64,000 nucleotides of DNA from Bdellovibrio sp. (GTDB lineage: Bacteria; Bdellovibrionota; Bdellovibrionia; Bdellovibrionales; Bdellovibrionaceae), in contig JANYDD010000077.1 of assembly GCA_025359945.1 (NCBI GenBank), positions 1-64,000 of the forward strand, written 5' to 3'. The first letter of the stretch is position 1. Each line of letters starts with the position of its first letter. Under the pieces are notes generated by a model. It ran no database searches and was not told where the DNA came from. It saw only the letters and a list, made by a program, of their open reading frames with translations. Both the position numbers and the translations under genes were made by a program. This document shows positions 1 to 64,000 of this stretch, piece after piece.

Positions 1-359
1 CGATGATCGGATGCGTGATGTTACTAGGGATAGCCACGAAGAACTCGATTATTTTGGTGGATTACATCAATCAAATGATTCAGCAGGGAAGTAGCCTTCG
101 CGACGCGATTTTAAAATCCGGACGCACGCGACTTCGCCCAATTATTATGACAAGCTTTGCGCTAATTTCCGGAATGCTACCGGTCGCCATCGGATTGAAC
201 GAGGCCTCGAAGCAAAGAACCAGCATGGGGATCGCGATCATCGGTGGCTTAGTGTCCTCGACCTTGCTAACCCTAGTTGTGGTGCCCGCAGCCTACGGAT
301 ACATCGAGCGCGCAAGACTTTGGGGAAACCGCAAACTAGCAAAAGTGATCAACACCTAA
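1..359 (+). CDS. RND efflux transporter permease, C-terminal fragment (cut by window start)
   Basis: Only the last 119 or so residues are visible; the reading frame is open to the window edge. They match the final transmembrane part of HAE1-type RND permeases (AcrB/MexB family), inner-membrane proton-driven pumps. The signs are an N-S-I-I-L-V-D-Y helix, the R-x-R-P-I-I-M-T-S segment and a small-residue-rich last helix ending in V-V-P-A-A-Y. The TAA stop overlaps the TAG stop of the convergent RND gene by two bases. Its adaptor protein, if any, lies outside the window. The family call is secure; the substrate cannot be inferred. Confidence 0.9.
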   Translation, partial: MIGCVMLLGIATKNSIILVDYINQMIQQGSSLRDAILKSGRTRLRPIIMTSFALISGMLPVAIGLNEASKQRTSMGIAIIGGLVSSTLLTLVVVPAAYGYIERARLWGNRKLAKVINT

Positions 360-3300
360 TTTGAATCCGCGGGTTTGGTCGTCAGTTGAAGCACTTTGTT
401 TCTTTCGAATCGCGAAAGGATCAAATACAGCGAAGGCACCACGAACAAGGTCAGCAGCGTTGATACCAAAGTTCCGCCAACGATCGTTAGGCCCATCGGC
501 AAGCGAGTTTCAGAACCCATGTCCGAACCAAAAACCAATGGGGTGGCTGCGGCCATTGTTGCGATTGAAGTCATTATAATGGGGCGCAGTCGAATGGGAC
601 AAGCGACAAGCAGAGCTTCAGACACAGATTTTCCAGATTCGCGGATTTGATTTGTGAATTCGACCATCATGATGGAATTCTTCTTGGCGATTCCAATCAG
701 AACAATCAATCCAATAAAACTAAACAAGTTCAATGATGCTCCAAAAACCCACAAGGCCATAAGTGCGCCCGAGATACTGAACGGCAAAGCCACCAGCACG
801 GACAAGGGATGAACAAAGGAATTAAACTGAACCGCCAAGATTAAAAACGCGACTAAAATTCCCATGGCCAAGGCTAAGTTTAAACTTTTGAAAGAATCCG
901 CCAAGCCTGCAGACGCACCTTCCAAGGCAACTGTGTATCCTGCTGGCAAAAGATTTTTTGCTATTTCGCGAGCTTTCTGAACGACTTCGCCTTGTGAAAG
1001 TCCCGGCCCAATATTTCCAAAAACGGAAATGGCGCGCTGGCGATTGACCCGTCCGATGGCCTGAGAAACTTTATCTGTTCGTTCGGTGACCAGTTCTCGC
1101 AAGGGAATTAAATTTCCGGCTAGGTTTCGAACTCTTAGGTTGAGAATGTCTTTCGACGCTTGAATATCTTGTTCTTGAAATTTAAATCTAATGTCATAGC
1201 GTCGGCCGTCGGCGGTATAACGGCCGTCTCGAAGTCCACCAATTCCGGTGGCTAAAATTTGTCCGATGCTTTCTACCGAAACCCCGCGCTCGGCCATGGC
1301 TTTTCGGTTAGGTATAATTTCTAGTTCGGGAATTCCCGTGCGGTAATCTGAATCCAAATCCACCGCCAGTTTTTGATCCTCAAGAGCTTTAATTAAATTT
1401 TTTGAAACTTCGTCTAAAATTTCAAGTTTTGGTCCGCGCAAACTTAAAGCCAGGGGACTTAAACGTCCCGAAGTCAAATTACGAGCCGAAATATCGCGCA
1501 TCGAAATTCGCACACCTTTAATTTCTTTAAATTTCTCGCGCATTCTGGCCATGACTTCCGTATGGCTTGAGGTCCTTTCATTTTTTAGTTTTAAGGTGAT
1601 CGGAATCGCGATTTGATTCACTTGAGTATTCAGACCGCCAGACCCAACAGATACAAAAAATCCTGTCACATCTTTTTCGGCAACAATCACGGCTTCAATC
1701 TTTCGAGCAATTTCGTCTGTAGTTTGTAATGAACTGCCCGACAAAGCCTGCGCTTGCAAGATGACTAAATCTTGATCCTGCTGCGGGACGAATTCTTGTT
1801 TGATTCTGGTGATGATCAACATGCTCAGCAAAAAAAGCAATATGGAAAAAGCCAACACTGAACCCTTCCACCGAATGACAAATCGAAGTGAATTGCGGTA
1901 AGCTCCTTCTAACTTTTCAAACCAATGGTCTAAGTTTTTCTCGAACTTGGTCACTTTGGGTTGGGTCGATAAAAAAGCCGCTGATCGCATTGGCGTGATC
2001 GTTACGGCTTCAAGCAACGACAAAAGCACAGCAGCACTCATCGTTATTCCAAATTGAAAAAAGAATTTGCCGATAATTCCGTCCATAAAAATAACTGGCA
2101 AAAACACCGCCATTACTGCCAAAGTCGCTGCCGTGGCTGCGGGTAAAACTTCCATGGCGCCGTCATAGGCTGCTTGATGCGCGTTTTTTCCCATTCGATA
2201 GTGGCGAACAATATTTTCCAAAAGCATAATGGCATCATCAACGACTATTGAAATCGCCAAAGTCAAAGCCAACAAAGTGAACAAATTTAAAGTGAAACCT
2301 GAAAAATATAATATCGAAAATGTTCCAACTATCGAAGTGGGTATAGAAAATAAAATATTTACCGCGGCTGGAATACTTCCCAAAAATAAAAAACAAACTA
2401 TAATCGTAATGATCGCTGCAACCCAAAGTTTTTCAATCGTCGTGTGAACAGTGGCCGCGGTCGACTTGGTAAAATCGACGTTGACCCGATATTTCATATT
2501 AGCCGGAAACTGTTCTTTGATCTCGTCGATTTTTTTAAGCACTCTTTGAGCGATATCCACTTCATTTGTGCCGCGTTGTTTTTTAATTTGAATTCCGACG
2601 GCTTGCTTGCCTTCGACGCGCGCGATCCTTCGGACGTCACTAAGCCCGTCTTCGACTTTTGCGACGTCGGCGATTTTATAATCGCGGTCATAAATGATTT
2701 GACCCGATCGTCGAATAATTCGAATATCTTCGATTTCTTTGACAGATTCGCCCTCGCCACGCCAACGCACGCGCAGTTCGCTGGGCTGCTCGTTGTACTG
2801 GCCAGCAGCGCTTTCCAAATGTTGCGATCGCACGGTCTCGACAACATCGCCAGCGGTTAAGTATGCCGCATCCAGTTTTTTAGCATCTAACCAAATTCGT
2901 AAATTTCGATCTGGAAATCCGCCGACACTCACTTCACCCACGCCGGGCAAAAACCGAAGCTGATCCAAGAAATACAAATCACACCAGCGAAGCATTTCTT
3001 TTAAAGACATATCTCCGTAAACTGAAATAATCAGAATTGGATCTTCCTCGGGGTTGACCTTCCGAATGATCGGCGGATCCACTTGCGGCGGAAGTCTTAG
3101 CTGCGAAAGCGCCGATTGAACTTCGTTTAAGGCCACGTCGATGTTTCGATTAAGATCAAATTCCAAGGTGACCGTTGCCGTGCCCTGCCTGGCAGACGAT
3201 CGCATTTCTTTGACGCCTTCGATCGACAACAGGCGCTGCTCGACCGGATCGATAATGTCGGCTTCAACTACTTCGGGTGCGGCGCCTTCGTAATTGATCG

Positions 3301-3442
3301 ACACACTTACGATCGGAAAATCAACATCGGGCATTTGGCTGATGCCCAATCGATTCAGCGCAATCGCACCAAATACGATCAGCGAAAACATGAGGACCCA
3401 CGCAAAAACCGGCTTTTTAATAGAAAGGGATATCAGATTCAT
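356..3442 (-). CDS. RND efflux transporter permease, HAE1 family
   Basis: Complete inner-membrane RND pump of 1028 residues, a normal AcrB-like length. Visible landmarks are an N-terminal helix followed by the P-D-V-D-F-P porter start, the helix-4 D-D-A-I-M-L-L-E segment that carries the proton-relay aspartates, and a second-half repeat with G-I-A-K-K-N-S-I-M-M-V-E-F. I chose the ATG 10 codons inside a longer TTG-started frame because the protein then starts just before its first transmembrane helix; neither start has a clear Shine-Dalgarno site. No membrane-fusion or TolC gene is adjacent in the window: it is divergent from srkA and convergent with another RND gene. It may use an adaptor encoded elsewhere. 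Substrate unknown. Confidence 0.95.
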   Translation of the reverse strand: MNLISLSIKKPVFAWVLMFSLIVFGAIALNRLGISQMPDVDFPIVSVSINYEGAAPEVVEADIIDPVEQRLLSIEGVKEMRSSARQGTATVTLEFDLNRNIDVALNEVQSALSQLRLPPQVDPPIIRKVNPEEDPILIISVYGDMSLKEMLRWCDLYFLDQLRFLPGVGEVSVGGFPDRNLRIWLDAKKLDAAYLTAGDVVETVRSQHLESAAGQYNEQPSELRVRWRGEGESVKEIEDIRIIRRSGQIIYDRDYKIADVAKVEDGLSDVRRIARVEGKQAVGIQIKKQRGTNEVDIAQRVLKKIDEIKEQFPANMKYRVNVDFTKSTAATVHTTIEKLWVAAIITIIVCFLFLGSIPAAVNILFSIPTSIVGTFSILYFSGFTLNLFTLLALTLAISIVVDDAIMLLENIVRHYRMGKNAHQAAYDGAMEVLPAATAATLAVMAVFLPVIFMDGIIGKFFFQFGITMSAAVLLSLLEAVTITPMRSAAFLSTQPKVTKFEKNLDHWFEKLEGAYRNSLRFVIRWKGSVLAFSILLFLLSMLIITRIKQEFVPQQDQDLVILQAQALSGSSLQTTDEIARKIEAVIVAEKDVTGFFVSVGSGGLNTQVNQIAIPITLKLKNERTSSHTEVMARMREKFKEIKGVRISMRDISARNLTSGRLSPLALSLRGPKLEILDEVSKNLIKALEDQKLAVDLDSDYRTGIPELEIIPNRKAMAERGVSVESIGQILATGIGGLRDGRYTADGRRYDIRFKFQEQDIQASKDILNLRVRNLAGNLIPLRELVTERTDKVSQAIGRVNRQRAISVFGNIGPGLSQGEVVQKAREIAKNLLPAGYTVALEGASAGLADSFKSLNLALAMGILVAFLILAVQFNSFVHPLSVLVALPFSISGALMALWVFGASLNLFSFIGLIVLIGIAKKNSIMMVEFTNQIRESGKSVSEALLVACPIRLRPIIMTSIATMAAATPLVFGSDMGSETRLPMGLTIVGGTLVSTLLTLFVVPSLYLILSRFERNKVLQLTTKPADSN

Positions 3443-3540
3443 CGTAAGAATAATTAAACGCTCATAAATCAATTAGGACAAATCTTTTTTGGGTCACTGT
3501 TATTGGTGACGAAGCCCGGCCTTTTCGATTAAGTGACTTT

Positions 3541-4485
3541 ATGGATACGCCCGTTACAGATTTTAGAGAACTGACGCCAGAAAAAATACTAAGTGCTGTT
3601 GAGTCCAACGGATTTCGGTCTACAGGAAGGTATTTTCAATTGAATTCTTTTGAAAATCGAGTTTACGAGGTCGAGCTTGAAGGCCAAGAAAAAATCATCG
3701 CCAAATTTTACCGTCCACAAAAATGGAATTTACAGGCTTTGCATGAAGAACACGATTTTATCCGAGAACTACTTCTGGCGGAAGTTCCAGCCGTTGATTT
3801 TTGGCACAACCCCAATGACCAATCTATTTTTCAGTACTCGAGCTATCCCTATGCTTTGTCATACAAACGAAAAGGCCGTGCTGTCGAAGAATTAGCTCCC
3901 GAGGGGTTTCAGCGCATTGGACAAAACTTGGCGCGGATTCATGCGGTGGGGATGAAAAAACCTAGTCTTCATCGCCCAGACTTTTTTTTTGGCGACGAAC
4001 TGGGTGACGTGATGCACGCAATGCAGGGATTGGTCCCCTTTGAATTGGAAAATAAATATTTTGCTTTGCTAGAAGAATATTACGATTTGCTGGATCAGCA
4101 TTTGGACCCTCAACAATTTATTCGAATCCACGGAGATTTCCACAAAGGAAATATAATTCAATCCAACGTTAGCGAATTTTCTTTTATTGATTTTGATGAT
4201 TTTTTAATGGGCCCGCGCGAACAAGATATTTGGATGCTTTTCTCCTCAGAAGACGAAGAAGAAGAACAAAAGTCTTTTCTAAAAGGCTACGAAATGTTCC
4301 AAGACTCGTCGCAGTTGCAAATGGATTTATTTCCACTGCTTCGAGGATACCGATTAATCAAATATTCGTTTTGGGTGTGCCGGCGCTGGCAAGATCCCGT
4401 TTTTCCAAAACTCTTTCAGCACTACGAAAGCCATGCGTTTTGGGAAGACGAAATTTTAAAACTCAATCAATATTTATCGGGTTAA
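3541..4485 (+). CDS. srkA: Stress response Ser/Thr kinase SrkA (YihE family)
   Basis: Cytoplasmic small-molecule-kinase-fold protein of 314 residues, the size of E. coli SrkA/YihE, which protects cells in envelope and oxidative stress. The N-S-F-E-N-R-V-Y segment (about 35-42) and lysine 55 (A-K-F-Y-R-P) form the nucleotide pocket. The catalytic loop H-G-D-F-H-K-G-N is at 197-204 and the metal-binding I-D-F-D-D at 216-220; the C-terminal R-R-W-x-D-P-x-F-P-K block is also typical. It stands alone and is transcribed divergently from the RND gene. A short inverted repeat (GTCAC/GTGAC) lies in the shared upstream region. Target proteins are unknown. Confidence 0.93.
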   Translation: MDTPVTDFRELTPEKILSAVESNGFRSTGRYFQLNSFENRVYEVELEGQEKIIAKFYRPQKWNLQALHEEHDFIRELLLAEVPAVDFWHNPNDQSIFQYSSYPYALSYKRKGRAVEELAPEGFQRIGQNLARIHAVGMKKPSLHRPDFFFGDELGDVMHAMQGLVPFELENKYFALLEEYYDLLDQHLDPQQFIRIHGDFHKGNIIQSNVSEFSFIDFDDFLMGPREQDIWMLFSSEDEEEEQKSFLKGYEMFQDSSQLQMDLFPLLRGYRLIKYSFWVCRRWQDPVFPKLFQHYESHAFWEDEILKLNQYLSG

Positions 4486-4690
4486 GCTGGTCCTAAAACT
4501 TTGGGCCTTCCCGATTCGCCTTTTTTACGCAATTCAAAACTTCAATTCCTGATTATTTTCCGTCAATAATAATTTTGAAACAACCGTACGATCACCGGGG
4601 CCATAGAAATAAAAGAACAAATTGAAGAAACGATTATTTGGAATCCGCCCACTGAAATGCCATTTCAACATTACGATTTCGTTCCAAGAA

Positions 4691-5359
4691 TTAGGGCGTG
4701 GCGTACACTTCCTCGTACTTGCGGATGACGTCATCCATGGTGCCGAATTTTTCGCCGCGGCCCAAGCAGATGATTTGTTCTAGCTTGGTGGGCTTCGAGA
4801 TCAGTTTAAACGCACACTCTCGAATATCGGCAAATTCGTTGGCATTTTTCATCACAGATAATTGCAGCAGCCCGTAAACCGAGGCACAGTCGTCGCTAAA
4901 ACATCGTGTGATTAAAATCGCGCTGTAGTTATTCAAGGCTTTCGCATCAGCGGCTCCAGTCCAATCACCTGTGGGGCTGGGATTTCCGGCTTTGTCGGTT
5001 TTGCGATTTTCTAAAGTTTTTAAATCGAAGGTGTCGGTAGCACTAGAAGTGACCAATTTAAAAGTTGCGCTGGTTTGAAATTGGCGATCGGTTAAAGTTT
5101 TGTCGTTGGCTTGTTCAGCAGTTTTTGGAACTTCAGTTATTGCGGGGTTTTCCAAGGTCAATTTAAACTGGTCGCCAAGGACGTCGACTCCGCCGGTAGC
5201 GGTTCTGACGATGCCTAAATCCACAGGGGCTTTATCTTTTGCCGTGTTGGCATTTTGAATTTTATTAACCTTTACTTCACTGTCTTTAAAACTTTGCCCG
5301 CAACCAGCCAAGATAAACAACAAAGTCGATAACGGCACTATCACCAATAAATTTCTCAT
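4691..5359 (-). CDS. Predicted lipoprotein of unknown function
   Basis: 222 residues starting with a lipoprotein signal peptide: M-R-N, a hydrophobic stretch, then the lipobox L-A-G-C. The ATG was preferred over a GTG two codons upstream because an AGGAG sits 5 bases before the ATG and would overlap the GTG. The mature part is polar and threonine/aspartate-rich, with one C-F-S-D-D-C pair near residue 150 that could form a disulfide. I recognise no family. A perfect 8-bp hairpin lies just upstream of the ribosome-binding site. The roughly 200 bases between this gene and srkA hold no convincing gene. Confidence 0.8.
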   Translation of the reverse strand: MRNLLVIVPLSTLLFILAGCGQSFKDSEVKVNKIQNANTAKDKAPVDLGIVRTATGGVDVLGDQFKLTLENPAITEVPKTAEQANDKTLTDRQFQTSATFKLVTSSATDTFDLKTLENRKTDKAGNPSPTGDWTGAADAKALNNYSAILITRCFSDDCASVYGLLQLSVMKNANEFADIRECAFKLISKPTKLEQIICLGRGEKFGTMDDVIRKYEEVYATP

Positions 5360-5374
5360 AAGCACTCCTATAAG

Positions 5375-5394
5375 CCTTTCAGCCTTCTGAAAGG
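5375..5394 (-). promoter_or_regulatory. Hairpin in the leader of the lipoprotein gene
   Basis: CCTTTCAG and CTGAAAGG form a perfect 8-bp stem with a 4-base loop. It ends about 15 bases before the start codon and directly abuts the AGGAG ribosome-binding site. Its position suggests an mRNA-level control or stability element. It has no U-run on either strand, so it is not an intrinsic terminator. Function is inference. Confidence 0.45.
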
Positions 5395-5553
5395 AAGAGG
5401 AGCAAGACGAAGGCCCAATTTATCTCAACCGGCGGCAGTGTAATCAAATCTGTGATGTTTTTAAGATGTCTCAGTTTGAGACTTTGAGAATTTATTAATT
5501 TTTGTCTTACAGCTGTCTAACTCTTGATCAAACTTTGGACTTAAAGCAAGGGG

Positions 5554-5634
5554 TTAAAAAAAAGCAGCGTTTTGATAAAGCAAGATTAACGAGCCCACAA
5601 TCAGAATGCCTAAAAAAAATACCTGTTGCGACAT
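5554..5634 (-). CDS. Putative 26-residue single-span membrane peptide
   Basis: A very short frame beginning ATG TCG CAA CAG and ending in TAA. It encodes M-S-Q-Q, then about 15 strongly hydrophobic residues (V-F-F-L-G-I-L-I-V-G-S-L-I-L-L), then Y-Q-N-A-A-F-F. An AAGGAG lies 7 bases upstream of the ATG, as good a ribosome-binding site as any in the window. It is divergent from rnpB, whose promoter shares the same intergenic space. The layout (short polar N-terminus, one helix, short tail) is that of known bacterial small membrane proteins, but I recognise no family. It could be chance; the strong site and clean helix argue otherwise. Confidence 0.5.
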   Translation of the reverse strand: MSQQVFFLGILIVGSLILLYQNAAFF

Positions 5635-5731
5635 GCGGGAACTCCTTAATCTAAATAACCACTGCTAACCTTTCGGCCAGCTGGACCTAGACTTTAGTTC
5701 TAAAGGAAAGAATCACAATCCCGGTTTGAGA

Positions 5732-5760
5732 TTGCAGGCTGCAGACCCGTCTGCTAGAAC
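5732..5760 (+). promoter_or_regulatory. Candidate sigma-70-type promoter of rnpB
   Basis: TTGCAG, a 17-base spacer and TAGAAC end a few bases before the inferred 5' end of RNase P RNA. The boxes match the consensus at 3/6 and 4/6, so the call rests mainly on spacing and position. Confidence 0.35.
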
Positions 5761-5761
5761 C

Positions 5762-6124
5762 GAATTGGTTTTTTGGGTGATCGCTCTTGGTTTCAAGAGA
5801 GGAAAGTCCGGACACCGTAGGACGCTGCATGGGGTAACGCCCCTCCAAGGTAACTTGAGGAACAGTGGAACAGAGAGAATGTCCAGGGCGCTGATCCAAG
5901 CTTCGGGAACGGGAGAAGCCTGGGGAGCCGCTGGAGTGAAAACAGCTAAACTCTGCAGGGTGCAAGATCAAATAGGGGAGCGAGTTAAGCAATTAATTAA
6001 AGTGCGGTCCGCACAAGGCTTCCGGGTCAGATCGCTTGAGGGAAAAAGCAATTTTTCTCCTAGATAAATGATCATCACGGAAATTTATTTTCCGACAGAA
6101 TCCGGCTTACAAAAAAACCTATTT
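5762..6124 (+). ncRNA. rnpB: RNase P RNA, bacterial A-type
   Basis: Catalytic RNA that removes 5' leaders from tRNA precursors. The conserved core is plain: GAGGAAAGTCCGG near the 5' end, GGGGTAACGCCCC, AACAGAGAG, AAACTCTGCAGGGTGCAA followed by GATCAAATAGGGG, and the 3' block CTAGATAAATGATCATCAC then CAGAATCCGGCTTAC. I set the ends by helix pairing: P1 is GGTTTTTTG near the 5' end with CAAAAAAACC at the 3' end, P2 is GTGATC with GATCATC, and P3 is the CTCTTG/CAAGAG hairpin. The length of about 360 nt fits type A. Ends may be off by several bases. A strong terminator follows at once. Open frames over this region on both strands are shadows. Confidence 0.95.
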
Positions 6125-6125
6125 T

Positions 6126-6156
6126 GGGGTGTTTCAAAAACACCCCGTCTTTTTTT
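6126..6156 (+). terminator. Intrinsic terminator of rnpB
   Basis: GGGGTGTTT and AAACACCCC form a perfect 9-bp stem with a 3-base loop, followed by GTC and a run of seven T. It lies directly after the P1 strand of RNase P RNA and just before the convergent methyltransferase stop. Confidence 0.9.
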
Positions 6157-6157
6157 C

Positions 6158-7189
6158 CTATTTCTTTTGCGCCAAGATCAAAAGTTCACGACCCAGCCGG
6201 CGCGGGTGAGAATCCTTGGACCTAAGCCAAAATAAAGATTTCCATTTGTTTTTTAGCCGCTGGCGGATTTCCCATTCCGTACTTCCAAAAGGGGGACCTT
6301 GCAATTGCGTGTTTGCAAAAAACAAAGCTAGCAAAAAACCTTGCGAATGTAGCAGTCGACGCCAAACCTGGATCAAGTCACTGCGACGTTCGGGTCGGAT
6401 AGCGCAGAAACACGTGTGTTCAAAGACCAAATCAAAATTCTCGTCCCAAGTGCGGGGCAACTGAAAAACGTCTTTGTGTTCCCAGCGAATTTTTGCATCG
6501 GGAAACTGCGATTTTGCTTTCACCAAAGCTTTTTCCGAAAAATCTACAGCGGTGACCTCGTGCCCTTTTTCTGCAAACAAATTGGCGTCATGTCCGGTGC
6601 CGCAACCCAAAACTAAAACCCTTGATTTGGGTAATTTTAATTTAGGCAAAAAATTAAAAATCGGCGGGGTTGGCTGCTGCATATCCCATCCCGGTTTGCC
6701 TTCGTCGGCCGCAGAGTAAAGATCATTCCAGTAATCTGATTTTTCAATTTCCTGCGCCGAAGATAAAAAGGGAGCGACATCGAATTTTTTATTTTTCCAC
6801 GTGAAGGATTCGTCGTCGAATCTGTCCGCGCGATTAAAAAACTCGGCCTGCGCATTTCTAGAAAAGACAAAGGGGATGCTTCCTGTTTCCGTCGTCGCAT
6901 GGCCATGAAAACGATCCCATTCATCCACCATTACATCTGCCAGAAGAAAATTTCTTTTCACCCCGTACGGAAGAAGGATCTGGCCTTCGTTGGCGCTGAT
7001 AAAATTAAAATTCTGAGCTACGAAAGGTTCATCGAAAGCTTCGACCAACTGAATTTGGCTTTGCAAAATGGTTTTGTAGGCGCCCGTTTCGTCCACAAAC
7101 ATATTGGCTAGAATTTCCTGCCCCACCATAGGATCAGTGATTCGATTTTCACCAAACAATGGAAATCCGTCTTCGTCGATTTTAATCAC
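6158..7189 (-). CDS. SAM-dependent methyltransferase (TPMT-like) with an unassigned N-terminal domain
   Basis: 343 residues in two parts. From about 150 on it is a class I methyltransferase of the thiopurine methyltransferase type: W-N-D-L-Y, then motif I V-L-G-C-G-T-G-H-D near 195, the acidic V-D-F-S strand end and an F-E-H-T-C-F-C-A-I motif-IV region. The first 145 residues (M-I-K-I-D-E-D-G-F-P-L-F...) are a separate acidic domain that I cannot name; similar small domains bind ligands or partners. The start is GTG with no good ribosome-binding site and follows the upstream exported-protein gene by 12 bases, so translation may be coupled. Substrate unknown. Confidence 0.8.
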   Translation of the reverse strand: MIKIDEDGFPLFGENRITDPMVGQEILANMFVDETGAYKTILQSQIQLVEAFDEPFVAQNFNFISANEGQILLPYGVKRNFLLADVMVDEWDRFHGHATTETGSIPFVFSRNAQAEFFNRADRFDDESFTWKNKKFDVAPFLSSAQEIEKSDYWNDLYSAADEGKPGWDMQQPTPPIFNFLPKLKLPKSRVLVLGCGTGHDANLFAEKGHEVTAVDFSEKALVKAKSQFPDAKIRWEHKDVFQLPRTWDENFDLVFEHTCFCAIRPERRSDLIQVWRRLLHSQGFLLALFFANTQLQGPPFGSTEWEIRQRLKNKWKSLFWLRSKDSHPRRLGRELLILAQKK

Positions 7190-7201
7190 GAGATCTAAAA
7201 A

Positions 7202-7774
7202 TCATTCGTGATGTTCTTCGGGGGCAGGGGGGGCAGTTGGCGGGGTTACGCCAGGCGGCCGTTCATTGGCCCCGTCCTTAGGTCGACCACTGTCCTCGGG
7301 GCTGGCCTTAGCGCCAGAGATATTGGGGGCCCCAGAGGCATCGGCAGCTCTGGCGGGCTCGGTATTCTTTCCACCAGGACTGATCACTAAACCTTGCTCG
7401 AAGACCAAACCATCGCTTGAAGTTTTGACGTCATTCAAAATCCAACGCTCGTCTTGATCGGCGGTCTCTTGCTTTTCCAAAAGTCCGCTACCAACAATTC
7501 TATTTTTAACAAAACTTCCGTCTTCAATGCTGTCACTAAAATGATAAGTAAAAAATACTTTCAGTTTGCCGTTGGGCAAAACTTCGGTGGACACCCTTTC
7601 GACAGAAATTTCTTTTGCCAAAGGTCGTTTTTCTTGGACGGTTTTAACGATCATCTCGCCGACTTTTTCCTGGATGCCAGCATGCGTCTCGAAGGGCACA
7701 GCCGCCGAAGAATGCACTACCTTCCACGTCCAGACCATTAAAAAACTAAATACTATGACACCCAGAGCACGCAT
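7202..7774 (-). CDS. Exported or membrane-anchored protein with a proline-rich tail, unknown function
   Basis: 190 residues. An N-terminal hydrophobic segment (residues 4-19, G-V-I-V-F-S-F-L-M-V-W) acts as a signal anchor or signal peptide. A small folded region (about 30-130) with strand-like V-F-F-T-Y-H-F and V-G-S-G-L-L-E-K follows. The last 60 residues are low-complexity Ala/Pro/Gly/Ser ending in P-P-A-P-E-E-H-H-E, probably disordered in the periplasm. No family recognised. It is the first gene of a two-gene string with the methyltransferase. Confidence 0.75.
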   Translation of the reverse strand: MRALGVIVFSFLMVWTWKVVHSSAAVPFETHAGIQEKVGEMIVKTVQEKRPLAKEISVERVSTEVLPNGKLKVFFTYHFSDSIEDGSFVKNRIVGSGLLEKQETADQDERWILNDVKTSSDGLVFEQGLVISPGGKNTEPARAADASGAPNISGAKASPEDSGRPKDGANERPPGVTPPTAPPAPEEHHE

Positions 7775-7823
7775 GATTCACCTCTTCTTGCCAACCTGAT
7801 ATCGGACTCTTACGTTAATACAC

Positions 7824-8363
7824 ATGATAAACGGACCAACGGTCAAATTGGTAGTCAAATTAGCGCAGATCGATCAGCTGCAAAATCATTTTTTAGGCCC
7901 AGGGCGATTGGGAATAGGGCGATGGATTCAATTCGCGTTAGAGTCCACATTTAATATTTTGTTTCATTTTAATCTTAGAATCAGCCATTTGTCGTCCCAG
8001 AGAATCGAATTGGTTTTTCCTCTGCCTCAAAGACCCAAGCAAAACCCCGAGGGCTTGTTGTTGCAAGCCGGACTGCAGTCTTTTGATTTTTTTTTTCGAA
8101 GCTCCCGCCTGCATTCGGTTTGCGAGTACCGGGTTCAACAATTTTCACTGTCTAGACATCATCCCCTGCATTCTGCGCTGAGAATAAAACTTGAAATCCC
8201 GGCGGTGGTTCAAGAAACTATTAAAATCGACTTAGAACAAGAAAGTGAAATTCAACAGATGCAAAAAATATTTGTGCTAAATTTGGATCAGCAATTGGTC
8301 GCCGAGATCGACTTGGTGCTCACCCTCAAAGCGCGTGCCCCGCACCGCAGAAGGCTTTCTTAA
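7824..8363 (+). CDS. Uncharacterised protein leading the leucine-catabolism operon, possibly hotdog-fold
   Basis: 179 residues, no signal peptide. The TAA stop shares one base with the ATG of the next gene, so it is translated with the carboxylase operon. The middle and end ([10 protein letters not shown], then [16 protein letters not shown]) vaguely resemble DUF4442/acyl-CoA thioesterase hotdog domains. That is a weak pattern judgement, not a secure assignment. A thioesterase-like role beside acyl-CoA enzymes would make sense. The ATG is the first start after the divergent upstream gene. Confidence 0.7.
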
Positions 8364-9970
8364 TGGAGACTCTTTCCACTTTAGTGCAAGCGACTTTGAG
8401 TGATTTTTTAGAAAATTCTTTGCATTTAAAAACCCAAGTTGAAACTTTAAAGCAAAGAATTGCGGCAGCCAAACTGGGCGGCGGTCAGGAATTACTTGCC
8501 AAGCACAAATCGCGAGGAAAACTTTCTGCGCGCGAACGCATTCAACAACTTCTTGATCCCGGTACTAATTTTTTAGAATTATCGCCCCTTGCTGCTTTTG
8601 AAATGTACGACAATCAGGCGCCTGGCGCTGGCGTTGTTACTGGCATAGGCCAAGTTTCCGGCGTGGAATGTTTAATTGTTTCCAACGACGCCACGGTCAA
8701 GGGTGGAACTTATTTTCCAATGACCGCAAAAAAACATCTAAGGGCACAGGAAATCGCGCAAGAAAATGGACTGCCTTGTATTTATTTGGTGGATAGCGGC
8801 GGCGCTTTCCTGCCACTTCAGTCAGAAGTTTTTCCTGATCGCGATCATTTTGGCAGGATTTTTTACAATCAAGCCAGAATGTCGGCGCAAAGAATTCCGC
8901 AAATCTCGGTGGTGATGGGCAGCTGCACTGCGGGCGGGGCTTACGTCCCCGCCATGTCTGATGAAAATGTGATCGTGAAAAATCACGGCACCATTTTTTT
9001 GGGCGGCCCACCTTTGGTTAAAGCAGCCACAGGCGAAGAGGTCACCGCCCAGGATTTGGGTGGCGCTTTAGTTCATTGCGAAAAAAGCGGGGTCACTGAT
9101 CACCTTGCCGAAAACGACGAACACGCTCTTTCGATCACCCGAGACATCATCGCCAATCTTCATCATCAAAAAATACTTCCGCAAGGATTTTTGACGCCTG
9201 AAGATCCTTTGTACAAACCCGAAGAACTTTACGGAATTTTACCCAAGGACAGCCGAAAGCCTTTTGACGTGCGCGAGGTTTTGGCCCGCATCCTAGATGC
9301 TTCTGCGTTTCACGAGTTCAAAGCCAAATACGGCACCACATTGGTAACAGGCTTTGGCCGAATTTTTGGTATGCCTGTGGGTGTGATTGCCAATAACGGC
9401 GTGCTTTTTTCTGAAAGCGCTTTGAAAGCGGCTCACTTTATTGAGCTTTGCAATCAGCGAAATATTCCCTTGGTCTTTTTCCAAAATATCACTGGATTTA
9501 TGGTCGGAAAAAAATATGAAAACGAGGGCATCGCCAAGCACGGTGCAAAAATGGTGATGGCCATGTCGAATTCTCATGTGCCCAAATTTACCGTGATTAT
9601 AGGCGGATCTTACGGCGCAGGAAATTATGGGATGTGTGGGCGCGCCTATCAACCCCGACAACTTTGGATGTGGCCCAATGCCAAAATTTCGGTAATGGGT
9701 GGTGAGCAAGCCGCCCAGGTTTTACTTAGTGTGAAAGTGGAACAGCTATTAAAAAAAGGGATCACCATGACCCCGCAAGAAATGGACGAATTTAAAAAAC
9801 CCATTCTTGAAAAATACGAACGCGAAAGTTCAGCCTACTTTTCTACAGCTAGAATTTGGGACGACGGCGTGATCGATCCTGTCGACACCCGGCGTGTCTT
9901 AGCTTTGGGAATTTCCGCAAGTTACAATAAACCCTGGGACCCGCCTAGCACCGGCGTGTACCGAATGTGA
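8363..9970 (+). CDS. mccB: Methylcrotonyl-CoA carboxylase carboxyltransferase subunit
   Basis: 535 residues, the usual length of MCC beta (LiuB). It transfers CO2 from carboxybiotin to 3-methylcrotonyl-CoA in leucine degradation. The crotonase-fold halves are visible: G-K-L-S-A-R-E-R-I near 55, [12 protein letters not shown] near 190, [12 protein letters not shown], and in the C-terminal half [13 protein letters not shown] and S-V-M-G-G-E-Q-A-A. Propionyl- or acetyl-CoA carboxylase beta are alternatives, but the adjoining hydratase and HMG-CoA lyase make MCC the best reading. Confidence 0.93.
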
Positions 9971-10770
9971 GAAAAAAAACTTTGAATACTGATTCTTTTG
10001 AAACGTTGATGGTCACCGAAGTCGATTCTTTCTTGTTGGTCGAACTTTCTCAACCCCAAAATAAAAATGCTTTAAGTCCGAAAATGATTCACGAGCTAAC
10101 CCAAGTGTTTCAGCAAAATCATAAAGGTTCGCCTTACCGAGGAATTTTTTTACAAGGAGCAGGCACTTTGTTTTGTTCGGGCGCGGATTTGGCCTGGATG
10201 AAAGATCAAGTGAACTTTTCGTTGCAGCAAAATCGCCAAGACGCTGAAAAACTTTTCCAGATGTTTGAGGCTATTCAGTCATGTCCAGTGCCGGTAGTAA
10301 CACGGGTTCAGGGTGGGGCCTACGGTGGTGCTTTAGGGATTTTGGCCGTTAGTGATTTTGTGGTGTGCGCCTCGAAAGCCAATTTTTCGTTTAGCGAAGT
10401 TCGCTTGGGAATTTCTCCTGCAGTGGTTTCTTATTTTATTTTACGAAAGTGCAGCCGCGCGCAATTGCTGCCTTTCATGAGTTTAGCGCTTCCTTTTTCA
10501 GCCACTCAGGGACTGACCGCAGGACTGGTTCACCAGATTTCCGATTTATCTTCAGAAGAATTTTTTTCGATTTGGAAAAAAAATCTTATGGCATTATCGC
10601 CAAATGCTTTTCGCGAAACAAAAAAACTACTTCAAGCGCAGTCCCTTGAAAAATCGACAGTGGTTGATCTGATCTCTCAATTGCGAATTAGTCCCGAAGG
10701 GCAAGAGGGACTAAAAAGTTTTCTAGAAAAGCGATCGCCCAATTGGAATGCGCTAAAGGAAGCGCCTTGA
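9967..10770 (+). CDS. liuC: Enoyl-CoA hydratase family protein, probable methylglutaconyl-CoA hydratase
   Basis: 267-residue crotonase-fold enzyme. [10 protein letters not shown] (about 61-70) gives the oxyanion hole, and G-G-A-Y-G-G-A near 115 the second one. Between mccB and the biotin carboxylase in a leucine operon, it most likely hydrates 3-methylglutaconyl-CoA to HMG-CoA. The GTG start overlaps the mccB stop by four bases (GTGA). An ATG 14 codons in is an alternative start but would trim the first strand. Confidence 0.85.
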
Positions 10771-12242
10771 AAATAAAACGCGTCGCCATTGCTAACCGAG
10801 GCGAGGTCGCCGTCCGAATCATCCGAGCCTGCCAAGAGCTTGGCCTTGAAACTATCTTGCTGCATTCTGAACCCGACACCCAGTCTCGCGCGTACCGATT
10901 GGCGGATTTTAAAATCTGTATCGGTGCTGGGCCGTCGGCAGACAGCTATTTAAATATTGATCGAAATATTCAAGGCGCTTTGGCGATGCAAGCGGATGCC
11001 ATTCATCCAGGTTTTGGTTTTCTTTCCGAAAATCCTAACTTCGCAAAAGCCTGTTTAGAAAATAAAATTATATTTATCGGACCGTCGCCACAAGCGATGA
11101 AGGCTTTGGGCGACAAAGTGGAATGTAAAAAAATAGCTCGGGGGTTAGGCTTACCACTGATCCCGGGTTACGAGGGCAGTGATCAGTCGATCGATCGGCT
11201 GTCGCGCGAAGCTTTGAATATTGGGTTTCCGGTTATTGTCAAAGCCGCCGCTGGGGGCGGCGGTCGCGGAATGAAAGTTATCTCCGAGGCCCCGCAGTCC
11301 GCTGAGCAGATTGAATCTGCTCAGCGCGAAGCCCAAAGTGCTTTTGGAAATCCTCAGGTTTTTTTAGAAAAATATTTTGATCGGGCTAAGCATATAGAGT
11401 TTCAAGTTTTTGTTGACTGCTCGGGCCACGCCGTTCATTTGTTCGAAAGAGAATGTAGTGTGCAAAGACGCCATCAAAAAATTGTCGAAGAAGCTTTATC
11501 GCCCACGCTTAGTCCACAGCTACGATCGCAAATGTCCCAGGCTGCGTGTTTGTTGGTCGAAAAAGCCAATTATAGAGGCGCAGGGACGGTAGAGTTTTTA
11601 GTTCAGGATCAAAAGTTTTTTCTTCTAGAGGTCAACACCAGGCTGCAGGTCGAACACACCGTCACCGAAGAAGTGATGGGCGTTGATTTAGTGAAAGCAC
11701 AAATCCTAACTGCCGGGCTAGAGCCCGTTTTTAATTCTCCTTGGCCGTTGTCGCCGCAAGGGCATTCGATTGAGTGTCGAATTTACGCCGAGAACCCGTA
11801 CAATCAAGGCGCCCCTGACCCAGGTTTGTTGGGGTCCGTCGTTTTTCCTGAAGGGCCGGGTCGAAGGTTTGAATATGGTTTTGAATCCGGCGACGAGATC
11901 ACTTCGTTCTACGATCCGATGATCGCAAAAATTATAGTGTGGGATGAAACTAGGCCGCGTGCACTTCAAAAGCTAATGCAGGTTCTGAAAGAAACAATTA
12001 TTTTTGGCGTGCACACCAATATCCCACTGCTAAAAAAAATCATCGACCACCCGGACTTCGTTAACGGCCGAATGACTACGCAGTTTATGAACGAAAATTT
12101 TTCCGAATTTCTGACCAAACCCAGCGTGCCCCCAGAAGTTCAACAGGCCGTCCAGCGCATGGCTGTTGGAACGCCCTGGGCAATTGGAACCTCACCTTTG
12201 ATTTCGGCTAATCCGTTTGCAGCGCCTTGGAGATCTTTATGA
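10767..12242 (+). CDS. Biotin carboxylase subunit of methylcrotonyl-CoA carboxylase, lacking a carrier domain
   Basis: 491 residues: the three biotin carboxylase domains only. A-N-R-G-E-V-A-V-R-I-I-R starts the N-domain; the ATP-grasp glycine loop A-A-A-G-G-G-G-R-G-M-K is near 165; E-R-E-C-S-V-Q-R-R, F-L-E-V-N-T-R-L-Q-V-E-H and R-I-Y-A-E-N-P mark the catalytic site. It carboxylates biotin with ATP and bicarbonate. The TTG start (AAGGAAG six bases upstream, overlapping the liuC stop as TTGA) begins the family-typical [13 protein letters not shown]. Typical MCC alpha is near 650 residues and continues into a BT domain and biotinyl domain; here the protein stops and the carrier is the next gene. 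Confidence 0.9.
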   Translation: MKIKRVAIANRGEVAVRIIRACQELGLETILLHSEPDTQSRAYRLADFKICIGAGPSADSYLNIDRNIQGALAMQADAIHPGFGFLSENPNFAKACLENKIIFIGPSPQAMKALGDKVECKKIARGLGLPLIPGYEGSDQSIDRLSREALNIGFPVIVKAAAGGGGRGMKVISEAPQSAEQIESAQREAQSAFGNPQVFLEKYFDRAKHIEFQVFVDCSGHAVHLFERECSVQRRHQKIVEEALSPTLSPQLRSQMSQAACLLVEKANYRGAGTVEFLVQDQKFFLLEVNTRLQVEHTVTEEVMGVDLVKAQILTAGLEPVFNSPWPLSPQGHSIECRIYAENPYNQGAPDPGLLGSVVFPEGPGRRFEYGFESGDEITSFYDPMIAKIIVWDETRPRALQKLMQVLKETIIFGVHTNIPLLKKIIDHPDFVNGRMTTQFMNENFSEFLTKPSVPPEVQQAVQRMAVGTPWAIGTSPLISANPFAAPWRSL

Positions 12243-12628
12243 ATTATGTAGAGATCGAAATCGAAGGAAAGATGGAAAAGATTTTTTATCAAAAAATGAA
12301 ATCAAAACTTTGGATTCATTTTTTAGGTCAGACCCACTCCATTGAAACTCAAAAATCAAAGACTACGGCCGGCGGAAAAAATGAAGAGCGCCTTGAAATT
12401 TTGGCGCCAATGCCTGGTAAGATCACAAAAGTTTTAAAAAACGAAAACGATACTGTAAATCCTGGGGATACCTTGGTTGTTATGGAAGCGATGAAAATGG
12501 AATACGCATTAAAGTCGGACTTGAAAGGTTTGATTCAGCAAGTTTTGTGTCGGCTTGGAGATCAAGTTTCGTTGGGACAAAAATTAGTTCAACTTGCAAA
12601 AGATTCCTCAAATCAGGACGCGCCATGA
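12239..12628 (+). CDS. Biotin carboxyl carrier protein, separate subunit
   Basis: 129 residues. The C-terminal 75 form a biotinyl domain with the E-A-M-K-M biotinylation motif, lysine 86, preceded by L-A-P-M-P-G-K. The first 50 residues (M-N-Y-V-E-I-E-I-E-G-K...) are a small strand-rich region that could do part of the job of the missing BT domain in holding carboxylase and transferase together. The ATG overlaps the upstream stop as ATGA, with GGAG six bases before it; a TTG four codons upstream is less likely. It shuttles CO2 between the two neighbouring subunits. Confidence 0.9.
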   Translation: MNYVEIEIEGKMEKIFYQKMKSKLWIHFLGQTHSIETQKSKTTAGGKNEERLEILAPMPGKITKVLKNENDTVNPGDTLVVMEAMKMEYALKSDLKGLIQQVLCRLGDQVSLGQKLVQLAKDSSNQDAP

Positions 12629-13527
12629 AGTCAAAAATTCAAATTGTCGAAGTTTGCCTTCGCGATGGCCTGCAAAATGAAAAACAGCAATTATCCATCC
12701 AGCAAAAAAAAGATTTGGCAAAAAAACTGATCGCAGCGGGTGTCTCTAGATTAGAACTTGGGGCCTTTGTTCGCCCTGTCGTGATTCCGCAGATGACAGG
12801 AACTTTGCAAGTGGTCAGCGGCTTGCGCTGGCCTCCCAACGTCATCCCTAGTGTCCTAGTGCCAAATTTGAATGGCTTGGAACAGGCCCTTCAAACCAAT
12901 ATCCCCGAGGTCGCCGTATTTACCGCTTGTAGCGAAACCTTTAATCAAAAAAATATTAATTGCTCAATTGATGAAAGTTTTCAGCGCTTCGCACCGGTTG
13001 TGAAACTGGCAAAGAAAAATAAAATTCGCGTCCGCGGCTATCTTTCAACATGTTTCTTCTGCCCCTTCGAAGGTTTAATTTCCGAAAGAAAAGTTGTCGA
13101 CCTAACCCTTCGTTTGCTGGAACTGGGATGCTTTGAAGTTTCCATCGGTGATACTATTGGTGCGGCAGGGCCCAGTCACGTTCAAAGCGTTTTTAGAAAA
13201 ATCAAACGTGAAGTAAGTCTAAAAAAGATCGCTGGGCATTTTCACGATACTCGCGGAACCGCGCTAACAAATATTTACGCAAGCCTTCAACAGGGCGTTG
13301 AAATTTTTGATTCAAGCTTAGGTGGCTTGGGCGGATGTCCGTTTGCGCCAGGTTCCTCGGGCAATGTCGCGACTGAAGACGTTGTGTTTATGCTGCACGA
13401 GATGGGGCTAAGCACGGGCCTGGATCTGCGACTGTTGAACAAGACGAGCCTTGAGATTTCTAAGTGGATGCACAAAAAACTTCCCGCAAAGGTTTCCAAT
13501 GCGCCAAAACACTGGACTCAAGGTTAA
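12625..13527 (+). CDS. liuE: Hydroxymethylglutaryl-CoA lyase
   Basis: 300-residue TIM-barrel lyase that splits HMG-CoA into acetyl-CoA and acetoacetate, the last step of leucine degradation. Diagnostic: V-E-V-C-L-R-D-G-L-Q-N-E at the N-terminus, G-D-T-I-G-A-A in the middle, the H-F-H-D-T-R-G metal ligands near 205, and the G-L-G-G-C-P-F-A-P-G-S-S-G-N-V-A-T-E-D catalytic cysteine loop near 235. ATG overlaps the carrier stop (ATGA). This ends the liu cluster; isovaleryl-CoA dehydrogenase (liuA) and the CoA-activating steps are not in the window. Confidence 0.95.
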   Translation: MKSKIQIVEVCLRDGLQNEKQQLSIQQKKDLAKKLIAAGVSRLELGAFVRPVVIPQMTGTLQVVSGLRWPPNVIPSVLVPNLNGLEQALQTNIPEVAVFTACSETFNQKNINCSIDESFQRFAPVVKLAKKNKIRVRGYLSTCFFCPFEGLISERKVVDLTLRLLELGCFEVSIGDTIGAAGPSHVQSVFRKIKREVSLKKIAGHFHDTRGTALTNIYASLQQGVEIFDSSLGGLGGCPFAPGSSGNVATEDVVFMLHEMGLSTGLDLRLLNKTSLEISKWMHKKLPAKVSNAPKHWTQG

Positions 13528-13556
13528 TACGGTCTAAAACTTGCAGTCTTAGTTTT

Positions 13557-14405
13557 GTGCTTTCTCAAAAACACCTTTTTATCTTTGGCTTGTCCTTATT
13601 TTTCTTTGGGACGATTTTGTTGTCTTTGCAGAACAAGACGTTTTGTATAAATTCTCAGATTGTCGAAAGGCTAGACATCATCCAGCAGAAGCAATACCAA
13701 ACGGTTTTTCGCTGTGGGGTCTCGCAAACCAGCGAGTTTCAAGATCAGTTGGTTCCCTGGATTTATTCACTCCAAAAAATTCTTCCCCAGTTCGAAGCTT
13801 ATTTTCCCGAATACGGCAAATTCCCCCAGCGAGTCAGAATTGTGATCACTAAAGATGTTGAAGAAACCCACTGGGTGTCATCGCAGGCCATCTACATCAG
13901 CGAAAGCTTGGTGCAAAATAAAAAGCCGCTTTTAGAGGATCTTTCTTTTATTCTTCTGAAATCGCGTTTCCCAGAATTTTCAGATCTAACGATCACGTTT
14001 TTAGCTAAGCTTTTTTATAAGTCTCAGTTTGATCACTTGCTGATTCAAGATTTGTCGGCATCTGGAAAGCCTACAAAAGAAAATATTTTATCGATGGACC
14101 AGATCAGCGATTTCGTCATTAACCAAATTCAATTTCTGCAAAAGACCTCACTTCGGAACCAATTTTATTTGCCTGGCTCTATATTAAAAGAACCCAATCA
14201 TTTTGATAATTGGGTCGTCAACCGCTTCCGCCCCATCAGCGATAGCTCAACCTTTGCGTTGGAACTGTCCCGCTTCAAAAAAGATCTACAAAATCTAATG
14301 CAAAAATCAGATTTTTTTAGAATCGAACCCGAACGCCTGGACAACATTTTATCGTTTATAGAAGACTACTATCGCTTTCAATTGACCGACAAAAAGCGAA
14401 TCTAA
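13557..14405 (+). CDS. Membrane-anchored or secreted protein of unknown function
   Basis: About 282 residues if it starts at the GTG that leads directly into a hydrophobic segment (F-I-F-G-L-S-L-F-F-F-G-T-I-L-L-S-L). The frame is open further upstream into the lyase gene, so the start is not certain, and no strong ribosome-binding site is visible. The rest is Phe/Leu/Ile-rich and looks alpha-helical, with a V-R-I-V-I-T-K-D-V-E-E-T strand. I recognise no family or catalytic motif. It lies 30 bases after the lyase and may be co-transcribed. Confidence 0.65.
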   Translation: MLSQKHLFIFGLSLFFFGTILLSLQNKTFCINSQIVERLDIIQQKQYQTVFRCGVSQTSEFQDQLVPWIYSLQKILPQFEAYFPEYGKFPQRVRIVITKDVEETHWVSSQAIYISESLVQNKKPLLEDLSFILLKSRFPEFSDLTITFLAKLFYKSQFDHLLIQDLSASGKPTKENILSMDQISDFVINQIQFLQKTSLRNQFYLPGSILKEPNHFDNWVVNRFRPISDSSTFALELSRFKKDLQNLMQKSDFFRIEPERLDNILSFIEDYYRFQLTDKKRI

Positions 14406-14553
14406 ATCAGATCGAAGATGCTGACCTTAAATTTCGGGTTCTTGTTATTTCGGCAGCAATGACTTTTCGGGTACAAGCAGATTTAAACCACCAAAGCATT
14501 TCCATGGACAAAGCCTTGCACAAGGCCTTAGCGGCCACAGTTCTTTAGTTGGA

Positions 14554-14910
14554 TTAAGCGTTCTTAATTTTGGTCGCTTGATTTTCTGAATCCACAAATA
14601 CCACTGTTGGCTGATGCTTCAGCGCTTCGATTTTTTCCATTCGCGCGTAGGAAACAATGATTACGATGTCGCCTTTTTGAACGTGTCGAGCGGCGGCTCC
14701 GTTAAGGCAGACTTGGCCTTTTTTTCCTTCGATCACGTACGTTGAAAACCTAGCTCCGTTGTTGCAGTTCAGGACGTCGACTTTTTCGTTCACTAAAAAA
14801 TCTGCTTTTTTAATAAGTTGGGGGTCAATCGAAATAGATCCCTCGTACAGCAGATCAGCTTCGGTGACTGTGGCCCGGTGAATTTTTGATTTCATCATTT
14901 CTAAGATCAT
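14554..14910 (-). CDS. panD: Aspartate 1-decarboxylase proenzyme
   Basis: 118 residues. Makes beta-alanine from aspartate for pantothenate. The self-cleavage site is Y-E-G-S at residues 22-25; Ser25 becomes the pyruvoyl group, at the same position as in E. coli Pan[20 protein letters not shown] and G-D-I-V-I-I-V-S-Y are also family hallmarks. M1 was kept because the alignment of the first 16 residues to the family is gap-free. It is the last gene of the pan/coa operon, 25 bases after coaX. Confidence 0.96.
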
Positions 14911-14935
14911 ATTTTTAATCTCCTTGAAGCCGCTT

Positions 14936-15706
14936 TTAAGAATTTTTCTGAAGTGCCTGATACAAACCTTTTAAAACCAAATCGGGCTGCAGACTATCAA
15001 ACAGTTCTGCTTTTTCAAACAAAGATGAAAATCCGCCAGTGCCAATTACAAAAGGTTTGTCGTTGCCGAAACATTCTTGCGAAATTGTTTTTGAAATCCA
15101 ATGCATTTGGGCTCGATGTCCAAAGTACAAACCTGACTGAATGCTTTCGATGGTGGATTTCCCAAGAACTGTTTCACACGGGATTATTTCGACCGTTGGA
15201 AGCTTTGCGGTCTTGGTTTCTAAGGCTTCCATCGAAATTTTCATTCCGGCGATGATCACTCCACCTAGATATTCTTGTTCTTTCGAGACCGCACAAATAG
15301 TAGTCGCCGTTCCCAAATCAATGATGATTAAATTTCTTTGCGGAAATTCGTGAACGGCCGCAATCGAATTAGCGATGCGATCAGCTCCTACCTCCAAGGG
15401 GTTTTTATATTTAATTTTTAAACCTGTTTTCACTCCGGGCTCTAAGAAAAATGGGTTAACGTTAAAATATTTTTTCACCGCATTCCGCACCGAATGGACC
15501 ACGTCTGGCACCACCGAGCACGCCACGACTTTTTTAATTTCACTAGCATCAAAACTATTTTCTTTTAGAACTGACCGCAAGAAAACCCCGATCTCGTCCG
15601 AGGACGCACCCGATGTCGAAGTCTTTCGAAAGCGAAGTTTTATTTTGCCATCCTGAAAAAGGCCGCCGTAAATTTGGCTATTTCCGATATCTAAAGCTAA
15701 AATCAC
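14936..15706 (-). CDS. coaX: Type III pantothenate kinase
   Basis: 256 residues. Phosphorylates pantothenate, the first step of CoA synthesis from the vitamin. ASKHA-fold motifs: L-A-L-D-I-G-N-S at the N-terminus, G-A-D-R-I-A-N-S near 107, I-D-L-G-T-A-T-T near 130, and G-G-V-I-I-A-G-M. Type III kinases are not feedback-inhibited by CoA. Overlaps the coaBC stop by four bases, so it is translationally coupled. Confidence 0.95.
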
Positions 15707-17022
15707 AATTCACCCTCTATGACATTTGGTAAATCCGCCGCCAGTCCTGCCTTGCTGAAAAATTCAGCCCACGGTTTAGATGGTTCAGATTGATCACGCT
15801 TGAAAACTCTAAACGGATGGTAAGTATTTGAAATTCCCCCAGCAGCGTTCGAATGTGCGAGGCTCACAGCAACCTTACTTTCTGCAAACTCGTTGACGTC
15901 ATTTTGGACAACCCAGTCGCAAGAGCTCTCTTTAAATAATTTCTCGACAGCCAATTTTGGCAAACTCTTATCGGTTAGCTTGAAAGCCACCAACGAGACC
16001 GTTTTGTTCAGCGACCATTGCTTAATAAAACTAACTAATTTTTCATTTCGCTTTAGGCAAAGGGTCAAACTATCATAGGACGAACTGATTTTTTCTGAGG
16101 TCGGATCAACCAATTCGCGACCCTCTTGATCCAGAACTTTTTCCACACCGTAATCGCTCACTGCAGCCAAGTGAATCACCAGATCAAAGTGGTGCACCTG
16201 TAACAGGTGTTGCAAGTTATACTTCAATTGCAAAAAACTTTGGAATTCAAAACTATTCAGTCCGTTTCCACGCGGTTGTCTTGAACCTTGTGCCGACAGA
16301 AAATAGACGTCCCAATTTCTTTGCAAATAAGTTTCCGCTAACAATGCGCCCGTCTGACCGGAAGAAACGTTTGTAATTTTGCGAACGGAGTCAATCGATT
16401 CGCTAGTCCCACCTGAGGTGATTAAAACCTTCTTTTTTGAAATAGTATCCGCAACTTTAGTCTCTGTGTGAATCTTTGGATTGGTTTCTTCAACAAGAAT
16501 ACTTACGATTTCCTCAGGTTCAAGAAGTCTACCGGCGCCTTGCTCGCCACACGCCAAAATGCCCACTCTGGGTTCGACAATCTGCACACCCCAAGACTTT
16601 AATTTGCGCACGGATTCTCTAGTCGCGGGATGGTCCCACATTCTAGAATTCATCGCGGGAAAAACAGTCCACGGCTTTTGAAAATCATGAGCCAAAAATA
16701 GATTCGTCGCCAAGTCCACGCCTTGCCCCGAAGCCATTTGATTAATAAAGTTAGCGGTTGCAGGGCAAACACAAATATGGTCAGCGTTTCTCGCCAAATG
16801 GATATGCTCCATCGCACGCCCAGATTCCCAAAGATTGGTGTGAACCTTTTTACCTATCAGCCCTTCGACCAATGGCAGACCGATAAACTTCAACGCACTT
16901 TCGGTCATCACGACTTCGATAGAATGGCCTTTTTGCATCAAAGACGATAGGGCTGCCATGCATTTATAAATTGAAATCGAACCCGTCAGGATAAATAAGA
17001 AATTTTTAGATTTTGGGGACAT
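15703..17022 (-). CDS. coaBC: Bifunctional phosphopantothenoylcysteine decarboxylase / phosphopantothenate-cysteine ligase
   Basis: 439 residues, both domains present. CoaC: T-G-S-I-S-I-Y-K near the start, the P-A-T-A-N-F-I-N segment, P-A-M-N-S-R-M and the A-C-G-E-Q-G-A-G-R active-site cysteine region near 165. Coa[11 protein letters not shown] near 205, S-S-G-Q-T-G-A and H-L-A-A-V-S-D-Y near 300. Together they turn 4'-phosphopantothenate and cysteine into 4'-phosphopantetheine. Overlaps panC by 17 bases. Confidence 0.95.
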
Positions 17023-17782
17023 TGTCTATTAACCTCACTTCGCCTAAAAAAGCCGCCGCTAGCCGCCGATTTTCATAGTTCTCAATGTACTCAACTTTAA
17101 AACCCAAGGTCTCAAGTTTTTGCCGGGCCACTTGGTTTTCTTTTTCCGTTGATAGAATTTTAAAAAATTGAGCAGCCACTTCAAGTTGGCTAGGCGAAAG
17201 CCTAAGATTTCTAGAGCTTAACGCCAACCCCGAATCTTGGCGAACCGTAGGGACCCCAATGATTTCTGTAGGAACAAAAAACGTGTTCACCATATCTTTG
17301 ATCAATTGCAATTGCTGAAAATCTTTTTCGCCAAAATAAGCACGGTCCGCTTTGACCAATTGAAGAAGCTTCATCACTACGGTCAGAACGCCAGTGAAGT
17401 GCCCTGGACGATAAGCGCCACAGAATTTTTCACTTAATCCAGATTCAGAAATTTTATACCGATACTGATCCTGATAAATCTCCTGAGCATTTGGAATAAA
17501 AACAAATGAAACACCCGCGTCGTGAGCCAGCCGTAAATCTTGTTCCAGAGTTTTAGGGTACTTTAACAAATCTTCGGCTTGGTTGAACTGCGTGGGGTTA
17601 ACAAAAATACTTAAAAAAGTAAATTGATTTTCAGCAACGGATTTTTTCAAAAGTGCTGAATGACCCTGATGAAGCGCTCCCATTGTTGGAACAAAACCGA
17701 CCGAGCCTGAAATATTTTTTCGAACCTGTTGCAGGTCTTTGACCGATTCAATGATCTGAAGTTTTTGATTTGCAGAAGCCAT
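17006..17782 (-). CDS. panC: Pantothenate synthetase (pantoate-beta-alanine ligase)
   Basis: 258 residues; condenses pantoate and beta-alanine with ATP. Family motifs: V-P-T-M-G-A-L-H-Q-G-H (HIGH-like) at 31-41, F-V-N-P-T-Q-F, G-A-Y-R-P-G-H-F-T-G-V near 120, Y-F-G-E-K-D-F-Q-Q near 150 and S-S-R-N near 190. The last base of the start codon region abuts the panB stop (one-base overlap). Confidence 0.96.
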   Translation of the reverse strand: MASANQKLQIIESVKDLQQVRKNISGSVGFVPTMGALHQGHSALLKKSVAENQFTFLSIFVNPTQFNQAEDLLKYPKTLEQDLRLAHDAGVSFVFIPNAQEIYQDQYRYKISESGLSEKFCGAYRPGHFTGVLTVVMKLLQLVKADRAYFGEKDFQQLQLIKDMVNTFFVPTEIIGVPTVRQDSGLALSSRNLRLSPSQLEVAAQFFKILSTEKENQVARQKLETLGFKVEYIENYENRRLAAAFLGEVRLIDNVPKI

Positions 17783-18570
17783 TAGTAAAAGGTCTCTAAT
17801 GCTGAGGGGAAAGTTTTTTCTTTCACTTCAACAATATATTTTTGAACAGCTTCAGCGATCAACTGATGACCATCCAAAAAACGTCGAACGAATTGCATTT
17901 GTACATTTTTTTGCAAGCCCAACATATCGTGCAAAACTAAAACTTGTCCGTCAGTACCAGACCCAGCGCCAATTCCTATAGTGGGAATTTCTAACAGGGC
18001 GCTGAGATGAGTCGCCAGTTTTTCAGGGACACATTCCAAAACCAGCGAAAATGCGCCCAAATCCTGAAGAAGAAGGGCATCTTTTTCAATCAGCTTGGCT
18101 TCATCCAAGCTTCGGCCTTGAACTTTGTATCCACCCAACTGATGCACAAACTGTGGCGTCAGCCCCAAATGGCCCATTACGGGAACTCCACTTTTCACAA
18201 TGTGTTCCACTAAACTTTCATTTCCTTGAATGCCTTCAAGCTTTACCGCGTTGGCTCCGGCTTTCATCAAGATCTCGACCGCGCCCATGTTTTCTGAAAT
18301 GGATTTTCGGTATGACAAAAACGGCAGATCGGTCACAATAAATTTTTTGGGAGCTCCCCGTTTTACTGCGGCCACATGATATTGAAGCATGATCAAATCC
18401 GCATTCAGCGTGGATTCAAAACCATGCATGACCATCGCCGAAGAATCCCCGACAAGAAGCATTTCGATTTGAGTTTCACTCAAAATTTGCGCACTCCAAT
18501 AGTCGTAGCAAGTCAGCATTGTTATTTTTTCGCGGGCTTTTTTCATTTTTCGAAAATCAAAAACATTCAT
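17782..18570 (-). CDS. panB: 3-methyl-2-oxobutanoate hydroxymethyltransferase
   Basis: 262 residues, PEP-mutase-like barrel. Makes ketopantoate from ketoisovalerate and methylene-THF. Visible: T-C-Y-D-Y-W-S-A near 20, V-G-D-S-S-A-M near 40, N-A-V-K-L-E-G near 110, M-G-H-L-G-L-T-P-Q near 132 and G-I-G-A-G-S-G-T-D-G-Q-V-L-V near 205. ATG overlaps the stop of the upstream reductase-like gene by four bases. Confidence 0.96.
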   Translation of the reverse strand: MNVFDFRKMKKAREKITMLTCYDYWSAQILSETQIEMLLVGDSSAMVMHGFESTLNADLIMLQYHVAAVKRGAPKKFIVTDLPFLSYRKSISENMGAVEILMKAGANAVKLEGIQGNESLVEHIVKSGVPVMGHLGLTPQFVHQLGGYKVQGRSLDEAKLIEKDALLLQDLGAFSLVLECVPEKLATHLSALLEIPTIGIGAGSGTDGQVLVLHDMLGLQKNVQMQFVRRFLDGHQLIAEAVQKYIVEVKEKTFPSALETFY

Positions 18571-19532
18571 AAACGAACTCCTTCGGCTTTTAGAAAAGCC
18601 TTGTAGACCGGCTGATAGGAATGACCTTTAAGAGATTTTAAATTATGGCGAATTGTTTTTAAATCCTTGCGTGCCAGCGGGCCCGTCAAAGCAGAATTTA
18701 AATCGAGCTCCAGATTTTTAAAAATTTGATGGCGATAAGGGTTTAACAACCAAGCGGGCAATTCTAATTTTTCAAAATCCTTTGCAGCCCTTTGCCACAA
18801 GAGGGTCGTAAAATTTCCGCTCATCACGCAAAGTGCATGATAAAGTTTTTTCTTTTCCGCTGAAATTGAGCGTGAGGGGTTCGAAAGTCCCGGCAACACC
18901 TGACGAAGTTTGAATGGCTTCTCAAGAACGAAGGGGATTTCAAAATATTCTGAGGGTTCAAAAAGTTTTTTGGAAAAACTCATCAAAGGATGCGCGGCCA
19001 AAATCCCCGGGATTTGCTGTGATCCAGAAAAATGAATAATTGGTGCGTCCGTCAGATGTCGAAGATAGGCCTGATAAAAAGACTTTAAAGCATCATCGGA
19101 AATAAGAAGCAAAACTCGATGAGATTGCGAGAGCTTCTGGCAAAGACTTTTTAGATCGTGCTCGCTAAGATTTGATACGTTGGGTTTATGCACGCCAGTC
19201 CTCGAAGAATTTGTGGGTGGCCTTATCGGGCTAACTAATTTTGAACTTCGTAGGTTTTTACTTCGAGACCAAACACAGAAAGAAATTCCTAGATTCTTGA
19301 AATAAAATTGGAAATGGTGCGAGACTCTGCCATTTCCAATCAGCAAATAAGAAAACTGCTTTTTTTTGCCAAGGCTAACAAAGGACGCAAAGTTGGATTG
19401 AACAGGTTCGCGTTCAGCTTTGTATTTACTTTTGGATGTTATCGTGACCGGGCCACGCGAGGCCTTAGGTTTTCCATTTCGGTCATTGAGATTTGATCTC
19501 GCTGATTTATTTTTTTTACTCAAAACACTCAC
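18567..19532 (-). CDS. Rossmann/DUF2520-type protein, probable ketopantoate reductase (PanG-like)
   Basis: 321 residues. After a basic, Ser/Lys-rich N-terminal extension of about 58 residues comes an NADP-binding Rossmann start, L-I-G-N-G-R-V-S-H-H-F near 64-74, typical of Rossmann_like plus DUF2520 proteins. The second half is helical (L-A-A-H-P-L-M-S-F, then L-C-V-M-S-G-N-F). A PanG-type ketopantoate reductase, unrelated in sequence to PanE, is known from Francisella and others. Here the gene heads a pan operon that otherwise lacks a reductase, so the role is well motivated but inferred. GTG start without a strong ribosome-binding site; the true start may be further in, dropping the extension. 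A weak TTTTCA-17-TACGAT promoter lies upstream. Confidence 0.75.
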   Translation of the reverse strand: MSVLSKKNKSARSNLNDRNGKPKASRGPVTITSKSKYKAEREPVQSNFASFVSLGKKKQFSYLLIGNGRVSHHFQFYFKNLGISFCVWSRSKNLRSSKLVSPIRPPTNSSRTGVHKPNVSNLSEHDLKSLCQKLSQSHRVLLLISDDALKSFYQAYLRHLTDAPIIHFSGSQQIPGILAAHPLMSFSKKLFEPSEYFEIPFVLEKPFKLRQVLPGLSNPSRSISAEKKKLYHALCVMSGNFTTLLWQRAAKDFEKLELPAWLLNPYRHQIFKNLELDLNSALTGPLARKDLKTIRHNLKSLKGHSYQPVYKAFLKAEGVRL

Positions 19533-19702
19533 GGGTCACTGCCTTTTTGGTCAATGCCAAGCACCACATCGTACAATAGTCATTTCAATTTGAAAACAAG
19601 CTTTCGCTTGCAATCCGACGCATCTATGCCATTAAAAGCGTGAGCGTCCTTGAATCCGGCAACGCGAAGATTGATCTTAGTTTTTGTTGGTAAGCAAACT
19701 TT

Positions 19703-20257
19703 ATGAAACTAAAAAATCGGAAAATTTTGAACTGGGTCGCCATAGCGGTTTTACCAGTGTTGGTCGTGGCAGGCTTAGCCTACTGGACGGCAAATCACTT
19801 AAGGCCAAGGCCTTTGCCAAAAATAAAACTAACGCAGTTTGCGAATCTTGAAGACGTGGCCGCCAGCTTCTCGTTGCGCCTACGTTTCGAACTTGGTCAA
19901 AATTCACAAGTTATTTTTAGACCCCTTCCGGAAGTCTCAAACCCCGGGCAGCTCAAGCTCTACGCTAGTTGGGTTCAACGCCTTCAAGTTCAGCTTCCAG
20001 ATTTAAGAATTTCCCTGCAAAGCCCTGGTTATATTCCCCAAGCGGCAGAAGTGTCGGCTAAAATTTTTCTTATCGGATCGACTTTTTCCACTGGTCCAGC
20101 CCATTGCGCGGAAAGCACCCCAGAGAAGCTCGAGTGTATGGTCGACTTGATTTTAAGAACGCAAAAAAAGAAAAAACACCCTAGGCTTGATGGGTTTGCA
20201 GCGTTGATTTACCAGCTTAGCGAAAAAACTTATTATATGGGCCTGAACCCGATTTAA
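19703..20257 (+). CDS. Single-span membrane protein of unknown function, possibly frameshifted at its end
   Basis: 184 residues with one N-terminal transmembrane segment (I-A-V-L-P-V-L-V-V-A-G-L-A-Y) after a basic start, so most of the protein is periplasmic. The body has a C-A-E-S-T-P-E-K-L-E-C pair that may be disulfide-bonded. No family recognised. The frame stops at M-G-L-N-P-I, but a reading frame shifted by one base near the GGG at 20239-20241 continues with protein-like sequence (P-E-P-D-L-K-N-N-P-D-L-D-A-V-W-A) up to the next gene. See findings. Confidence 0.65.
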   Translation: MKLKNRKILNWVAIAVLPVLVVAGLAYWTANHLRPRPLPKIKLTQFANLEDVAASFSLRLRFELGQNSQVIFRPLPEVSNPGQLKLYASWVQRLQVQLPDLRISLQSPGYIPQAAEVSAKIFLIGSTFSTGPAHCAESTPEKLECMVDLILRTQKKKKHPRLDGFAALIYQLSEKTYYMGLNPI

Positions 20258-20383
20258 AAAATAACCCAGACCTAGATGCCGTTTGGGCGAAGAAAAAAAT
20301 CTTATTGCTTCAAAATCAGTTAGTTCCAATAATGAAATTGGACGTTCCTGACAAACCCTTTAATTTTTTTCGCGAGGTCGAAC

Positions 20384-20755
20384 TTGGAAAAACCAAAGTA
20401 CAGAAGAAGCAAAATATTTATTTCTTCAAAGTTTCAATTTTCCTTTATTATTTATTCGCTGCTGCTTTCGATCGTCCCCATTATCGTGATGAGTTTAACT
20501 CAAGGCCTGGCGATGACATTTGAAGAGCTTCCGTTACACTATTTCGTTTTCTTTTCGACCTCGATAACAATCCTGCTTCTTTTTACCGCGGCTGTTTTGT
20601 TGTCCCACCGATTGGCTGGCCCGATCTATCGAATCGAAAAACATCTGAACGAAGTCGCCAACGGCAGCACCCGAGCTTCCATCAAGCTTCGCGAAAAGGA
20701 TTATTTCACCGAACTGGCCGACGCCGCCAATCGCGTGATTCAAAAACTTTCTTAG
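20384..20755 (+). CDS. Two-helix membrane protein with a HAMP domain
   Basis: 123 residues. A basic start (K-P-K-Y-R-R-S-K-I-F-I-S-S-K-F-Q) precedes transmembrane helix 1; helix 2 covers about 53-72. Then a HAMP region follows (L-A-G-P-I-Y-R-I-E-K-H-L-N-E-V-A-N-G) and a short coiled tail, with no kinase or methyl-accepting domain after it. Such minimal HAMP proteins occur in delta-type bacteria; output unknown. TTG start with GAGG six bases upstream. Confidence 0.85.
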   Translation: MEKPKYRRSKIFISSKFQFSFIIYSLLLSIVPIIVMSLTQGLAMTFEELPLHYFVFFSTSITILLLFTAAVLLSHRLAGPIYRIEKHLNEVANGSTRASIKLREKDYFTELADAANRVIQKLS

Positions 20756-20838
20756 CGTTTTTTTTTAATTTCAAACAATTCCCAATAAATGCCCGTGACT
20801 CGAAGACCTGCTTCCAGAAAAGTTTTTCTTCAAAAAAA

Positions 20839-22218
20839 CTAATCCACAAGTTCATGGGACAGGGGTTTGCGGGGCGCTCGGAAATACGTTCGCGGAGATA
20901 GCGCAAACAGATCGGCAAGTTTAGCCATATAGACGCATGCATAGCGATCGACTTGATAGGCAAAATAACTTTCTTCATTTCCGGCCCGCATCAGTTGGCC
21001 CCAATGTTGATTGAACAGGCCCACTTGTTTTTTAATCAGCATGCTGATTTGAGAATCAACTTCGTTGATTTGTTTTTGCAATTCTTCAATCACATTTTCT
21101 GCAACGGAGTGTTCGTTTTCAATTCTATTGGTCATCAGAGTCGTCAGCTGATCTTCGAAAGGTTCTTTTTTTCTCATTAAATCGTCGATCTCGTTATTGA
21201 TGGGTTGCGCTTTTTTGTTTTGCGCGATTTCTTTTTCAAGTTCCTCGATGACCATTGCAGTTCTCCAGCCGCAGTCTTTTTTAAGGCGCAGGATGTCCCC
21301 GTAAATATGATCACCGATGTAAAGAATCTCGTCCGCCTGCAGTCCCAAGTCTTTGGTAAAAGTCGTAGCACTTCCACCCTGATATACTCCGGGTTTTAGT
21401 TTTTCAAAATAATTAGTCATTGTTCCGTTCTGGGGATTGACTTTCAAAAATCGAAGCTCGTCAGTGAAAAAGCGGGGTTTCTGCGCCGAGGTAATCACGA
21501 ATTCGAAAAGCTCTGACCAATCTTTGTGATTTTTTAAAAACGGATTAATCGCGTAATCCAACAACAACTTGGTGTAATAGAAATCCGAGTTCGTCGCGAT
21601 AAATATTTTTTTCCCATGCAATTTGTATTTTTCAAGCTGCGCAACTAATTCGGGCTCTTTAATAATGTAGGTTTTTAAATCTTTTTTAACGGTGTCTTTT
21701 AAAGTTCCGTCGCGATGGCCTTCGTCCAAGGCCTCTAGGACGTCGTCGGCGATCACAGAAAAATCGGGCAACTGCAAGGTTGGATTCTTAATTTTTAAAT
21801 CCACTAGCTGCATAAATAAATTTGCCAAAGAAATCGAAAATGACGTATCAATCGCCATATAATCTGGCGTGCCCAAATCAATATAAGTGCTGTGGTAAAT
21901 TTTTTGCTGAGTTTTAAAATCCAGCGCATTCAAGCCCTGAAAACTGAGGCGTATCGCACTATGACGATTCAGTTTCAGAATATTTCCTTTTTTGCGATCG
22001 ATCACCAAACCGCGAATCGCTAACTCGTAATCAAAATTAAATTTTCTGATTTGCTCGGGATAGTTGCGATTCTGAATCAATTTCTCTTTCATCACGGTGT
22101 GAGAAAGTTTTTCGAATTCTTCGGCGTGGTAGCGGATCAAGGTGTGATCCATGTCCAGGCCTATATATTTAATTCTTTTTAAATTCAGCGTTCGATTGAC
22201 AAAAACTTTAGAATTCAT
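20839..22218 (-). CDS. HAD-superfamily 5'-nucleotidase (HAD-IG family)
   Basis: 459 residues, cytosolic. HAD motif I is G-L-D-M-D-H-T-L near 20-27, motif II is A-T-N-S-D near 208, and the C-terminal acidic motif is I-G-D-H-I-Y-G-D near 295. Length and the long cap match the purine 5'-nucleotidase (cN-II-like) family, which dephosphorylates IMP/GMP. The C-terminal part has a charged coiled segment (about 325-400). It is 11 bases downstream of the rhodanese gene, so probably co-transcribed. Confidence 0.88.
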   Translation of the reverse strand: MNSKVFVNRTLNLKRIKYIGLDMDHTLIRYHAEEFEKLSHTVMKEKLIQNRNYPEQIRKFNFDYELAIRGLVIDRKKGNILKLNRHSAIRLSFQGLNALDFKTQQKIYHSTYIDLGTPDYMAIDTSFSISLANLFMQLVDLKIKNPTLQLPDFSVIADDVLEALDEGHRDGTLKDTVKKDLKTYIIKEPELVAQLEKYKLHGKKIFIATNSDFYYTKLLLDYAINPFLKNHKDWSELFEFVITSAQKPRFFTDELRFLKVNPQNGTMTNYFEKLKPGVYQGGSATTFTKDLGLQADEILYIGDHIYGDILRLKKDCGWRTAMVIEELEKEIAQNKKAQPINNEIDDLMRKKEPFEDQLTTLMTNRIENEHSVAENVIEELQKQINEVDSQISMLIKKQVGLFNQHWGQLMRAGNEESYFAYQVDRYACVYMAKLADLFALSPRTYFRAPRKPLSHELVD

Positions 22219-22229
22219 TTCATCCCGTC

Positions 22230-22577
22230 CTAAACCTCAGTTGGCAAGTGGAGGTCATTCCACAACAACATTCCACCTTTTAAATTGTAAACGTCTTTGC
22301 GGCCGTTATCCATTGCAAAAGCCGAGGCCTTGGCCGATCGCCCACCACTGCGGCAAACAAAGACGATGGGCTTGTCCGTTGGAATATCGGCCAATTTTTG
22401 CGGAAGGGTGTCTAAAACCACTAGTTGGCTGCCGGCAATATGCCCTAGCTCGCCGACGTATTCATCAGGTTGGCGGACGTCGATCATGTAGACTTGCGCT
22501 TTTTCTTTCAACAAATCCCTGGGGTCGATGTCGCGGACCATGGGAAAATTCAAATTTGGCTGCTGAGATTCAAACAT
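22230..22577 (-). CDS. Rhodanese-like sulfurtransferase
   Basis: 115-residue single-domain rhodanese. Catalytic loop C-R-S-G-G-R-S near 75 with active cysteine; D-V-R-Q-P-D-E-Y near 35 and L-K-G-G-M-L-L-W-N near 98 are standard. Likely carries persulfide sulfur in the cytoplasm. The active loop has the six-residue size of sulfurtransferases rather than that of Cdc25-like phosphatases. Confidence 0.92.
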   Translation of the reverse strand: MFESQQPNLNFPMVRDIDPRDLLKEKAQVYMIDVRQPDEYVGELGHIAGSQLVVLDTLPQKLADIPTDKPIVFVCRSGGRSAKASAFAMDNGRKDVYNLKGGMLLWNDLHLPTEV

Positions 22578-22736
22578 TTGGGCCTCCCGTTTCTAGAGAG
22601 CAGTAACATAGGACTTTGCAAAAACGTACGACCTATTCAATCCATTGCGTCAGATCGATCGCTTACAAAACTTTTCTGAACGAATTATATTCTTCATGGC
22701 GTATTGAATAGGGCAAAAATTTAAAGGCGGTCTAAT

Positions 22737-23804
22737 ATGAATTCTCAGAATCAATCGAAAAATCCATCTGAAAATCCGGTCGGGCTCAATGGCGTCGAGT
22801 TTATCGAGTTCGCTGGCACCGACGCTGGATTTTTCGAAAACCTTTTTGTGAAATTTGGATTCGAACAAGCGGCAAGCCTGCCCGATAAAAAAATAAAACT
22901 TTTCACTCAAAACCAAGTTCGATTTGTGCTAACCACTCATCCCGATACATTTGCGGTAGATTTTTCGAAAAAACATGGGCCCGGTATTTCTGCCACGGGT
23001 TTTGGAGTTTTCAATGCCGACCAAGCCTTTAAAACTGCAGTTCAAAGGGGCGCTAAACCCTTTCAAGGATCGGATTCTCAAAAAGGGGCGCTACCGTTCC
23101 CCGCCATTTACGGGATTGGCGAATCCTTGATTTATTTTATGGATGAAAAAAATTCTGCAAAACTTTATTCAGATATTTTCAAAGTCGCGCCCGCAAAGAT
23201 GTCCCCGAAAGGTTTAGGGTTGGATGTCGTGGATCATTTCACTAACAACGTGCCGGTGGGCGAAATGCAAAAGTGGTGTGATTTTTACACAAACGTTTTT
23301 AATTTTCGCGAGACCCGATACTTTGATATTCGCGGCAAACAAACGGGATTGATTTCAAAGGTGATGCGATCACCATGCAACCTTTTCGCCGTGCCGATCA
23401 ACGAGCCCGCCGGAGATAAATCTCAGATTCAGGAATATCTAGATGATTACAAAGGATCAGGGATTCAACATTTAGCGATGTCCACAAAAAATATTTTGGG
23501 TTCATTCGATCAGCTTCACGAAAATAAAGTCGATTTTTTATCGGCGCCACCCACTAGCTACTACGCGATGTTGAAAGACCGGCTACCGAATGTGGTTGAA
23601 AACGTTGATGCCCTTCAAAAGCGGGCGCTGCTAGTGGACGGTGACCACGAAGGATATTTAATTCAAATTTTTACTAAAAATATTATCGGTCCGATTTTCT
23701 TTGAGATTATACAAAGAAAAAATCATTTGGGATTTGGCGAAGGTAATTTTCAAGCTTTGTTCGACGCCATCGAGCGGGACCAACAGGAGCGAGGGTACTT
23801 ATAA
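22737..23804 (+). CDS. hpd: 4-hydroxyphenylpyruvate dioxygenase
   Basis: 355 residues, two vicinal-oxygen-chelate halves. Converts 4-hydroxyphenylpyruvate to homogentisate. Iron ligands: first His in V-D-H-F-T-N-N near 161, second in G-I-Q-H-L-A near 245, Glu in G-P-I-F-F-E-I-I-Q-R near 323. First of five genes with tiny or negative spacing (hpd, hmgA, ribD, PspC-like, coiled-coil). AAAGGCGG lies upstream of the ATG. A TATATT box is seen further upstream, without a good -35. Confidence 0.95.
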   Translation: MNSQNQSKNPSENPVGLNGVEFIEFAGTDAGFFENLFVKFGFEQAASLPDKKIKLFTQNQVRFVLTTHPDTFAVDFSKKHGPGISATGFGVFNADQAFKTAVQRGAKPFQGSDSQKGALPFPAIYGIGESLIYFMDEKNSAKLYSDIFKVAPAKMSPKGLGLDVVDHFTNNVPVGEMQKWCDFYTNVFNFRETRYFDIRGKQTGLISKVMRSPCNLFAVPINEPAGDKSQIQEYLDDYKGSGIQHLAMSTKNILGSFDQLHENKVDFLSAPPTSYYAMLKDRLPNVVENVDALQKRALLVDGDHEGYLIQIFTKNIIGPIFFEIIQRKNHLGFGEGNFQALFDAIERDQQERGYL

Positions 23805-23805
23805 T

Positions 23806-24909
23806 ATGCATCAATATTCACAAGGCAAATTCACCACCCAAGGCCACAAAGGAATTCCGGCAGGTCATTTCGAAGAAGAACAGGGACGCAAAGGTTTTTT
23901 TGGACCTGTTTCTCATTTGATCAAACCCCAAGAGCCTACACGATGGAATAAAATCGAAGGTTCTCTTCGACCGCATCTTTTCGACACCGTTCCTATTGAA
24001 AAAAATTATCAAAAGTTTCAAAGACTTTTGTACAATCACGACGTGGTGGTCAGTTTGCTCTGGGAGAAGATCAACTTAGATCCTGAAGGAGCTTTAAGAA
24101 ATGCCGATGGTGAAACACTATATTTTGTTCATCAGGGTGCTGGAAAAATTTTAACCGAATACGGACTTTTGGATTACCGACGCGGAAGTTATATTCTGAT
24201 TCCAAAGTGTGTGACACATAGTTTTTACGTTGAACAAGAAACTCAGTTTTTAGTCATCGAATCCAGGGGATCGATGTTTCGCGAGCCCGATCGCGGAATG
24301 GTCGGAAAAAACGCTTTCTACGATCCTGCAAGTTTTGGAAAGCCAGATTTAGAAAAACTTCTTGATCTGAAAAAGCAGAAGCATATTGCGGTCAAAAAAA
24401 TTTCCATCAAACGGGAAGATCTACTGACTCAATTTTTTTATGATCAATGCGTTTTTGATACCGTCGGGTGGAAGGGCGATTTCTTTCCCGTGACTTTGCA
24501 CGTGGATGATCTGATGCCCATGATGAGTCACCGTGTGCATTTGCCTCCCAGTACTCACACCACTTTTGTGGCCAATAATTTTGTGGTGTGTACCTTTTTG
24601 CCCAGATTAATTGAAACCGACGACGACGCCTTGAAAGTTCCCTTCTTTCATCAAAATATTGATTACGACGAAGTCCTGTTTTATCACGATGGCGATTTTT
24701 TCAGCCGCGATAATTTACATTCAGGGATGATCACTTTGCATCCCGCGGGATTTCCTCATGGGCCGCACCCCAAGGCTTTTAAGAATATTCTGAAGAAAGT
24801 AATGACAAATGAATATGCGGTGATGGTGGATACGTGGAACCCTTTAAAAATTGATCCTCTGTTGGAAAAACACGAAGTGGCCGAGTACTGGAAATCGTGG
24901 AAGAAGTAA
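23806..24909 (+). CDS. hmgA: Homogentisate 1,2-dioxygenase
   Basis: 367 residues, cupin fold. Opens the homogentisate ring in tyrosine degradation. Markers: V-F-D-T-V-G-W-K-G-D near 222, P-P-S-T-H-T-T-F near 250 and the iron region H-P-A-G-F-P-H-G-P-H-P near 320. The ATG lies one base after the hpd stop; a longer frame that runs into hpd is rejected for this reason. Maleylacetoacetate isomerase and fumarylacetoacetase are not in the window. Confidence 0.94.
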   Translation: MHQYSQGKFTTQGHKGIPAGHFEEEQGRKGFFGPVSHLIKPQEPTRWNKIEGSLRPHLFDTVPIEKNYQKFQRLLYNHDVVVSLLWEKINLDPEGALRNADGETLYFVHQGAGKILTEYGLLDYRRGSYILIPKCVTHSFYVEQETQFLVIESRGSMFREPDRGMVGKNAFYDPASFGKPDLEKLLDLKKQKHIAVKKISIKREDLLTQFFYDQCVFDTVGWKGDFFPVTLHVDDLMPMMSHRVHLPPSTHTTFVANNFVVCTFLPRLIETDDDALKVPFFHQNIDYDEVLFYHDGDFFSRDNLHSGMITLHPAGFPHGPHPKAFKNILKKVMTNEYAVMVDTWNPLKIDPLLEKHEVAEYWKSWKK

Positions 24910-26033
24910 TTTCTCCGGCGCGGGGACAGCCGATCTCGGACCATCAAGCCATGCAACTGGCCTTGCGAGAAGCGCAAAAGGGTTGGGGATACGTTAGCCC
25001 AAACCCAGCCGTCGGCTGCACCATTCTAGATTCACAAAACCGCTTTTTATCGACGGGATACCATAAAAAGTTTGGTGGCCCCCACGCAGAAATTGAAGCT
25101 CTTTCAGGTGTTCAAGAATCTGATTTGGTGGGCGCAAGAATTTTTGTGACGCTGGAACCTTGTGCGCATCAGGGGAAAACTCCACCTTGCGCCAAGCGCT
25201 TAGCCACTTTGCCGATCCAAGAAGTTGTTTATGGTTTGGTTGACCCTAACCCTTTGGTGTCGGGCAAGGGCTTGCAGATTTTGCAGGACGCAGGCATCAA
25301 GACCACCCCATTTTCAAATCTTCAGGATGAACTTGAAGAAATTTGTGAACACTTTTTGACTAATCAAAGGCAGAAGAAAATATTTGTTTCTCTAAAAATC
25401 GCCAGTTCGTTAGATGGCCAAATGGCACTTAAAACTGGCGAAAGCCGCTGGATTACATCCGAGGCTTCTCGTCAACAGGGACATTTTTTTCGAGCCAATC
25501 ACGACGCCACTGTTTTGGGGAAGAAAACAATTCTTAATGATAACCCCAAGCTAACGATCAGGCATCCCGCGTACAAAGATTTAAAAAAGAAAATTGTCGT
25601 TATGGATTCTAACGGCGAGCTTCTGAGCAAGGGTGACATGCAGTTTTTCCAGTTGCACGCGCGCGAAAATATTTTTTTCGTTATGGGTCAAGCGCATGCG
25701 GCGAAGAAACTAGATTCGCTGGGCTGCAAATTGGTTTTTGTTAAGAAATCGCAAAATGGCTTGGACTTGCACGAAACTCATCAAAAACTTTGGGATTTAG
25801 GATTACGATCTTTGTATGTCGAAGGCGGCAGTCAGTTGATAAGCTCTTATATATCCGAGATGGCTTTTGACCGGCTGTATTTATTCCAAGCGCCTATTTT
25901 GCTGGGCGCAAAAAGTGGAAGAAGTTGGACCGAACAGGTTAGTATAGAGTTTTTGCACCAACGAAAGTTACTAAAAAAAGTTGGCCTACAGAAGTTGGGC
26001 GAAGATTGGTTAATCACCGGGAGGTTTTTATGA
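24897..26033 (+). CDS. ribD: Riboflavin biosynthesis deaminase/reductase RibD
   Basis: 378 residues, bifunctional. Deaminase: N-P-A-V-G-C near 38, G-P-H-A-E-I-E-A near 62 and E-P-C-A-H-Q-G-K-T-P-P-C-A zinc cysteines near 88. Reductase: K-I-A-S-S-L-D-G near 168, T-G-E-S-R-W-I-T-S and Y-V-E-G-G-S near 310. Catalyses two steps from GTP-derived pyrimidine to ribityl-aminopyrimidine. GTG start overlaps the hmgA end by 13 bases; the in-frame ATG at codon 19 would cut the first helix. Its place in a tyrosine operon is unusual. Confidence 0.94.
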   Translation: MEEVISPARGQPISDHQAMQLALREAQKGWGYVSPNPAVGCTILDSQNRFLSTGYHKKFGGPHAEIEALSGVQESDLVGARIFVTLEPCAHQGKTPPCAKRLATLPIQEVVYGLVDPNPLVSGKGLQILQDAGIKTTPFSNLQDELEEICEHFLTNQRQKKIFVSLKIASSLDGQMALKTGESRWITSEASRQQGHFFRANHDATVLGKKTILNDNPKLTIRHPAYKDLKKKIVVMDSNGELLSKGDMQFFQLHARENIFFVMGQAHAAKKLDSLGCKLVFVKKSQNGLDLHETHQKLWDLGLRSLYVEGGSQLISSYISEMAFDRLYLFQAPILLGAKSGRSWTEQVSIEFLHQRKLLKKVGLQKLGEDWLITGRFL

Positions 26034-26425
26034 ATTCATCAGTTGTTACCGCACCAAAGTGGGTTCGATCAAAAGAAGGCTGGATTTGCGGAATATGCCA
26101 AGGGCTGGGCGAGCGCTTTGATATGCCGGTAGGGATTCTTCGCCTGCTGTGGGTTGTTTCAATTTTCTGTTTTGGGGTTGGCTTTTTTATGTATTTTATT
26201 TTGGCGTTTTGTTTGCCCCGCGAAGACAAATTGGCTCATGTTTACGACCGAAAAGTCTTTGGCGTGTGCAGCTTACTGGCCCAAAAGTATGGGCAAGAGG
26301 TCGGTCTGATGCGTTTTATTTGGGTGCTGTTTTTGGGGGCCTCGTTTGGATCAGCACTATTAGTTTATATAGTACTGGCTCTGGTTTTACCTAAAGACTT
26401 TGCGAGAGTGTCTACGAATACATGA
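26030..26425 (+). CDS. Membrane protein with two PspC-like domains
   Basis: 131 residues. Two PspC-like units: W-I-C-G-I-C-Q-G-L-G-E-R near 17 followed by a helix, and K-V-F-G-V-C-S-L-L-A-Q-K near 73 followed by another. Each helix ends in L-P-(R/K). PspC proteins relate to envelope-stress responses. GGGAGG precedes the ATG, which overlaps the ribD stop (ATGA). A longer frame upstream is the tail of ribD in another frame. Confidence 0.88.
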   Translation: MNSSVVTAPKWVRSKEGWICGICQGLGERFDMPVGILRLLWVVSIFCFGVGFFMYFILAFCLPREDKLAHVYDRKVFGVCSLLAQKYGQEVGLMRFIWVLFLGASFGSALLVYIVLALVLPKDFARVSTNT

Positions 26426-26874
26426 CCAACGAATCGAAGGAAATCCCCAAAAAAAAGCCCACGAAGATCGCTGATCCGCAGTCCTTTTTACAAGAACTGC
26501 GTAAAGATTGGACGATGTTTTGGCACGCCTTTGTCGGAGAAGCCGAATCCATCAGTGAAGCTATTAATTCAAACGAAATGACTGTTCCGCAGCCTTTGAC
26601 ACTAGAAAAAGTGAAAGAGCTAACTAAGTCATTAAGTCAGAACCGCAAGAAACTAAACCAACAGTTAGAGAAAATTAAAAAGGAAATCGACGAAAGTACT
26701 TCTCGAGTTGAGACCTTGAATTTGGTCGGGGGATCGATCCATGAAACCATAGACCGAATTGCCGAGCTCAATAAGCTGGGCCAAAAAACTAATCACGAGC
26801 TGACTGTGGTGAACGAAAAAATAAAGAAGGCTCGCAGAATCGAGAGCCAACTTAAAAAACTAGAAATTTATTAA
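26422..26874 (+). CDS. Coiled-coil protein of unknown function
   Basis: 150 residues, charged, mostly helical. Lys/Glu-rich heptad-like repeats run from about 62 to 148 (L-T-K-S-L-S-Q-N-R-K-K-L-N-Q-Q-L-E-K-I-K-K-E-I). No membrane span. ATG overlaps the PspC-like stop (ATGA), a hint that the two proteins work together. A PspA-like partner is conceivable but not supported by motif. The stop overlaps the convergent protease stop by four bases. Confidence 0.75.
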   Translation: MTNESKEIPKKKPTKIADPQSFLQELRKDWTMFWHAFVGEAESISEAINSNEMTVPQPLTLEKVKELTKSLSQNRKKLNQQLEKIKKEIDESTSRVETLNLVGGSIHETIDRIAELNKLGQKTNHELTVVNEKIKKARRIESQLKKLEIY

Positions 26875-27950
26875 ACGCCTTTACCATTTTCCTCTGGCAA
26901 AGGCGCTGTAGGAACCGCTGGCGGTGGAACTGCGGGGTCAATCGGTTCCTCCTCGGGAGGCGCGGCCACTCCGGTCATTTTCTTAAGAGCTTTCTGAATA
27001 AAATCTTGCCGTTGAGTCACATTCGCTAAATACCCATTTGTAGCGCAAATAGATTCGCCCTGTCCGGACACGACTGAATTCACTCCAACAATTTGAAGTC
27101 CTTCAGCAGTTGCCATAAAGCCCGGACCACCAGAATCACCAAAACAAAAACCTTTTGTCGTTGAAAATTGGGCTCCAAGAATCGCATTTAAAATTTCATT
27201 TTCAGCGAAGGTAGTGCCTGGCTCGATATCAACGAGTGGAAATTCAGCAAACCGAAGAAATTGCGGATTTGGATCTTTCTTTTCCGAAGGCCCAGCAATG
27301 GCTTTTCCATACCCCGCAACAAAGATCTTGTCTGCGCTGCTACCAACGTACTTTGTGTTCAACATTTTAAATGGAATCACTCCTTGAGGAGCAGGCGCGT
27401 CCATCTTAATTAAAGCCAAATCATGCGATATCGTCGCGGCTTTCAAATTGCCTTTTTCACTTTCTTTCCGGTTGGGATTCTCGGAACGTTTTTTAAATTT
27501 TTTGTATTCTGGATCTTCGGCGTATTCTTTGGCGTGAATCTTTACGACTGTATTCTTGGCGATATCGCACAATGGGTCGGTCGAGAATACAACTTCGGCG
27601 CCCTCGAAATCTTCAACACAATGAGCTGCAGTCAAAACAACATTGTCAGCAATTAAAGTGCCGGTACAACCAGATGTAAATTTTTTATCCTTATAGAAAT
27701 ATAAAGCAACTACTCCCCGAGCGATTCTGGAAGCACTGGAAAGTTTTTGTCCACCGATAATCGCTGGTCCGTCGACGCCGGCACCGCAATCTCTCTTCAA
27801 GGCTTTTTCTTTTGTGTCATCGGAATTATCGATCGGATCCCCAGCGACTTCTTCACTGCCACGATTGTCTTTCTTTTGGCAAGCCGCCAGAGACAGAACC
27901 AAGACTCCTATAGGAATAATCCCTGCTATTTTCAAAAATGATTTGTACAT
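26871..27950 (-). CDS. Trypsin-like serine protease, lipoprotein
   Basis: 359 residues. Lipobox L-A-A-C puts the lipid on Cys24. Peptidase S1 domain begins at I-I-G-G (about 64). Catalytic triad: His110 in L-T-A-A-H-C, Asp177 in H-D-L-A-L-I-K, Ser273 in G-D-S-G-G-P. Disulfide cysteines accompany the His and Ser loops. The 40-residue acidic linker before the domain may be a pro-segment, since I-I-G-G is the usual activation site. The tail is Pro-rich. Probably on the cell surface or in the periplasm. In a predator it would fit prey-protein breakdown, which is inference. Confidence 0.92.
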   Translation of the reverse strand: MYKSFLKIAGIIPIGVLVLSLAACQKKDNRGSEEVAGDPIDNSDDTKEKALKRDCGAGVDGPAIIGGQKLSSASRIARGVVALYFYKDKKFTSGCTGTLIADNVVLTAAHCVEDFEGAEVVFSTDPLCDIAKNTVVKIHAKEYAEDPEYKKFKKRSENPNRKESEKGNLKAATISHDLALIKMDAPAPQGVIPFKMLNTKYVGSSADKIFVAGYGKAIAGPSEKKDPNPQFLRFAEFPLVDIEPGTTFAENEILNAILGAQFSTTKGFCFGDSGGPGFMATAEGLQIVGVNSVVSGQGESICATNGYLANVTQRQDFIQKALKKMTGVAAPPEEEPIDPAVPPPAVPTAPLPEENGKGV

Positions 27951-28080
27951 GTCCCCCCCCGAGGCCAGTGGTTTGATTTTGCTAACTTGAAAAGCCTACC
28001 GACGGGTTTATTGGGGATTCAATTCAATTCTTGATTGATGCGACGAGTACTTGGCGATGATCTGAGCAAGTTCGCAAAAT

Positions 28081-28860
28081 TTATTTTTTCATTTTTCGAA
28101 TGCTCTGCTGAAGAGCCGTCTCCAAGACCCGAAGTTCTTTGGGCGTAGGTACCTGGTGTAATAACAATCTTTTTAGCACGGTATAAACGTTTATTTTTTT
28201 ACTGGTGATTCGAAAGCCCATGGTCTCAAGCCAAGTCTTTAAAGTTTGCTCTGGAAAAACCTGTCTGGTGTGGGTTTCAATCTCTGGAGCTTTGGCTGCA
28301 ACTTTGGCTTCAACATTGCCGGCAAAACGAAGATTCTGTGCGCCAGACCAAGCTTGGCGCAGATTGTACATCGCTAGCAGCGCGGCTTGGGCTAAATTAA
28401 GGCTAGAATTTTGTCCGTAGGTCGGAAGCTTAAGCGCATAGTGGGCTAACTCTAAATCCGAATTGGAAAGACCCCAGTCTTCCGGACCAAATATAAGATA
28501 CACCGGAACTTTTTGAGCTTTTGAATTCTCGCTTAAAAGCGGATGCTCTGTTTTCAACCAATTCAGAATTTCAACAACGTCCCAAGCGGGCCGCATCTTT
28601 CCGTCTTTGGCTGAAAAGGCCAGACGAATGCCGTCTGGTTCTTTCTTAAGGAACTGATCCCAGCCGGCGTGTTCGGTCCGATACTGAAGGGCATCTTGTC
28701 CACTGGCCGCCGTCTGTTGAGCGGCGTAAGTGATTTGGCACTTTTGATCGATCAGGATCAGCCGAGAAAATCCCATATTGTCCATCGCTCGGGAAGTGGC
28801 GCCCACATTGCTTTCGTAAATCGGTCGCACCAAAACAACGGCCACTTCAATTTCAATCAT
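28081..28860 (-). CDS. SPOUT-family tRNA/rRNA 2'-O-methyltransferase, TrmJ-like
   Basis: 259 residues. SpoU/TrmH fold: V-A-V-V-L-V-R-P near 5, E-S-N-V-G-A-T-S-R-A-M motif 1 near 18, L-I-F-G-P-E-D-W-G-L-S motif 2 near 122 and L-N-L-A-Q-A-A-L motif 3 near 153, followed by a C-terminal helical extension as in TrmJ (Cm/Um32 of tRNA). Gene overlaps the hydroxylase gene by four bases. TrmJ is the best family guess; target not proven. Confidence 0.85.
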   Translation of the reverse strand: MIEIEVAVVLVRPIYESNVGATSRAMDNMGFSRLILIDQKCQITYAAQQTAASGQDALQYRTEHAGWDQFLKKEPDGIRLAFSAKDGKMRPAWDVVEILNWLKTEHPLLSENSKAQKVPVYLIFGPEDWGLSNSDLELAHYALKLPTYGQNSSLNLAQAALLAMYNLRQAWSGAQNLRFAGNVEAKVAAKAPEIETHTRQVFPEQTLKTWLETMGFRITSKKINVYTVLKRLLLHQVPTPKELRVLETALQQSIRKMKK

Positions 28861-30563
28861 TGAGTTTCAAATGCAATTAAATCTAGACCATCTTGAATCA
28901 TCCCAGCGATTTGACTATTTTGGACTTGCAGGGATTTCAGGTGTTCAAAAATTTCGGTTTTCAAATACGAGACCGCGCCTTGCTTGTGAAGAACTTCAAA
29001 ACACTCTAAATAAAAAAGCCAATCCGATTCAAATTCACGACGGTGGTTTTCAAACAGGGGGTAAACCCTTGATTCTAATTGCGATGCCGACATTTTTGAG
29101 TCGCGTGCTTCGCGAATATTTTTGTAGGCCTCGTCGTTTCGTTTTTGTCTAGCGGTTAGATTTTTGGTCGGAACTAGGGCCGCGATAAAATCATCTGTGC
29201 GGCCCAATTTTTCGCGGTCGGCGGCCCCTGCAAAAACCGAAATGACTTTTTGACCAAAAGCTAAATCAAAAGGACCCCACGAGGGTTCAAATAAAACCTG
29301 ATCCTTATACGTTACCGTGGCGTCTTTCAAAGTCGCGATGAGAACTATCGAATTGCGCTGGATCGATTGAACAAAAACTCCCTGAACGCGCACTCCACTT
29401 TCATAATGCCAATCAACTGCGCTTCCATCGACCAGATCTTTTGCTTTAAAGTTTTCGATCGATCCTACCGGAACTCCGAAACCCTGGCTGTGGTGGGCGA
29501 TCCCCTGCCCCGAAAGCTCTTGATTCTGAAAAGAAATTTGCGTGGGACCTATCGTTTTTAAATAAACAATTTCATCATCGGTACCAGCGACAAGTATATC
29601 CGTCAAAACCCCCGACACTTGGAGGTGATTTTCAAACTCGAATGTGGTGACGGTTTCGGCTTGCTGCGCTTTTTTCAAAGATTCTAAACCACCGCGACGA
29701 TACGAAAGTAGTTCCGACAAATCATCCAATGTTTTTTCTAGATGCTTAAAATCCGGCGTCACAAAAAGTTGGGGTTGAGGCTCGGTGATGTCGTAAGAAT
29801 ATTTGATACAATCCACCGTCAGCCGAAGCTTTCGAACTTTTTTACTTAAACACCATTTCGATTCGCCAACGCTTGAAAGCAATCCCGCGCCAAAAATTTT
29901 TGGAGACTGCAGATCGCCAATCAAACCATATTCGGCAGTCCACCAATTCATTCGGGACAAAAGCGAAGCTTCACTGGTTTGGGTCAAACTTTTCACAATT
30001 TGATCCAGCTTTTGCTGGGCCTCAGAGATCATGTCGGGGCCAGAGTTCATGTCTTCTTTGATATCGGAAAGAATTCGTATGGCTTCGTAAAGTTTTAGAT
30101 CTTCTTTGCTGACAATCGCTTTGTTGGCGATGTGAGCGTACTTTTTTAAGTACGAAGCATATTCAGGATCTGCCAAAAGGGGCGCATGACCCGCGGCCTC
30201 GTGAACAATATCTGGTGCAGGGGTATAGCCCAAATGCTCTAAGGCTCGCATCCCCAAAGCAATTGGAAGCACGCTTAAAGACTGAAGTTCCATAAATGCG
30301 GCGGGTGGAATAAACCCTGATACGGGCAAAGCTCGCCATCCAAATTGGCGTAATTTTAAATCGATATCTGATATCTTGGGAATTCGATCGATGGTAATTC
30401 CCGTTTTTTCTAATCCCGAAAGGTAGGAATGATGCGCGTGTTCCGCTAGAAAGTGTCGCAGTTGTCGAAGCGCGAACCTCCAGGTGGCGTGTTCGACGTA
30501 CGTGTAGCTTTCGAAATTTTGCTCGACGATATATTTTTGAAGATGTGCCGGCAGTTGATTCAT
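28857..30563 (-). CDS. Aromatic amino acid hydroxylase, long form (probable phenylalanine 4-hydroxylase)
   Basis: 568 residues, twice the length of bacterial PhhA. The N-terminal 220 residues are the pterin-dependent hydroxylase core: iron ligands His121 and His126 in V-H-E-A-A-G-H-A-P-L-L, and Glu211 in W-W-T-A-E-Y-G-L-I-G. The remaining 340 residues have no motif I can name: strand-rich in the middle, helical at the end. With hpd and hmgA 5 kb away this would feed Phe into tyrosine degradation. It sits one base after hldD and overlaps the TrmJ-like gene. Confidence 0.85.
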   Translation of the reverse strand: MNQLPAHLQKYIVEQNFESYTYVEHATWRFALRQLRHFLAEHAHHSYLSGLEKTGITIDRIPKISDIDLKLRQFGWRALPVSGFIPPAAFMELQSLSVLPIALGMRALEHLGYTPAPDIVHEAAGHAPLLADPEYASYLKKYAHIANKAIVSKEDLKLYEAIRILSDIKEDMNSGPDMISEAQQKLDQIVKSLTQTSEASLLSRMNWWTAEYGLIGDLQSPKIFGAGLLSSVGESKWCLSKKVRKLRLTVDCIKYSYDITEPQPQLFVTPDFKHLEKTLDDLSELLSYRRGGLESLKKAQQAETVTTFEFENHLQVSGVLTDILVAGTDDEIVYLKTIGPTQISFQNQELSGQGIAHHSQGFGVPVGSIENFKAKDLVDGSAVDWHYESGVRVQGVFVQSIQRNSIVLIATLKDATVTYKDQVLFEPSWGPFDLAFGQKVISVFAGAADREKLGRTDDFIAALVPTKNLTARQKRNDEAYKNIREARDSKMSASQLESRVYPLFENHRREFESDWLFYLECFEVLHKQGAVSYLKTEIFEHLKSLQVQNSQIAGMIQDGLDLIAFETQ

Positions 30564-30564
30564 T

Positions 30565-31545
30565 TTAAATCGCCCTTTCCCCTGGTATTAGGTAATTGAC
30601 TATATAATCTTCAATTCCCTTTTCAAGTGTGTATTCGGGTGCCGACATTTTTTGCCCGTACCACTTGGCCATTTTGGCTTCGGTCCAATATTGATATTGG
30701 CCGCGTAAATTTTCGGGCATCTCGATGTACTCAATCGCCGGGGGCAAACCAAGGCTTTTGAAAACGCTTTTGGCCAAATCATTCCAGCTACGAGATTTCC
30801 CCGTACCCATGTTGTAAATTCCTGACTGAGGTTTTTTCTTCATCAATTCAACCATCCACCGGGTGACATCTTTGACATAAATAAAATCGCGAGTGGATTC
30901 GCCGTCAGCAAATTGGGGGTGGTAGGACTTAAATAAAGAGATTTTTTTTTGATCGCGGATTTGAAAGTAAGACTTATAGATCAGACTTGCCATAGATTCT
31001 TTGTGATATTCATTGGGGCCGTAGACGTTAAAAAACCGCAGATTATACCAATGCGCAGGAACGATAAGTCGTTGTTGAAGACACCATCGATCAAATAAAA
31101 CCTTGGATTCGCCGTAAAGATTTAAAGGCTTTAGTTGTGTCGGATCCAAGGTGTCGCTATATCCAAACTCTCCGGACCCGTAGGTCGCAGCACTGCTGGC
31201 TGAAATAAGATCACATTGATTTTTACCGCACCACTCGAAAAGATTTTTGGAATAGAAATAGTTATTTTCTTCTAGCCGTTTCCAGTTTCTCTCGGTCGTA
31301 GTCGAAATCGCGCCCATATGGAAAATCCAGTCAATTTTTTCGGATTGGGTTTCTGCGTTTTCCCTTAAAAAATCAAAAAGCTGATTTGCAAATAGAAATT
31401 TCTTATACTTTTTACTACTCAAATAGGGGTGACGTTTTTCGTCGTGGTGAGAGTCCACTAAAATCAGATTGTCTAAACCTTGGTCATTCAGGGCGCGGAC
31501 CAAAGCGCTGCCGATAAACCCAGTGGCTCCAGTGACAATGATCAT
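30565..31545 (-). CDS. hldD: ADP-glyceromanno-heptose 6-epimerase
   Basis: 326 residues, extended SDR fold. Makes ADP-L-glycero-D-manno-heptose for the LPS inner core. Rossmann motif T-G-A-T-G-F-I-G at 5-12; catalytic Y-G-E-S-K near 145; S-S-A-A-T-Y-G, R-F-F-N-V-Y-G-P-N-E-Y and F-I-Y-V-K-D near 220 are HldD-like. I chose the ATG with AAGGAG 6 bases upstream over a start 24 codons further out. Presence implies a heptose-containing LPS. Confidence 0.92.
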   Translation of the reverse strand: MIIVTGATGFIGSALVRALNDQGLDNLILVDSHHDEKRHPYLSSKKYKKFLFANQLFDFLRENAETQSEKIDWIFHMGAISTTTERNWKRLEENNYFYSKNLFEWCGKNQCDLISASSAATYGSGEFGYSDTLDPTQLKPLNLYGESKVLFDRWCLQQRLIVPAHWYNLRFFNVYGPNEYHKESMASLIYKSYFQIRDQKKISLFKSYHPQFADGESTRDFIYVKDVTRWMVELMKKKPQSGIYNMGTGKSRSWNDLAKSVFKSLGLPPAIEYIEMPENLRGQYQYWTEAKMAKWYGQKMSAPEYTLEKGIEDYIVNYLIPGERAI

Positions 31546-31698
31546 GAATTCTCCTTTTAGAAATCGCAAGTAACGAACCAAATATTGGTCCTTTGACTTA
31601 AAAATGTCACCGACCAATCATTTGACGATCAAAAAAAATAGCGGCGAAATTCAAGAAACTACTCTGCGCAGCAGGCCCGATGCATTATACTAAGGCCC

Positions 31699-33267
31699 AT
31701 GAAAAAAGCGCTGCTGTTATCAACACTATTATTGATTTTGAATTGGGTGATCAGTCCCCACGATCCGCTGTTCTTGGATCAGACTCACCCATCTAAGTCT
31801 TTAGACGCTTACTGGTCCGAAACGCAGTTAGGCACTACCGAACTTGAATCTTTGCTTTCGGATGATTCCTGCCAGAATGAAAAAAAATCGTTTCTTTCTT
31901 GCGTGAACGCCGCCAATCAAATGGCAGACCGATTTTCGATGATCTTGGATTCTGATTTCAATTTGCGAAAAATGGCGGATCCCAAAGAGAAAACCTTGAC
32001 TGAAAAAGAGATCCTGTTGAATTGGGGAAAAGCTTATGATCGCGGCGTTACCTCGCCAAGGTTTGCTTTCTCGTTGGTGTTTCACGAGCTCTTAGGTCTA
32101 GAAAAAAATCCAGCGCGCCGACCTGGTCTGGTGGCTGCTGGTATCAACGGATTTTTTTCCGTCTACCGAGATCCGCACACCTATATCATCCCGGTTCAGT
32201 ATTATGAAAATGTTTTGGCTAAAAATGAATTTCAAAATAATCATACGGGATTTTTGCTGCGCAAGCATAAAAACGAAATCTATATTAGAAAAGTATTCGA
32301 GAATTCGCCAGCTTCAGAAGCAGGCCTGATGCGCGGCGATCGACTGGTAAGGATTAATCAAAGCTTTGTTCAAGGGATGGCTTACGAAACGCTTCTGGAA
32401 TTCTTCCGCCAGGCTTCGCCTCAGTCGGTGCACCTTGAAGTCGAACGAAAGTGGGCTTCAAAACCCGAGCATCTGACAATCAAGCTGATTCCAGCGGAAA
32501 AAAATTATCCTAACGTCACCGCCGAAATGTTAAGCTCTGCGTTCACGGGGCTTGTCACGGTTCATAAGTTTTCCAAAAATACTTGTTCGGCAGTAAAAAC
32601 CCAACTGATCCAGTTAAAAGAGCAAGGACTAAAGAACTTGGTTTTAGATTTGCGCGACAACCCCGGTGGTCAGGTCGACGAGGCCGCGTGCTTGATTGGT
32701 CTTTTTGTAAAACAAGGGACACTGCTCTTTGAAATGGTGCCAAAAGATCATAAGTCGGGTTCACGGGAAAAATACACATCCACAGAAAGTCCACTTTTCC
32801 AGGGCCGAATCGCGGTTTTAATCAACAGTGGTTCGGCTTCGGCCGCAGAAATTGTGGCAGGATCATTAAAAGATCTGAACCGGGCGATACTGGTGGGCGA
32901 GAAAACTTTTGGCAAAGGTAGCTTTCAAGATGGTCGCATGTGGGGGCAGTCTTCTCAGATCGCGCTTTTTGAATCTTCGGGACTTTATTATTTTCCATCA
33001 GGCTGGACGCCTCAGTTAGTGGGGATCGAACCCGATATCAAAGTGGCGTCGCAAGGTTTCGAGGTCCAACGCGAAGATGAACTTTATTTTAATCCACTTT
33101 TACCTTTTAGTAATAAGCAGCCCGAAACTGTTTTAACTTTGCGCACCGATGAAGATATGTGCCAGGGCCAAGAATTAGATCCATCGAAAGACAGCGACTT
33201 GCAGTTTATGCAGGCGCAGAAATTTTTAAACTGTTCGCTTTCGCATCAGCCCGTGGGACAAAATTAG
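31699..33267 (+). CDS. S41-family C-terminal processing peptidase with PDZ domain
   Basis: 522 residues with an N-terminal signal peptide (L-L-L-S-T-L-L-L-I-L-N-W). A PDZ domain (G-F-L-L-R-K...A-G-L-M-R-G-D-R-L-V) covers about 175-255. The S41 catalytic core has L-R-D-N-P-G-G near 317, catalytic Ser in N-S-G-S-A-S-A-A-E near 377 and Lys in G-E-K-T-F-G-K-G-S near 402. Periplasmic tail-specific protease (Prc/CtpA type). A TATACT box lies about 11 bases before the ATG, without a matching -35. The divergent hldD promoter shares the 150-bp gap. Confidence 0.92.
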   Translation: MKKALLLSTLLLILNWVISPHDPLFLDQTHPSKSLDAYWSETQLGTTELESLLSDDSCQNEKKSFLSCVNAANQMADRFSMILDSDFNLRKMADPKEKTLTEKEILLNWGKAYDRGVTSPRFAFSLVFHELLGLEKNPARRPGLVAAGINGFFSVYRDPHTYIIPVQYYENVLAKNEFQNNHTGFLLRKHKNEIYIRKVFENSPASEAGLMRGDRLVRINQSFVQGMAYETLLEFFRQASPQSVHLEVERKWASKPEHLTIKLIPAEKNYPNVTAEMLSSAFTGLVTVHKFSKNTCSAVKTQLIQLKEQGLKNLVLDLRDNPGGQVDEAACLIGLFVKQGTLLFEMVPKDHKSGSREKYTSTESPLFQGRIAVLINSGSASAAEIVAGSLKDLNRAILVGEKTFGKGSFQDGRMWGQSSQIALFESSGLYYFPSGWTPQLVGIEPDIKVASQGFEVQREDELYFNPLLPFSNKQPETVLTLRTDEDMCQGQELDPSKDSDLQFMQAQKFLNCSLSHQPVGQN

Positions 33268-33269
33268 GC

Positions 33270-35102
33270 TTACAAGTCCTCATCGTGAGTTTTTAAACGT
33301 CCTAACATTTTCTCGAAAATATTCGGATCATAAATCATTTTTGGTTTAAATTTGCGACTTCGATAGGTGTCGACTTCGGGTAAATTTAAATACTGATCGA
33401 TAAACTGATCCATAAGTTTTTGCAGACTTGAGGGTGCTTTTTTGTAGTTACTGATCAGATCGGCCACCACATGAATAAGCGCATTTCCGGTTAATCTTTG
33501 GCCATTAATTCTTTGAAGACGCTCTAACTGCTGGCCAAGTTGGTGGGCGCTTTTCCCACTACAAAGTTTTAAGACCTGCGCAAAGGATTGCATCAAATCC
33601 TGCATAGGTTTTTTAAATTTGGATTTAAAATTTCGGTCCTTAGTTGTCGCAAAACTGGATCTCATCGCCAAATAGATTTCCTGGGGCGATAGCGATTGAT
33701 TTTTAATTTGGTTCTGAAGCAAAAAGATAAAACCCTTCTGCATTGAAAAAAGGGCCGGGCGATTTAGTCCGTCCGAAACTTTTTTTGGCCCTGCTGAAAT
33801 TTTTTTCTTTTCTAGTGTGTCGTAGGCTCTAAAAAACTTTTGAAAAATTTGCGGGTCTTTAAGAATTAAAGCTCTTTCCCCTGCAGAAAAACCTAACCGA
33901 TAGAGAAGAGTCTCTTGATAAGATTTTTTAAATTCCTGGTTAAACAACCTCACCGCCAGATGATTTCGAAAAGCCAAGATCGGTTTTTTGGGGCGATTGG
34001 GGTGATTTAACTGGTCGACCACCTGGCAAAAAACTTTGATCATCTCTAAGGCTTTTGTTTTTTGCTCGTTCAGGTTAGTTGAATATCTTTCGACATCATC
34101 ATAGCGATACTGATCATGCCTAATCCCAAATTGTCTGACGCTTCCGTAATCTATAATAGCTGCATCCGCTAAAATATTATCGCCGTCCCAGTCCATCCAG
34201 GCAAAAATATAGTTTGCTTCTAGCTGAGCACTAAATCTTCCAAAGCGTTCGGCTGTTTTTAACAGCCATGTTTGCAGATCTGCAGATGCCGGTAGGATTT
34301 CATTTTGAACTTGCTGGCCCATAAAATAGTCGACAGCTTTTTTTAATTCGGTTTTGCGATTTTGTTTTAGCCAAAGAAAAAGATGTGCCGGGCGAATTAA
34401 ACTTGGCGCGGCTCGAACTCCGATCCCGACGCCTCCGCCTAAATCAATCACACAAAGAACTCGTTCGGTGGCAATATTTTGTAGATGAAAAATTTCAGAC
34501 ATCAGGGCCGCACCCAAAAGCTCGTCCATCTCGGCCTGACCGCAACCATAGCCAAACTCTACAGAGCCCGTCTTCAGGGGCTTTTTCGCTTCGACAGCGC
34601 CCGGAGCTAAACACGTTACGCCAGTGCCCCTGGAACTAACGTCCCAAGTTTTATTTTTAAATTCTATTTGTCCATTCCAAATTCCTCGACCGTCCCCAGA
34701 AGTTTTTCCAACGCGACTTTGGTGCTGCAACTGCAAATAGCGAGTGGCCATAAATTTATTTTTTTTAAGCAATTCGTCGGAAGTATTTTTTTTCGCATGC
34801 GACAGATCGTATTCGTTGACAATCTGCAAGCTAAAAGTCCCGATCAATTTTTCTTTAAGGGACTCGGTCATTATGTGCGGATGAGATTCAGGAAGCAGCC
34901 CCATTTCCTGTGCCAAAGAAAAATTAAAATAAAGAACTTCGCCCGTGGGGATCACCCGAACCGAGTAATCAACGTAACCATCGGGCAACAAGGCCTTTAA
35001 CGGATGACTTCCGTCCAGCAGATCAAACTTAGAATAAGTTGAACCCTGCGAGGGCTGATCTAAACGAATTTGTGGTTTTGCACGAAGGCGTATCCTTCCC
35101 AT
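33270..35102 (-). CDS. Divergent SelO (YdiU)-family protein
   Basis: 610 residues, cytoplasmic. SelO is a pseudokinase-fold protein AMPylase. Recognisable parts: R-V-I-P-T-G-E-V-L-Y-F-N near 47; G-D-G-R-G-I-W-N-G-Q-I near 136 followed by W-D-V-S-S-R-G-T-G-V-T; and W-D-G-D-N-I-L-A-D-A-A-I-I-D-Y-G-S near 310, matching the metal-binding N and D-Y-G of the family, then Y-R-Y-D-D-V-E-R-Y-S. The second G-D-G-R-A-V-L-R-S-S block of classical SelO is replaced by A-P-G-A-V-E-A-K-K, and the C-terminal half is unlike E. coli YdiU. Family membership is likely; activity is uncertain. Convergent with the S41 gene. Confidence 0.7.
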   Translation of the reverse strand: MGRIRLRAKPQIRLDQPSQGSTYSKFDLLDGSHPLKALLPDGYVDYSVRVIPTGEVLYFNFSLAQEMGLLPESHPHIMTESLKEKLIGTFSLQIVNEYDLSHAKKNTSDELLKKNKFMATRYLQLQHQSRVGKTSGDGRGIWNGQIEFKNKTWDVSSRGTGVTCLAPGAVEAKKPLKTGSVEFGYGCGQAEMDELLGAALMSEIFHLQNIATERVLCVIDLGGGVGIGVRAAPSLIRPAHLFLWLKQNRKTELKKAVDYFMGQQVQNEILPASADLQTWLLKTAERFGRFSAQLEANYIFAWMDWDGDNILADAAIIDYGSVRQFGIRHDQYRYDDVERYSTNLNEQKTKALEMIKVFCQVVDQLNHPNRPKKPILAFRNHLAVRLFNQEFKKSYQETLLYRLGFSAGERALILKDPQIFQKFFRAYDTLEKKKISAGPKKVSDGLNRPALFSMQKGFIFLLQNQIKNQSLSPQEIYLAMRSSFATTKDRNFKSKFKKPMQDLMQSFAQVLKLCSGKSAHQLGQQLERLQRINGQRLTGNALIHVVADLISNYKKAPSSLQKLMDQFIDQYLNLPEVDTYRSRKFKPKMIYDPNIFEKMLGRLKTHDEDL

Positions 35103-35602
35103 AGATCATCACATCGGAAGGACCAGGATTTAGCTTAAATCTAGGCTGTCTTGTTTTGAGACCAATTGATTATTTTGCTGATCGACTTCCAGGTCTGCCG
35201 CTAGCTGGGGCAGTTGTTGACAGAGGTCCCGGTGTGAAATCGTCACTGTCAATAAGTTCTGAATTCACCGCTGGCAAGTTTCCGCTTGCGGCTAACTTTG
35301 CCGAGACCGCAGTGGCCAAAATGGTGACTACGGCGGAAGATTTCGCTGTAGGTTTTTTCGCGGCAGCTTTCAAAAACCGATGATATTCTTTCATAAGTTC
35401 GGAAGCATCCCAATTTAGCGCTTTAAGCGCGTTGGGATGACCAGTGAACCGTGACAAAAACTGATTGATGTCATTTGCAATCTTTGGGGTCAGTCCCGAC
35501 ACCTTTTTGGCATCGTCTGTTAGGGCCATCTTATTTTCAGTCACCTTAAGTACAATTTTTCCGGATTTCCCTGGCTCGAAGAACTCAATTTCCGTCGGAG
35601 AC

Positions 35603-35611
35603 GCTGCTGAC
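35603..35611. repeat. Target-site duplication, copy 1
   Basis: GCTGCTGAC, identical to the copy on the other side of the 105-bp element. The bases next to the two copies differ, so the duplication is exactly 9 bp. Confidence 0.85.
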
Positions 35612-35716
35612 CTTACGTATGCACATGACGCCACCTACCTGTCGTGTTGGACTGGAGCGCATTCAAGTCGACAATATTCGACAAGGCGAATTTGCTGGCG
35701 TCATGTGCATAGGTAG
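35612..35716. mobile_element. 105-bp non-autonomous element (MITE-like) with terminal inverted repeats
   Basis: The ends are imperfect inverted repeats of about 21 bp (CTTACGTATG at one end, CTACCTATG read inward from the other), containing perfect 16-bp arms at 35618-35633 and 35696-35711 (TATGCACATGACGCCA and its complement). It is flanked on both sides by the 9-bp direct repeat GCTGCTGAC. The interior (62 bp) has a GTCGA/TCGAC palindrome and no meaningful ORF. Size, terminal repeats and target duplication define a MITE or deletion derivative of an insertion sequence. 9-bp duplications are made by IS1-, IS4/IS10- and some IS5-family transposases; no transposase or second copy was noticed in this window. 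Confidence 0.85.
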
Positions 35717-35725
35717 GCTGCTGAC
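35717..35725. repeat. Target-site duplication, copy 2
   Basis: GCTGCTGAC, second copy. Collapsing the two copies into one restores the reading frame of the interrupted gene. Confidence 0.85.
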
Positions 35726-36282
35726 GCTAAGCTTGGGACTTCGATTTTTAAGAACTGAGTCACTTCTTCGGCGACTTCAACCGTGGTTCTATTTTTTGCA
35801 GGAATCAAAAGTTTTCGACGGCAATTTTCTAATAAGCGTTCGATAGCAATTTTCATTTGCAGTGAAATTTCGGAATTCTCGCGAGCTTTTTCTAACATGG
35901 TCATCAGGGGCTTTAAATCACTGACCGGAAATGATTTGGCTGTACTTAATTTTTGAAAAGGCAGCTGGTGTTTTGCCCGGTCGCCGGCTGAATTTTTTTG
36001 AAATAATTTGAAAGCGTGGGGATGAGATTCTCGAAGACGGATCAGTTCAGAATCAATTTTTTCTAACAGTTCTCTTTGCGTGGACGTTGACGACGGCTGG
36101 CGCGAATTTTCGAGTTCTTGAAACGGGGAAATTATTTTTCCCTCGGATCGGTCTTCGGCCATGGTGGTCAAAGCCAAGCCCATCAACGAAACAACAATTG
36201 CCAAAGAATTTGAAAACACAGGAACCTCCGGTGATTTGCTGATCGCTTCACTGAATTAAAGATTCAAGATTTAAGCCATGCC

Positions 36283-37197
36283 TTACTTTGGTACAGTGGC
36301 GAAGACTTTCAGCAGATCAGCGGCAGAAGATCGAATCAGATTGGATGCCAGGGGCGCGGCAATTAAAATCGGTGTCAATGCTGCGGCGATTTTCAAATCC
36401 ACCTGATCCTGGCGGGTCCGATCCAACTGCATTCGATAAACACTTGTCACATTTTCATTCAGCTGTTTACGAATTTTGTCCCATCCACCGTTTTGTTTCG
36501 AGACACTTTGATTAAAATCCTGAACCAGCTTTGCGAAATCGTCAGATTTCTCACGCTGAAGTCGGGCGGTCTGGACAACTTTATCCTTTTCGTATTCTTT
36601 ACCCAGTTGGTAGACAGCAATGCCAGAACTAGCCGCGCCCACCTGTAGTAGGTAGGCTAGCCCCAAGGTTGGTGGAAAAAGCAATCCAAGCGCTACAAGT
36701 GGAATTCCCGCGATCATCATCAACGTATTTTCACTTAGCTTTTGATTCTCTGCGATCTGGTGAAGTGAAATTCCGATTCCGCAAAATTCAGGGTTGGAAA
36801 CTAAAACTTCTTCTACTTCTGCCTGATACTTTAACAGCGCCAAAATATCGGAATCAAAAGTCATCGATTTTTTTTGGGTCCTTCCGGTGGTTTCAACAGG
36901 TTGATTCAAAAGTCCTTGCAGATCGTCTAGAAATTCTTTTTCTTTTTTCAGACTTTCATCCGCTGCTGCTGTGGCCTGCAAAAGCTCCTGATTCGACGGC
37001 TGGGCCGAATGCAAGTGCTGCAGCAATGGGTGAACGCCCATCCAGCTAAGATAAATCATATAATGGGTGAAACGCATTTTAGTAATTTCTTGAGCGTAGG
37101 TTTTTTCCTGTTGGTCTTTGCGTGCTGATTCGAAGGGACTAAGGTCGAAGCGGTTTTCAAGTGATTTTAATTTAGCTGCAGACTTGATGGTCTCCAT
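36283..37197 (-). CDS. Membrane protein of unknown function
   Basis: 304 residues. Two hydrophobic segments at about 155-195 (M-M-I-A-G-I-P-L-V-A-L-G-L-L-F, then L-L-Q-V-G-A-A-S-S-G-I-A) form a helical hairpin; a third lies near 270-285. The flanks are charged and helical. No family recognised. The ATG lacks a close ribosome-binding site, and the same frame is open 25 codons upstream with protein-like sequence (L-A-P-W-D-S-L-T-S-E-E-T-K-A-A-Q-E). This raises the possibility that it and the preceding gene are one frameshifted gene. Confidence 0.65.
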   Translation of the reverse strand: METIKSAAKLKSLENRFDLSPFESARKDQQEKTYAQEITKMRFTHYMIYLSWMGVHPLLQHLHSAQPSNQELLQATAAADESLKKEKEFLDDLQGLLNQPVETTGRTQKKSMTFDSDILALLKYQAEVEEVLVSNPEFCGIGISLHQIAENQKLSENTLMMIAGIPLVALGLLFPPTLGLAYLLQVGAASSGIAVYQLGKEYEKDKVVQTARLQREKSDDFAKLVQDFNQSVSKQNGGWDKIRKQLNENVTSVYRMQLDRTRQDQVDLKIAAALTPILIAAPLASNLIRSSAADLLKVFATVPK

Positions 37198-37213
37198 AGA
37201 TTCTTGCGCGGCC

Positions 37214-37801
37214 TTAGTTTCTTCTGAAGTCAGTGAATCCCAAGGTGCTAAACGTCGTTGGCGTTTGCAGCAAAATGTTGACGTTCACTTCAGGCACAGC
37301 ATTGTCCGTCTTGGGCAAATAAAAGGGGTGGGCCAGCGCCAGGCTTTGCCTAGCTAAAAATAGAATTGCAGGCAAAGATTCTTTGGTCCAACGATCCACG
37401 TCCGGGCAGGATCTTTCAGCGAGACATGATTTCAATTTTTGATTCATTCCCTGACTTAAATTATGGCGCTGGCGAATTTTGTCTAAAACTTTTTGCAAAT
37501 AGTCTTTGGTCTTTCTTCCTTGATAGTCCTGGAAAGGAATTTGTGTGACCAAATGCGAAGTTTTGTTTTTATTCAAAAGGCCGGACAGTGCGGCGTTTGC
37601 TGTTGGATTTTTAAAATCAAATTTCTGGCAAGCGATCCGAAAGTATTTTTCGCTTTCTCTTAAATTCTGGCGCAGAACTTGCCGCATTTGCACGAAGTCA
37701 AAGGTCTTAATCTCTGGCAAATCTTGGGGCTGGCAAAGCGGCGATGGGCCGGCGGCTATGCCTAAGTTGGCAAAAAGAAAAACGATCAGGTCATACACCA
37801 T
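37214..37801 (-). CDS. Exported protein of unknown function
   Basis: 195 residues with an N-terminal signal peptide (L-I-V-F-L-F-A-N-L-G-I-A-A-G). The mature part has five cysteines (C-Q-P-Q-D-L-P, A-C-Q-K, S-C-L-A-E-R-S-C-P), fitting a disulfide-bonded periplasmic protein. No family recognised. It ends 16 bases before the next gene. Together with the interrupted gene and the membrane protein it forms a three-gene cluster of unknown function on the minus strand. Confidence 0.65.
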   Translation of the reverse strand: MVYDLIVFLFANLGIAAGPSPLCQPQDLPEIKTFDFVQMRQVLRQNLRESEKYFRIACQKFDFKNPTANAALSGLLNKNKTSHLVTQIPFQDYQGRKTKDYLQKVLDKIRQRHNLSQGMNQKLKSCLAERSCPDVDRWTKESLPAILFLARQSLALAHPFYLPKTDNAVPEVNVNILLQTPTTFSTLGFTDFRRN

Positions 37802-37928
37802 AAGTGTTTTTCGGATTCTTCGCTCTTGAGCTTAAAATTTTTGGTGGTTTATGCGCGTCAGCTTTCATTTGACCTTTCTTTCACGCAGAAAAAAATCAAT
37901 TCTGAATCAAAATCTACTTTCGATTTGC

Positions 37929-39098
37929 CTAAACGATCAGAACCGGTGCCAACCCGCCCAGCGGCGTCTGCGAATTTGTGACCTGCCCTTGGTATAGTCT
38001 AGCGACCACCATCTGAACGCGTCCATCGTAAACAAAAAATCGAAGGTCATATTTTAGCCTCGCTTTTAGCGGTCCGGCTTGAAAATCTAATTCTGCAGCA
38101 GGGCAATATTCCTGCGCTAAAAAATCGGAATGAAAGATTTCCTCGAAGATCCGATTTCGAACACTTTCGCCTCGGTACGTTTGCTTTGACCCGAATGAAT
38201 TTTTGGGTTTAAAAAAAAGCTTTTTTCGATTGGCCCAAATCTGATCTTTATTTTCGGGAAGAAGCTCCTGACTGAATGGCACAGCTTCTTGAATTAATTT
38301 TTTTGCGCCCGAATTAAAATTAAGTTGCTCGAAAAAATCACGCGCAGAAAAATCGATCAGTCTTTGCTTGTCCGCCAAAGCCAGATATTCATAAGGGTTT
38401 GGCGACAGGCAAATTGATTTTTGGTTAAAAGCCTGTTTAAGCTTTTTTACTTGAGGGTCTTTTAGAAAAAAATCTGTACTGCGATTATAAACAAAATCAA
38501 AATCCTTTGGGTTCACTTGCGCTATATCAAGGATTTCTGTTTTCCATCCTTGGGCCTTAAATAATTCGCTAAAAATCTGAAATTCGAAATACAATTTTTG
38601 TTGTTCTGGAACTTCATCGACGATGGCTATTTTAGGTTGAGAAATTTTTTTTCCCTGAAAGGAAAGCTCGGCCAGGACCATTTTAGAAATTTCGGAAAGT
38701 GAAAAATCCAAAACGGGCAGTTCTAAATTTTGGGCTCGGTAGTGAAAATACCCGAAGATCATTTGCGAAGCGTTCGTGTTAATCTCAATCAGTTTGATTT
38801 GGCCAGAATCCATTATATGAAAATCAAAACCCATCAAAACCGATTTGTTTCCGGGATCAATAATTTCTTTTTCTTGAGCCAATGGCCTTAGAAACTGTTG
38901 ATATTCGGGAGCGTCCCGAAGCCGGTAAAAACTTTGAATGATCGAGATGACCTTGTCGAACTGAGCCCGTGGCAAACTGAGTCGAAAAGGCGAGAACAAA
39001 TTGGGACTTAGTCTTTTTTGGTTTGGCCCCAACGCCGGAAAGGCTTCGACAATTTTGTCTTCGATCGTCTTGACTAAAAAATCAACTTCGATGGTCAT
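37929..39098 (-). CDS. ATP-grasp-like protein of unknown function
   Basis: 389 residues, cytoplasmic. I-K-L-I-E-I-N-T-N-A-S near 105 and F-F-K-P-K-N-S-F-G-S-K-Q near 300, followed by an acidic R-F-F-V-Y-D-G-R-V segment, resemble the ATP-grasp ligase fold; P-L-G-G-L-A-P ends the protein. Substrates unknown; peptide- or glutathione-ligase-like chemistry is possible. The ATG with AGGAG eight bases upstream was chosen over an ATG 13 codons earlier. It follows xth by 28 bases. Confidence 0.72.
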   Translation of the reverse strand: MTIEVDFLVKTIEDKIVEAFPALGPNQKRLSPNLFSPFRLSLPRAQFDKVISIIQSFYRLRDAPEYQQFLRPLAQEKEIIDPGNKSVLMGFDFHIMDSGQIKLIEINTNASQMIFGYFHYRAQNLELPVLDFSLSEISKMVLAELSFQGKKISQPKIAIVDEVPEQQKLYFEFQIFSELFKAQGWKTEILDIAQVNPKDFDFVYNRSTDFFLKDPQVKKLKQAFNQKSICLSPNPYEYLALADKQRLIDFSARDFFEQLNFNSGAKKLIQEAVPFSQELLPENKDQIWANRKKLFFKPKNSFGSKQTYRGESVRNRIFEEIFHSDFLAQEYCPAAELDFQAGPLKARLKYDLRFFVYDGRVQMVVARLYQGQVTNSQTPLGGLAPVLIV

Positions 39099-39126
39099 TT
39101 GAGAAACTCCTGTGGGGCTGGATGGG

Positions 39127-39894
39127 TTAAAAGGCAAACTGTGCTACAACTGGACAGTGGTCTGAGCCTTCGATGTTATCCAGAATCTCTGCAGAGACCA
39201 GGTGCTTTCGCAAATTTTCAGTGCAGCAGATAAAATCAATTCTCCAACCGCGGTTGGAAACCCGCGCGAATTCTCGGTACGACCACCACGAATATCGGTC
39301 TTTGGCATCGGGGTAAAAATGCCTAAAAGTATCCACAAATCCCATTTTTAAAAATCCATCAAACCAGGCACGCTCCTCGGGAAGAAAACCACTTTCCGAT
39401 GCCAATCGAACAGGATCATAAATATCAATGGCCCGGTGAGCGACATTGTAATCCCCCACAACAATTAAGGGCGTCCCCGACTGCACTTTTTCGCGCAAGT
39501 GAATTGACAGATCTTTTAGAAAATTCTGTTTAAAGTCGTGACGGGCGGGGCCCGATCCTCCATTCGGGAAATAAATATTATAAAGTTCGAACTGAGGAAA
39601 GACTGACCTAAGAACACGCCCCTCAAAATCATATTGGACATGCTGTAGGCCCACGATTGTGCTGACTGCCGGATCATTGTGAAAAGTTGCGACACCACTG
39701 TAACCTTTTTTTTGCGCAGAAAACCAGTCGGCGTTTTTAAATTTCAGATTCTGAACTTCGATTTCAACTTGTTCTCGATGAGCTTTTGTTTCTTGCACAC
39801 AAAAAACATCGGGCTTTTCAAGCTCAAGAAATCCGGCCAAATTTTTTTTATAACAAGCTCGAATGCCATTCACGTTCCAAGAAATAATTTTCAT
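39127..39894 (-). CDS. xth: Exodeoxyribonuclease III
   Basis: 255 residues, AP endonuclease and 3'-5' exonuclease of base excision repair. S-W-N-V-N-G-I-R-A near 5, catalytic Glu in C-V-Q-E-T-K-A near 34, Y-F-P-N-G near 98, G-D-Y-N-V-A-H near 140 and G-S-D-H-C-P-V at the end are all present. The ATG giving M-K-I-I-S-W-N-V-N-G was chosen over a longer start; family proteins begin exactly there. Confidence 0.95.
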   Translation of the reverse strand: MKIISWNVNGIRACYKKNLAGFLELEKPDVFCVQETKAHREQVEIEVQNLKFKNADWFSAQKKGYSGVATFHNDPAVSTIVGLQHVQYDFEGRVLRSVFPQFELYNIYFPNGGSGPARHDFKQNFLKDLSIHLREKVQSGTPLIVVGDYNVAHRAIDIYDPVRLASESGFLPEERAWFDGFLKMGFVDTFRHFYPDAKDRYSWWSYREFARVSNRGWRIDFICCTENLRKHLVSAEILDNIEGSDHCPVVAQFAF

Positions 39895-39956
39895 AATATT
39901 TTGTAACGAATTGGCGATCGAAAGAAAAGTCATTTTGGCCGGGGTCAGCGCGTTGC

Positions 39957-41282
39957 TTACTCTTGCACTGCTTTCACATGAGAAGCTTGAAAAAACTTTT
40001 CATTATTTTTTGAAAATAAATTTCGGTAGTGCTTTTTAAATAGATGCTGCGCCAAATGCGACGACTTGACCGTCCACCGTTCTTTGTGAACGGTGACTGC
40101 GGCGATCGCTAGTTTTGAATCCACGCCAGCGATCGCATAGCCTACAAACCAATCAGTCTTTCCACGCGGATTGTCGCCGTAAAGCGATCCTGTTTTGCCG
40201 CCCAATTCTAGTTCGGAAAATCGACGATCTTTGGTCAGTGGCCCGAAGGAAGCTCGGGACGTACCTTTGAAAACAGTTTCTTCCATCAAAACTTTTAGTT
40301 TCTGAGCGCCCTGCCCGCTCATGGTCACTGCGGCAGTCATGGGCTCTGCCGAAAAAATGACTTCGTGGGTTTCGTGCGAGCGGATGTTTTTGACAATGTA
40401 GGGCACTTTCATTACCCCGTTGCTGGCGACCGAAGCCGCGATCATCGCACCTTGCATGGGACTCATACGCGTGATGCGATTAAAACCGGTGGCGATCTCG
40501 GCCAAATGAAAATTCATTTCTTTGGGCACTTCGGTAAACCCAGGATCGAACGGAAGATCGCTTTTAACCGCTTGATTAAATCCAAAACGAATTGCGTACT
40601 CTTCGATATCCAGGGGCGATAACTTTTCCAACGTCAAACGGCCAAAAAAAGTATTTACCGATCTGGCAAAGGCTTCGCGCAAAGTCATCTCGCGAGTCCA
40701 ACGATTGACTTGATTGGACAAAACATTTCTTTTATACAGCGTGTGGTTGGCTCCATTGAATAAAACCAAAGTGTCGGGGGTCAGGTTGTGTTTATCCAGT
40801 GCCGCGGTTGCAGTAACAATTTTAAAAACCGAGGCCGCCGGATACGTTGACCTCAAGGCCAAGTTTTCATCAGCCACTGGTTTTTTTTCATAAGAGCTTA
40901 CGGCTAAAATTTCGCCCGTGACAGCGTTCATTATCACGATCGCGCCAAAGTCCGGCCGGTAGGATTTTAAGATATCATCCGCTTCTTTTTGTAAATTTGA
41001 GTCGAAAGTGTATTCGATATCCACGTTCTGTAATTTATCATTCAGTGTCAGTTGAGCTTCTTTGGGATACTGATTTTTTAAAAACGATCCACCCAATTGT
41101 TGGGTCAACACTTTTCGAAAATCACTTAAGACAGCCATCTTATTGATTTCGGCGACTTCCAATTTTTTGGCTTCTCGCTGCGGAGACGTGTTAATCCAAT
41201 AGACTAGACCTAAGATCAGGCTTCCCGCAGCCAAGGACGCCAGAGCCATTCGAGCAAATTTTATTTTTCTGGGTCGTGACAT
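39957..41282 (-). CDS. Class B-type penicillin-binding protein (transpeptidase)
   Basis: 441 residues, anchored by one N-terminal helix (A-L-A-S-L-A-A-G-S-L-I-L-G-L-V-Y). Transpeptidase motifs: S151-V-F-K, S208-V-N and K363-T-G. No glycosyltransferase or long dimerisation domain, so it is a small monofunctional transpeptidase, PbpA/MrdA-like only in the catalytic part. Periplasmic peptidoglycan cross-linking. In a predatory bacterium it could also act in prey wall modification, but nothing here shows that. Confidence 0.9.
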   Translation of the reverse strand: MSRPRKIKFARMALASLAAGSLILGLVYWINTSPQREAKKLEVAEINKMAVLSDFRKVLTQQLGGSFLKNQYPKEAQLTLNDKLQNVDIEYTFDSNLQKEADDILKSYRPDFGAIVIMNAVTGEILAVSSYEKKPVADENLALRSTYPAASVFKIVTATAALDKHNLTPDTLVLFNGANHTLYKRNVLSNQVNRWTREMTLREAFARSVNTFFGRLTLEKLSPLDIEEYAIRFGFNQAVKSDLPFDPGFTEVPKEMNFHLAEIATGFNRITRMSPMQGAMIAASVASNGVMKVPYIVKNIRSHETHEVIFSAEPMTAAVTMSGQGAQKLKVLMEETVFKGTSRASFGPLTKDRRFSELELGGKTGSLYGDNPRGKTDWFVGYAIAGVDSKLAIAAVTVHKERWTVKSSHLAQHLFKKHYRNLFSKNNEKFFQASHVKAVQE

Positions 41283-41418
41283 CCTTTTATTAGATCAAAC
41301 AAATTTGGAAAACTCTACCTTTCGATCCGGAAAAGTGGTCGAGATTATTGTTGAAGATTTCAAGAATCACAGACATCATTGGCACTGGAAATTTAAAACT
41401 GAACGAAAGGCTAGGATT

Positions 41419-42135
41419 ATGAATTCAATGGCAGGATCACTGTTAGGTATGGATGGCATTATGTTTATTTTGCGATGGTTGCATTTATTTTTTGGAATCA
41501 TTTGGATCGGACATCTTTATTATTTTAATTTTACTCAAGGCGCCTTTATGGCCGAGGCCGACGCAGCTTCTAAATCAGGGGTACTAACAAAACTTTTGCC
41601 GCGCGCTTTGTGGTGGTTTCGTTGGGGTGCGATGTGGACAATGGTGACTGGCCTTCTTTATTTGGGTTTAAAGGGTCATATCGCCAAAGATTTTGGAATT
41701 TACACAGATACCTCGTGGGGAATTTCTATTTTAATAGGATCCGCCTTGGGGTTAACCATGTGGGCAAACGTGTGGTTTATTATTTGGCCGAATCAAAAAA
41801 TTGTTATTCAATCAGCGACTCAAGTTGCTGGCGGTGGACAAGCTTTGCCGACGGCGCCGGCTTCTGCTGCAAAAGCTTTATTAGCGTCGCGAACCAACAC
41901 CTTGTTTTCAATACCGATGTTATTTTTTATGGGCGCGTCTTCGCATCTGCCTTACGGGGTCAGCGAAACGTCAAAAGTTTCATTGTTGTTTATAGTTCTG
42001 GCCATATTGTGGGTGATCCTTGAAGGCAACGCGATCAAAGGAAAATTAGGTATGATGACGAAAATAAATGGCGTGATCACCTATGGGTTTGCACTGACAG
42101 CCGTAATTTACGGGCTGCTGGCTACACTAATTTAG
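41419..42135 (+). CDS. Membrane protein like the N-terminal domain of urate hydroxylase PuuD
   Basis: 238 residues with several transmembrane helices. The L-R-W-L-H-L-F-F-G-I-I-W-I-G start, H-L-Y-Y-F-N-F, the A-L-W-W-F-R-W-G-A-M-W-T segment and the W-A-N-V-W-F-I-I-W-P-N-Q-K motif match Urate_ox_N (PF06181-type) proteins. In PuuD this domain carries a C-terminal cytochrome c; here a cytochrome c is a separate downstream gene. ATG chosen for its AAAGG eight bases upstream; a longer frame begins before it. Substrate not necessarily urate. Confidence 0.8.
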   Translation: MNSMAGSLLGMDGIMFILRWLHLFFGIIWIGHLYYFNFTQGAFMAEADAASKSGVLTKLLPRALWWFRWGAMWTMVTGLLYLGLKGHIAKDFGIYTDTSWGISILIGSALGLTMWANVWFIIWPNQKIVIQSATQVAGGGQALPTAPASAAKALLASRTNTLFSIPMLFFMGASSHLPYGVSETSKVSLLFIVLAILWVILEGNAIKGKLGMMTKINGVITYGFALTAVIYGLLATLI

Positions 42136-42194
42136 GTGGCCAACAGATCTGACTTTAGATTTGAATTTAAAAATAATTGAAGATGGTTTTAGTG

Positions 42195-42587
42195 ATGAAT
42201 CTGAAAATGACGTGCAGAGTTTCTTTAAATTTAGCTTGCGGGGCTTTGCTGTTAAGCTCGTGCACCGCCAAAAATAAAAACTCAGACGAAGTGTCGACGC
42301 CCGAAACTGTAGTCCAAGACGCAGTCCAAAAGGCCGTTCAAAAAGGTAAAAATATTTATCAAAGCCAATGCATTTCGTGCCACAATTCAGACCCAAGTAA
42401 GGTCGGAGCCATTGGCCCCAAGCTGGCGGGTTCATCACTAGAATTATTAGAGAAAAAACTTTTTTTGGGCGTTTACCCCGACGGTTACCAGCCACAAAGA
42501 AAAACAGGGCAAATGCCCCTATTCCCGCACTTAAAATCCGACATCCGTGCCCTGCACGAATATTTAAATTCTGTGCGGCCGAATTAA
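42195..42587 (+). CDS. Cytochrome c lipoprotein
   Basis: 130 residues. Lipobox L-S-S-C (Cys23), then a linker of 30 residues, then a mono-heme domain with C59-I-S-C-H and the axial methionine in G-Q-M-P-L near 107; G-P-K-L-A-G and L-H-E-Y-L are typical of small class I cytochromes. Located in the outer or inner membrane facing the periplasm. It follows the PuuD-like gene by 59 bases, a likely electron partner. Start uncertain among ATG/ATG/TTG within 18 bases. Confidence 0.88.
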   Translation: MNLKMTCRVSLNLACGALLLSSCTAKNKNSDEVSTPETVVQDAVQKAVQKGKNIYQSQCISCHNSDPSKVGAIGPKLAGSSLELLEKKLFLGVYPDGYQPQRKTGQMPLFPHLKSDIRALHEYLNSVRPN

Positions 42588-42686
42588 TTGTTAAAGCTGT
42601 AGCCGTTGGGATTGGTCGCTTGCCTTCGCTTTACCTTAGCTTAAGTAGTTGCCAGGAAAATAATATCAAGCTAATTTTCAAGCTAC

Positions 42687-42995
42687 ATGAATGAAATTTC
42701 CGCCAAAGGTTTAAACACTAACTCTTCAGTAGATGCAGACAAGTTTTTGGGTACCGGTGTTTCAAGCGATCGGGAACTCATTTTGAAAAACAATCTAAGT
42801 AAAAATAAATCTTTTTTTTTAACGCTGAAGACGTTGATTCAAGAAGTGAAATCAACTTTCAAGACAAGTGGCTTCAAGGGTGTTGTTAAAAAATATGGCT
42901 GGAAGATTTTTGCTGTTTTTTTTGCCTATTATTTGATTCGCGATATCACGATTTATATTTTGATCCCTTATTTGATCGTTAAGGGAATCAGCTAA
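42687..42995 (+). CDS. Small membrane protein of unknown function
   Basis: 102 residues. Polar Ser/Asn-rich first half, a basic helix (about 45-70) and one C-terminal hydrophobic segment (I-F-A-V-F-F-A-Y-Y-L-I-R-D-I-T-I-Y-I-L). A tail-anchor-like layout. No family recognised; no strong ribosome-binding site. Confidence 0.55.
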   Translation: MNEISAKGLNTNSSVDADKFLGTGVSSDRELILKNNLSKNKSFFLTLKTLIQEVKSTFKTSGFKGVVKKYGWKIFAVFFAYYLIRDITIYILIPYLIVKGIS

Positions 42996-43106
42996 ATTTT
43001 GATGGCCAAGAAATTTGTTTGTCTGCTGATAGAGTCAAAAAAAACTTCGCTTTTGGATAAAAAAAATTTCTATCATTTTCTTCTTTATTCTACTTTATCT
43101 TAAACT

Positions 43107-43283
43107 CTACCGGCGTTTTTTAATATTCAATAAATTGGGCGCATTCTGCGCCTCGCAACTTTCGGCTACCAATGCCAGTGCCAACGCATTTAAAATCCAA
43201 ATGATTCTAAATGCATAAACGCGAATTTTTCCCAAAGATGTAGGTAAAAAAAATGTGCGAAGTTTTGTACGGCGATCTTGCAA
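43107..43283 (-). CDS. Possible small ORF with one hydrophobic segment
   Basis: The 315-base gap downstream of the neighbouring minus-strand gene is mostly A/T-rich, but this 58-codon frame reads like protein: a basic start (Q-D-R-R-T-K-L-R-T-F-F-L-P-T), a helix (R-I-I-W-I-L-N-A-L-A-L-A-L-V-A) and a basic end (N-I-K-K-R-R). TTG start, no ribosome-binding site, and the frame is open further upstream with no ATG or GTG. It could equally be a remnant or chance. Confidence 0.3.
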   Translation of the reverse strand: MQDRRTKLRTFFLPTSLGKIRVYAFRIIWILNALALALVAESCEAQNAPNLLNIKKRR

Positions 43284-43311
43284 AGGAAATTTTAATGCGT
43301 CGGCCTTGTTG

Positions 43312-44508
43312 CTAGTGCCTGCCTTTTTGGCTGCGCAGTTGTTTTGTGACTTCGGAACCGACTTTACGGCTCCTAATGCTGTGAAACTTTAAGAATTCAA
43401 GAGTGATGTCAGGCTCGTCCCTATAAAGGGTTAAAAAAATTTCATCGATTTGTGGATTTGTCCAAGTGACTTGGCGAAGTTTCACGAAAAAAGCATCAAA
43501 ACCAGGCTGAGCAACTTGTTTAAACCTAGAAAAATTAAAAAGTTGAAGGCTTTGTTGGTAGACCAGGGATTGAATTAGCTTTGCCGTCGCGACGTAAGGT
43601 TTGTTGCTATCGCTTAAAGGTTGCTGATATTGGAACGGGATTGCCGGAGCTTGTTCTCGCAATAGCATAATGCTTCGGCGCATGGGTGCCGGAACAACGT
43701 ATCTTTTGTAAATCGCCCATTCGACCCGTGCTAATTCTAGTAGTCTTTTTCTTTCGACGGTGGCGTCGTAATCGGCCTCTAAAATCGATCGCAATGCTAG
43801 GTCGATTTGTTCTTCAAAAACGAATGGACCAGTCTGTTGATCACGGCCGCGGCTTAAACCAAGTACGTTGACTGCCGTTTCGACATTGTAATCCAAAAAC
43901 GGGTCGACCTTGTTCCGATGCCGAATGATTTCAAGCGCGGCTTTGACGACGGCGCTATCTGAATATTTCGAGAATTTTGTCAGAAACTGAAAGTTTAAAT
44001 CAAACTCTCCAGGCTGCTCAGCCAAAAAGTATTTATAAAGCGATAAAATGTAGTCCTCAAGTTTCCGATCACTGTATTCAGACCAAGTGGTTTTTTCTTT
44101 TCGCTCAATTTCCGGATACCAATACGAGAAAAATTCATTCAAGAAAAGCGCCACCCAACGATAATCAGAATTAATTATCTTTTTGACGACTTCCCTACGA
44201 AATTCTGGCGGAGCCTCCAAGACTAGCTTTTGGGCGTCTTCCAGTAAACTCTTCGCCCAATCTTTTTTTTCTTGCGCCGAAATTTTGCGTGAGGGTTCCG
44301 AGTAGTAATGGCTAATCGCAACGGTTGCGGCGGTTAGCTTCGCCTTTAGCAACGCAGATTCGGACGCTCCTGAAGACCCGTTTTCACTAGGGCGACACGA
44401 AGAAGTCGCAAAAGTGGTGGCGGGCGAAAAAACCCCGCAAAAAAAAGTAAACAATGCAGTTACACCTACGCATGCAATGCTTTGAGCCAATTTATTCTGA
44501 TTTCCCAT
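43312..44508 (-). CDS. Exported protein of unknown function
   Basis: About 398 residues from an ATG leading into a signal peptide (I-A-C-V-G-V-T-A-L-F-T-F-F-C-G-V-F, then A-T-T-F-A). The mature part is helical with many Tyr/Phe and charged residues (L-L-E-L-A-R-V-E-W-A-I-Y-K-R-Y), perhaps a helical-repeat fold. No family recognised. The frame is open upstream to a GTG at 44673 with GGGGG before it; that form would add 55 residues containing S-A-N repeats in front of the signal peptide. I prefer the signal-peptide start, but no ribosome-binding site supports it. Confidence 0.65.
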   Translation of the reverse strand: MGNQNKLAQSIACVGVTALFTFFCGVFSPATTFATSSCRPSENGSSGASESALLKAKLTAATVAISHYYSEPSRKISAQEKKDWAKSLLEDAQKLVLEAPPEFRREVVKKIINSDYRWVALFLNEFFSYWYPEIERKEKTTWSEYSDRKLEDYILSLYKYFLAEQPGEFDLNFQFLTKFSKYSDSAVVKAALEIIRHRNKVDPFLDYNVETAVNVLGLSRGRDQQTGPFVFEEQIDLALRSILEADYDATVERKRLLELARVEWAIYKRYVVPAPMRRSIMLLREQAPAIPFQYQQPLSDSNKPYVATAKLIQSLVYQQSLQLFNFSRFKQVAQPGFDAFFVKLRQVTWTNPQIDEIFLTLYRDEPDITLEFLKFHSIRSRKVGSEVTKQLRSQKGRH

Positions 44509-44618
44509 TGAATTGGCTAAACGCAGTTTAAAAATTTTCCGAAGCAAATTTTGAAACTGCTTTGTTGGATGCTGTGCAAAACTTGGAAATAATTTTTTTT
44601 TCCAGGCGATCTGTCTAC

Positions 44619-44660
44619 TGGCACTATTGGCACTATTGGCGCTGTTGGCGCTGTTGGCAC
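44619..44660. repeat. 9-bp tandem repeat, about 4.7 copies
   Basis: Unit TGGCRCTRT: two copies of TGGCACTAT, two of TGGCGCTGT and a partial TGGCAC. On the minus strand it would read S-A-N in frame if the adjacent gene starts at its upstream GTG. Unit length is a multiple of three, so copy number can change without frameshift. Confidence 0.85.
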
Positions 44661-44770
44661 TTCCAAAATTCACTGCTGGCCCCCATCTGCGCTTTGAACA
44701 ATTTGAATATTTATTTTTTGTCTGTTCGAACTCGTACCAGAATATGGGGCAAAATCAAAAACAGTATTTT

Positions 44771-45922
44771 TTAATTTGGAAGATTTTTTTTTGGCAAATG
44801 CAGCGGAAGCGTGACACTGACCTTGGTGCCAGGACGCAAAGGCAAACCCTGTGGCGATATGCCCACCGAAATTTCGCCACCAAACTTGGCCGCAAATGTT
44901 TTTGCCTGATACAGACCCACGCCCGTGCCGTCTGCCTTTCCAAAAGTTTTTCCTAGTGTGCCCCAATGCGAATGCATTTGCTGGGGCAGTCCAGGGCCGT
45001 TGTCTTCGATCACAATTTGCAGACTTGCTGGCTGCCGGGTGGACAAGGCTTTCACAAGGCTTACGCGATAATAAATCCGTCTGGGTTGCGGCACGGTCGC
45101 CACCGCTTGCGCGGCATTGATTAAAATATTTTTCAGGGTTCGCTGCAGATCTGCGGCGGGAAAAGGGCAATGGATGGATTTCAGTTTAAGTGGAATTTCG
45201 CAAATCAATTGAGTTTCTTGATGGCGCAAAAGATCCAAAAAACTTTTGCCGACGGTTTTTTTAAGCACCGTCTGAAGACTTTCAGAAATTCGAATCCGGC
45301 GATCGGCTTCCAAAAAATCGCGGTTAAGCTGTGCCATGAGTTCGCGATCGCGCTCTTCTTTTTCAAGCAATGTCCAGGCAATTCCAGGCTCTGTCGGCGA
45401 CGAGCTAGAGTCTTCGGCCCTGGTCAAAGGGGTTTCATTGTTCGCCCCGAGGGCGCGGGCCTGACCTTTGGCTAAGTCCTCAAGCCGAATAGACTCCAAA
45501 AAATCGCGATTTAGTGCTGCCATCAAGTTATCATCAGGTTTGAATTCTAACCGCATCGTTGAAGGATTTTTCGAATCGGGGTTTGGGGTCAGCTCGCCAA
45601 GCTTTATATTCGAATCTCGGTTGCTGCCCCTTAAGATTTCGTCGATTGTGGAGGTCATTGGCCGACCCAAAAAAATATCTGTTGTCGTTGCGCAATCGGT
45701 AAGAGCGGGTTGGCGAAGCCGACTTTCTTGCTCGCGAATGGCGATCTTTAAGCGACCCAGAACTTCGCTCAACAATTCTTTAAGTTGTCCCCGATCCAGC
45801 TCGCGCTGCGTGCTTGAAAGCGCTTGAAGAAGGCTTAGCGGTGATTTCAGATCGTGCAAGAAAAACAGAACTTCTTGTTTAAGCTCAGCAAACTGGGGGT
45901 GATTTTCGCAAGTGACAGGCAT
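44771..45922 (-). CDS. Soluble sensor histidine kinase with a duplicated motif
   Basis: 383 residues, no transmembrane segment. H-box F-L-H-D-L-K-S-P-L with His23 at the very N-terminus; N-box I-L-I-N-A-A-Q-A-V near 280; G1 E-D-N-G-P-G-L near 325; G2 G-T-G-V-G-L near 350. Between the H-box helices and the ATPase lies a 150-residue insert with two copies of L-M-A-x-L-N-R-D-F-L-E (about 134-144 and 196-206) separated by low-complexity sequence. ATG with GGAG six bases upstream preferred over a TTG four codons earlier. No response regulator is adjacent. Confidence 0.88.
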   Translation of the reverse strand: MPVTCENHPQFAELKQEVLFFLHDLKSPLSLLQALSSTQRELDRGQLKELLSEVLGRLKIAIREQESRLRQPALTDCATTTDIFLGRPMTSTIDEILRGSNRDSNIKLGELTPNPDSKNPSTMRLEFKPDDNLMAALNRDFLESIRLEDLAKGQARALGANNETPLTRAEDSSSSPTEPGIAWTLLEKEERDRELMAQLNRDFLEADRRIRISESLQTVLKKTVGKSFLDLLRHQETQLICEIPLKLKSIHCPFPAADLQRTLKNILINAAQAVATVPQPRRIYYRVSLVKALSTRQPASLQIVIEDNGPGLPQQMHSHWGTLGKTFGKADGTGVGLYQAKTFAAKFGGEISVGISPQGLPLRPGTKVSVTLPLHLPKKNLPN

Positions 45923-45934
45923 GGGGGACTCCAA

Positions 45935-46615
45935 AGAAAAAGGGGGGTTGATGATCGCAAGTTCTCACCACGAGAACTCACAGGTCTCCCACAAAGCATC
46001 AACGATGCCACACACCCAGTTCCAAAAAGTCTCCAGTAGTTTTAAACACTTGAGAGATACGCATCGCACAACAAGTTAAGCCGCAAAGCACAATTTCCCA
46101 AAACGCCACCACCCAAAACCCCGCCGGAAACATTGCCGGAAACAAGCGTTGAGAGCTAAAGACGCTGCAAGCAGGGGCGGACTTTAGCTTTTGTGATGGC
46201 CTTATCGCCGGGCCTTCAGCGGAAATCGGTCGGGCGGGGCTAAGGACTCAATTGATAGATCGATATCTAGGCCCGATTCCTGCGACCGTCCCTTAGCGAT
46301 CACTTTTTTTTCCACCATAAAAAACCCGTCAAGCCATTTCCAAAAAAAGATTCAATAAACAAAATAGATTTCCAAACCCAAACCAACGCCCGCCACCCCA
46401 ATTTACAAAACCCAAACATATCGACAAACTTTTCGACACTTCCAAAAGCAAAACCAAACAAAAGTTTGTTTTTCAAAAGAACTTTGCTATACAATTCCAA
46501 CTTGAGACAGGCGCAGACGAGCACGGCAAAAATAAAATCAACTTCCGAAATCCACCTGTCGATAACGAGCACGAATAGAAATCTCCAGGACAGGGGATGC
46601 ACGGAGACTGCAAGT
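45935..46615. other. 680-bp intergenic region without a convincing gene
   Basis: Holds the inverted repeat above, a 10-bp direct repeat with 12-bp period (GCCGGAAACA at 46123 and 46135), an AGCTAAAG/CTTTAGCT stem-loop with a 20-base loop (46154-46189), and a stretch from about 46315 to 46520 in which G is rare on the plus strand and A/C dominate. The open frame on the minus strand over that stretch (W/F/L-rich) is a product of this skew. The end is the leader of the downstream protease gene. Confidence 0.6.
45961..45977. promoter_or_regulatory. Inverted repeat upstream of the histidine kinase
   Basis: GTTCTC-ACCAC-GAGAAC, perfect 6-bp arms, 38 bases before the kinase ATG. Could be an operator or an mRNA hairpin. 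No flanking promoter is clear. Confidence 0.35.
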
Positions 46616-47650
46616 ATGGCAAAAAATAGGAATTCTAGTTTTACAATTGTGGAAAGCAAAGTTGCATCTGCTTCTCTGATGTTTTTTGGTTTAGCATTCG
46701 CCCAAAATTCCAGCGCCCAATGTGGCAGTATGATACTAGCAAGTATAGTTGGACCGAGTAGTTTTGTCGCCCAAGTCTTTGCGGACGCAGAGATGCAGTC
46801 GATAGCAGATCAAATACGTCGAGTGACTGTTCAGTTGAATCTTTTGGATAAAGATGGAAATGTTATGAGTTCTTGTGGGGGCTGGCTTAGGGACAACGAC
46901 AAAGTTGTAACGACTGCCCATTGTTTTGCAAACAAGAGACAAAAGAATCAATTTGGTAAGGTCGAAGTAATATTCTCGAGTGATGTTAAAGCGGAAAGCG
47001 AAAATAATCCGAAATTCATAGAAAACTTGGTTATGACCTCAGAAAGTGTCGAGTTCTCAGAACCGTTACTTAGTGGCTTGGGTGTCAATTCTAAAGCAGA
47101 ATTTTTACGGGACTTTTCAAAAACAGATTTGGGCGAAACCATCAAGCAGAAGGGTATTGGTGAACAAGATATTGCAATGATTCGACTGCCGGCCCCAATT
47201 TATCAAAAAAGTGAAATCGCGAAGTCTTTTTCGCCGGCGAGGGTAAGTGTTCGCACTTTTTTATCACCCGATCAGACGTATGTCATCGCGGGCTCTGGCA
47301 CGAACTTCATCGGCAGGAAGGTAACTGGGGAGCGCTTTTATAAAAGCGATTTCAAAACTAGGTTTTCAATTTTGAAACCAGGTGAATATATAATCGCTAA
47401 GGCTATAAATGGAACTTTTGGTTTTGTGGCATCGCAAGGATTTGCCTCATGTAAGGGCGACAGTGGAAGCCCAATTTTTCGATCAGAAAATGGTGTTTTA
47501 GAGGTTATTGGAATGAATTCAGCTTCTGACTGCAATACCAGCGATAAACCAGATTTTTCAACTATGGTTTTAGTTGCAAAATCTAGGGCAGAACTAGACC
47601 GAATTGGAGCGTTGTTTGAGCGTGAAAAGATTGCGTTGGGAAAGAATTAA
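46616..47650 (+). CDS. Secreted trypsin-like serine protease
   Basis: 344 residues. Signal peptide with a hydrophobic core A-S-L-M-F-F-G-L-A-F-A, likely cut after A-Q-N-S-S-A-Q. Triad: His102 in V-T-T-A-H-C, Asp185 in E-Q-D-I-A-M-I-R-L, Ser283 in C-K-G-D-S-G-S-P. The usual final Gly of G-D-S-G-G-P is Ser, common in divergent S1 proteases. Start set at the ATG with GGAG nine bases upstream. The gene looks more A+T-rich than its neighbours. Not similar enough to the lipoprotein protease at 27 kb to suggest recent duplication. Confidence 0.88.
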   Translation: MAKNRNSSFTIVESKVASASLMFFGLAFAQNSSAQCGSMILASIVGPSSFVAQVFADAEMQSIADQIRRVTVQLNLLDKDGNVMSSCGGWLRDNDKVVTTAHCFANKRQKNQFGKVEVIFSSDVKAESENNPKFIENLVMTSESVEFSEPLLSGLGVNSKAEFLRDFSKTDLGETIKQKGIGEQDIAMIRLPAPIYQKSEIAKSFSPARVSVRTFLSPDQTYVIAGSGTNFIGRKVTGERFYKSDFKTRFSILKPGEYIIAKAINGTFGFVASQGFASCKGDSGSPIFRSENGVLEVIGMNSASDCNTSDKPDFSTMVLVAKSRAELDRIGALFEREKIALGKN

Positions 47651-47871
47651 TTGACGTTCAAAGACTCTAGTAATTTGTATTCTTTTGATATTTTTCGGCA
47701 CCAGTGGAACAAACTGCTTCCCAAAGAAGCGCGAGCTAAATTTCACCTCAAATTTTTTCTGTGTGTTTGACTTAATGTTTTTTCCATTTCAGTGTTTCAA
47801 CTTGAAACAGATTTGTCGATTCGACTTTTGAATGATGACTTTGAAAGGTAACCTAGGGTCTGGGGGATCTT

Positions 47872-49467
47872 TTGAAAAGTTTAATTTTCTTTGCAATTTT
47901 TTTATCAAGTCTGGACTTACTTCAAGCAGAAACACCCTTATCTCAGGTTGAATCCTCGCAATACAATTACATCAGGGGTTTAAGGCCGATACAGTCCGAA
48001 GTTCAGAAGCGTTGTGCACCTGTGCCAGATGAAGAATATGATACCTGTGTTAAAAACGGCGGCCACTTGGGCGCTTCCCGCGTGGACGATACGGTTTTGC
48101 GGACTGTAGGTGCAGTTGCCGAGGAGGGAGCGGAAATTGACTTATTAATGGGGGCGAGGACAAAAGCTACATGGCCCCCAAGTGACGCCGAACAAGATTG
48201 TTATGCCGCAAATAAAAAGTTTGTGAATGGGTTTTGCGTCGCTAAATATGATGAAGGCGTTAACTACTGCGAAAACGATCAAAAGTTGGTTAACGAGTCT
48301 TGCGTCGACAAAAAAGAAACCATAGCAAAAACCCCGGAAGAAAAGAAAGCCGCTAAACAAGCCATAAACAAAGTTAAGAACCTCTCGGCGTGCGAGGCGG
48401 CTGTTGAAGAGATGAATGGGAAGTGCGAGGCTTCGAATGATAAGGGGCTTACTGGTGCTCGGAAGATGGTTGAGACTATGACCGCTGGGGTTACTGCGAT
48501 GGCGTCTAACGATATGAACCTTTGGTGCTCGAAGGCTGGGACTGCTGCTGTCACTTTGAATGGCGCCTTGGGGGCCTACAAGGGGAACTGTGCGGTTGCT
48601 CTTGAGAATTGTAAGCGTCTTTGTGATTCTGATCTTTTGCCTGACGACAATACCGATTATCAAGCGAAATGCCGAAAGGGTTCGGACACCATCGCGGGTG
48701 TGGACTCGAACTTGACGGTGCTGACTTCGCAGATTTTTCGCGCTAAGCAGTGCGATAATTATCTTAAACAACAGCAGGCAAGCACTTCATGTGCGGCCAA
48801 TCCGTTTGCGCCTGGGTGCCAGGCCAATGCTGGGGACTGCAGCAACCCGGCCAATGCAGGAAATCCTACTTGTCTTTGCATCCGAAATCCTAGCAGCCAG
48901 GCTTGCGCTAACCTTTACGGAAAGCTTGGCGCTGGGGCGAATACGGCGGCTTCAGTGGCTTCGCAGACTGGCGCAAATGGAATTAATCTTAAAGGCACTG
49001 GCGATGGCTCGCTGGGATTGGGCGGCCCATTCGGAGGCAATGAAGACCTGGCCAAATTTGGCCCGTCAGAAAGCGGCAACGGCAAAGCCCCAGGCGGTGG
49101 CGGCGGACGATCGGTATCAGCCAACACACGCGACGGTAAAGGCCCCGAAAACAACCAGGGCGGTGGCGCAGCCCCCAGTAGCCTAGCTGGAACAAAAGTC
49201 ACTCAAGGATTTTACGGCGGTGGTGGCGGAGGCTTCGGCGGAAGTCCCGGTGGTTACGGCAACTCACCCTCTAGCAATGGAAAAGTAGCTACAGCTGGAC
49301 AGCCCAGAATAGACCTCAAACAATTTCTTCCCGGCGGAGCCTTAGATCCACGTCGGCACCCGGCCGGAATCGTTGGCCCCGATGGAATCACCGGCCCCTC
49401 GCTGGATATTTTTCACAAGATCAACTACGTTTACTCGTCGGTTGGTAACACATTGCTGGCGTACTAA
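47872..49467 (+). CDS. Secreted Cys-rich and Gly-rich protein of unknown function
   Basis: 531 residues. Signal peptide I-F-F-A-I-F-L-S-S-L-D-L-L-Q-A. Residues about 105-150 contain two short units with V-N-x-x-C (C-Y-A-A-N-K-K-F-V-N-G-F-C and C-E-N-D-Q-K-L-V-N-E-S-C). Many further cysteines occur up to about 345, including C-A-A-N-P-F-A-P-G-C and C-L-C-I-R-N-P. Then a Gly/Ser/Asn-rich low-complexity region (about 355-480) leads to a conserved-looking tail: L-D-P-R-R-H-P-A-G-I-V-G then P-D-G-I-T-G-P-S-L-D-I-F. TTG start with GGGGG five bases upstream. Likely surface or periplasmic. No family recognised. Confidence 0.78.
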   Translation: MKSLIFFAIFLSSLDLLQAETPLSQVESSQYNYIRGLRPIQSEVQKRCAPVPDEEYDTCVKNGGHLGASRVDDTVLRTVGAVAEEGAEIDLLMGARTKATWPPSDAEQDCYAANKKFVNGFCVAKYDEGVNYCENDQKLVNESCVDKKETIAKTPEEKKAAKQAINKVKNLSACEAAVEEMNGKCEASNDKGLTGARKMVETMTAGVTAMASNDMNLWCSKAGTAAVTLNGALGAYKGNCAVALENCKRLCDSDLLPDDNTDYQAKCRKGSDTIAGVDSNLTVLTSQIFRAKQCDNYLKQQQASTSCAANPFAPGCQANAGDCSNPANAGNPTCLCIRNPSSQACANLYGKLGAGANTAASVASQTGANGINLKGTGDGSLGLGGPFGGNEDLAKFGPSESGNGKAPGGGGGRSVSANTRDGKGPENNQGGGAAPSSLAGTKVTQGFYGGGGGGFGGSPGGYGNSPSSNGKVATAGQPRIDLKQFLPGGALDPRRHPAGIVGPDGITGPSLDIFHKINYVYSSVGNTLLAY

Positions 49468-49635
49468 AGCCCGGGTGGCTTGGTCGCCAGCCCCAGAACC
49501 AAATATGGACGACTAGATTGTAACGGCAGTGTTTATAAAGGGCAGAGTAAAAACGCGAACCGTCTGTAGACATTTGACCTAATGAAGAAAAATCTTGATA
49601 TATATGTCCAAATTTGACGTTAAAATGTAAGCTTG

Positions 49636-50655
49636 ATGCATAGAACAATTAAGCTATCAAAAGCACAAAGCTTTTTCCTGTTTGGACCGCGGGGAAGTGG
49701 CAAATCCACGCTGCTTTCAGCCGAGTTTAAGGGCGAAAGTGCGCTTTGGATCGACCTGTTCAACCAGCGGCTAGAGTTTGAATTGTCTCAGAATCCTGAC
49801 CGACTTTTGGACCTTTGTACCGTTGAGAAACCAAAATGGATTGTCATCGATGAAGTTCAGAAAATTCCAAGAATCCTGGACGGGGACAAGTTTAACCTTC
49901 AGAAAGCCCTAAAGTTTGGTCTGCTGCCAAAGATTTGGAACGAAACCCAACTGACGAATTCTGACCTAGTCGATTTTTTATATTCTTATGTGCAAACCTA
50001 CCTGAAAGAGGAAGTGGCCGTCGAACAGCTAGTCAGAAATTTAGAGACTTTTCGACGATTTTTGGTGGCTGCGGCCCAATCAAACGGCAAAATTGTCAAC
50101 CATGCAAAACTTGAACGGGACGCTGGCGTGGCCGCTAGACAAGCCCTTCGCCACTTTGAAATTTTAGCAGACACTTTGATAGGATTTTATCTTGAGCCCT
50201 TTAATACTTCCGTAAGAAAGCGACAAACCGCACACAGTAAATTCTATTTTTTCGACTGTGGTGTGGTCCGAGCACTGCAAAATACAGCGCCCGCGCCCTT
50301 GGCACCTGCCAGTTGCGCCTATGGAAATCTTTTTGAAACATTTTCGATGAATGAATTTGTAAAACTGCGTGCCGGCCTAAATCTGCGTTGGAATTTTTCT
50401 TACCTTCGAACCGGAAGCGACCAAGAAATCGACCTGATTATCCAGAAAAATAAAGGTCGCCCCATTTTGGTAGAATTCAAGTCCGCTGACCAAATTCAGC
50501 CCGAAGACATTGGAAGGCTAAAGCGCTTATCGGACGACATAGAGCATAGTGCCGTTTACATCCTTTCCAATGCGGCCCAGGAAATCGAATCCCAGGGCAT
50601 TCGATGCATTCACTGGAGTCGCGGACTTAAAGAAATTTTTGACGTAGAAGCATGA
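49636..50655 (+). CDS. AAA ATPase of the DUF4143 family with an internal deletion
   Basis: 339 residues, where this family is usually near 390. Walker A G-P-R-G-S-G-K-S-T at 17-25 and Walker B W-I-V-I-D-E at 68-73 are intact, and the DUF4143 nuclease-like C-terminus (Y-L-R-T-G-S-D-Q-E-I-D-L-I, then V-E-F-K-S) is present. After V-Q-K-I-P-R-I-L-D the protein jumps to G-D-K-F-N-L-Q-K-A-L, skipping the roughly 55 residues that normally hold the second helix, the L-T-G-S-S sensor-1 and the A-G-R-A segment. The frame is kept. Probably impaired in ATP hydrolysis. ATG preferred over the adjoining TTG. Confidence 0.82.
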   Translation: MHRTIKLSKAQSFFLFGPRGSGKSTLLSAEFKGESALWIDLFNQRLEFELSQNPDRLLDLCTVEKPKWIVIDEVQKIPRILDGDKFNLQKALKFGLLPKIWNETQLTNSDLVDFLYSYVQTYLKEEVAVEQLVRNLETFRRFLVAAAQSNGKIVNHAKLERDAGVAARQALRHFEILADTLIGFYLEPFNTSVRKRQTAHSKFYFFDCGVVRALQNTAPAPLAPASCAYGNLFETFSMNEFVKLRAGLNLRWNFSYLRTGSDQEIDLIIQKNKGRPILVEFKSADQIQPEDIGRLKRLSDDIEHSAVYILSNAAQEIESQGIRCIHWSRGLKEIFDVEA

Positions 50656-50835
50656 GTTTCGCCTGGGAATCGGGCAAAAACTGTTCTGGACTGTTTTGAT
50701 TTTGACAGGATTGCAGTTTTCGCACGGCGCCTAACGCGTGATAAAAAATACTAAATACATATTAAATCAATAACTTATAGCTATTTTAAGTTCGTGTAAG
50801 AAAAAATCTTGCAAATATTACACGGAGTGTTTTTA

Positions 50836-50895
50836 ATGAACCAGTTCCAAAATGGATCCAGCCAAGGATGGCGAGGGTCCCCGGAACGAACTTAA
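50836..50895 (+). CDS. Possible 19-residue leader peptide
   Basis: ATG to TAA in 20 codons with GGAG eight bases upstream; reads MNQFQNGSSQGWRGSPERT. It lies in the 370-base gap before the DksA-like gene, upstream of a strong hairpin, so it could be a regulatory leader ORF. The rest of the gap is A/T-rich and holds nothing else I can name. Confidence 0.35.
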   Translation: MNQFQNGSSQGWRGSPERT

Positions 50896-50920
50896 AAGAT
50901 GGATTTTTTAAGTGTGAAGA

Positions 50921-50956
50921 GGGGAGTGAGACGTCTGAGGGGGTGTCTCACTTCTC
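50921..50956 (+). promoter_or_regulatory. Stem-loop in the leader of the DksA-like gene
   Basis: GTGAGAC/GTCTCAC gives seven perfect pairs, extended by five more with two G-T wobbles (GGGGA/TTCTC), around a 12-base purine-rich loop. No U-run follows, so it is not a classical terminator. It ends 69 bases before the ATG. Confidence 0.5.
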
Positions 50957-51025
50957 CACCGATTCAGAAAAACGAAAGAATCTAAAAAAGCAGATCAGTA
51001 CGACAAGTTCGGGGGGAACATCAAA

Positions 51026-51415
51026 ATGCCACAACAAACACAACACACGGTCATTCCTCAAAATATCATCAAAGATTGCAAAGCTAAATTGCTGCAAGCC
51101 AAAGCCGAGATTTTGAACCGATTTAAAACCGCCAGAAAAGACCTGACTAACGAAGACAAAGGCGGCGACGAAGCCGACCAAACTGTTCGAGTGTTGGCCG
51201 AAGCCGAAATGCTTTCTTTGCACGAACGCCTTCGATTCCAATTGATCGAAATTGAAAGTGCCTTAGCACGTATTGAAAACGGAACTTTCGGCATTTGCGA
51301 AGAGACCGAAGAGATCATCGAATCCGAGCGCCTGAAAGCGATCCCATGGACTCGCCTAAGCATCGAAGGCGCCGAAATGCGCGAGTCTATGAACCGCCGC
51401 TACGCCCGCAATTAG
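51026..51415 (+). CDS. DksA/TraR-family protein lacking the zinc-finger cysteines
   Basis: 129 residues. Coiled-coil (about 15-85) followed by the globular tail I-E-N-G-T-F-G-I-C-E-E-T, R-L-K-A-I-P-W-T-R. In classical DksA four cysteines bind zinc; here only C91 remains, and the others are Thr94, Ser112 and Gly115. The coiled-coil tip has D-E-A-D-Q-T-V. DksA-type proteins bind RNA polymerase through the secondary channel and tune stringent-response promoters; Cys-poor versions can work without zinc. Start preceded by GGGGGGAACATC. Confidence 0.88.
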   Translation: MPQQTQHTVIPQNIIKDCKAKLLQAKAEILNRFKTARKDLTNEDKGGDEADQTVRVLAEAEMLSLHERLRFQLIEIESALARIENGTFGICEETEEIIESERLKAIPWTRLSIEGAEMRESMNRRYARN

Positions 51416-51553
51416 TTCCCTCTTCAAATACCATTTGTACTTTTGCTTATGTCCTTTTTTTCCAACCGCGCTTAAGCTGTTAATTGCGATGCTGCAAATA
51501 GGTTCTGGCTGATCAGCATTGAAGTTTTACCCATTGGTTGTTATTCGTAATTC

Positions 51554-51892
51554 ATGAGTTTGTTGAAACTTTCAGGCAAAAAATCAAGCCCTGCCCTTGT
51601 TACCAAAGCTAGAAAAATTTTGCAGAAAATTCCGTCCCAAAATTTGATTCTAGAGGCTTACCTTTTTGGTTCTGCGGTCGATGGAAAATTCACTCCCGAT
51701 TCGGACTTGGATTTTTTAGTCGTCGTCGAAACCGAAAATGAGATTCGCTCACTTCAAAAGGAAGTCTACCAACCCAGATTTGCCGACATAGCTATCGATT
51801 GGATCTTTAAATCGCGTGATGAATTCCTAGTGAGAAAAGACCTTGGTGGAGTTTGCTTTGAAGCCTTTCACCACGGAAAACGACTGAAGTGA
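51554..51892 (+). CDS. Nucleotidyltransferase-domain (MNT) protein
   Basis: 112 residues. Minimal nucleotidyltransferase motif Y-L-F-G-S-A-V-D-G-K-F-T-P-D-S-D-L-D-F near 37-55, with a third acidic residue in I-A-I-D-W near 86. Paired with the following HEPN gene, which starts inside its stop codon. In HEPN/MNT systems this subunit can AMPylate the HEPN toxin and serves as antitoxin. Confidence 0.87.
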   Translation: MSLLKLSGKKSSPALVTKARKILQKIPSQNLILEAYLFGSAVDGKFTPDSDLDFLVVVETENEIRSLQKEVYQPRFADIAIDWIFKSRDEFLVRKDLGGVCFEAFHHGKRLK

Positions 51893-52338
51893 AGGGATCA
51901 AAAAAACGCCTTTTTAAACAGGAGTATGCCGCTGAGCTTTTGCGTATAGCGCAGGGCGATTTTGAATCCGCGACAAATCTTTTTAAAAGTTCTAAAACAG
52001 GTCGCCCTGAAAATGCCGTTTTTCTGGCGCAACAATCCGTCGAAAAAGCGGTCAAATCCGTTTTAGTCCATTTGCAAATCCCATTTCCAATGGTCCATGA
52101 CTTGGGAATCATTTTGGCGCTTTTACCTGATAAGAACATCCCACCCAACGGATTTGATTTAATTGCGCTTAACCCGTTTGCATCGGTAAGACGGTATGAA
52201 GAAGGTCAGCTTCCTTTGTCAAAAAGTGAGGTTCGATTCTCGCTAGGCGCAGCCAAACAAGTACTTATTTGGGCCAATAAACTTGTCTTCGAAAAAAACT
52301 CAAAAAGAAAAATTGTTTTAAAAAAATTGCGAAAATAA
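51889..52338 (+). CDS. HEPN-domain protein
   Basis: 149 residues, helical. F-L-A-Q-Q-S-V-E-K-A-V-K-S-V-L near 45 and V-H-D-L-G near 75 are the signature of the HEPN family paired with MNT. The R-x4-6-H RNase motif of active HEPN toxins is not obvious, so catalytic activity is uncertain. GTG start overlaps the MNT stop (GTGA); such coupling is normal for two-gene HEPN/MNT modules. Confidence 0.82.
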   Translation: MKGSKKRLFKQEYAAELLRIAQGDFESATNLFKSSKTGRPENAVFLAQQSVEKAVKSVLVHLQIPFPMVHDLGIILALLPDKNIPPNGFDLIALNPFASVRRYEEGQLPLSKSEVRFSLGAAKQVLIWANKLVFEKNSKRKIVLKKLRK

Positions 52339-52362
52339 AAACTAAGTTAGAAACCTAGTTTT
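52338..52362. terminator. Possible bidirectional terminator
   Basis: AAAACTA and TAGTTTT pair around an 11-base loop between the convergent HEPN and agmatinase genes, giving short U-runs on both strands. The stem is A/T-rich and overlaps the agmatinase stop, so it is weak. Confidence 0.35.
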
Positions 52363-53434
52363 GCGACAGCATCCAGGTGCTGAGTTTATACAGCAATCTG
52401 GCGCCAACAACACCGTCCGTTTTGGCTTTGTCGAAGGGCAGACCGCCGGTCGAGACTTCGTTCAGGTCAAAGCCGATAATTTTTTTCTTTTTGTCGATGA
52501 TTTTTTTAAACAAGGCCAAGACCTCTGAAAACTGCAAGCCCCCTGGCACAGGCGTTCCTGTGTTGGGGCAAAGAGTTGGATCCAATCCATCGATATCGAA
52601 CGAAATATAAACCTTGTCGCCCAGTTTTCCGATCATTTCCTCTGCGATTTGGTCCCAAGATTTTCCCTGATTCATTTCATATTTTAAATTGAGATCAAAA
52701 AAGGTTTCAATTTTTTTGGGATGCGCCTGAATGAAATCAAATTCTTCTTTTGAAAAATCTCGAATCCCTACTTGAACCAGTTTTTCAGGGGCCCAGCTGG
52801 CCGTCATGACGTTATTCATGATCGATGCGTGTGAATGGTTAAAGCCTTGGTACGCCTGGCGTAGGTCTGCATGGGCATCGATATGCAAGATCGAAAAATC
52901 TGACCCATGGTGTTTGGCCAAAGCTTTTATATAACCCAAGGGCACAGAATGATCGCCGCCCACCAAGCCCACTTTTTTTCCCTGCCGAAGCAGTGACAAG
53001 GTTTGGATGTAAACTTGATCGACCATACTTTCGCAAGCCTGGTTAACTTCAGCCAACAAACCTTGATAGGTTTTAGATAGCGTTTTGTTTAGCGGAGACT
53101 GAAAGTAAAGTTTGGTCGCCCGACTAGCGACAGATTGAAATTTGGCATTTATTTTTTTTAGATTTTTATCCAAGGGTCGATAAAAAATCCCCCGCTGATA
53201 AGCTTCTTTCGTTTCGAGATCGTACAAATCCACCTGATGACTGGCCTGAAAAATTAATTGCGGGCCTTGCGAGGCCCCTTTTCCGTAGCTGGTCGTCAGG
53301 TCCCACTCGATGCCCAACAATATTAGCTTGGCTGTTGATTCGTCGAACGACAAACCGAATATGCCGTTCGGGTCAAAAACTTCCTGCGACCCGGCCAGAG
53401 ATTTTGTTTTGGGCGATTTATTTTGTAGTTCCAT
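52355..53434 (-). CDS. speB: Agmatinase / ureohydrolase family protein
   Basis: 359 residues, arginase fold. Manganese motifs: G-G-D-H-S near 159, H-I-D-A-H-A-D near 185 and F-D-I-D-G-L-D-P near 278. With arginine decarboxylase 2 kb downstream on the same strand, agmatine is the most likely substrate, giving putrescine and urea. The 30-residue N-terminal tail and a longer linker (about 90-130) make it longer than typical SpeB. Arginase or formiminoglutamase activity is possible. Confidence 0.85.
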   Translation of the reverse strand: MELQNKSPKTKSLAGSQEVFDPNGIFGLSFDESTAKLILLGIEWDLTTSYGKGASQGPQLIFQASHQVDLYDLETKEAYQRGIFYRPLDKNLKKINAKFQSVASRATKLYFQSPLNKTLSKTYQGLLAEVNQACESMVDQVYIQTLSLLRQGKKVGLVGGDHSVPLGYIKALAKHHGSDFSILHIDAHADLRQAYQGFNHSHASIMNNVMTASWAPEKLVQVGIRDFSKEEFDFIQAHPKKIETFFDLNLKYEMNQGKSWDQIAEEMIGKLGDKVYISFDIDGLDPTLCPNTGTPVPGGLQFSEVLALFKKIIDKKKKIIGFDLNEVSTGGLPFDKAKTDGVVGARLLYKLSTWMLSQN

Positions 53435-53653
53435 GCGATGACCTTTTTTTTTGAAATTCTAGCTTCTTGATTAACACTTTTTATCGGCGGGTCCAAGTTG
53501 CGTTTTCAGCTGATGACCTTATCGCCAAGAGCCCACTTTCGCGCTTTTCGTATTGATTTTCCAATTTTTCAAAAACTCACTCAGCAGCAAATCAAAAAAT
53601 TTTTTTAGACTAAGATTGAGTTTGCGAAGTTTTACCTGAAATGAATTGTTCAA

Positions 53654-53682
53654 TTGATTATCAACTGGGCATGAATTAAAAT
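53654..53682 (+). promoter_or_regulatory. Candidate promoter of the peptide-binding protein gene
   Basis: TTGATT, a 17-base spacer and TAAAAT (4/6 and 5/6 matches). Transcription would start about five bases before the ATG, giving a nearly leaderless mRNA, consistent with the absence of a ribosome-binding site. Confidence 0.35.
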
Positions 53683-53693
53683 TGAGTACCCTC

Positions 53694-55403
53694 ATGATTT
53701 TACATCTTCGTTGTGCCTATCTTAAAGCCCCGATTTTTGCTGTTTTTCTTTTAAGCTGGCTATTCGTCTATTTTCATTCGGCAAGCTTTGCTGAAACTTT
53801 TGCTAGTAAAGCTGGCAAAGGGGTTTTGCAAACGGCCACACACGATGGCCCTTCGTTGATTCAGGCGCCGCCGCAGTTGGAAGGGACATTTATTTATAAT
53901 TTGCCCGGCGAACCTGTAAATCTAAATCCTTTTTTTGCAGATCCTGGAACTTCGCGGCCTGTGATTTTTAAATATATTTTTGATTCGCTTTTGGAAAGTG
54001 ATCCACAGACTAACGAATTGACTGGGCGCCTGGCCCAGCGTTGGGAGATCTCGCGCGATCAAAAGATATTTACTTTTTATCTTCGCAGTTCTGCCCTTTT
54101 TCATGACGGAAAACAGGTGACCTCGGAAGACGTTAAATTTTCTTTCGAAGCGCTGTTGGACCCGCAGTTTAAGGCCGGTCATCTAAAGCAACATATTGCC
54201 AATATCAATCGCATTGAAGTCATTGATCCGCTAACGATAAAATTTTACGCCAACAATACTTATTTTTTGAATTTAATATCGCTAGGAAGCCTTCCGATTT
54301 TACCGAAACATATTTATCAGGACGCGCTAACAATTGAAAAATTAAATTTTAAATTTGTTGGTAGTGGCCCCTACGAATTCAAATCCTACGACCGAGGGCA
54401 AAAGTTGTCGCTTCAACGATTTGCAAAGTGGTGGGGGTTTTCGCTGACCGAGCGACCAAGAACTTATAACTTTCAAAATTTAATTTTTAAATTTATTTCT
54501 GCGGACGACCAGAAAATCCAAGCTCTGAAAAAAAAAGAAATTCATTTTTTTGAAATGAACCCAGAAACATTCGTAGTAAAAACTGAAGGCGAACCCTGGG
54601 GAAAATCCATCTTCAAAGAGCAAGTCGAAAACCTACGCCCCAAGCGCTGGAGTTTTATCGGGTTTAATTTTAAATCCGAAAGTTTAAAAGATCGCCGCGT
54701 GCGAATGGCTTTGGCTCATTCTTTCGATCGCGAAAAGGCCAACGCGCAACTACGCTGGGGTCAAGCCGAACTGGTCACCGCACCCGTAAAAAACGCAAAG
54801 CCCCTAGTTTTTGATCTTAAAAAATCTTCCGAACTTTTGGCTGCCGCTGGCTGGAAAGACTCCAACAAAGATGGAGTTTTAGCTTTTGTCCGCAGTCGAC
54901 AAAAACCAAAGCTTCGACTGCTGGCGGTTTGTTCGGGAGCAGAGAGCGAAAAGTATTTAAATTTTTGGAAGCCAGATTTAAAAAAAATAGGCGTTGATTT
55001 AGAGATCAAAAATTTTCCCTGGGATGCTTTTCTAGAGCAGTTAAAAACCGGTCGCTTTGATCTAGCACTGATGTCGTGGGGCAAAACCGGAGGAAATTTT
55101 TTAGAATCAGATCCGCAACAGGTGTGGCATTCCTCTAGCACCGCCGACCAAGGTGGATCGAATTTTATTGGCTACAACAATCCAAAGGTCGACGAACTGA
55201 TCGAAAAAATTCGATTTGAAATGGACGCTCAAATTCGCTTTGATCGATTTCAAAAGCTTTATTCTTTAATCAACGAAGATACGCCTTACTTATTATTATT
55301 TGCCAATCGATTTGATTATTACGCTTACACCGAGGGCGTAAAAATGCCTGCCAAAACCTTGCCCTACGATTTAGGAATTCCCTATTGGTGGAAAAGCCCT
55401 TAG
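53694..55403 (+). CDS. Peptide/nickel-type ABC transporter substrate-binding protein (SBP family 5)
   Basis: 569 residues. N-terminal signal peptide (A-P-I-F-A-V-F-L-L-S-W-L-F-V-Y-F). The SBP5 fold is clear: N-L-N-P-F-F-A-D, S-D-P-Q-T-N-E-L, A-x-x-W-E-I-S-x-D-x-K-x-F-T-F-Y-L-R, F-H-D-G-K-Q-V-T-S-E-D-V-K-F-S. Delivers peptides to an inner-membrane permease that is not encoded nearby. An upstream TTG at 53682 is an alternative start. Confidence 0.92.
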   Translation: MILHLRCAYLKAPIFAVFLLSWLFVYFHSASFAETFASKAGKGVLQTATHDGPSLIQAPPQLEGTFIYNLPGEPVNLNPFFADPGTSRPVIFKYIFDSLLESDPQTNELTGRLAQRWEISRDQKIFTFYLRSSALFHDGKQVTSEDVKFSFEALLDPQFKAGHLKQHIANINRIEVIDPLTIKFYANNTYFLNLISLGSLPILPKHIYQDALTIEKLNFKFVGSGPYEFKSYDRGQKLSLQRFAKWWGFSLTERPRTYNFQNLIFKFISADDQKIQALKKKEIHFFEMNPETFVVKTEGEPWGKSIFKEQVENLRPKRWSFIGFNFKSESLKDRRVRMALAHSFDREKANAQLRWGQAELVTAPVKNAKPLVFDLKKSSELLAAAGWKDSNKDGVLAFVRSRQKPKLRLLAVCSGAESEKYLNFWKPDLKKIGVDLEIKNFPWDAFLEQLKTGRFDLALMSWGKTGGNFLESDPQQVWHSSSTADQGGSNFIGYNNPKVDELIEKIRFEMDAQIRFDRFQKLYSLINEDTPYLLLFANRFDYYAYTEGVKMPAKTLPYDLGIPYWWKSP

Positions 55404-55409
55404 AACGAA

Positions 55410-57416
55410 TTACTCCGAGTCCTCTAGGTAAGTGTAACCTGACAGGCCTTCTTCGTATTGTTTCACTAGTAGCTTGGCTTCCTGCTTAGTCAGAGATCCC
55501 TTCTGGATACTTTCTTCGGCAGCGTTGCGGATGCTGTCAACCATTGCGTAGTGGCGGTACTGCACGTAACTTAGAACTTCGGTTACGGTGTCGCCAGGAA
55601 TGTAGTGATCCAAGGTATATCCATTTTCGGTCAGCGAAATATGAACTGCATCAGTATCGCCAAAAAGATTATGCAAATCGCCCAGAATTTCTTGGTAAGC
55701 TCCGGTCAAAAAAACTCCTAAGAAATAATGCTCGCCGGTCTTTAAATCATGCAGCGGCAAAGTCCGTTTAGTTTTGCCCGTTTCTGGGTCGATAAATTTT
55801 TCTAGCTTACCGTCAGAATCACAAGTCAAATCTGCTAGCGTTGCGTTTCGGGTGGGGCTTTCCTTTAAGCGATGAATAGGCATTACTGGAAACATCTGCC
55901 CCACGGCCCAAGAATCAGGGACCGATTGAAAAACCGAAAAATTACAAAAGTAAGTGTCGTAAAGTTCTTGTGACAGGCCCTGGATAATATCGTCAGCGTC
56001 GTCCATCGTTCGCGCCATCTGAGTCATTTTATTTGAGATCGCAAAGTACATTCCCTCGGTCCATGCCCGCTGTTGCAGGTTTAAAACTCCGTAAGTAAAA
56101 AGCTGAAGGGCCTCTTGCTTGGCTTGCATCAAGTCGTTGTAGCATTCATTGATGTTGTCTTTGTTAAGCTTTTCGTAAATGTACTGAAGATCCTGCAGCA
56201 GCGGATGATCCGCTTTTGTGGCTGATCTGGGCGGTTCCCATCGCGACAAATTATTAATTCCCATCACATTGAAAACCAAGATTGAATGGTGCGCGACCAA
56301 AAATCGGCCAGATTCGGTGACAATGTGAGGATGAGGAATATTTTTTTCATCACACAGCGTTTGCAAAATAGAAACAACGTCGTTGGCGTATTCTTGCTCG
56401 CTGTAGTTCATAGAGCTGTCAGAACTTCCGGTGCCATCGTAATCAACGCCTAAACCCCCGCCTACGTCGATATACTTAAGTGCTGTGGCTCCCATTTGAA
56501 AAACTTCCGTGTAAAAGCGAACGCCCTCTTTCAGCGATGATTTAATACTTTGAATTGACGGAATCTGAGAACCGATATGAAAATGAATTAGCTCCAGACA
56601 ATCCAACATGCCTTCGCTGCGAAGATTTTCAATGCCTTCGACAAGTTCGATAGTGGTTAGACCAAATTTTGATCTGGCACCTGATGAATCCACCCACTTG
56701 CCTGCCCCTTGCGTATTCAGCTTGGCGCGAAAACCAATGCGCGGCCTAGTGTTTAGTTTTTTTGCGGCCTCGATAATTATGCGCAGTTCTTCATAACGGT
56801 CCACGACGATAATGGTTTGTCGCCCCAACTTTTGTGACATTATGGCGGTCTCGATATATTCCTGATCTTTGAAACCATTACATATAATCAGTGAATTTGG
56901 AGTGTTCATCAGCGCCAGAACCACCAGCAGTTCGGGTTTACTGCCGCATTCAAGACCCAATTTATAATCGCGTCCGTGTTTAACTAATTCTTCAACTAGG
57001 TGCCGCTGTTGGTTGACCTTGATCGGGTAAACCCCCGAATACGTGCCCTTGTAGCTATGCTCGGCAATCGCTTTTGAGAAACAATTGTTGATCATCTCGA
57101 CCCGGGCTCGCAAAATATCTGGAAATCGAATCATAATTGGAGCGCGAATCCCCCGGTCTAAAAGATCTTGGGTCAGTTCGTAGAGATCTACTTGCAGTTT
57201 TTGATTGATGCTTGGAGTGACGCTGACATTGCCGTTGGCGTTGATCCTAAAATAATCAGAACCCCAAGATTTAATCCCATAAAGTTCGGAGCTTTTTTCG
57301 GTGCTCCATTGTTCTTCGGAATTTTTTGGAACTTCGATCGCCACCGACGGGATTAAATTTTCTGTTTTCTCAGTTAATTTTTCAGTTAATTTTTCTGAAG
57401 CTTTCTCGATTTCCAT
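55410..57416 (-). CDS. speA: Biosynthetic arginine decarboxylase
   Basis: 668 residues, PLP alanine-racemase fold (type III). G-V-Y-P-I-K-V-N-Q carries the PLP lysine near 130; G-L-E-C-G-S-K, L-N-T-Q-G-A-G-K-W, H-F-H-I-G-S-Q near 300, D-V-G-G-G-L-G-V-D-Y near 335 and the C-terminal C-D-S-D-G motif are all present. Makes agmatine, used by the upstream ureohydrolase. The ATG was chosen over a TTG 11 codons earlier. A 12-bp tandem duplication near the start encodes the repeated E-K-L-T. Confidence 0.95.
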   Translation of the reverse strand: MEIEKASEKLTEKLTEKTENLIPSVAIEVPKNSEEQWSTEKSSELYGIKSWGSDYFRINANGNVSVTPSINQKLQVDLYELTQDLLDRGIRAPIMIRFPDILRARVEMINNCFSKAIAEHSYKGTYSGVYPIKVNQQRHLVEELVKHGRDYKLGLECGSKPELLVVLALMNTPNSLIICNGFKDQEYIETAIMSQKLGRQTIIVVDRYEELRIIIEAAKKLNTRPRIGFRAKLNTQGAGKWVDSSGARSKFGLTTIELVEGIENLRSEGMLDCLELIHFHIGSQIPSIQSIKSSLKEGVRFYTEVFQMGATALKYIDVGGGLGVDYDGTGSSDSSMNYSEQEYANDVVSILQTLCDEKNIPHPHIVTESGRFLVAHHSILVFNVMGINNLSRWEPPRSATKADHPLLQDLQYIYEKLNKDNINECYNDLMQAKQEALQLFTYGVLNLQQRAWTEGMYFAISNKMTQMARTMDDADDIIQGLSQELYDTYFCNFSVFQSVPDSWAVGQMFPVMPIHRLKESPTRNATLADLTCDSDGKLEKFIDPETGKTKRTLPLHDLKTGEHYFLGVFLTGAYQEILGDLHNLFGDTDAVHISLTENGYTLDHYIPGDTVTEVLSYVQYRHYAMVDSIRNAAEESIQKGSLTKQEAKLLVKQYEEGLSGYTYLEDSE
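57370..57393. repeat. 12-bp tandem duplication inside speA
   Basis: TCAGTTAATTTT occurs twice back to back; it codes for repeated E-K-L-T in the disordered N-terminus. In frame and outside the enzyme core. Confidence 0.8.
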
Positions 57417-57602
57417 TTCCTTGAATTCCTTTTGATTGATTGTTCTCAAAGTGCTGGTCCAAAAACCTATGCAGTCCCAGTTCTTAGTCGAGTTTTAAAA
57501 TGATGTCGATTATTTTCAGCGAGTTTCTTGAAAAGTCTGCACCTTAGTCGATGGAGAAAGTTTCGACAATTCCGATAAAATATTACTGATGGGAGTTTAC
57601 GT

Positions 57603-58586
57603 TTGAATCTGACTGCGCCCAAAATTCAACTTAGAAAAATTCTGGTCGTCGATGACGATCCCGACAGCTTGGATATTATCGCCGAAGCTTTGAATTGGGA
57701 CGGCTACGAAGTTCAAAAAGTGAAAGATGGTCCTATGGCTCTGGCGCTGGTTCGCTCGTGGCGCCCCGATGTTGTGGTGTTGGACGTGAACATGCCGCGA
57801 CTGAATGGTGTGGAGACTTTGAAGCTGTTAAAAAAAGAAGATCCCTTTGTGTCGGTGATGTTTATTTCGGGCCATACTAGCACCGAAGACGTGATTTCAG
57901 GGTTAGATGCCGGAGCCGACGATTACATTCCAAAGCCTTTTGATCCGCTAGAACTTTTAGCTCGAGTCAGGACCCAACTTCGAATTAAAGACTTGAATGA
58001 CCAACTAAGAATCGCCAACGAACGCCTTAAAGAGCTTGTCGAGATCGACGACCTGACCGGGCTTTTTAACATGAGATCGCTTTATCAAAAATTAGATGCC
58101 GAGCTAGAGCGAAGTAAAAGATTCAATCGGCAAGTCTGCGTGATCATGATGGACATGGATCGCTTTAAATCCGTTAACGACGGGCACGACCATCTTTTTG
58201 GAAGTTTTGTTCTTTCCGAAGTTGGGAAAATAATTCGCACAAAACTTCGAAGCGTCGACATCGCAGCCAGGTACGGCGGAGACGAGTTTTTGATCGTCCT
58301 AACCGAAACCAATTACACCGGCGCCATGCAATTTTGCGATCGTCTGCGAGCCGCGATTGAAGAATATGAGTTTGTCAGTGGCCAGGATAAAATCCGACTG
58401 ACAGCAAGCTTAGGATTTGCGATCACCCCGCCCGGAGACCCCTTTACTGATCCAAGATCTTTGGTCCGCACCGCCGACGTGGCCTTGTACGAATCCAAAC
58501 GCGCTGGCCGAAACCGCGTGTCTTCAAAAGAGATTTTGCCCCACGAAAATGCGGCGGCTTTTCCCGGAATCAAAAAGGCCAGCTGA
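57603..58586 (+). CDS. Response regulator with GGDEF domain (diguanylate cyclase)
   Basis: 327 residues. Receiver domain: acidic D-D-D near 17-19, phospho-acceptor Asp61 in V-L-D-V-N-M-P, Lys111 in P-K-P-F. A short coiled linker (about 125-147) leads to a GGDEF domain with the intact active site G-G-D-E-F at 225-229 and the product-inhibition I-site R-S-V-D at 216-219. PleD/WspR-like architecture, so it should make c-di-GMP when phosphorylated and be feedback-controlled. TTG start with GGGAG seven bases upstream. No cognate kinase adjacent. Confidence 0.94.
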   Translation: MNLTAPKIQLRKILVVDDDPDSLDIIAEALNWDGYEVQKVKDGPMALALVRSWRPDVVVLDVNMPRLNGVETLKLLKKEDPFVSVMFISGHTSTEDVISGLDAGADDYIPKPFDPLELLARVRTQLRIKDLNDQLRIANERLKELVEIDDLTGLFNMRSLYQKLDAELERSKRFNRQVCVIMMDMDRFKSVNDGHDHLFGSFVLSEVGKIIRTKLRSVDIAARYGGDEFLIVLTETNYTGAMQFCDRLRAAIEEYEFVSGQDKIRLTASLGFAITPPGDPFTDPRSLVRTADVALYESKRAGRNRVSSKEILPHENAAAFPGIKKAS

Positions 58587-58632
58587 AGTCTTTTGACAGG
58601 CTGACCTTACCAATGTTTATTCACTGGTATCT

Positions 58633-59619
58633 GTGATTAAAAATAAAACTATTTTTGCTTCTTATCTGGCGTTTTTTATCAGCCTTGTCGTCTTGGCCAC
58701 GAAGTACTATGGCTATTTAGAGACTCATTCAGTGGCGGTTTTATCAGACGCCCTTGAGAGTATCGTGAATGTGCTGTCGGCACTTTTTGCATTAACTGTC
58801 ATGCGAGCCGTGTCCTCACCTGCGGACGAAGAACACCCCTACGGCCACGGAAAACTTGAATTTTTTTCCTCGGCGTTCGAGGGCGGCCTGATCGCTTTTG
58901 CCTCGGTCGCCATTTTTTATTCAGCTACAAAATCTGTGGTTGAAGGTTCGCAGCTTCAAGAAATCTCAAAAGGCTTTTTTTATCTTAGCGCCGCCACTTT
59001 GATAAATTTACTTTTAGCTTTCTACCTGAAGCGTGTTGCGAAGCAGGCTAAATCCGAAGCTTTGGCAGCCAGTAGCGCCCATCTTTTTTCGGATGTGTGG
59101 ACAACTGTGGGTGCTTTGATAGGCTTATTTATGGTGGAAAGAACGGGTGTCACTTGGATTGACCCTTTCATCGCCTATTTAGTTTCGGCGCACCTGGGAT
59201 ATTCAGGGTACGTGATCGTTCGCAAAGCCGTGGGCGGCCTTTTGGACGAGATGGACCCCAAATCAATTCAACGAATTGCTGATGCCTTTATGAAAATTCG
59301 AAAGCCCGGCCTGATTGATTTGCACAATATTAAATTGATTCGGTCTGGAAATTTTCATCATATCGACGGGCATATTGTTGTCCCCGAATTTTGGGATATC
59401 CAACACTGCCACGAGGAAATTAATAAATTCGAAAAGCTAGTCCTAAAAGATTACGGCTCCGATGGGGAAGTGGCGTTACATTTGGACCCCTGCCATCGCC
59501 ATTTTTGCTCGCGATGTGATTTTCCCCAATGTCCGATCAGACAAAGAGAATTTAAAAAATTGCTGCCTTTAGATTATAAACACCTTATTCAAGGTCCTAG
59601 TTACGATGAACCACCATGA
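58633..59619 (+). CDS. Cation diffusion facilitator family transporter with a cysteine-rich tail
   Basis: 328 residues, about six transmembrane helices. Metal-site motifs S-D-A-L-E-S near 40 and H-L-F-S-D-V-W near 152; cytoplasmic domain after about 205. The tail adds a Cys/His cluster, D-P-C-H-R-H-F-C-S-R-C-D-F-P-Q-C, near 285-300, unusual for the family and likely to bind metal. Exports zinc, iron or a similar divalent ion. GTG start. Overlaps trmB by four bases. Confidence 0.9.
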   Translation: MIKNKTIFASYLAFFISLVVLATKYYGYLETHSVAVLSDALESIVNVLSALFALTVMRAVSSPADEEHPYGHGKLEFFSSAFEGGLIAFASVAIFYSATKSVVEGSQLQEISKGFFYLSAATLINLLLAFYLKRVAKQAKSEALAASSAHLFSDVWTTVGALIGLFMVERTGVTWIDPFIAYLVSAHLGYSGYVIVRKAVGGLLDEMDPKSIQRIADAFMKIRKPGLIDLHNIKLIRSGNFHHIDGHIVVPEFWDIQHCHEEINKFEKLVLKDYGSDGEVALHLDPCHRHFCSRCDFPQCPIRQREFKKLLPLDYKHLIQGPSYDEPP

Positions 59620-60344
59620 TAAATAGCCGACCCTTTTTTAGACCCCAAATTAATTCTTCGGCAAGCTTACCCAAGCCCAATATTTATGTTCTGGCCTTGC
59701 AAAAAGAATACAAAGATTTCGTTGTCAGTGAAGAAAGTGCACACCATTATCAGGGGCTTTGGTCGTCCGCGATCTTTGCCAATAATAACCCAATTGATCT
59801 TGAGATCGGGACCGGGAATGGATTATTTTTTACTGAACATTTGCTCAAGAACCCAAACCGTAATTTGTTGGGCGTCGAACTTAAATTCAAACCCCTGGTT
59901 CAGACCATACGGCGGGCCTTGAGCGCTCAACTTTTTAATGGGCAAGTCCTTCGGCATCACGCTTTCAATATCGATTTGGTGTTTGCACCTGAAGAACTGG
60001 ATGATATTTATATTCAGTTCCCGGATCCTTGGACAACGCCCAGAAAACCTCAGAATCGAATTTTAAATTCTAGAATGCTTGAAGTTTTGTTTCGGCTGCA
60101 AAAGCCCAATTCGTTTTTAGAGTTTAAAACAGATTCTGCAGAGGCGTTTTTCTGGTCCATGGAAAATATTAGAAATTCTTCCTACCAGGTGGTCGGCTAT
60201 TCCGAAGATTTACACGCGCAACAAATCGGGGATTCTGAAACACCTAGATTTAAAACTCAGTTCGAAAATATTTTTGTTCGAAAGGGTCTGCCAATTTTTT
60301 ATGTTCGGATTTTGCGTCCTAAGGCAAACTCAGTGGTGGTTTAA
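59616..60344 (+). CDS. trmB: tRNA (guanine-N7-)-methyltransferase
   Basis: 242 residues, methylates G46 of tRNA with SAM. L-E-I-G-T-G-N-G near 65, G-V-E-L-K-F-K near 90 and the hallmark I-Q-F-P-D-P-W near 130. ATG overlaps the CDF stop. The first 40 residues are an extra N-terminal stretch often seen in delta-type TrmB. Confidence 0.93.
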   Translation: MINSRPFFRPQINSSASLPKPNIYVLALQKEYKDFVVSEESAHHYQGLWSSAIFANNNPIDLEIGTGNGLFFTEHLLKNPNRNLLGVELKFKPLVQTIRRALSAQLFNGQVLRHHAFNIDLVFAPEELDDIYIQFPDPWTTPRKPQNRILNSRMLEVLFRLQKPNSFLEFKTDSAEAFFWSMENIRNSSYQVVGYSEDLHAQQIGDSETPRFKTQFENIFVRKGLPIFYVRILRPKANSVVV

Positions 60345-60349
60345 TCCAA

Positions 60350-60640
60350 ATGCCGTTGATTTCATTTGTAAAAAATAATAAGAATCCTTTGCAAGTTAAC
60401 CCTGGCGAAAATCTGATGAAGGCGTTGACTCAAAGTCAGATTCCGGTGGCATCTAGTTGCGGGGGTGATGCTGTTTGCGCCAAGTGCAAAATCCGCATTG
60501 TTTCTGGCCTAGAAAATCTTTCCCCCGAGACCGAGATCGAAAAATCCTTGCGGGCCTCGCAAAATATTTCAGATGATTTTCGGATCAGTTGCCAAACCCA
60601 CGTTTTAGGAGAACTTCTTATTGACGCCAGCTACTGGTGA
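60350..60640 (+). CDS. 2Fe-2S ferredoxin
   Basis: 96 residues. Plant-type iron-sulfur ligands in S-S-C-G-G-D-A-V-C-A-K-C (C-x5-C-x2-C) and a later I-S-C-Q. Electron carrier in the cytoplasm; partner unknown. Five bases after trmB. Confidence 0.92.
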   Translation: MPLISFVKNNKNPLQVNPGENLMKALTQSQIPVASSCGGDAVCAKCKIRIVSGLENLSPETEIEKSLRASQNISDDFRISCQTHVLGELLIDASYW

Positions 60641-61241
60641 CGCCAATCAACTGAAAGTCAGATGGGCTTTGCTTGGGGCCTCGCGTGGCTTGGGAAAATC
60701 CTTTTCAAATCTTTTGGCTGTTGACCGTGGCTCGGGTCACGAACAATTGGTAATCTCTAGAAAATCAAAATTATCTTTTGATTTCTCGGACGAAACTTGT
60801 TGGCCCAAAGCTTTGGAAACTATCGACGCATTCAACCCCGACTATGTAATTTATTTTGCGGGTGGCGGGCCATTTGGAGACTTCCGAAAAAAAAATTGGC
60901 CCGATCATACTTGGTCTTGGCGTGTGAATTTTTTATTCCCAGCTTTTTTAATTTATTCTCTTCAGGCAAAGTCGCTTCGAACTTTTATGACCATAGGGTC
61001 AGCGGTGGCAGAAAAAAATCCTGACCCAAAAGCTGCAAGCTACGCGGCGGGCAAGCACGCATTGATTGGATTAGTCTCCAGCCTGAAAGCTGAAAAATCG
61101 CTTCCATTCGACGTGGATATTTTCTCTGCGCCTTATATGAACACGAATTTGCTTCCGAAAAATTCATGGCCGGTGAAATCAAATCATGCAAAAAACCCTG
61201 CAGACGTGGCCATGGAATTATTTTCGCTTTTTCATGTGTGA
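60621..61241 (+). CDS. Short-chain dehydrogenase/reductase family protein
   Basis: 206 residues, shorter than typical SDRs (about 250). Rossmann motif G-A-S-R-G-L-G-K near 19; catalytic S-A-V-A near 127 and Y-A-A-G-K near 142. The adenine-site and some strands are abbreviated. TTG start overlapping the ferredoxin end by 20 bases; an alternative start further in would remove the first strand. Substrate unknown. Confidence 0.82.
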   Translation: MTPATGDANQLKVRWALLGASRGLGKSFSNLLAVDRGSGHEQLVISRKSKLSFDFSDETCWPKALETIDAFNPDYVIYFAGGGPFGDFRKKNWPDHTWSWRVNFLFPAFLIYSLQAKSLRTFMTIGSAVAEKNPDPKAASYAAGKHALIGLVSSLKAEKSLPFDVDIFSAPYMNTNLLPKNSWPVKSNHAKNPADVAMELFSLFHV

Positions 61242-62053
61242 GGTCTGTGACACGAGACAGGTCGATTGGGGCGAAGCTCGCGCACTATTGAATCACCGTA
61301 TTTTGCGTTAAACTCGATAATAGTTTGAGAAAGTTCTGCTTGCCTAAGTCCAAGAATTTGTTGAACTGCCTGTTTGCGGGCCGCAACTAAGTGATCGTTT
61401 TTCTCAACATCGCGGGTGCTGACAAGCATTCTATTTAGCATGGCAACGCCGGCCTGAAGGCCCGCAATTCGTTGTCGCAACTCCATCGCTTCTAATTCCA
61501 TATGATGATTTAGAAAATCCGGATGGTTTCTAATAAATACAGCGTTACCAAAAATCTCATACGCCAGCGCAAAGATCATTTCCGCATTGATAGCCGATTC
61601 GTTCAGGCGCGGACTGGGAACTAATTTCACCAAAGAATACCAATCCAAATTGATGACCGGGGGCTTGCCTTTTAAAACAAAAGTAGATGAAATCCCAGAG
61701 CCTTGGGTCCGATATTCGATAATATCATTTAATCGTTCGGGTTCGTCTGAGTTCAAACTTAAGACGACAGGTAATACGCCATCAGGCAAGAATCGCGGCC
61801 TTGAGCCTTCTTCAAAGTCAATAATGTCCAAAGTTTTGGGTTTGAAATTTCTTAGACTTGTTAGCGCCACATTCCAAAACCTTTCAAAGAAAGGATCCTT
61901 TCGATTTGGAAATCTGTAACTTACACCTATAGCAAGTTTTGGTATGTCATGCGGTCTTATATCCTTGACGATGGCTTGGGACGCAGAATTAGAAATCGCG
62001 GCAAAACCAAGTAGCCCACTAAAGACGCAAAAGAGTAAAGCTTCTTTCAACAC
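61232..62053 (-). CDS. Exported protein of unknown function
   Basis: 273 residues. Signal peptide A-L-L-F-C-V-F-S-G-L-L-G-F-A-A-I with a likely cut after N-S-A-S. Central strand-rich part, then a long helix (about 180-255, R-Q-R-I-A-G-L-Q-A-G-V-A-M-L-N-R) with coiled character. No family recognised. GTG start. The end overlaps the convergent SDR gene by 10 bases. Confidence 0.72.
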   Translation of the reverse strand: MLKEALLFCVFSGLLGFAAISNSASQAIVKDIRPHDIPKLAIGVSYRFPNRKDPFFERFWNVALTSLRNFKPKTLDIIDFEEGSRPRFLPDGVLPVVLSLNSDEPERLNDIIEYRTQGSGISSTFVLKGKPPVINLDWYSLVKLVPSPRLNESAINAEMIFALAYEIFGNAVFIRNHPDFLNHHMELEAMELRQRIAGLQAGVAMLNRMLVSTRDVEKNDHLVAARKQAVQQILGLRQAELSQTIIEFNAKYGDSIVRELRPNRPVSCHRPHT

Positions 62054-62202
62054 TAACCCCCGGACAGAATTTTTTCGATTTGAAGACTTTTAGTAGCAGA
62101 TCTTCTTCAAAGCTCCAAATGGAAATGTACAGACTTGGAATGCATGAGACTTGATTCGCCTGAAATTTCGCTGCACGATCATAAAAAAAAAGGACAAAAA
62201 GT

Positions 62203-63147
62203 ATGACCGACACGAAATCTAGAGACGTAATTATCATTGGATCTGGTCCCGCGGGGCTAACGGCTGCGATCTACGCTGCTCGCGCCCGGATGAATCCGCT
62301 GATGATCGAGGGCGAAGAATCCGGCGGACAACTGATGATCACCACAGAAGTTGAGAATTTTCCGGGCTTTGAACACGGGATTACGGGTCCGCAACTGATC
62401 GAAGTTATGCGAAAACAAGCGCAGCGCTTTGGGACGGAATTTATGACCAAAAACGTAAGCCGTGTCGATTTCTCGCAGCGTCCTTTCCAGGTCCAGGTCG
62501 GAAAAGAAACTTACTTTGCCAAAACGGTAATTGTGTCCACTGGCGCGAAAGCCAAATACCTGGGACTTGAAACCGAGAAAAAATATATGAACCGTGGGGT
62601 ATCGGCGTGCGCTACCTGCGACGGCGCCTTTTTCAAGGATGTTGATGTTGCGGTTGTCGGAGGCGGTGACACCGCCATGGAGGAAGCTCAGTTCCTAACC
62701 CGCTTTGCAAAAACTGTAACTATTATTCATCGACGCCAAGAGTTTCGGGCTTCAAAAATTATGGTCGAACGCGCCTTAAACAATCCCAAAATCAAAGTGC
62801 TTTGGAATCGCGAAGTTGTTGAAGTAGTTGGCGACGGCAAGCAGATGACGGGTCTAAAAATTAAAGACACAGAACCAAATTCAAACGGGCAAATTTCAGA
62901 TCTTTCTGCCGAGGGCTTATTTTTGGCCATTGGTCACCAACCGAACACTCAAATTTTCAAAGATATTTTAGACATTGATGAAAACGGATATTTGCTGACC
63001 AAGCCGGGTTCAACGTTGACAAAAATCCCCGGCATATTTGCCGCGGGTGATGTGCAGGATCACGTCTATCGGCAAGCCATCACAGCAGCGGGAACAGGTT
63101 GCATGGCTGCGATTGATGCCGAACGATGGTTGGAAGCGCATCGCTGA
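62203..63147 (+). CDS. trxB: Thioredoxin-disulfide reductase
   Basis: 314 residues, low-Mr TrxB. FAD motif G-S-G-P-A-G-L-T near 13, redox pair C136-A-T-C139, NADPH motif G-G-G-D-T-A-M-E near 152, and C-terminal F-A-A-G-D-V-Q-D near 281. Reduces thioredoxin with NADPH. Its TGA stop shares one base with the ATG of the next gene. Confidence 0.97.
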   Translation: MTDTKSRDVIIIGSGPAGLTAAIYAARARMNPLMIEGEESGGQLMITTEVENFPGFEHGITGPQLIEVMRKQAQRFGTEFMTKNVSRVDFSQRPFQVQVGKETYFAKTVIVSTGAKAKYLGLETEKKYMNRGVSACATCDGAFFKDVDVAVVGGGDTAMEEAQFLTRFAKTVTIIHRRQEFRASKIMVERALNNPKIKVLWNREVVEVVGDGKQMTGLKIKDTEPNSNGQISDLSAEGLFLAIGHQPNTQIFKDILDIDENGYLLTKPGSTLTKIPGIFAAGDVQDHVYRQAITAAGTGCMAAIDAERWLEAHR

Positions 63148-63650
63148 TGGCCAAGAAAAGGATCAACACCCAAGACTTAGTGAATCAGATCGAGAAGCTG
63201 GCGCGTGAACGTATGTCCCAGCAACCAGTGGTTTCGCTGGACCAGATCCGCGATTTAAAAACAAAACTAAATCCCAAAGTGATCCTAGTTATTGAAGACG
63301 ACGAAACCATGCGCCTGGCCCTGCAAAAAATTATCGAGAGCGAAGGGCATCTGGTTAAATTGGCCGCTGACGGGACCCAGCTTGCGCAAACTCTTCAGGA
63401 CCAAACTCCGGACTTGATTCTGATTGATATTGGATTGCCTTGGATCAATGGATTTGAATTGGCAGAGCTAATGAAAAACCACGCCGATTTAAAAAAAATT
63501 CCTTTGATTTTTGTCTCGGGAAAATCGACCCCCGAAGATATTAAGCAGGCCTTCGCACTGGGCGCAGACGATTTTATTAAAAAGCCTTTTGACATCGACA
63601 AGCTTAAAAAATCGATTCAAGTGTTGCTAAAAATTAAGCCCAACCTTTAG
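63147..63650 (+). CDS. Receiver-domain response regulator
   Basis: 167 residues. An N-terminal basic stretch of about 50 residues precedes a standard receiver: E-D-D-E near 52, phospho-acceptor Asp in L-I-D-I-G-L-P near 99, Lys in I-K-K-P-F near 147. No output domain, so it may act through protein contacts, as CheY-like proteins do. ATG overlaps the trxB stop (TGATG), suggesting co-translation with trxB. Confidence 0.9.
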   Translation: MAKKRINTQDLVNQIEKLARERMSQQPVVSLDQIRDLKTKLNPKVILVIEDDETMRLALQKIIESEGHLVKLAADGTQLAQTLQDQTPDLILIDIGLPWINGFELAELMKNHADLKKIPLIFVSGKSTPEDIKQAFALGADDFIKKPFDIDKLKKSIQVLLKIKPNL

Positions 63651-63723
63651 CCTAAAGTCTAGGGCGCTGTTTCCTTATCTATTTTTGGAAATGTCCGACA
63701 AGCATAGCGACACAAGGGGTTTT

Positions 63724-64000
63724 ATGTCGCAGGTGCGATTGGTAAATAAATTTGGTTTTAAGGGTTTGAAAGTTAAAACCAAGGACGCCGATCGTGATAA
63801 AAAGCAAGACTTTGAAAAAACCAAGCAACCCGATACGGACTTGGGAATTCCTGTCGACGAGGTTTCAGAAGAAATCACCGCCACCAAAAAAATTGTCGAT
63901 GATAACCAAGTGGTTCCAGAAATTTTAATCATCGGAAAGAAAACGACTTTTAGATCTAAAATTTTTGTTTATTCCGAGGGTGAAATCGTTTGCGACAAAC
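63724..64000 (+). CDS. Protein of unknown function, 5' part (cut by window end)
   Basis: A continuous open frame of 92 codons from an ATG with AAGGGG four bases upstream, still open at the window edge. It starts M-S-Q-V-R-L-V-N-K-F-G-F-K-G and is charged (K-T-K-D-A-D-R-D-K-K-Q-D-F-E), with a later L-I-I-G-K-K-T-T-F. No family recognised from this part. It is 73 bases after the receiver gene, so probably the next gene of the same strand. Confidence 0.7.
   Translation, partial: MSQVRLVNKFGFKGLKVKTKDADRDKKQDFEKTKQPDTDLGIPVDEVSEEITATKKIVDDNQVVPEILIIGKKTTFRSKIFVYSEGEIVCDK

Follow-up and report, generated by a model that had tools for sequence, protein, structure and literature searches.

The short inverted-repeat element at positions 35612-35717 of the window (the whole 64,000-nucleotide stretch of Bdellovibrio sp. 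DNA analyzed here) is a copy of a new, young, and recently active family of non-autonomous miniature inverted-repeat transposable elements (MITEs) that is associated with insertion sequences (ISs) of the IS1595 family. The full reading, i.e., that a copy of this young family was moved in trans by an IS1595 transposase and truncated a gene at the window locus, is given a probability of about 0.92. All five features by which a MITE is recognized were found: short length with no transposase, terminal inverted repeats (TIRs), target site duplications (TSDs), dispersed copies of homogeneous size, and empty sites. The case is well resolved, but an ordinary one: elements of this kind are well known.

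Borders of the element and the interrupted gene

Features of the locus are collected in Table 1. Positions 35603-35725 read 5′-GCTGCTGAC / CTTACGTATGCACATGACGCCA...TGGCGTCATGTGCATAGGTAG / GCTGCTGAC. An earlier, sequence-only reading had described perfect 16-bp arms within imperfect terminal repeats, and both are present: the perfect arms lie at 35618-35633 and 35696-35711, the longer arms are 95% complementary, and the 22-bp terminal repeats are imperfect. Two of its measurements were revised once the borders had been set by comparison of all retrieved copies. The body of ~105 bp can be seen in the sequence, but the true element is 106 bp; likewise, the identical 9-base flanks are real, but the TSD is 8 bp rather than 9. 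In 45 of 46 copies the 105-bp unit is followed on its right by a G, the remaining copy being cut by a contig end, and this G is independent of the left-flank base and pairs with the C that opens the left arm. Since the right-hand G is constant and the matching left base variable, the G was assigned to the element. A 9-bp TSD was rejected, its ninth match consisting of the element's own terminal G and a G that happens to precede the left TSD.

The 106-bp MITE has no coding capacity for a transposase. As had been reported, none was found elsewhere in the window, and the only two matches to the arms in the window are the element itself.

The gene that is interrupted is a probable exported-protein gene, and its product is probably truncated by the MITE. 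A TGA at 35701-35703, inside the element, closes the 5′ half of the gene five codons after entry, and the mechanical ORF of the 3′ half (35170-35634) starts at a GTG that also lies within the element. The two halves share one frame, as previously claimed. Removal of the element and one TSD copy yields a single open stretch of 323 codons (...VPSLASAASPTEIEFF...) with the LASAA/SPTEIE join that had been noted. The added length at this locus is 114 bp (38 codons) whether the TSD is read as 8 or 9 bp, and so the argument from frame stands. The frame in which this copy sits in its gene is a closed one.

Among 119 related genomes, no orthologue of the window gene was identified, with one unconvincing match (E = 0.0097), and the empty site of this gene could therefore not be shown. 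The same result would suit a natural two-gene layout in which the element merely lies between two real genes. Such a layout is highly improbable, however, given that the collapsed sequence is one open stretch with a signal-peptide-like start, and that the 3′ half is without a start of its own, the sole mechanical one being inside the element. Adjoining the interrupted gene is a 610-aa protein (33270-35102, minus strand) with a weak, below-cut-off match to YdiU/SelO (NF000658).

Table 1. Coordinates of the element, its target site, the interrupted gene, and other genes extended in frame by the MITE.
Feature	Position	Strand	Remark
MITE copy, 106 bp	35612..35717	+	one private substitution, C38G, relative to family consensus
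Left TIR, CTTACGTATGCACATGACGCCA	35612..35633	+	20/22 identical to right arm
Right TIR, CCTACCTATGCACATGACGCCA (inward reading)	35696..35717	-	arm comparison
TSD, left copy, CTGCTGAC	35604..35611	.	
TSD, right copy, CTGCTGAC	35718..35725	.	
5′ half of interrupted gene, signal-peptide-like start	35701..36219	-	ends ...VPSLASAAYLCT, then stop
3′ half of interrupted gene, same frame as 5′ half	35170..35611	-	reading-frame analysis
In-frame MITE gene, DUF4423 protein, MAID motif	C88:23663-24463		L004/L139
In-frame MITE gene, exported protein	C61		
In-frame MITE gene, 545-codon open stretch	C58		
In-frame MITE gene, HNH protein	C18		
In-frame MITE gene	G132:C237		

Copies, target sites, and empty sites

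The search for other genome copies that the sequence-only reading had proposed returned at least 41 full-length, near-identical MITEs from the organism's own 2.74-Mb genome, a copy number that is a minimum. Forty copies were scored in that genome, with identities of 95-100%. Searching by pattern recovered 49 and 43 arms, with none from control patterns. Exact 8-bp TSDs were present at 35 own copies, the duplicated sequences differing from one another. A 36th copy has a TSD and has lost one terminal G, and in one old copy seven of the eight TSD bases match. Four full-length own copies are without a TSD, all of them within ~215 bp of contig ends, which are places where assemblers misjoin repeats. 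The number of copies and their differing duplications uphold the claim that the locus is a scar of transposition by a non-autonomous element. Two observations had been named as counting against that claim, namely the lack of any other copy and of any uninterrupted form of the gene; copies abound, and for the window gene itself the 119 genomes gave no uninterrupted orthologue.

Divergence from the consensus averages 1.1 bases across 43 full-length copies, i.e., the 41 own copies and two on contigs of a second draft genome, G132. Two diagnostic substitutions, A104G (nine copies) and G33T (11 copies, five of which also have G77C), never occur together, and more than one copy must therefore have acted as a source or template. 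The MITE was not found in plasmids, phages, or viral contigs, and the only records among GTDB contigs were the two from G132.

Identical 8-bp flanks were available for 37 retrieved copies (35 own and two on G132 contigs), and their target preference is loosely palindromic (TAACG-N8-CGTTA). The second position to the right of the TSD is a G in 21 of 37 sites and is followed by a T-T-A tendency, while the left-side mirror is weaker, with a C at -2 in 18 of 37. The test of this preference position by position is sound; the match score over 18 bases, being circular, serves as description only.

Empty sites were shown at two other MITE insertions. In the first, an IS3-type transposase on contig C35 is split by the MITE at QTYGSP/RMT, and uninterrupted homologues exist in genomes G029, G009, and G032, as well as in a paralogue on C53. 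The second is a DUF4423 protein on C88 with an in-frame MITE. Once the insertion is collapsed, Pfam PF14394 spans the site, and relatives are gapless across the conserved MAID motif at which the insertion lies (eleven loci compared).

Long open frames are interrupted by at most 14 of the 35 well-placed own copies, and genic insertions are far below the typical bacterial expectation (P about 2e-11, assuming 88% coding). This bias, together with a hairpin far stronger than that of shuffled sequences (z = -6.5), would also be expected of a functional structured repeat, whether REP/ERIC-like or terminator-like, that is kept at chosen places and does not transpose. Next to no weight can be given to that account. 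The exact duplications at 35 own copies differ in sequence, insertions lie within genes and within another IS, homologues preserve the empty sites, and a search of Rfam with the element gave no RNA family at the gathering threshold. The TSDs by themselves refute this account.

Some MITE copies have themselves been targets. IS630-like elements occupy TA dinucleotides inside MITE copies (L017, L046, L068, and L069, on contigs C96, C20, C41, and C57, respectively), and contigs break within these nested elements. An element with an IS5-like transposase lies inside another copy (L064, 2845-3090 of C13), and the same 3-kb contig carries an old, diverged MITE copy at 743-844. The labels IS630-like and IS5-like derive from partial translations and not from family searches.

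An IS1595-family element as the likely mover

Comparison of ends and TSD lengths makes an IS of the IS1595 family the likely mover of the MITE, in trans. A full IS with matching ends had been suggested as something to look for, and one of this family was found. When 100 relatives were searched, the right end of the MITE had a single weak match, in genome G029, and this match is a terminus of a complete IS. The inverted 27-bp ends of this IS read CCTACCTATGCAC[CT]TGACGCCGGTAA, also given as CCTACCTATGCAC[CT]TGACGCCGGTAAA, and its 291-aa transposase has Zn_ribbon_IS1595 and DDE_Tnp_IS1595 domains (PF12760, PF12762) and the NCBIfam IS1595 model NF033547. The whole G029 copy is without a TSD. It is the right end of the MITE that is most like the IS1595 ends of relatives (CCTACCTATGCACNTGACGCCGGTAA), and the IS ends of G029 and G010 match it over ~27 bp with a few differences.

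In the organism's own genome, IS ends (CCAACCTATGCACTTGACGCAAG) adjoin IS1595 transposase termini at four contig ends, the contigs stopping ~130 bp inside the IS. Three of them encode the last 36 residues of the transposase (94% identical to that of G029) and one encodes approximately the first 29. A collapsed multi-copy repeat would be expected to lack its middle in this way. Because the own-genome assembly holds no complete IS1595 element, only these termini at contig breaks and a remnant on C40, an active transposase in this genome is presumed. The remnant (L061, C40:756-935) derives from another IS1595 transposase, which is more diverged (37% identical), and lies near a MITE copy.

Evidence on the TSD of this IS comes from two assemblies. 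The 8-bp sequence ATTTTTAC is found at opposite IS ends on contigs G000:C47 and G132:C127, and the gene halves beside them join as MKTFLVLGLIIFT-LNSYAGEDN. On the strength of this shared sequence and the joining halves, the own-type IS appears to make 8-bp duplications.

The own IS ends and the right end of the MITE are identical at 19 of 22 positions. No IS encountered in this analysis resembles the interior of the MITE, so an origin by internal deletion would be conjectural. The three differing positions, the unassembled state of an intact IS1595 transposase, and the presence of IS630-like, IS3, and IS5-like elements in the same genome are compatible with a different mover, either from another family that makes 8-bp TSDs or an undetected IS, in which case the likeness to IS1595 ends would reflect convergence or cross-recognition. 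A different mover is nonetheless quite unlikely. Non-MITE loci with near-matching ends (two or fewer mismatches) are IS1595 ends with two exceptions, an isolated match on C6 and an orphan end in G010, and reversed-pattern controls gave none. In addition, the own IS and the MITE alike give 8-bp TSDs, whereas the IS630-like elements insert at TA, as their nested insertions indicate.

If the IS1595-family element is the mover, its transposase would act in trans on the MITE ends, which have the core CCTATGCAC-TGACGC in common with the ends of the IS, and would cut a loosely palindromic, AT-rich target with an 8-bp stagger. Gap repair of the staggered cut would then produce the 8-bp duplication. 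At the window locus, the outcome is an insertion of 38 codons that keeps the gene halves in frame and adds a stop after five codons.

Draft genome G132 (MAG 336R_concoct_85_sub) belongs to another family, and it contains the same IS plus two MITE copies that are 99-100% identical to the consensus and have TSDs. Horizontal transfer of the MITE and IS to G132 was considered and rejected as unproven. A uvrA fragment on the G132 IS contig is 81% identical to uvrA of the window organism and bears only a distant likeness to the uvrA that G132 itself has on its contig C41; the acyl-CoA dehydrogenase beside one of the G132 MITEs is closest to the family of the window organism; and the IS contig and G000:C47 appear to be the opposite flanks of a single insertion. 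A simpler account than transfer is that contigs were misbinned, having come from a close relative or the same population. The contigs of G132 that give this impression, with the window organism or a near relation as their apparent source, are C7, C127, and C237 (L116-L118; JANXMF01).

Coding effects and comparison with known elements

The IS1595 family comprises the ISPna2, ISSod11, and IS1016 groups, among others (Siguier et al. 2009, as cited by PMC12561309 and PMC8101967). Members usually have 8-bp TSDs and a DDE_Tnp_IS1595 domain, with a zinc finger outside the IS1016 group (PMC8101967), and ISApl4 has AT-rich 8-bp repeats (PMC12561309). The system described here agrees in its 8-bp TSD and in a partner IS that combines a zinc ribbon and DDE_Tnp_IS1595 with MITE-like ends; the MITE differs in having no transposase. 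Merlin elements, the eukaryotic relatives of IS1595, have ends that start with GG, whereas the ends here start with CC.

Bacterial MITEs covered by a review include Chunjie of Geobacter, QMITE1 and QMITE2 of Coxiella, MITEAba12, and Correia (PMC10969869). By description, the present family resembles them in being short, free of transposase, and bounded by terminal and direct repeats, and in having tens of largely non-genic copies. Uniformity in both length and sequence is far greater among the present copies than is described for Chunjie and QMITE2. That review names no IS1595-derived MITE (PMC10969869), and the literature searched held no paper with both "Bdellovibrio" and the full name for MITEs. 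The family records a recent expansion of MITEs in a relative of Bdellovibrio, tied to a specific IS family by its ends and TSD length. Its uniform copies can mark insertions and offer a natural collection of target sites, and they explain some contig breaks of the genome.

Wherever a copy lies within a gene, the encoded host protein is probably damaged or extended. The MITE plus its TSD keeps reading frames, and one of the six frames of the MITE is open throughout, encoding a constant peptide, LRMHMTPPTCRVRLERIQVDNIRQGEFAGVMCIGR. At least five genes gain 38 residues in frame in this manner (Table 1). Among clear intragenic copies, five of 14 are open versus one in six expected (P = 0.07, not significant), and a looser count of six in 16 is marginal (P = 0.04); significant in-frame selection was not established, given the P value of the stricter count. 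Rickettsia palindromic elements (RPEs) are ~100-150 bp long and can reside within genes and add an in-frame peptide (PMC10969869). It is rather doubtful that a similar situation, independent of RPEs in origin and driven by IS1595, exists here, in which the size of the MITE is tuned for insertion into genes and some proteins, such as the DUF4423 regulator, may work with the added peptide. The likeness to RPEs lies in similar size and in an intragenic, in-frame peptide, in this case 38 codons long and open in a single one of the six frames. The differences are that most copies of the present family are non-genic or truncate genes, that the in-frame excess is not significant, and that a probable mobilizing IS family is identifiable.
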